Assembly: GCA_003662985.1 (NCBI GenBank)
Contig: QMZD01000034.1
Coordinates: forward strand, 1 to 10,227
Origin: Archaeoglobales archaeon
GTDB lineage: Archaea > Halobacteriota > Archaeoglobi > Archaeoglobales > Archaeoglobaceae
Direction: 5' to 3'
DNA length: 10,227 nt
In this document: positions 1 to 10,227 of the stretch, in pieces
Position numbering within the stretch: position 1 is the stretch's first letter
Layout: each line of letters opens with the position of its first letter
Notes under the pieces: generated by a model
Database searches by the model: none
The model's input: only the letters and a program-made list of their open reading frames with translations
What the model was told of the DNA's origin: nothing
Program-made: the position numbers and the translations under genes

Positions 1-404
1 AAACCGCTTGCCTCAGCATTCGTAATTAACTCCCTAAGCGTTATCCCGGCTCCACATACAGCACATAAATTCTCGACATCGATCTCCATTTTCTTCATCT
101 TTTCAGTTGAGAGAATTATCCCCTCAGCAGTAGGAACAGCTCCACCGCTCAATCCAGTACCTCCACCCCTTATAAAAACGGGAATTCGCTCTCTGCTTGC
201 GATTTTCATTATTTTAGAAACTTCGTTGGTGTTTCTAGGCTTTGTAATAAGAACGTTTTCCGTGGGTTTTAATCCGAGGGACGGAGGAGTTTCGTCGTAG
301 AGGTAAGATTTAAGCTCTTTAGCGCTGTAAACTTCTATTCCACTCTCTGAAAGAATTTTTGAAATTTTTCCAAGTTTATTTTCAATTTCTCCAACTTCGG
401 TCAT
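1..404 (-). CDS. FAD-linked oxidase, GlcD / D-lactate dehydrogenase type (N-terminal 134 residues; runs off left edge)
   Basis: Reading leftward from the ATG at 404 gives an open frame of 134 codons that continues past the window edge. Residues about 45-130 match the FAD-binding PCMH (VAO) domain. The nucleotide-binding loop RGGGTGLSGG is at 79-88, followed by VPTAEGIILS and a Gly-rich segment (CGAGITLREL) at 117-126. Proteins of this family oxidise 2-hydroxy acids such as glycolate or D-lactate with FAD and often feed electrons to a partner iron-sulphur or quinone system. The substrate cannot be told from this fragment because the C-terminal cap domain lies outside. No other ATG, GTG or TTG lies between this start and the upstream in-frame stop, which fixes the start, although the ribosome binding site is weak. 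The gene starts 47 bases after moaC ends, on the same strand, so co-transcription from the moaC promoter is likely. Family certain, substrate unknown. Confidence 0.85.
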   Translation of the reverse strand, partial: MTEVGEIENKLGKISKILSESGIEVYSAKELKSYLYDETPPSLGLKPTENVLITKPRNTNEVSKIMKIASRERIPVFIRGGGTGLSGGAVPTAEGIILSTEKMKKMEIDVENLCAVCGAGITLRELITNAEASG

Positions 405-451
405 TTTATCAACTTCTATTTTAACTTCTATCTGCCCACTCCTATGCTACC

Positions 452-916
452 CTACTGTTTCTCCTTCCGAGTAACTCTAATGTCGAAGATTTTGGTGTGG
501 GGATAATTCCCACTCTCATCCTTTTCCATAGCCTTAACCATGTCCCAGATCGTTAGCAAAGCTGTGCTTACACCAACCAGAGCCTCCATTTCAACACCCG
601 TTTTGCCCGTGGACTTAACCGTGCAAACTACCTTTACTTCATCCTCAAAGGTCTCAAAATCGACTTCTACAAGGGATAGGGGGATTGGATGACACATTGG
701 AATAAGCTCAGCTGTTTTTTTGACAGCAAGTGTTGCTGCAACTATCGCTGTTGCAAAAACGTTACCTTTGGCAATTCTGTTTTCAGCTATGGCCTTTATT
801 GTTTCCTCTCTAAGCTTTATTTTTCCCTCAGCAATTGCAAGCCTAAAAACATCTTGCTTATCTGAAATGTCAACCATTTTCACCTTTCCAGAATCGTCAA
901 GATGGGTGAATCCCAT
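452..916 (-). CDS. moaC: Cyclic pyranopterin monophosphate synthase MoaC
   Basis: This 154-residue protein has the normal MoaC length and is recognisable from end to end. It opens with [18 protein letters not shown] (residues 3-20). The family signature MCHPIPL is at 74-80, the [10 protein letters not shown] segment at 104-113, and the [10 protein letters not shown] block at 124-133, whose Asp125 and Lys128 correspond to the catalytic Asp/Lys pair known from E. coli MoaC. MoaC acts in the cytoplasm with MoaA in the first step of molybdenum/tungsten cofactor synthesis, converting the MoaA product of GTP to cyclic pyranopterin monophosphate. The start is chosen because homologues begin a few residues before FTHLD. 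No Shine-Dalgarno is visible before the ATG. A TATA-like box lies about 60 bases upstream. An FAD oxidase follows in the same direction. No other moa genes are in view. Confidence 0.97.
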
Positions 917-970
917 AGTTGAAAGTGGATTGAAAATTAAAAAATGTTTGGGAAATCGTAAATTTGTTTA

Positions 971-978
971 GTATAAAA
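971..978 (-). promoter_or_regulatory. TATA box, probable moaC promoter
   Basis: On the minus strand the sequence reads ACTTTTATAC here. Transcription would start about 25 bases downstream, near 950, leaving a leader of roughly 30 bases before the moaC ATG. Assignment rests on match and spacing only. Confidence 0.5.
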
Positions 979-1050
979 GTTCATAGACTCCCAACAGATC
1001 CTAACATCCTAGTTTAAACCAGCCCTTAGAAACTCCGAGGTGCATGCATT

Positions 1051-1070
1051 GTTTCACTTTGTTTCACTTT
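1051..1070. repeat. Exact tandem duplication of a 10-mer
   Basis: GTTTCACTTT occurs twice back to back, at 1051-1060 and 1061-1070, in noncoding DNA. A third, partial CACTT follows near 1082. Its role is unknown; it may be replication slippage or a protein-binding direct repeat. Confidence 0.8.
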
Positions 1071-1280
1071 CAATTTCTTTCCACTTGCTCTTTCTATCGC
1101 CTTTGCCACTTCCCCATTCTACACTCTTGTGTTCGCAGCATTTTAACGATCGCATCCACCCAAGCCTTACGAAACCCATGATAGAATTTCACTCTAACTT
1201 ACCAAACACCTTTGTATTCCTTAAACTCCGTGTAAACTAAACCTCATCACCATGAAAAAACTTTGCGGTTTTCAAAAGGG

Positions 1281-1290
1281 ATATATATAT
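1281..1290 (+). promoter_or_regulatory. TATA box of the 1310 surface-protein gene
   Basis: The run ATATATATAT is preceded by the purine-rich AAAAGGG, a plausible BRE. Its centre is about 25 bases before the ATG at 1310, so the transcript should start at or within a few bases of the start codon (leaderless). No Shine-Dalgarno is present, which agrees. Confidence 0.75.
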
Positions 1291-1309
1291 GTGAGTTTAA
1301 AAAATTACC

Positions 1310-2383
1310 ATGGAATTTATTAAAAAATCAAAGAATAAAATAAAAATCATTTTAATCCTCATCAGCTTAATCTTCCTGCTTGTCCCTGCAAACGCAACGG
1401 TGGTGAGCGTTTATGCTAATTTCGAACATCTCAAGATCCCATTCACCCAGTGGTATCATGGAGGGAATGCGATAATTGTTGAAGAGAATGGAAACAAGGT
1501 TTTAAAGGTTTCGGGAGGGAGTTTAGGTAGGGTTCTTGGTGTTGACGTGCAATATGCTTCGTACATCAAGCTAAAATTGAATTTAAAAGTTGTTAACACT
1601 ACAGACGGATACCTTAAAGCAGTTGTTTTCGGATATCCTATGAGCTCAGAAGAATACAAAGAGGATAGAGAGGTATGCGGGATATACATAAACAAATCTG
1701 CGATTCTTAGCTTTAACGGGACTACAAAAGAGCTCACAACCATTGAGAAGGGCTGGAGCAGTCTTATCCTTAACCTCGATCTTAACGCCGGAATTGCGTC
1801 CCTTGAGTATGGGGGTAAGAAATACATCTTTGAGATTCCACAAACAAAAGGAAAGTACTTTATTTTCAGACTTGATCCAGGAACGGAGGCTTTACTCGAT
1901 GAGATCGAACTTAAGGCCGGAGAGGATTATAACGAGCTATTCGACCAATACACGTTCTCCAAAACCACTCCTACCCCTACATCAACAACTCAGCCTTTTA
2001 AAACACCCACACCTCTACCTTCCCCTACTCCTTTACCAACTCCAAACTTCGATAAACTTAAGATAATCCTAGATAAGAATTATGAGGTGCTTTATAAGAC
2101 TAAATACAATGATCATGACTTCTATATTGTAAAATATTACAATTACCTGCCTCCCGGCACCGGAATAGAGGTTGTAACAGAAAAGGGGTTCAAAATTGGA
2201 ATCGAAGAGAAAGAGTTGGTAAAAAACATTCTAAACACAGTAAACGCATCGGATGTTGAGAAGGAGCTTCTCTACAGAGCCTGGGAGGATAGACAAAACG
2301 GGATAGTTACTGTGTACGTATCCGTCATAGCTTTCCTTCTATTCTTGATTGGTTTGCTTGCCGTTGTGATATGGAAAACCTGA
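1310..2383 (+). CDS. Secreted, C-terminally membrane-anchored protein of unknown function
   Basis: I do not recognise a named family. The 357-residue protein has a classical signal peptide: a Lys-rich start (residues 5-12), a hydrophobic core (13-25) and a likely signal peptidase site after ANA at about 29. Residues 30-205 are rich in alternating beta-strand patterns, which suggests a jelly-roll or lectin-like fold; that is inference from pattern only. Residues 217-246 form a Thr/Pro-rich linker with repeated TPTP and PLPTP units, a likely O-glycosylated spacer. A second small domain (247-330) is followed by a single membrane helix (334-355) and a two-residue tail, WKT being the last three residues. 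Four N-glycosylation sequons (Asn96, 128, 136, 312) suit an outside location. The topology is an outward-facing protein tethered by its C-terminus, perhaps S-layer-associated. It has its own promoter and no operon partner. Confidence 0.85.
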   Translation: MEFIKKSKNKIKIILILISLIFLLVPANATVVSVYANFEHLKIPFTQWYHGGNAIIVEENGNKVLKVSGGSLGRVLGVDVQYASYIKLKLNLKVVNTTDGYLKAVVFGYPMSSEEYKEDREVCGIYINKSAILSFNGTTKELTTIEKGWSSLILNLDLNAGIASLEYGGKKYIFEIPQTKGKYFIFRLDPGTEALLDEIELKAGEDYNELFDQYTFSKTTPTPTSTTQPFKTPTPLPSPTPLPTPNFDKLKIILDKNYEVLYKTKYNDHDFYIVKYYNYLPPGTGIEVVTEKGFKIGIEEKELVKNILNTVNASDVEKELLYRAWEDRQNGIVTVYVSVIAFLLFLIGLLAVVIWKT

Positions 2384-2386
2384 AAT

Positions 2387-2406
2387 TTACATTTTTACGA
2401 TTTTAC
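2387..2406 (+). terminator. T-rich terminator after the surface-protein gene
   Basis: Just past the stop codon come three T runs (TTTAC, TTTTTAC, TTTTAC) with no hairpin. Archaeal RNA polymerase terminates at such oligo-T tracts. The convergent dp1 gene ends 47 bases beyond the stop codon of this gene. Confidence 0.45.
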
Positions 2407-2430
2407 TACCACTAATTTTCTAACTAAAAT

Positions 2431-3942
2431 TCATGAACCCTTATAGAATCTAAGCCTATGTATCTTCCCATTTGGTCCATAGACAGGAACATTTCCCGGC
2501 ATAGGATTTAGATTTACCTTCTTCTGAAATTCCGTTTGAGCCTGCCAAGCGGAGGAATTTATCGCCAGCACACCCTTGTAATATTTAGCACCATAGGTAT
2601 GCACATGCCCTGTATGAATTACATCCGGAACTTCATCTATCACTAGTAAATCCTCTTTTTCAGGAGCGAGAGGAGATCTCCCACCATAAATTGGAACCAA
2701 ATGTCTCCTTTTAAGGATTTCCTCAATCGCTCCAATCGGATTCGAATAATCCAGTCTGGGGATTTTCATAATTATGTCATCGAAGCTCCTTCCATGGTAT
2801 ATTAAAACCTTTATCCCGTTCACATCCACCCATGCGGGATTTCCAACATGGATGACATTTTTGGGAAAAAGGGAGGCGAATTCCTTTGGCAGAGATGGCT
2901 GCGGTTCAGCCTGTCTTACAGCATCATGATTACCAGGAGAGAGGATTATCTTGATTCTTTTAGGAATGTTCTCCAGATGTTCTGCTGCCTCCTCGTACTG
3001 ACCATAAATATCAATTATTCTGAGCTCCTTATCCTGCTCAGGATAGATTCCAACCCCATCCACAATATCCCCGGCTACAAGAATGCATTTTACTTTCTCC
3101 GCCAGTTCCCTCATATATTCGTTGCCAACTTCACAGTTCAGCCATCGTACAAACACATTCCATGAGTTCTCAAGGAACGCATTGCTTCCAAAATGTATAT
3201 CTGAAGTGAACACGATGGCAAAGTCCTTGTTTGGCCTCTTTCCATTCTGAGGGATGTCCGGGAAAACAATACGATTAGCAATCATATTTCTACCCTTTAA
3301 AATCCCGGAGACCGCAATGACCTCCTCTCCAAGAAGTTCAGAAGCTATCTCTCTGAGCTTTCCGGTGGCAATAACATTTATCCTACCCGTTTTGTCCTCG
3401 AGTTCGATGAGGTAGTTCCCACTCGATGTCTCTCTTACCTCGCACACAATTCCGATGATCTCGGCTTCATTCGGTTTAATTCTGCTTAAGCTTCCTATCG
3501 GGATAGGTTTAACCCTTCTTTTGAGTATTCTGGACAATTTTTCAAATCTAGAATTGAAATGAAGAACGAAATCCTCTATTCCCCCTTCACAGGATGAATT
3601 TCCTGTGATGTCCTTCTCAACCTTTACTTCAATCCTTTCGGAAGTTTCTGAGGTTACATAGGTTCCAGAGCTTAGAGGTTTACTTTCTTGAGTTTTGTTC
3701 CTCATTAAATTGATTACATTGAGTATACAATCGGGTGTTATGACCGCTCCATTATGGGTTCTGCAAACACGATCAATGAGAATATTGAGATCGAGATCCT
3801 TATCCTTAAGCCCTTCTAAAACCTTTACAGCATCTGGATGGATGTTAAACCCCCTCTCAGCAAATCTAGAAATTATATACCTCGAGTTCAAATTTACTTC
3901 CGTTTTCAACTCTGAATTCATTTCCACGTTCATCCTTTCCAC
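2431..3942 (-). CDS. dp1: DNA polymerase D small subunit DP1 (PolD exonuclease subunit)
   Basis: DP1 is the small subunit of the two-subunit replicative polymerase of Euryarchaeota. It pairs with DP2 and supplies Mre11-like 3'-5' proofreading. The 503-residue protein shows an N-terminal helical domain (about 20-83), a variable linker (84-120), an OB-fold domain (about 145-228), and a calcineurin-type phosphoesterase domain (240-500). The metal-binding motifs are intact: SDIHFGS with Asp248 and His250, GDIVDG at 291-296, GNHD at 337-340, YHGRS with His383, and HTGHVH at 443-448. The enzyme should therefore be an active nuclease. The start is a GTG at 3942, preceded five bases away by a strong Shine-Dalgarno (GGGAGAGG). 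The ATG three codons later is too close to any ribosome site. DP2 is not in the window. The gene is divergent from signal peptidase and convergent with the surface-protein gene. Confidence 0.96.
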   Translation of the reverse strand: MERMNVEMNSELKTEVNLNSRYIISRFAERGFNIHPDAVKVLEGLKDKDLDLNILIDRVCRTHNGAVITPDCILNVINLMRNKTQESKPLSSGTYVTSETSERIEVKVEKDITGNSSCEGGIEDFVLHFNSRFEKLSRILKRRVKPIPIGSLSRIKPNEAEIIGIVCEVRETSSGNYLIELEDKTGRINVIATGKLREIASELLGEEVIAVSGILKGRNMIANRIVFPDIPQNGKRPNKDFAIVFTSDIHFGSNAFLENSWNVFVRWLNCEVGNEYMRELAEKVKCILVAGDIVDGVGIYPEQDKELRIIDIYGQYEEAAEHLENIPKRIKIILSPGNHDAVRQAEPQPSLPKEFASLFPKNVIHVGNPAWVDVNGIKVLIYHGRSFDDIIMKIPRLDYSNPIGAIEEILKRRHLVPIYGGRSPLAPEKEDLLVIDEVPDVIHTGHVHTYGAKYYKGVLAINSSAWQAQTEFQKKVNLNPMPGNVPVYGPNGKIHRLRFYKGS

Positions 3943-3947
3943 TTTAA

Positions 3948-3955
3948 CCTCTCCC
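3948..3955 (-). promoter_or_regulatory. Strong ribosome binding site deciding the GTG start of dp1
   Basis: The minus strand reads GGGAGAGG, then five bases, then GTG at 3942. The next in-frame ATG (3933) would sit 14 bases from this site, so GTG is preferred. Confidence 0.75.
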
Positions 3956-3970
3956 TTTCAGTGCTAGATG

Positions 3971-3988
3971 ATTTTAAACTAAAATACA
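3971..3988 (-). promoter_or_regulatory. TATA-like region upstream of dp1
   Basis: The minus strand reads TGTATTTTAGTTTAAAAT. The left TATTTTAG would start transcription near 3959, just keeping the ribosome site in the mRNA. The right TTTAAAAT would start it inside that site. The left box is therefore the better guess. Confidence 0.4.
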
Positions 3989-4024
3989 GTTTTTGCCTAC
4001 CCTGAAAGTGTCAATCTTTCGATA

Positions 4025-4034
4025 TCTTTAATTA
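4025..4034 (+). promoter_or_regulatory. Weak TATA-like box before signal peptidase
   Basis: TCTTTAATTA is centred about 28 bases before the ATG at 4058, consistent with a leaderless or nearly leaderless mRNA. The ATG has no Shine-Dalgarno. The match to a TATA consensus is poor. Confidence 0.35.
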
Positions 4035-4057
4035 CCCCTTCTGATTCCCTGAATTAC

Positions 4058-4588
4058 ATGGATAGAACCTCGCTAATCAATCTGGGTAAGGATGTGCTTT
4101 CAACGCTCATCATCGTCGGGCTTATCGTGGGAGTAGGAATACTCCTAACCGGAACTTGGCCTTTCATGGTTGCTGTAGAATCAGGGAGTATGGAGCCCAA
4201 CATGCATCGAGGAGATGTTATTTTTCTGGTCAGTCCAGACAGGGCTGGCATTATCACCTATGTTGAAGGTGCCCAGAAAGGATATAAAAGTTTTGGAAAC
4301 TTTGGAGACGTTATAGTCTATAAACCAAATGGTGATGGAAGTCGAACTCCTATAATACATAGGGCTTTAGCCTATGTGCACAAGGGGGAGAATATTCCTG
4401 TGAGAGTGGGCAGTTCGGTTTATTTGACCAAAAATATAGCTTCGAAAGATGGATATATAACCCAAGGAGACCACAATCCGATTCCAGACCAACCCTACGT
4501 TTCCGAACCAGTTCAAAAAGAATGGATAATCGGTGTTGCCAAATTTAGAATCCCATATGTAGGATACTTCAGGCTTATTTTCAGCTAG
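4058..4588 (+). CDS. Signal peptidase I, archaeal/ER type (S26B)
   Basis: This membrane serine protease removes signal peptides from Sec-exported proteins on the outer face of the membrane. The 176-residue protein has one N-terminal membrane helix (about 13-32), then box B SGSMEPNM with nucleophile Ser44. IIHRAL with His101 replaces the lysine of bacterial enzymes, and GDHN (Asp138) is followed six residues later by Asp144. This Ser/His/Asp arrangement with two aspartates six apart is known for archaeal and ER signal peptidases, so the enzyme should be active. No second membrane helix is obvious, though the C-terminal RIPYVGYFRLIF stretch is partly hydrophobic. The gene leads an apparent three-gene operon, with the split lysO pair starting eight bases after its stop. 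The link to a lysine exporter has no evident functional reason. The neighbouring 1310 protein would be one natural substrate. Confidence 0.95.
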   Translation: MDRTSLINLGKDVLSTLIIVGLIVGVGILLTGTWPFMVAVESGSMEPNMHRGDVIFLVSPDRAGIITYVEGAQKGYKSFGNFGDVIVYKPNGDGSRTPIIHRALAYVHKGENIPVRVGSSVYLTKNIASKDGYITQGDHNPIPDQPYVSEPVQKEWIIGVAKFRIPYVGYFRLIFS

Positions 4589-4596
4589 ATGTAAAA

Positions 4597-4890
4597 ATGG
4601 TAACCAAAGATGGTAACATGATCGAGTATTTAGTATCCCTTATCCTTGGCTTGATTTTCGGCATTTTGATTGAGAGATCCAAGAAAGAGAATAGAAGGGA
4701 AAGGGAACTCGTCTCAAAAGGAATGACCCTCAGCCTCTTCTTTCTAATTTTCTTTCTCGGACTCGATATTGGAAGAAAACTCAATCTTCAGGAAATGGCC
4801 CAGATTGGTCAAATCTCAATTTTGTTTGCTCTGATGACGATGGTCTTCAGCTATGCGTTTTCAAAAATCCTAATAAGGGTGGCGAGGTAA
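4597..4890 (+). CDS. LysO-family exporter, N-terminal part as a separate gene
   Basis: This small membrane protein of up to 97 residues has three hydrophobic segments (about 9-25, 42-58, 69-90) and a charged cytoplasmic-type loop (RSKKENRRERE, 27-37). It fits the N-terminal region of the lysine exporter LysO (YbjE, DUF340), which is a single chain of about 300 residues in E. coli. The assignment rests mainly on position directly before the conserved LysO C-terminal gene and on the hydrophobic pattern. It carries an FLGLDIG motif around Asp57 that is echoed by LIGIDLG in the next gene. The start may be Met1 (4597), eight bases after the signal peptidase stop, or Met8 (4618), directly before the first membrane segment. 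Neither has a strong ribosome site, and translational coupling is plausible. The gene ends immediately before the next ATG. Confidence 0.7.
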   Translation: MVTKDGNMIEYLVSLILGLIFGILIERSKKENRRERELVSKGMTLSLFFLIFFLGLDIGRKLNLQEMAQIGQISILFALMTMVFSYAFSKILIRVAR

Positions 4891-5481
4891 ATGTTCGTTG
4901 CGATCATTCTGCTGATTCTTTTAGCGGGAATTTTTTTAGGTTTCCAAACAAAAGACTTCACATTCAGCTTTTCAGGAGAAATAATCCATTGGATCCTGAT
5001 TCTTTTCGTCTTACTTATTGGGATAGATCTTGGACTCATGGAATCGAAGATGGAGAGAATCAGACAGTCGTGGAAATTTGGCAGCGTAATTGCTATAGGA
5101 ACGGTTTTTGGTTCGATGTTTGCGGGGTTATTGATCCATTTTTCAATGAACATTCCCCTAATCCTTGCAATTAGCGTTGCAGCTGGTATGGGGTGGTACT
5201 CCCTAACGGGTCCTTTCCTCGCTAAGACATTCGGAGCCTTCGCGGGAGCTCTCGGATTTACCTCAAACTTTCTGAGAGAAGTGTTCACGTTTATTTTATA
5301 CCCAAAGTTACGGGATAAAACTGCCGGTATCTCAATTGGTGGTGCAACGACGATGGATACGACCCTTCCCCTTATAGCAAGATTATCCGGCTCTGAAAAT
5401 GCTTTAATAGCTTTTATTCATGGATTTTTTATATCCATACTAATTCCCGTCCTCCTAACCCTTCTATCGGCTTCTGCCTAA
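4891..5481 (+). CDS. lysO: LysO-family (DUF340) amino-acid exporter, C-terminal part
   Basis: The 196-residue membrane protein matches the C-terminal two thirds of E. coli LysO, which exports L-lysine. The match is clear in three places: AAGMGWYSLTG (97-107), GGATTMDTTLP (150-160, with Asp156 in the position of the E. coli motif GATSMDFTLP), and HGFFISILIPVLLTLLS (177-193). Roughly six membrane segments are visible (about 1-18, 32-49, 63-83, 87-104, 113-135, 170-192). The ATG follows the upstream TAA with no gap, and the ribosome site GAGGT overlaps that stop, so translation is probably coupled at equal ratio with the preceding part. Lysine is the known substrate of the bacterial protein; the archaeal substrate (lysine, related basic amino acids or toxic analogues) is inferred. 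No lysine riboswitch is seen. Confidence 0.88.
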   Translation: MFVAIILLILLAGIFLGFQTKDFTFSFSGEIIHWILILFVLLIGIDLGLMESKMERIRQSWKFGSVIAIGTVFGSMFAGLLIHFSMNIPLILAISVAAGMGWYSLTGPFLAKTFGAFAGALGFTSNFLREVFTFILYPKLRDKTAGISIGGATTMDTTLPLIARLSGSENALIAFIHGFFISILIPVLLTLLSASA

Positions 5482-5489
5482 CATATAAA

Positions 5490-5525
5490 AATATTCTATC
5501 TAATAAAAATATAAAATACTCAATA
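5490..5525 (-). terminator. T-rich region ending the thioredoxin transcript
   Basis: On the minus strand downstream of the thioredoxin stop, several T runs occur (TTTTATATTTTTATT, then ATATTTTTATATG) in very AT-rich DNA between the convergent genes. No hairpin is seen. The plus strand here is A-rich, so the lysO transcript may read further. Confidence 0.4.
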
Positions 5526-5554
5526 TACGATAAACCTATGAAGAATCCTAAACA

Positions 5555-5965
5555 TTAAACCATGTTTTTCCTAATCCATCTTGTTATGTCCCCTTTCGGA
5601 ACTGCTCCAACAATTTTATCTACAGGTTTACCATTTCTGAAGAAAATGAGAGACGGAATAGCCGTAATTGCGAATCTGTTGGCTATACCTGGCTCCTCTG
5701 AAGTATTCAGTTTCCCAAAAACAACGTCTCCAGCGTACTCTTTTGCGAGGGTTTCAACAATCGGAGCTATCAGCCTACATGGAGCACACCACTCTGCCCA
5801 AAAATCTACAACAACATACCTGTATTTCTTCAAAACTTCTTCAAAATTTGAGGATGTGAGGATAATGGGATGATCTGGATATTCAATCTTAGGTTTATTT
5901 TCATTCAACATCTTTTCCATCATCTCTCTCATCTTTTTTTGCCTAATCCTCTCAAGTTCGTCCAT
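5555..5965 (-). CDS. trx: Thioredoxin with N-terminal charged helical extension
   Basis: Counting from the ATG at 5965, the protein has 136 residues. The thioredoxin fold spans about 34-136: the active site WAEWCAPC ends with Cys60 and Cys63, the buried Asp is Asp54, the cis-proline is in AIPSL (Pro104), and FFRNGKPV and IVGAVPKGD (118-126) complete the domain. It reduces disulphides in cytosolic proteins, fed by a thioredoxin reductase not in this window. Residues 1-26 add a Lys/Arg/Glu/Met-rich helix (MDELERIRQKKMREMMEKML). Similar extensions occur in some archaeal thioredoxins. The frame stays open upstream to a TTG at 6061, but that stretch lacks thioredoxin character and the ATG starts exactly at the helix, so I use the ATG. 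No Shine-Dalgarno is present. The long region upstream carries ACCGG palindromes. Confidence 0.93.
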   Translation of the reverse strand: MDELERIRQKKMREMMEKMLNENKPKIEYPDHPIILTSSNFEEVLKKYRYVVVDFWAEWCAPCRLIAPIVETLAKEYAGDVVFGKLNTSEEPGIANRFAITAIPSLIFFRNGKPVDKIVGAVPKGDITRWIRKNMV

Positions 5966-6052
5966 GCTAAGAAATCTAGCATTCTGATTTTTGAAGGTTT
6001 CGGATTTTGTATGGAGAGTGAAAACCCCATGGTAGGAAGTAAAAAGACTAAC

Positions 6053-6088
6053 ACCGGTCAACCGGGGGGTAGAGATAAAAACCGGTTT
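6053..6088. promoter_or_regulatory. Cluster of ACCGG palindromes upstream of thioredoxin, possible operator
   Basis: ACCGGT (6053-6058) is a perfect palindrome, AACCGG follows at 6060-6065, and AAACCGGTTT (6079-6088) is a perfect 10-bp palindrome. The core GC-rich motif recurs three times within 36 bases of otherwise AT-rich DNA, just downstream of the trx TATA box. A repressor or redox regulator site is inferred. Confidence 0.4.
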
Positions 6089-6107
6089 AGAAAATCAATA
6101 CGCATAG

Positions 6108-6116
6108 AAATATAAA
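6108..6116 (-). promoter_or_regulatory. Probable TATA box of thioredoxin
   Basis: The minus strand reads TTTATATTT here, which would start transcription near 6085, within the AAACCGGTTT palindrome. The leader to the ATG at 5965 would be about 120 bases, unusually long. An alternative box (GGTTTTTATC on the minus strand, 6074-6083) gives about 90 bases. Confidence 0.45.
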
Positions 6117-6244
6117 ATTTCTAATTTCGGGAAAAAACGTTTCAGCCAACAGCTCTAACATGGCACAATGTTTGTGAGATTTGTTACAGCCGTATCTCGC
6201 TTAAGTTTTTGTGTTGCTGTTTATGTTTTTTAGGTTAACGGATG

Positions 6245-6265
6245 GAAATAAAAATAAAAACGCTA
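6245..6265 (-). terminator. Oligo-T terminator after glmM
   Basis: About 15 bases past the glmM stop the minus strand reads CGTTTTTATTTTTATTTCC, two T5 runs and a T3 without a hairpin, the usual archaeal termination signal. Confidence 0.6.
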
Positions 6266-6280
6266 TTAACTACAATTAGA

Positions 6281-7633
6281 TTAGCCGAGGATTTTCTCCA
6301 CACTTTTCATACCATTTTTCAGTAATTCCTCTGCCCTAACAGGAGATTTTGCCTCTGCGAAAACCCTAACTATCGGCTCGGTTCCAGAAGGCCTTATTAA
6401 AATCCAGCCATCTTCATAGTCAACTCTCGCTCCGTCGGTAAAGTTCGCCTCCGGGAACTCCTCTTTAAGTCCGGTAAGAAGTTTTTGCTTATCTTTACAG
6501 GGCAATTTCTCCTTTAAGGTATAGTACTTGGGAATGTCCTTCACAAGTTCTGAAATTGGTTTCTTCTCACTGGCCATCAGCTCAAGAACCTTTGCCGCGC
6601 TCATAGCTCCATCCCTCGTTAGCTGGAACTCGGGAAAGATTAACCCTCCATTCCCTTCTCCCCCAAAAACCGCATTTGTTTCCTTCATAACCTTAACAAC
6701 AACCGGAGAGCCAACGGCAGTGTATACGATTTCTCCCCCAGCCTCTTTTACTGCATTCTCTACACACTTCGAGCTGGAAACCGGTGTAACAACCTTCCCT
6801 CCGCCATTCATTTTTACATAATATTTGGCCATCAAGGCGAGCATAACGTCCTCTGAAATGAAATTCCCTTTCTCATCGACGAATGTAGCTCTGTCAGCAT
6901 CGCCATCGTGAGCTACGCCGAGATCAGCTGACACCTGCTTCACAACCTCCTTCAAAAAGCCAACGTTCTTCTCCTCAGGCTCGGGATTTCGTTGGGGGAA
7001 GCTTCCATCCGGATGGGCATTTATGCTTATTACCTCACATCCAAGCTCCTTGAGGAGTTGAGGGGAGGTAAAACATGCAGCCCCATTCCCGCAATCAACA
7101 ACAACCCTGAATTTTCGCGAAGCTATAAGTTCAACATCTACCCTTTCCTTCACCCCATCGATGTAAAGTCTGTTGCACTCCCCGCTGAAAATCTGGCCAA
7201 CTTCATTCCATCTTGCAGTCCTGAATTCCTTGCTCTTGTAAATCCTTTCGCTTTCCTCATCCATTTCTCTTGTGAATTCAGTTCCATCAGAATGTACGAA
7301 CTTTATTCCGTTGTATTCCCTCGGGTTGTGGCTTGCTGTAACTATAACCCCGCCGCTTACGTTGGTTTCTTTCACGTAATACTGAAGGGATGGTGTAGGA
7401 GCGATAGCCAGATCTATGGCATCACTTCCTACAGATGTGATTCCCGCGAGAACGGCGCATTTCAGCATCTGCGATGAGATTCTCGCATCCGTTGCTACTG
7501 CTATTCTGCCTTTTCTCATGGTTCCAATGACTCTGCCGAGGTTCAGAGCCATCTCAGCCGTGAGCTCCTCATTTGCAATCCCTCGAACTCCATTGGTTCC
7601 AAAAAGCTCTCCCATCCCACCTATTCGAGTCAT
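6281..7633 (-). CDS. glmM: Phosphoglucosamine mutase, archaeal GlmM type
   Basis: This alpha-D-phosphohexomutase interconverts glucosamine-6-phosphate and glucosamine-1-phosphate on the way to UDP-N-acetylglucosamine, used for glycoconjugates. At 450 residues it has the usual four domains. FGTNGVRG (11-18) starts domain 1. TASHNP (99-104) holds the phosphorylated Ser101. DGDADR (243-248) is the metal loop. GEGNGG (325-330) is the sugar-binding loop in its archaeal form. RPSGTEP (414-420) is the phosphate-binding loop. All key residues are present. GTNGVRG and the loop sequence favour glucosamine over mannose, but some archaeal relatives also accept other hexose phosphates. A TATA box at 7651-7662 would start transcription at about 7632, so the ATG at 7633 fits a leaderless mRNA. 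Homologues usually start at the equivalent of Met7 (7615), which remains possible. Confidence 0.93.
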   Translation of the reverse strand: MTRIGGMGELFGTNGVRGIANEELTAEMALNLGRVIGTMRKGRIAVATDARISSQMLKCAVLAGITSVGSDAIDLAIAPTPSLQYYVKETNVSGGVIVTASHNPREYNGIKFVHSDGTEFTREMDEESERIYKSKEFRTARWNEVGQIFSGECNRLYIDGVKERVDVELIASRKFRVVVDCGNGAACFTSPQLLKELGCEVISINAHPDGSFPQRNPEPEEKNVGFLKEVVKQVSADLGVAHDGDADRATFVDEKGNFISEDVMLALMAKYYVKMNGGGKVVTPVSSSKCVENAVKEAGGEIVYTAVGSPVVVKVMKETNAVFGGEGNGGLIFPEFQLTRDGAMSAAKVLELMASEKKPISELVKDIPKYYTLKEKLPCKDKQKLLTGLKEEFPEANFTDGARVDYEDGWILIRPSGTEPIVRVFAEAKSPVRAEELLKNGMKSVEKILG

Positions 7634-7650
7634 AAAAAAACTAGAAAATG

Positions 7651-7662
7651 AAAGTTTAAAAA
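7651..7662 (-). promoter_or_regulatory. TATA box of glmM
   Basis: The minus strand reads TTTTTAAACTTT, centred about 25 bases before the ATG at 7633. This predicts a leaderless transcript and shows that glmM need not depend on read-through from the upstream acyl-CoA synthetase. Confidence 0.55.
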
Positions 7663-7675
7663 CAATTCGAATTTA

Positions 7676-7695
7676 CAGTTGAATTTTCCCAACTG
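7676..7695. repeat. Inverted repeat between acyl-CoA synthetase and glmM
   Basis: CAGTTG (7676-7681), an 8-base spacer, and CAACTG (7690-7695) form a perfect 6-bp inverted repeat, with imperfect flanking TTTACA/TGTAAA. It lies just upstream of the glmM TATA box and just past the T tracts that follow the synthetase. It could be an operator or an RNA hairpin. Confidence 0.4.
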
Positions 7696-7699
7696 AATT

Positions 7700-7717
7700 G
7701 TAAAAAATGTAAAAAAT
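7700..7717 (-). terminator. Oligo-T terminator after acyl-CoA synthetase
   Basis: Immediately past the stop codon the minus strand has two T6 runs (AATTTTTTACATTTTTTAC). Confidence 0.6.
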
Positions 7718-9280
7718 TTAGGCTTTTTCTGCAAACAGATCTTTGAACTTCTCCTTCAACTGACGTTTCATTATTTTTCCAGATGGTGTGATGGGTATAT
7801 TTTCGTAGCCGGTAACGATCACCTTCTTTGGCACCTTGAACCTTGCAAGCCTTTCTTTGCACCACCCAATTATCTCTTCTTCACCCACTTCCTCTCCGGG
7901 TTTGGGAACGACGACAGCCACCACAGCCTCTGCCCAGTAGGGATGGGGGACTCCTATGACTGCACAGGCTCCAACCTTTGGATGCATAGCGATAGCTGTC
8001 TCAACTTCCAGAGATGGGACGTTCTCTCCCCCACTTTTGATCATATCCTTTTTCCTGTCCACAAAGTAATACAACCCATCCTCACCAACTCTGAAAAGAT
8101 CTCCCGTGTGTAACCATCCATTTCTAAGGGTTTCCGCGGTTTTTTCCGGGTTCTTGTAGTACTCCATCATAACACTCGGCCCTCTCATCAGCAGCTCACC
8201 CACCTCACCCTCTGCAACCTCCCTCCCCTCATCATCAACTATCTTAACTTCCACATTCAGATGGGGTTTCCCAAGGCAGTTTTTTACGAATCTCTCAGCT
8301 TCCTCTTCGTTCATTTCAACGAAGCCGTAACTTAAACCTAGAGGATTGCTCTCCGTCTGTCCATAGTAATTCATCCATTTACCGTTTGGAAACATCTTCG
8401 CTGACATGAGCAAAGCCTGATAGCTCGGAAAGGGGTTACCGAAGGTGATAAGCTTATCCACGGATTCAAAGGTTCTCTCCCCTTTTGTCATCTGTATGAG
8501 AGCCATATACAGTGTTGGTGGCCAGACGAGATAGTTGACATCGTATTTTTCCAGATATTCCATCGCTTCAACCAGATCAGCTCTTTGCTGCACGAACAGC
8601 TTTGCACCCCCCATCAGTCCGCAAAGAACAAGGTAGCTTCCCGCTACATGGAACATGGGTATGGTTAAAAGGGTTCTGGAATCTTTGGTTACCTCAAGAT
8701 CATAAAAACCGCTCATCAGCGTTGCGTACCAGTTTCTGTGAGAAGCAATTACCCCTTTCGGTAAAGCTTCCGTTCCACTTGTATAGATGAGCGTGCAGGG
8801 ATCATCAGGGTGTATGTCAACATCGGGCTCTTCGGCTGATGCATTGAGCAGATCAGAATACTTGGTTTTAGCATCTTTGCCCAACCCCCTCTCGATCAGA
8901 ACTCTCTGCTTGCTTCCAGCAACCTTATCTACGGCATCGGCAAAAAATTCCTCTACGAAGATGATCTTCGCGTCAGCATGCCCGATGATGTAAGCGATGT
9001 CTTGCGGAGAGAGCATGACGTTTATCAGATTCATGACTGCACCTATTTTGGTTACGGCAAAGAGCAGCTCTATGTATTCCGGTGAGTTCAGTGAAATTAC
9101 TGAAACCACATCACCTTTCTCTATTCCCATCTCAATTAACGAGTTCGCAATTCGATTTGAGTTTTCGTAGAGTTCGTTGTAAGTTACTCCCTTTTCTTGA
9201 AAAACTACAGCTACTTCATCTCCAAAAAGTTTAGCACTTCTCCCTATAATATCCCCTACCGACATCTGATTTACTTTCAT
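7718..9280 (-). CDS. AMP-forming acyl-CoA synthetase (fatty-acid/carboxylic-acid CoA ligase)
   Basis: This adenylate-forming ligase activates a carboxylic acid with ATP to the acyl-AMP and then the CoA thioester, feeding beta-oxidation or related degradation. The 520-residue protein has the full motif set: the P-loop YTSGTEALPKG (166-176), YGQTE (306-310), GWLHTGD with Asp394, YFVDRKKD with Arg409, KSGGENV (415-421), and the C-terminal PSGK with catalytic Lys502. The P-loop has Glu-Ala where most relatives have Thr-Gly. The chain length or aromatic nature of the substrate cannot be read from sequence. The start at 9280 is backed by a ribosome site GAGGT (9288-9292) seven bases upstream. A TATA-like box lies within a GCAAAT/ATTTGC inverted repeat further up. 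The gene has its own T-tract terminator, so it is probably monocistronic. Confidence 0.95.
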   Translation of the reverse strand: MKVNQMSVGDIIGRSAKLFGDEVAVVFQEKGVTYNELYENSNRIANSLIEMGIEKGDVVSVISLNSPEYIELLFAVTKIGAVMNLINVMLSPQDIAYIIGHADAKIIFVEEFFADAVDKVAGSKQRVLIERGLGKDAKTKYSDLLNASAEEPDVDIHPDDPCTLIYTSGTEALPKGVIASHRNWYATLMSGFYDLEVTKDSRTLLTIPMFHVAGSYLVLCGLMGGAKLFVQQRADLVEAMEYLEKYDVNYLVWPPTLYMALIQMTKGERTFESVDKLITFGNPFPSYQALLMSAKMFPNGKWMNYYGQTESNPLGLSYGFVEMNEEEAERFVKNCLGKPHLNVEVKIVDDEGREVAEGEVGELLMRGPSVMMEYYKNPEKTAETLRNGWLHTGDLFRVGEDGLYYFVDRKKDMIKSGGENVPSLEVETAIAMHPKVGACAVIGVPHPYWAEAVVAVVVPKPGEEVGEEEIIGWCKERLARFKVPKKVIVTGYENIPITPSGKIMKRQLKEKFKDLFAEKA

Positions 9281-9310
9281 AAAACCTACCTCTTTAATAA
9301 ATAATCATGA

Positions 9311-9330
9311 GCAAATATTAAAAAATTTGC
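9311..9330 (-). promoter_or_regulatory. TATA box of acyl-CoA synthetase inside a 6-bp inverted repeat
   Basis: The minus strand reads GCAAAT, then TTTTTAAT, then ATTTGC: a perfect 6-bp inverted repeat around a T/A-rich TATA-like core. A start about 25 bases downstream, near 9295, leaves the ribosome site at 9288-9292 in the mRNA. A repressor binding the repeat would occlude the TATA box. The operator role is inference. Confidence 0.45.
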
Positions 9331-9467
9331 CAGTGTTTATGAGCATGTCCAATCATTTTTCAGAAAGTTGCTCTTGAGATTTTACAACAGGATAGATGTT
9401 ATTTGATGAAACTAATTCGGGATACTGCACTAAACATCAAATTTCCGATTTTTCAAAAACCCATAAG

Positions 9468-9477
9468 AATTAATATC
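9468..9477 (+). promoter_or_regulatory. TATA box of the C/D-box sRNA
   Basis: AATTAATATC is centred 23-24 bases before the 5' end of the sRNA terminal stem (9496), the normal archaeal spacing. It supports an independent plus-strand transcript. Confidence 0.65.
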
Positions 9478-9495
9478 TTGAAACTAAAAACTACG

Positions 9496-9553
9496 TAGGC
9501 TATGATGAAAGGACCCCTCTGAGAAATGATGAGGGTATTGAGTTCTGAGCCTA
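9496..9553 (+). ncRNA. C/D-box guide sRNA (2'-O-methylation guide)
   Basis: All elements of an archaeal double-guide C/D sRNA appear in order. They are a 5' stem TAGGC (9496-9500), C box ATGATGA (9502-9508), a 10-base guide (9509-9518), D' box CTGA (9519-9522), a 3-base spacer, C' box ATGATGA (9526-9532), a 12-base guide (9533-9544), D box CTGA (9545-9548), and a 3' stem GCCTA (9549-9553) that pairs exactly with the 5' stem. The 58-base size is typical. Such RNAs bind L7Ae, Nop5 and fibrillarin and direct 2'-O-methylation of the target base paired with the fifth guide base from D or D'. The complements are AGGGGUCCUU (methyl on the fifth base, G) for D' and AACUCAAUACCC (methyl on the fifth base, C) for D. 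I cannot assign targets with confidence. The gene is noncoding and tail to tail with truD. Confidence 0.92.
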
Positions 9554-9576
9554 TTCCTTTATTTCTGGTTTTTGAA
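9553..9576 (+). terminator. T-rich tail after the C/D-box sRNA
   Basis: Directly after the terminal stem come T-rich runs (ATTCC, TTTATTTC, GGTTTTTG), suitable for archaeal termination. Processing to the mature 3' end would be expected as well. Confidence 0.45.
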
Positions 9577-9590
9577 GTTAAACCACCTAA

Positions 9591-10227
9591 TCAGCTTTTC
9601 ATGAACTCCCTTAGGAAAACGGTTGCATAACATCCCTTTGGAAGGAAAAAACTGAAGTATGCATTTCCATTCGTATCACACTCAAACTCAAGGTTTGAGA
9701 AATCGAATGGAATCTCAGCAGATCTGAAGCCGCCCGATGAAGAGAATTCCTTATATTCATGCTTGAAATCTTCAACCGATATTCCATCAGCTTCGAGAAA
9801 CTCCATCTCCTTTCTTATTGCCCAGTTTTCCATATCCAGTTTGGTATCGTACCCGGGCAGAGGTAGGACTAGTAGGCTTCTGCCCTTTGATATTAGAAAC
9901 GCTACTCTTCTCTCAATTAGACTCGTTTTGACGGGCTCATTTTTTAGGAGGGGAACGAAAAGTTCTTGAGTTCCATGTTCAACCTTTCTAATCGAAATAA
10001 AGTCTACGTAATCGGTGGTTTCAAACTCTCTCAGGCTTCCAAATTCCCTTATTCTTGCAGAGAGCGTTCGATTGAAGATCCATGATTGATAGGCATGGAC
10101 GAACATGAGTTTCAAGTTTTTGGGAAGGGTAAGCAAAGCTTTTTCTTCGTTTAATCCTTCCTGCAACTTCTGGAGAAGGTTCCTTTCATATCTTAGATAG
10201 CTAGGAAGCTCCCTCAAACCGAACTTC
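9591..10227 (-). CDS. truD: tRNA pseudouridine synthase D, TruD (C-terminal half; runs off right edge)
   Basis: About 211 codons of the 3' end are present. The frame is open to the right edge, so the true start lies outside; the TTG at 10217 is internal. TruD makes pseudouridine 13 in tRNAs (and some other sites in archaea). Visible family blocks are LRYERNLLQKL, LPKNLKLMFVHAYQSWIFNR (the conserved MFVHAYQS core), a block around LPLPGYDTKL, SSGGFRS, and the typical C-terminus FFLPKGCYATVFLREFMKS just before the TGA. The catalytic Asp and the GxxNxFG region belong to the missing N-terminal half. Compared with a usual archaeal length of some 400 residues, about half is here. A C/D-box sRNA ends 37 bases past its stop on the other strand, so a truD 3' extension would be antisense to that RNA. 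Confidence 0.93.
   Translation of the reverse strand, partial: KFGLRELPSYLRYERNLLQKLQEGLNEEKALLTLPKNLKLMFVHAYQSWIFNRTLSARIREFGSLREFETTDYVDFISIRKVEHGTQELFVPLLKNEPVKTSLIERRVAFLISKGRSLLVLPLPGYDTKLDMENWAIRKEMEFLEADGISVEDFKHEYKEFSSSGGFRSAEIPFDFSNLEFECDTNGNAYFSFFLPKGCYATVFLREFMKS

Follow-up and report, generated by a model that had tools for sequence, protein, structure and literature searches.

Passages of the literature already report C/D sRNAs for C34 of tRNA-Leu(CAA) in Pyrococcus. One such passage (PMC7668247) lists C34 of tRNA-Leu(CAA) and G47 of tRNA-Leu(UAA) as predicted sites in P. furiosus, the former as a prediction and not as an observation; according to the same passage, Cm34, Am38 and a methylated G26 were observed in some tRNAs, whereas the other listed positions were undetected in the tRNAs analysed there. 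The portion of a Haloferax study at hand (PMC2584109) describes C/D sRNAs for Cm34 of tRNA-Met and tRNA-Trp; the guide pairs with a portion of the intron, and the authors therefore hold that methylation precedes splicing. In an excerpt of a larger survey (PMC4644070), 163 of 489 sRNAs are without a clear rRNA complement, and many of the 163 fit tRNAs or 5S. A small-RNA survey of A. fulgidus (Tang 2002) is cited in a passage of PMC3432209. Among the literature matches listed, whose scope excludes the early work of d'Orval 2001 and Tang 2002, no title or abstract concerns the sRNA described here.

This sRNA shares its RNA class and its predicted target base, C34 of tRNA-Leu(CAA), with the Pyrococcus sRNA, a likeness drawn from the description in those passages only. 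Target and RNA class are already known, and we describe a further member with its likely target named. Here the second guide also fits tRNA-Leu, provisionally, and the G47 of tRNA-Leu(UAA) predicted for P. furiosus in the PMC7668247 passage perhaps lies in a region comparable to the site of that guide. We assign a probability of about 0.9 to the reading that the locus encodes an archaeal C/D guide sRNA with its D guide aimed at C34 of tRNA-Leu(CAA). The reading draws on the observed architecture and conservation of the sRNA, the position of its TATA box, guide-target complementarity in relatives and a fibrillarin gene.

A box C/D sRNA gene between two minus-strand genes

The window analysed here, 10,227 nt of a thermophilic Archaeoglobales archaeon (assembly GCA_003662985.1, contig QMZD01000034.1), contains a canonical archaeal box C/D sRNA gene with the following features:

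9470–9475, plus strand: TATA box TTAATA, predicted own promoter of the sRNA, 33–28 nt upstream of the first T of box C
9496–9553, plus strand: box C/D sRNA gene, 58 nt if delimited by the terminal stem
9496–9500, plus strand: 5' arm of the terminal stem, TAGGC, pairing with 9549–9553
9502–9508, plus strand: box C, ATGATGA (direct reading and pattern count)
9509–9518, plus strand: D' guide AAGGACCCCT, with its complement AGGGGUCC in the tRNA-Leu variable arm, a provisional target
9519–9522, plus strand: box D', CTGA (direct reading and pattern count)
between box D' and box C', plus strand: spacer GAA, 3 nt (direct reading)
9526–9532, plus strand: box C', ATGATGA (direct reading and pattern count)
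9533–9544, plus strand: D guide GGGTATTGAGTT, predicted to pair with positions 30–41 of tRNA-Leu(CAA), N+5 opposite C34
9545–9548, plus strand: box D, CTGA (direct reading and the C'-guide-D block in relatives)
9549–9553, plus strand: 3' arm of the terminal stem, GCCTA, pairing with 9496–9500

All four boxes (C, D', C' and D) are perfect and in order, with a short 3-nt spacer between D' and C'. The pattern TGATGA-N6-14-CTGA-N1-16-TGATGA occurs once in the window, compared with a mean of 0.01 in 200 shuffles (one of the 200 had one). When folded by itself, the sRNA forms the terminal stem (z −2.4, with 3 of 200 shuffles folding equally well). In the covariance-model check proposed in the first-pass annotation, Rfam C/D models match at the locus, namely RF00095 snoPyro_CD (35.8 bits, E 1.5e-4), the highest-scoring Rfam family for the window, and RF01152 (31.5 bits, E 5.9e-5), with both scores below the gathering score of 45 bits; the window thus falls short of RF00095 membership. 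The RF00095 gathering score is reached by 4 of 18 scanned loci, all four in relatives. The first-pass annotation had identified the C/D-box sRNA and placed its boxes correctly; its N+5 bases, the C in AACUCAAUACCC for the D guide and the G in AGGGGUCC for the D' guide, are also right.

The gene lies, as had been proposed, in an intergenic gap, here flanked by two minus-strand genes: one at 7718–9280 for an AMP-binding enzyme and, from 9591 onward, one for TruD (Pfam E 2.1e-45). The nearest named relatives of the TruD are MAGs called Archaeoglobus sp., at 92% and 70% identity. Because the sRNA is on the plus strand and both neighbours on the minus strand, it is neither a trimmed leader nor a trimmed trailer of those genes and should require a plus-strand promoter of its own. 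The TATA-like box that had been noted upstream is borne out by 35 aligned family upstream regions: A+T at −33 to −28 from box C is 0.91–0.97, against 0.57 just upstream and 0.46 just downstream. All six bases are A or T in 27 of the 35 genomes; an exception is G007, with TGGGGA. A T-rich tail, also noted earlier, is present in the window but is not conserved in the 35 genomes, where the T fraction 4–40 positions downstream of box D ranges from 0.14 to 0.60 with no run of high values. A consensus scan of 9281–9600 found no terminator-like site.

Elsewhere in the window, at 4597–5481, a LysO-like lysine exporter appears as a pair of open frames, of 97 and 196 aa, lying side by side. The same genome (G000) holds a second C/D-like pattern (G000:C195:311-342, L305), ~110 bases from a tRNA-Gln gene; G003 has it unchanged, and G005 and G035 have it in closely similar form. 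G035 is probably A. fulgidus.

Conservation within and beyond the family

Of 60 relatives searched, 33 have matches aligned to the sRNA at E ≤ 7.2e-7, and the number rises to 46 when weak matches up to E 1 are counted. The C'-guide-D block, with at most two mismatches, is present in 63 of 392 genomes of the phylum; a reversed-pattern control gave 0 matches in the same 392 genomes. By hand count the block occurs in 49 of 55 genomes of the window's own family, its own genome included. Outside the family it occurs in 2 of 2 genomes of f2 (same order), 9 of 14 of f21 (presumably Methanotrichaceae) and 1 of 2 of f12, and the complete set of four boxes is found at loci of f2 (two), f12 (one) and f21 (nine). 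Matches in G059 and G123 and a second match in G283 have the block without the other boxes and were taken as chance.

More distant relatives share the boxes and guides but not the flanking sequence. The TAGGC/GCCTA stem of the first-pass annotation holds up in the 35 family genomes, where, judged from the aligned sequences, the terminal stem covaries: its sequence varies and its pairing is kept. With G-U counted, at least three contiguous pairs form in 33 of 35 genomes and at least two in 35 of 35, the two-pair cases being G009 and G020. Boxes and stem that failed to recur in related genomes had been named as evidence that would speak against the gene; both proved to be conserved.

A second sRNA copy in G003 (G003:C4:261-312) carries the same GGGTTTTGAGTT guide as G019 and G035. 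Since the contamination listed for G003 is 4%, this copy may stem from another species.

The D guide and C34 of tRNA-Leu(CAA)

The window's own bin (80.7% complete) yielded a 5S and no 16S, 23S or tRNA-Leu(CAA), so the targets of both guides were read in relatives. Parsing recovered guides from 47 of the 63 genomes that have the D-guide block, and both the sRNA and tRNA-Leu(CAA) from 36. The other eleven are G000, G007, G008, G013, G016, G020, G026, G029, G036, G048 and G209: a search for tRNA-Leu(CAA) in G000, G007, G013, G029, G036 and G048 recognised none, the search did not extend to G008, G016, G026 and G209, and the tRNA of G020 was missed by the pattern. G031 has a tRNA-Leu(CAA) and an unparsed sRNA and so falls outside the 36.

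The guides had been proposed for comparison with rRNAs and tRNAs of the host, and in relatives that comparison gave a consistent answer for the D guide, which pairs with positions 30–41 of mature tRNA-Leu(CAA) (our own numbering) and places N+5 on C34 in 36 of 36 genomes. The score averages 22.2 (minimum 17.5). When the D guide was column-shuffled 500 times and scanned along tRNA-Leu(CAA) only, the mean was 10.3 (sd 2.6, maximum 19.0) and 0 of 500 shuffles reached 22.2. By eye, the D guide of G020 has the same C34 site, beyond the 36. For six genomes, predicted duplexes of guide and tRNA have energies from −9.6 to −17.0 kcal/mol. A conserved guide complement under the N+5 rule is thus found in relatives for the D guide and, provisionally, for the D' guide.

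D guides of the family read GGGU[A/C/U]UUGAGUN, G014 beginning with A. Opposite G37 the guides have U, C or a mismatched A. The window's guide is of the last kind, and D guides of its genus form nine Watson-Crick pairs, two G-U pairs and one mismatch, the A opposite G37, over 12 positions, which counts against the target, as does a mismatch at A31 in the D guide of G108. The G at the family's third guide position is replaced by A in 11 of 12 guides from other families; the nine of these with a parsed tRNA form A-U39 where the family has G·U39, a change in the direction expected if tRNA-Leu(CAA) is the target. Five of nine f21 D guides end in C, pairing with G30.

A single genome is insufficient to name the target, since in G005, taken by itself, two further tRNA sites reach 18.5, near the 20.0 of mature tRNA-Leu(CAA). 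U34 of tRNA-Leu(UAA), as a second D target, is weaker (16.0 in G005). An exact 12-mer search with the complement of the D guide matched in 18 of 18 genomes, every count including the sRNA itself, which is the only match in G006 and G009; the fit is clear only with mature tRNA-Leu(CAA) and with wobble pairs allowed.

The tRNA-Leu(CAA) gene carries an intron after base 37 in 8 of the 36 genes and is intronless in 28. In the eight intron genomes the D guide fits mature tRNA (mean 21.3) and pre-tRNA (mean 21.7) about equally, because the introns begin with [A/G]CC[C/U]. Methylation would fall on the wobble base, as in the Haloferax tRNA-Met and tRNA-Trp described in the PMC2584109 excerpt. For those tRNAs the guide pairs with a portion of the intron; here it fits mature tRNA-Leu(CAA) and pre-tRNA alike, and most genes are intronless.

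As to other tRNA genes, the tRNA-Trp of G005 (L150) has a 62-nt intron with C/D-type boxes, and a tRNA-Trp found in G000 (L114, G000:C3) is intronless and could be on a stray contig. In G001 (C17), G002 (C10), G022 (C4) and G031 (C18) the sRNA lies ~0.8–4.7 kb from tRNA-Leu genes that best match tRNA-Leu(CAA), perhaps a remnant of linkage.

In the mechanism we propose, the sRNA would be transcribed from its own promoter, fold through its terminal stem and two k-turns, and bind L7Ae, Nop5 and fibrillarin; the window's own genome has a fibrillarin gene (PF01269, E 1.2e-70). The D guide would pair with the anticodon arm of tRNA-Leu(CAA), and fibrillarin would methylate the 2'-O of the wobble base C34 to give Cm34. 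The D' guide may pair with the 3' strand of the variable arm of leucine tRNAs as a second site.

A D guide aimed instead at 16S around E. coli 908–914, or at another rRNA site, is quite unlikely. Such a target was suggested by a seven-base resemblance, AACUCAA, which the first-pass annotation itself considered too short for a confident target; that caution was justified and the lead fails, since archaeal 16S reads AACUUAAAG in this region in 9 of 9 genomes and rRNA offers no competitive site in the nine. They are the genomes, among 18 searched (16S match in 12 of 18, 23S match in 9 of 18), with full-length genes of both rRNAs, and both guides were scanned over their aligned 16S and 23S. The best rRNA site averages 16.9 for the D guide and 17.4 for the D' guide, whereas in the same nine genomes the D guide averages 22.8 (hand mean) at tRNA-Leu(CAA). 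We rejected rRNA as the D-guide target on this best score of only 16.9.

A rival target of the D guide is C56, a T-loop base of many tRNAs for which a passage of PMC6313347 reports a C/D guide in Pyrobaculum aerophilum. Here GGUUC in the T arm would place C56 at N+5, and a tRNA-Thr of G005, the genome in which T loops of other tRNAs were scored, reaches 18.5 at this site. Against this, the T loop of tRNA-Leu(CAA) scores below the anticodon in 36 of 36 genomes (mean 13.9 vs 22.2), and Trm56, the protein that generally makes Cm56, has matches in 6 of 6 genomes searched, that of the window's own genome being a contig-edge fragment. We rejected Cm56 as the D product on the T-loop scores and the presence of Trm56, and consider it the least probable of the alternatives. 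It is highly unlikely that the locus is a C/D-like sequence without a methylation role, whether a degenerating copy or a regulator of neighbouring mRNAs: the opposite strand of both neighbouring genes and the one mismatch between the window's D guide and its proposed target would suit such an origin, but boxes and guides are maintained although the flanks differ in more distant relatives. The reading we prefer is thus a D guide directed at C34 of tRNA-Leu(CAA).

The D' guide and the variable arm of leucine tRNAs

The D' guide, GGRCCCC, is complementary, with wobble allowed, to GGGGUYC in the 3' strand of the variable arm of tRNA-Leu. Of the five leucine tRNAs in G005, four reach a score of 22 and one reaches 19.5, all above the best other tRNA (19). 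Over 25 family genomes the mean at tRNA-Leu is 19.5, and 0 of 500 shuffles reach it (shuffle maximum 19.3). G014 was left out of this shuffle test by name; including it lowers the family mean to 19.0 (26 genomes). In G014 the D' guide, shorter by one base, scores 9.0, a clear exception inside the family that counts against the target. The first D' base does not follow the tRNA, with a mismatch in G006, G012, G017, G018, G022, G027 and G034.

In the nine genomes of the rRNA scan, the rRNA site of the D' guide (17.4) comes close below tRNA-Leu (18.7, hand mean), which also counts against the assignment, and by this comparison an rRNA site may be the D' target. Full D' matches in G006 and G018 lie outside 16S and antisense to 16S and were discarded. 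Beyond the family, G037 of f2 fits in part (11.5). Nine f21 D' guides (L241, L243–L250) are conserved as GRCCUGY, and against the variable arm of f21 tRNA-Leu they show no fit (scores 1.5–4.5). From these complementarities we propose, provisionally and at roughly even odds, that the D' guide targets the 3' strand of the variable arm of leucine tRNAs.

Somewhat more tentatively, we propose that both guides of the sRNA serve the same tRNA, D directed at C34 and D' at a variable-arm G of tRNA-Leu, the C34 guide being kept across the family and three other families and the D' guide re-aimed in f12 and f21. This dual reading is opposed by a survey of tRNA-targeting Pyrobaculum sRNAs, described in a passage of PMC7994747 as having one tRNA guide and no target on the other side. 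If it is true, the dual guide could chaperone tRNA-Leu(CAA), holding the anticodon and variable arms during maturation.

With C34 of tRNA-Leu(CAA), a guide RNA found by eye gains a concrete target. RNA-guided wobble methylation of this tRNA, reported for Pyrococcus in the passages available, would extend by prediction to the window's family, to f2, its sister family in the order, and, by the D guide, to f12 and f21 of the phylum. Cm34 is said in the PMC7668247 passage to lock C34 to G-ending codons in tRNA-Met and tRNA-Trp; applied to tRNA-Leu(CAA), the modification would do the same for the Leu codon UUG.
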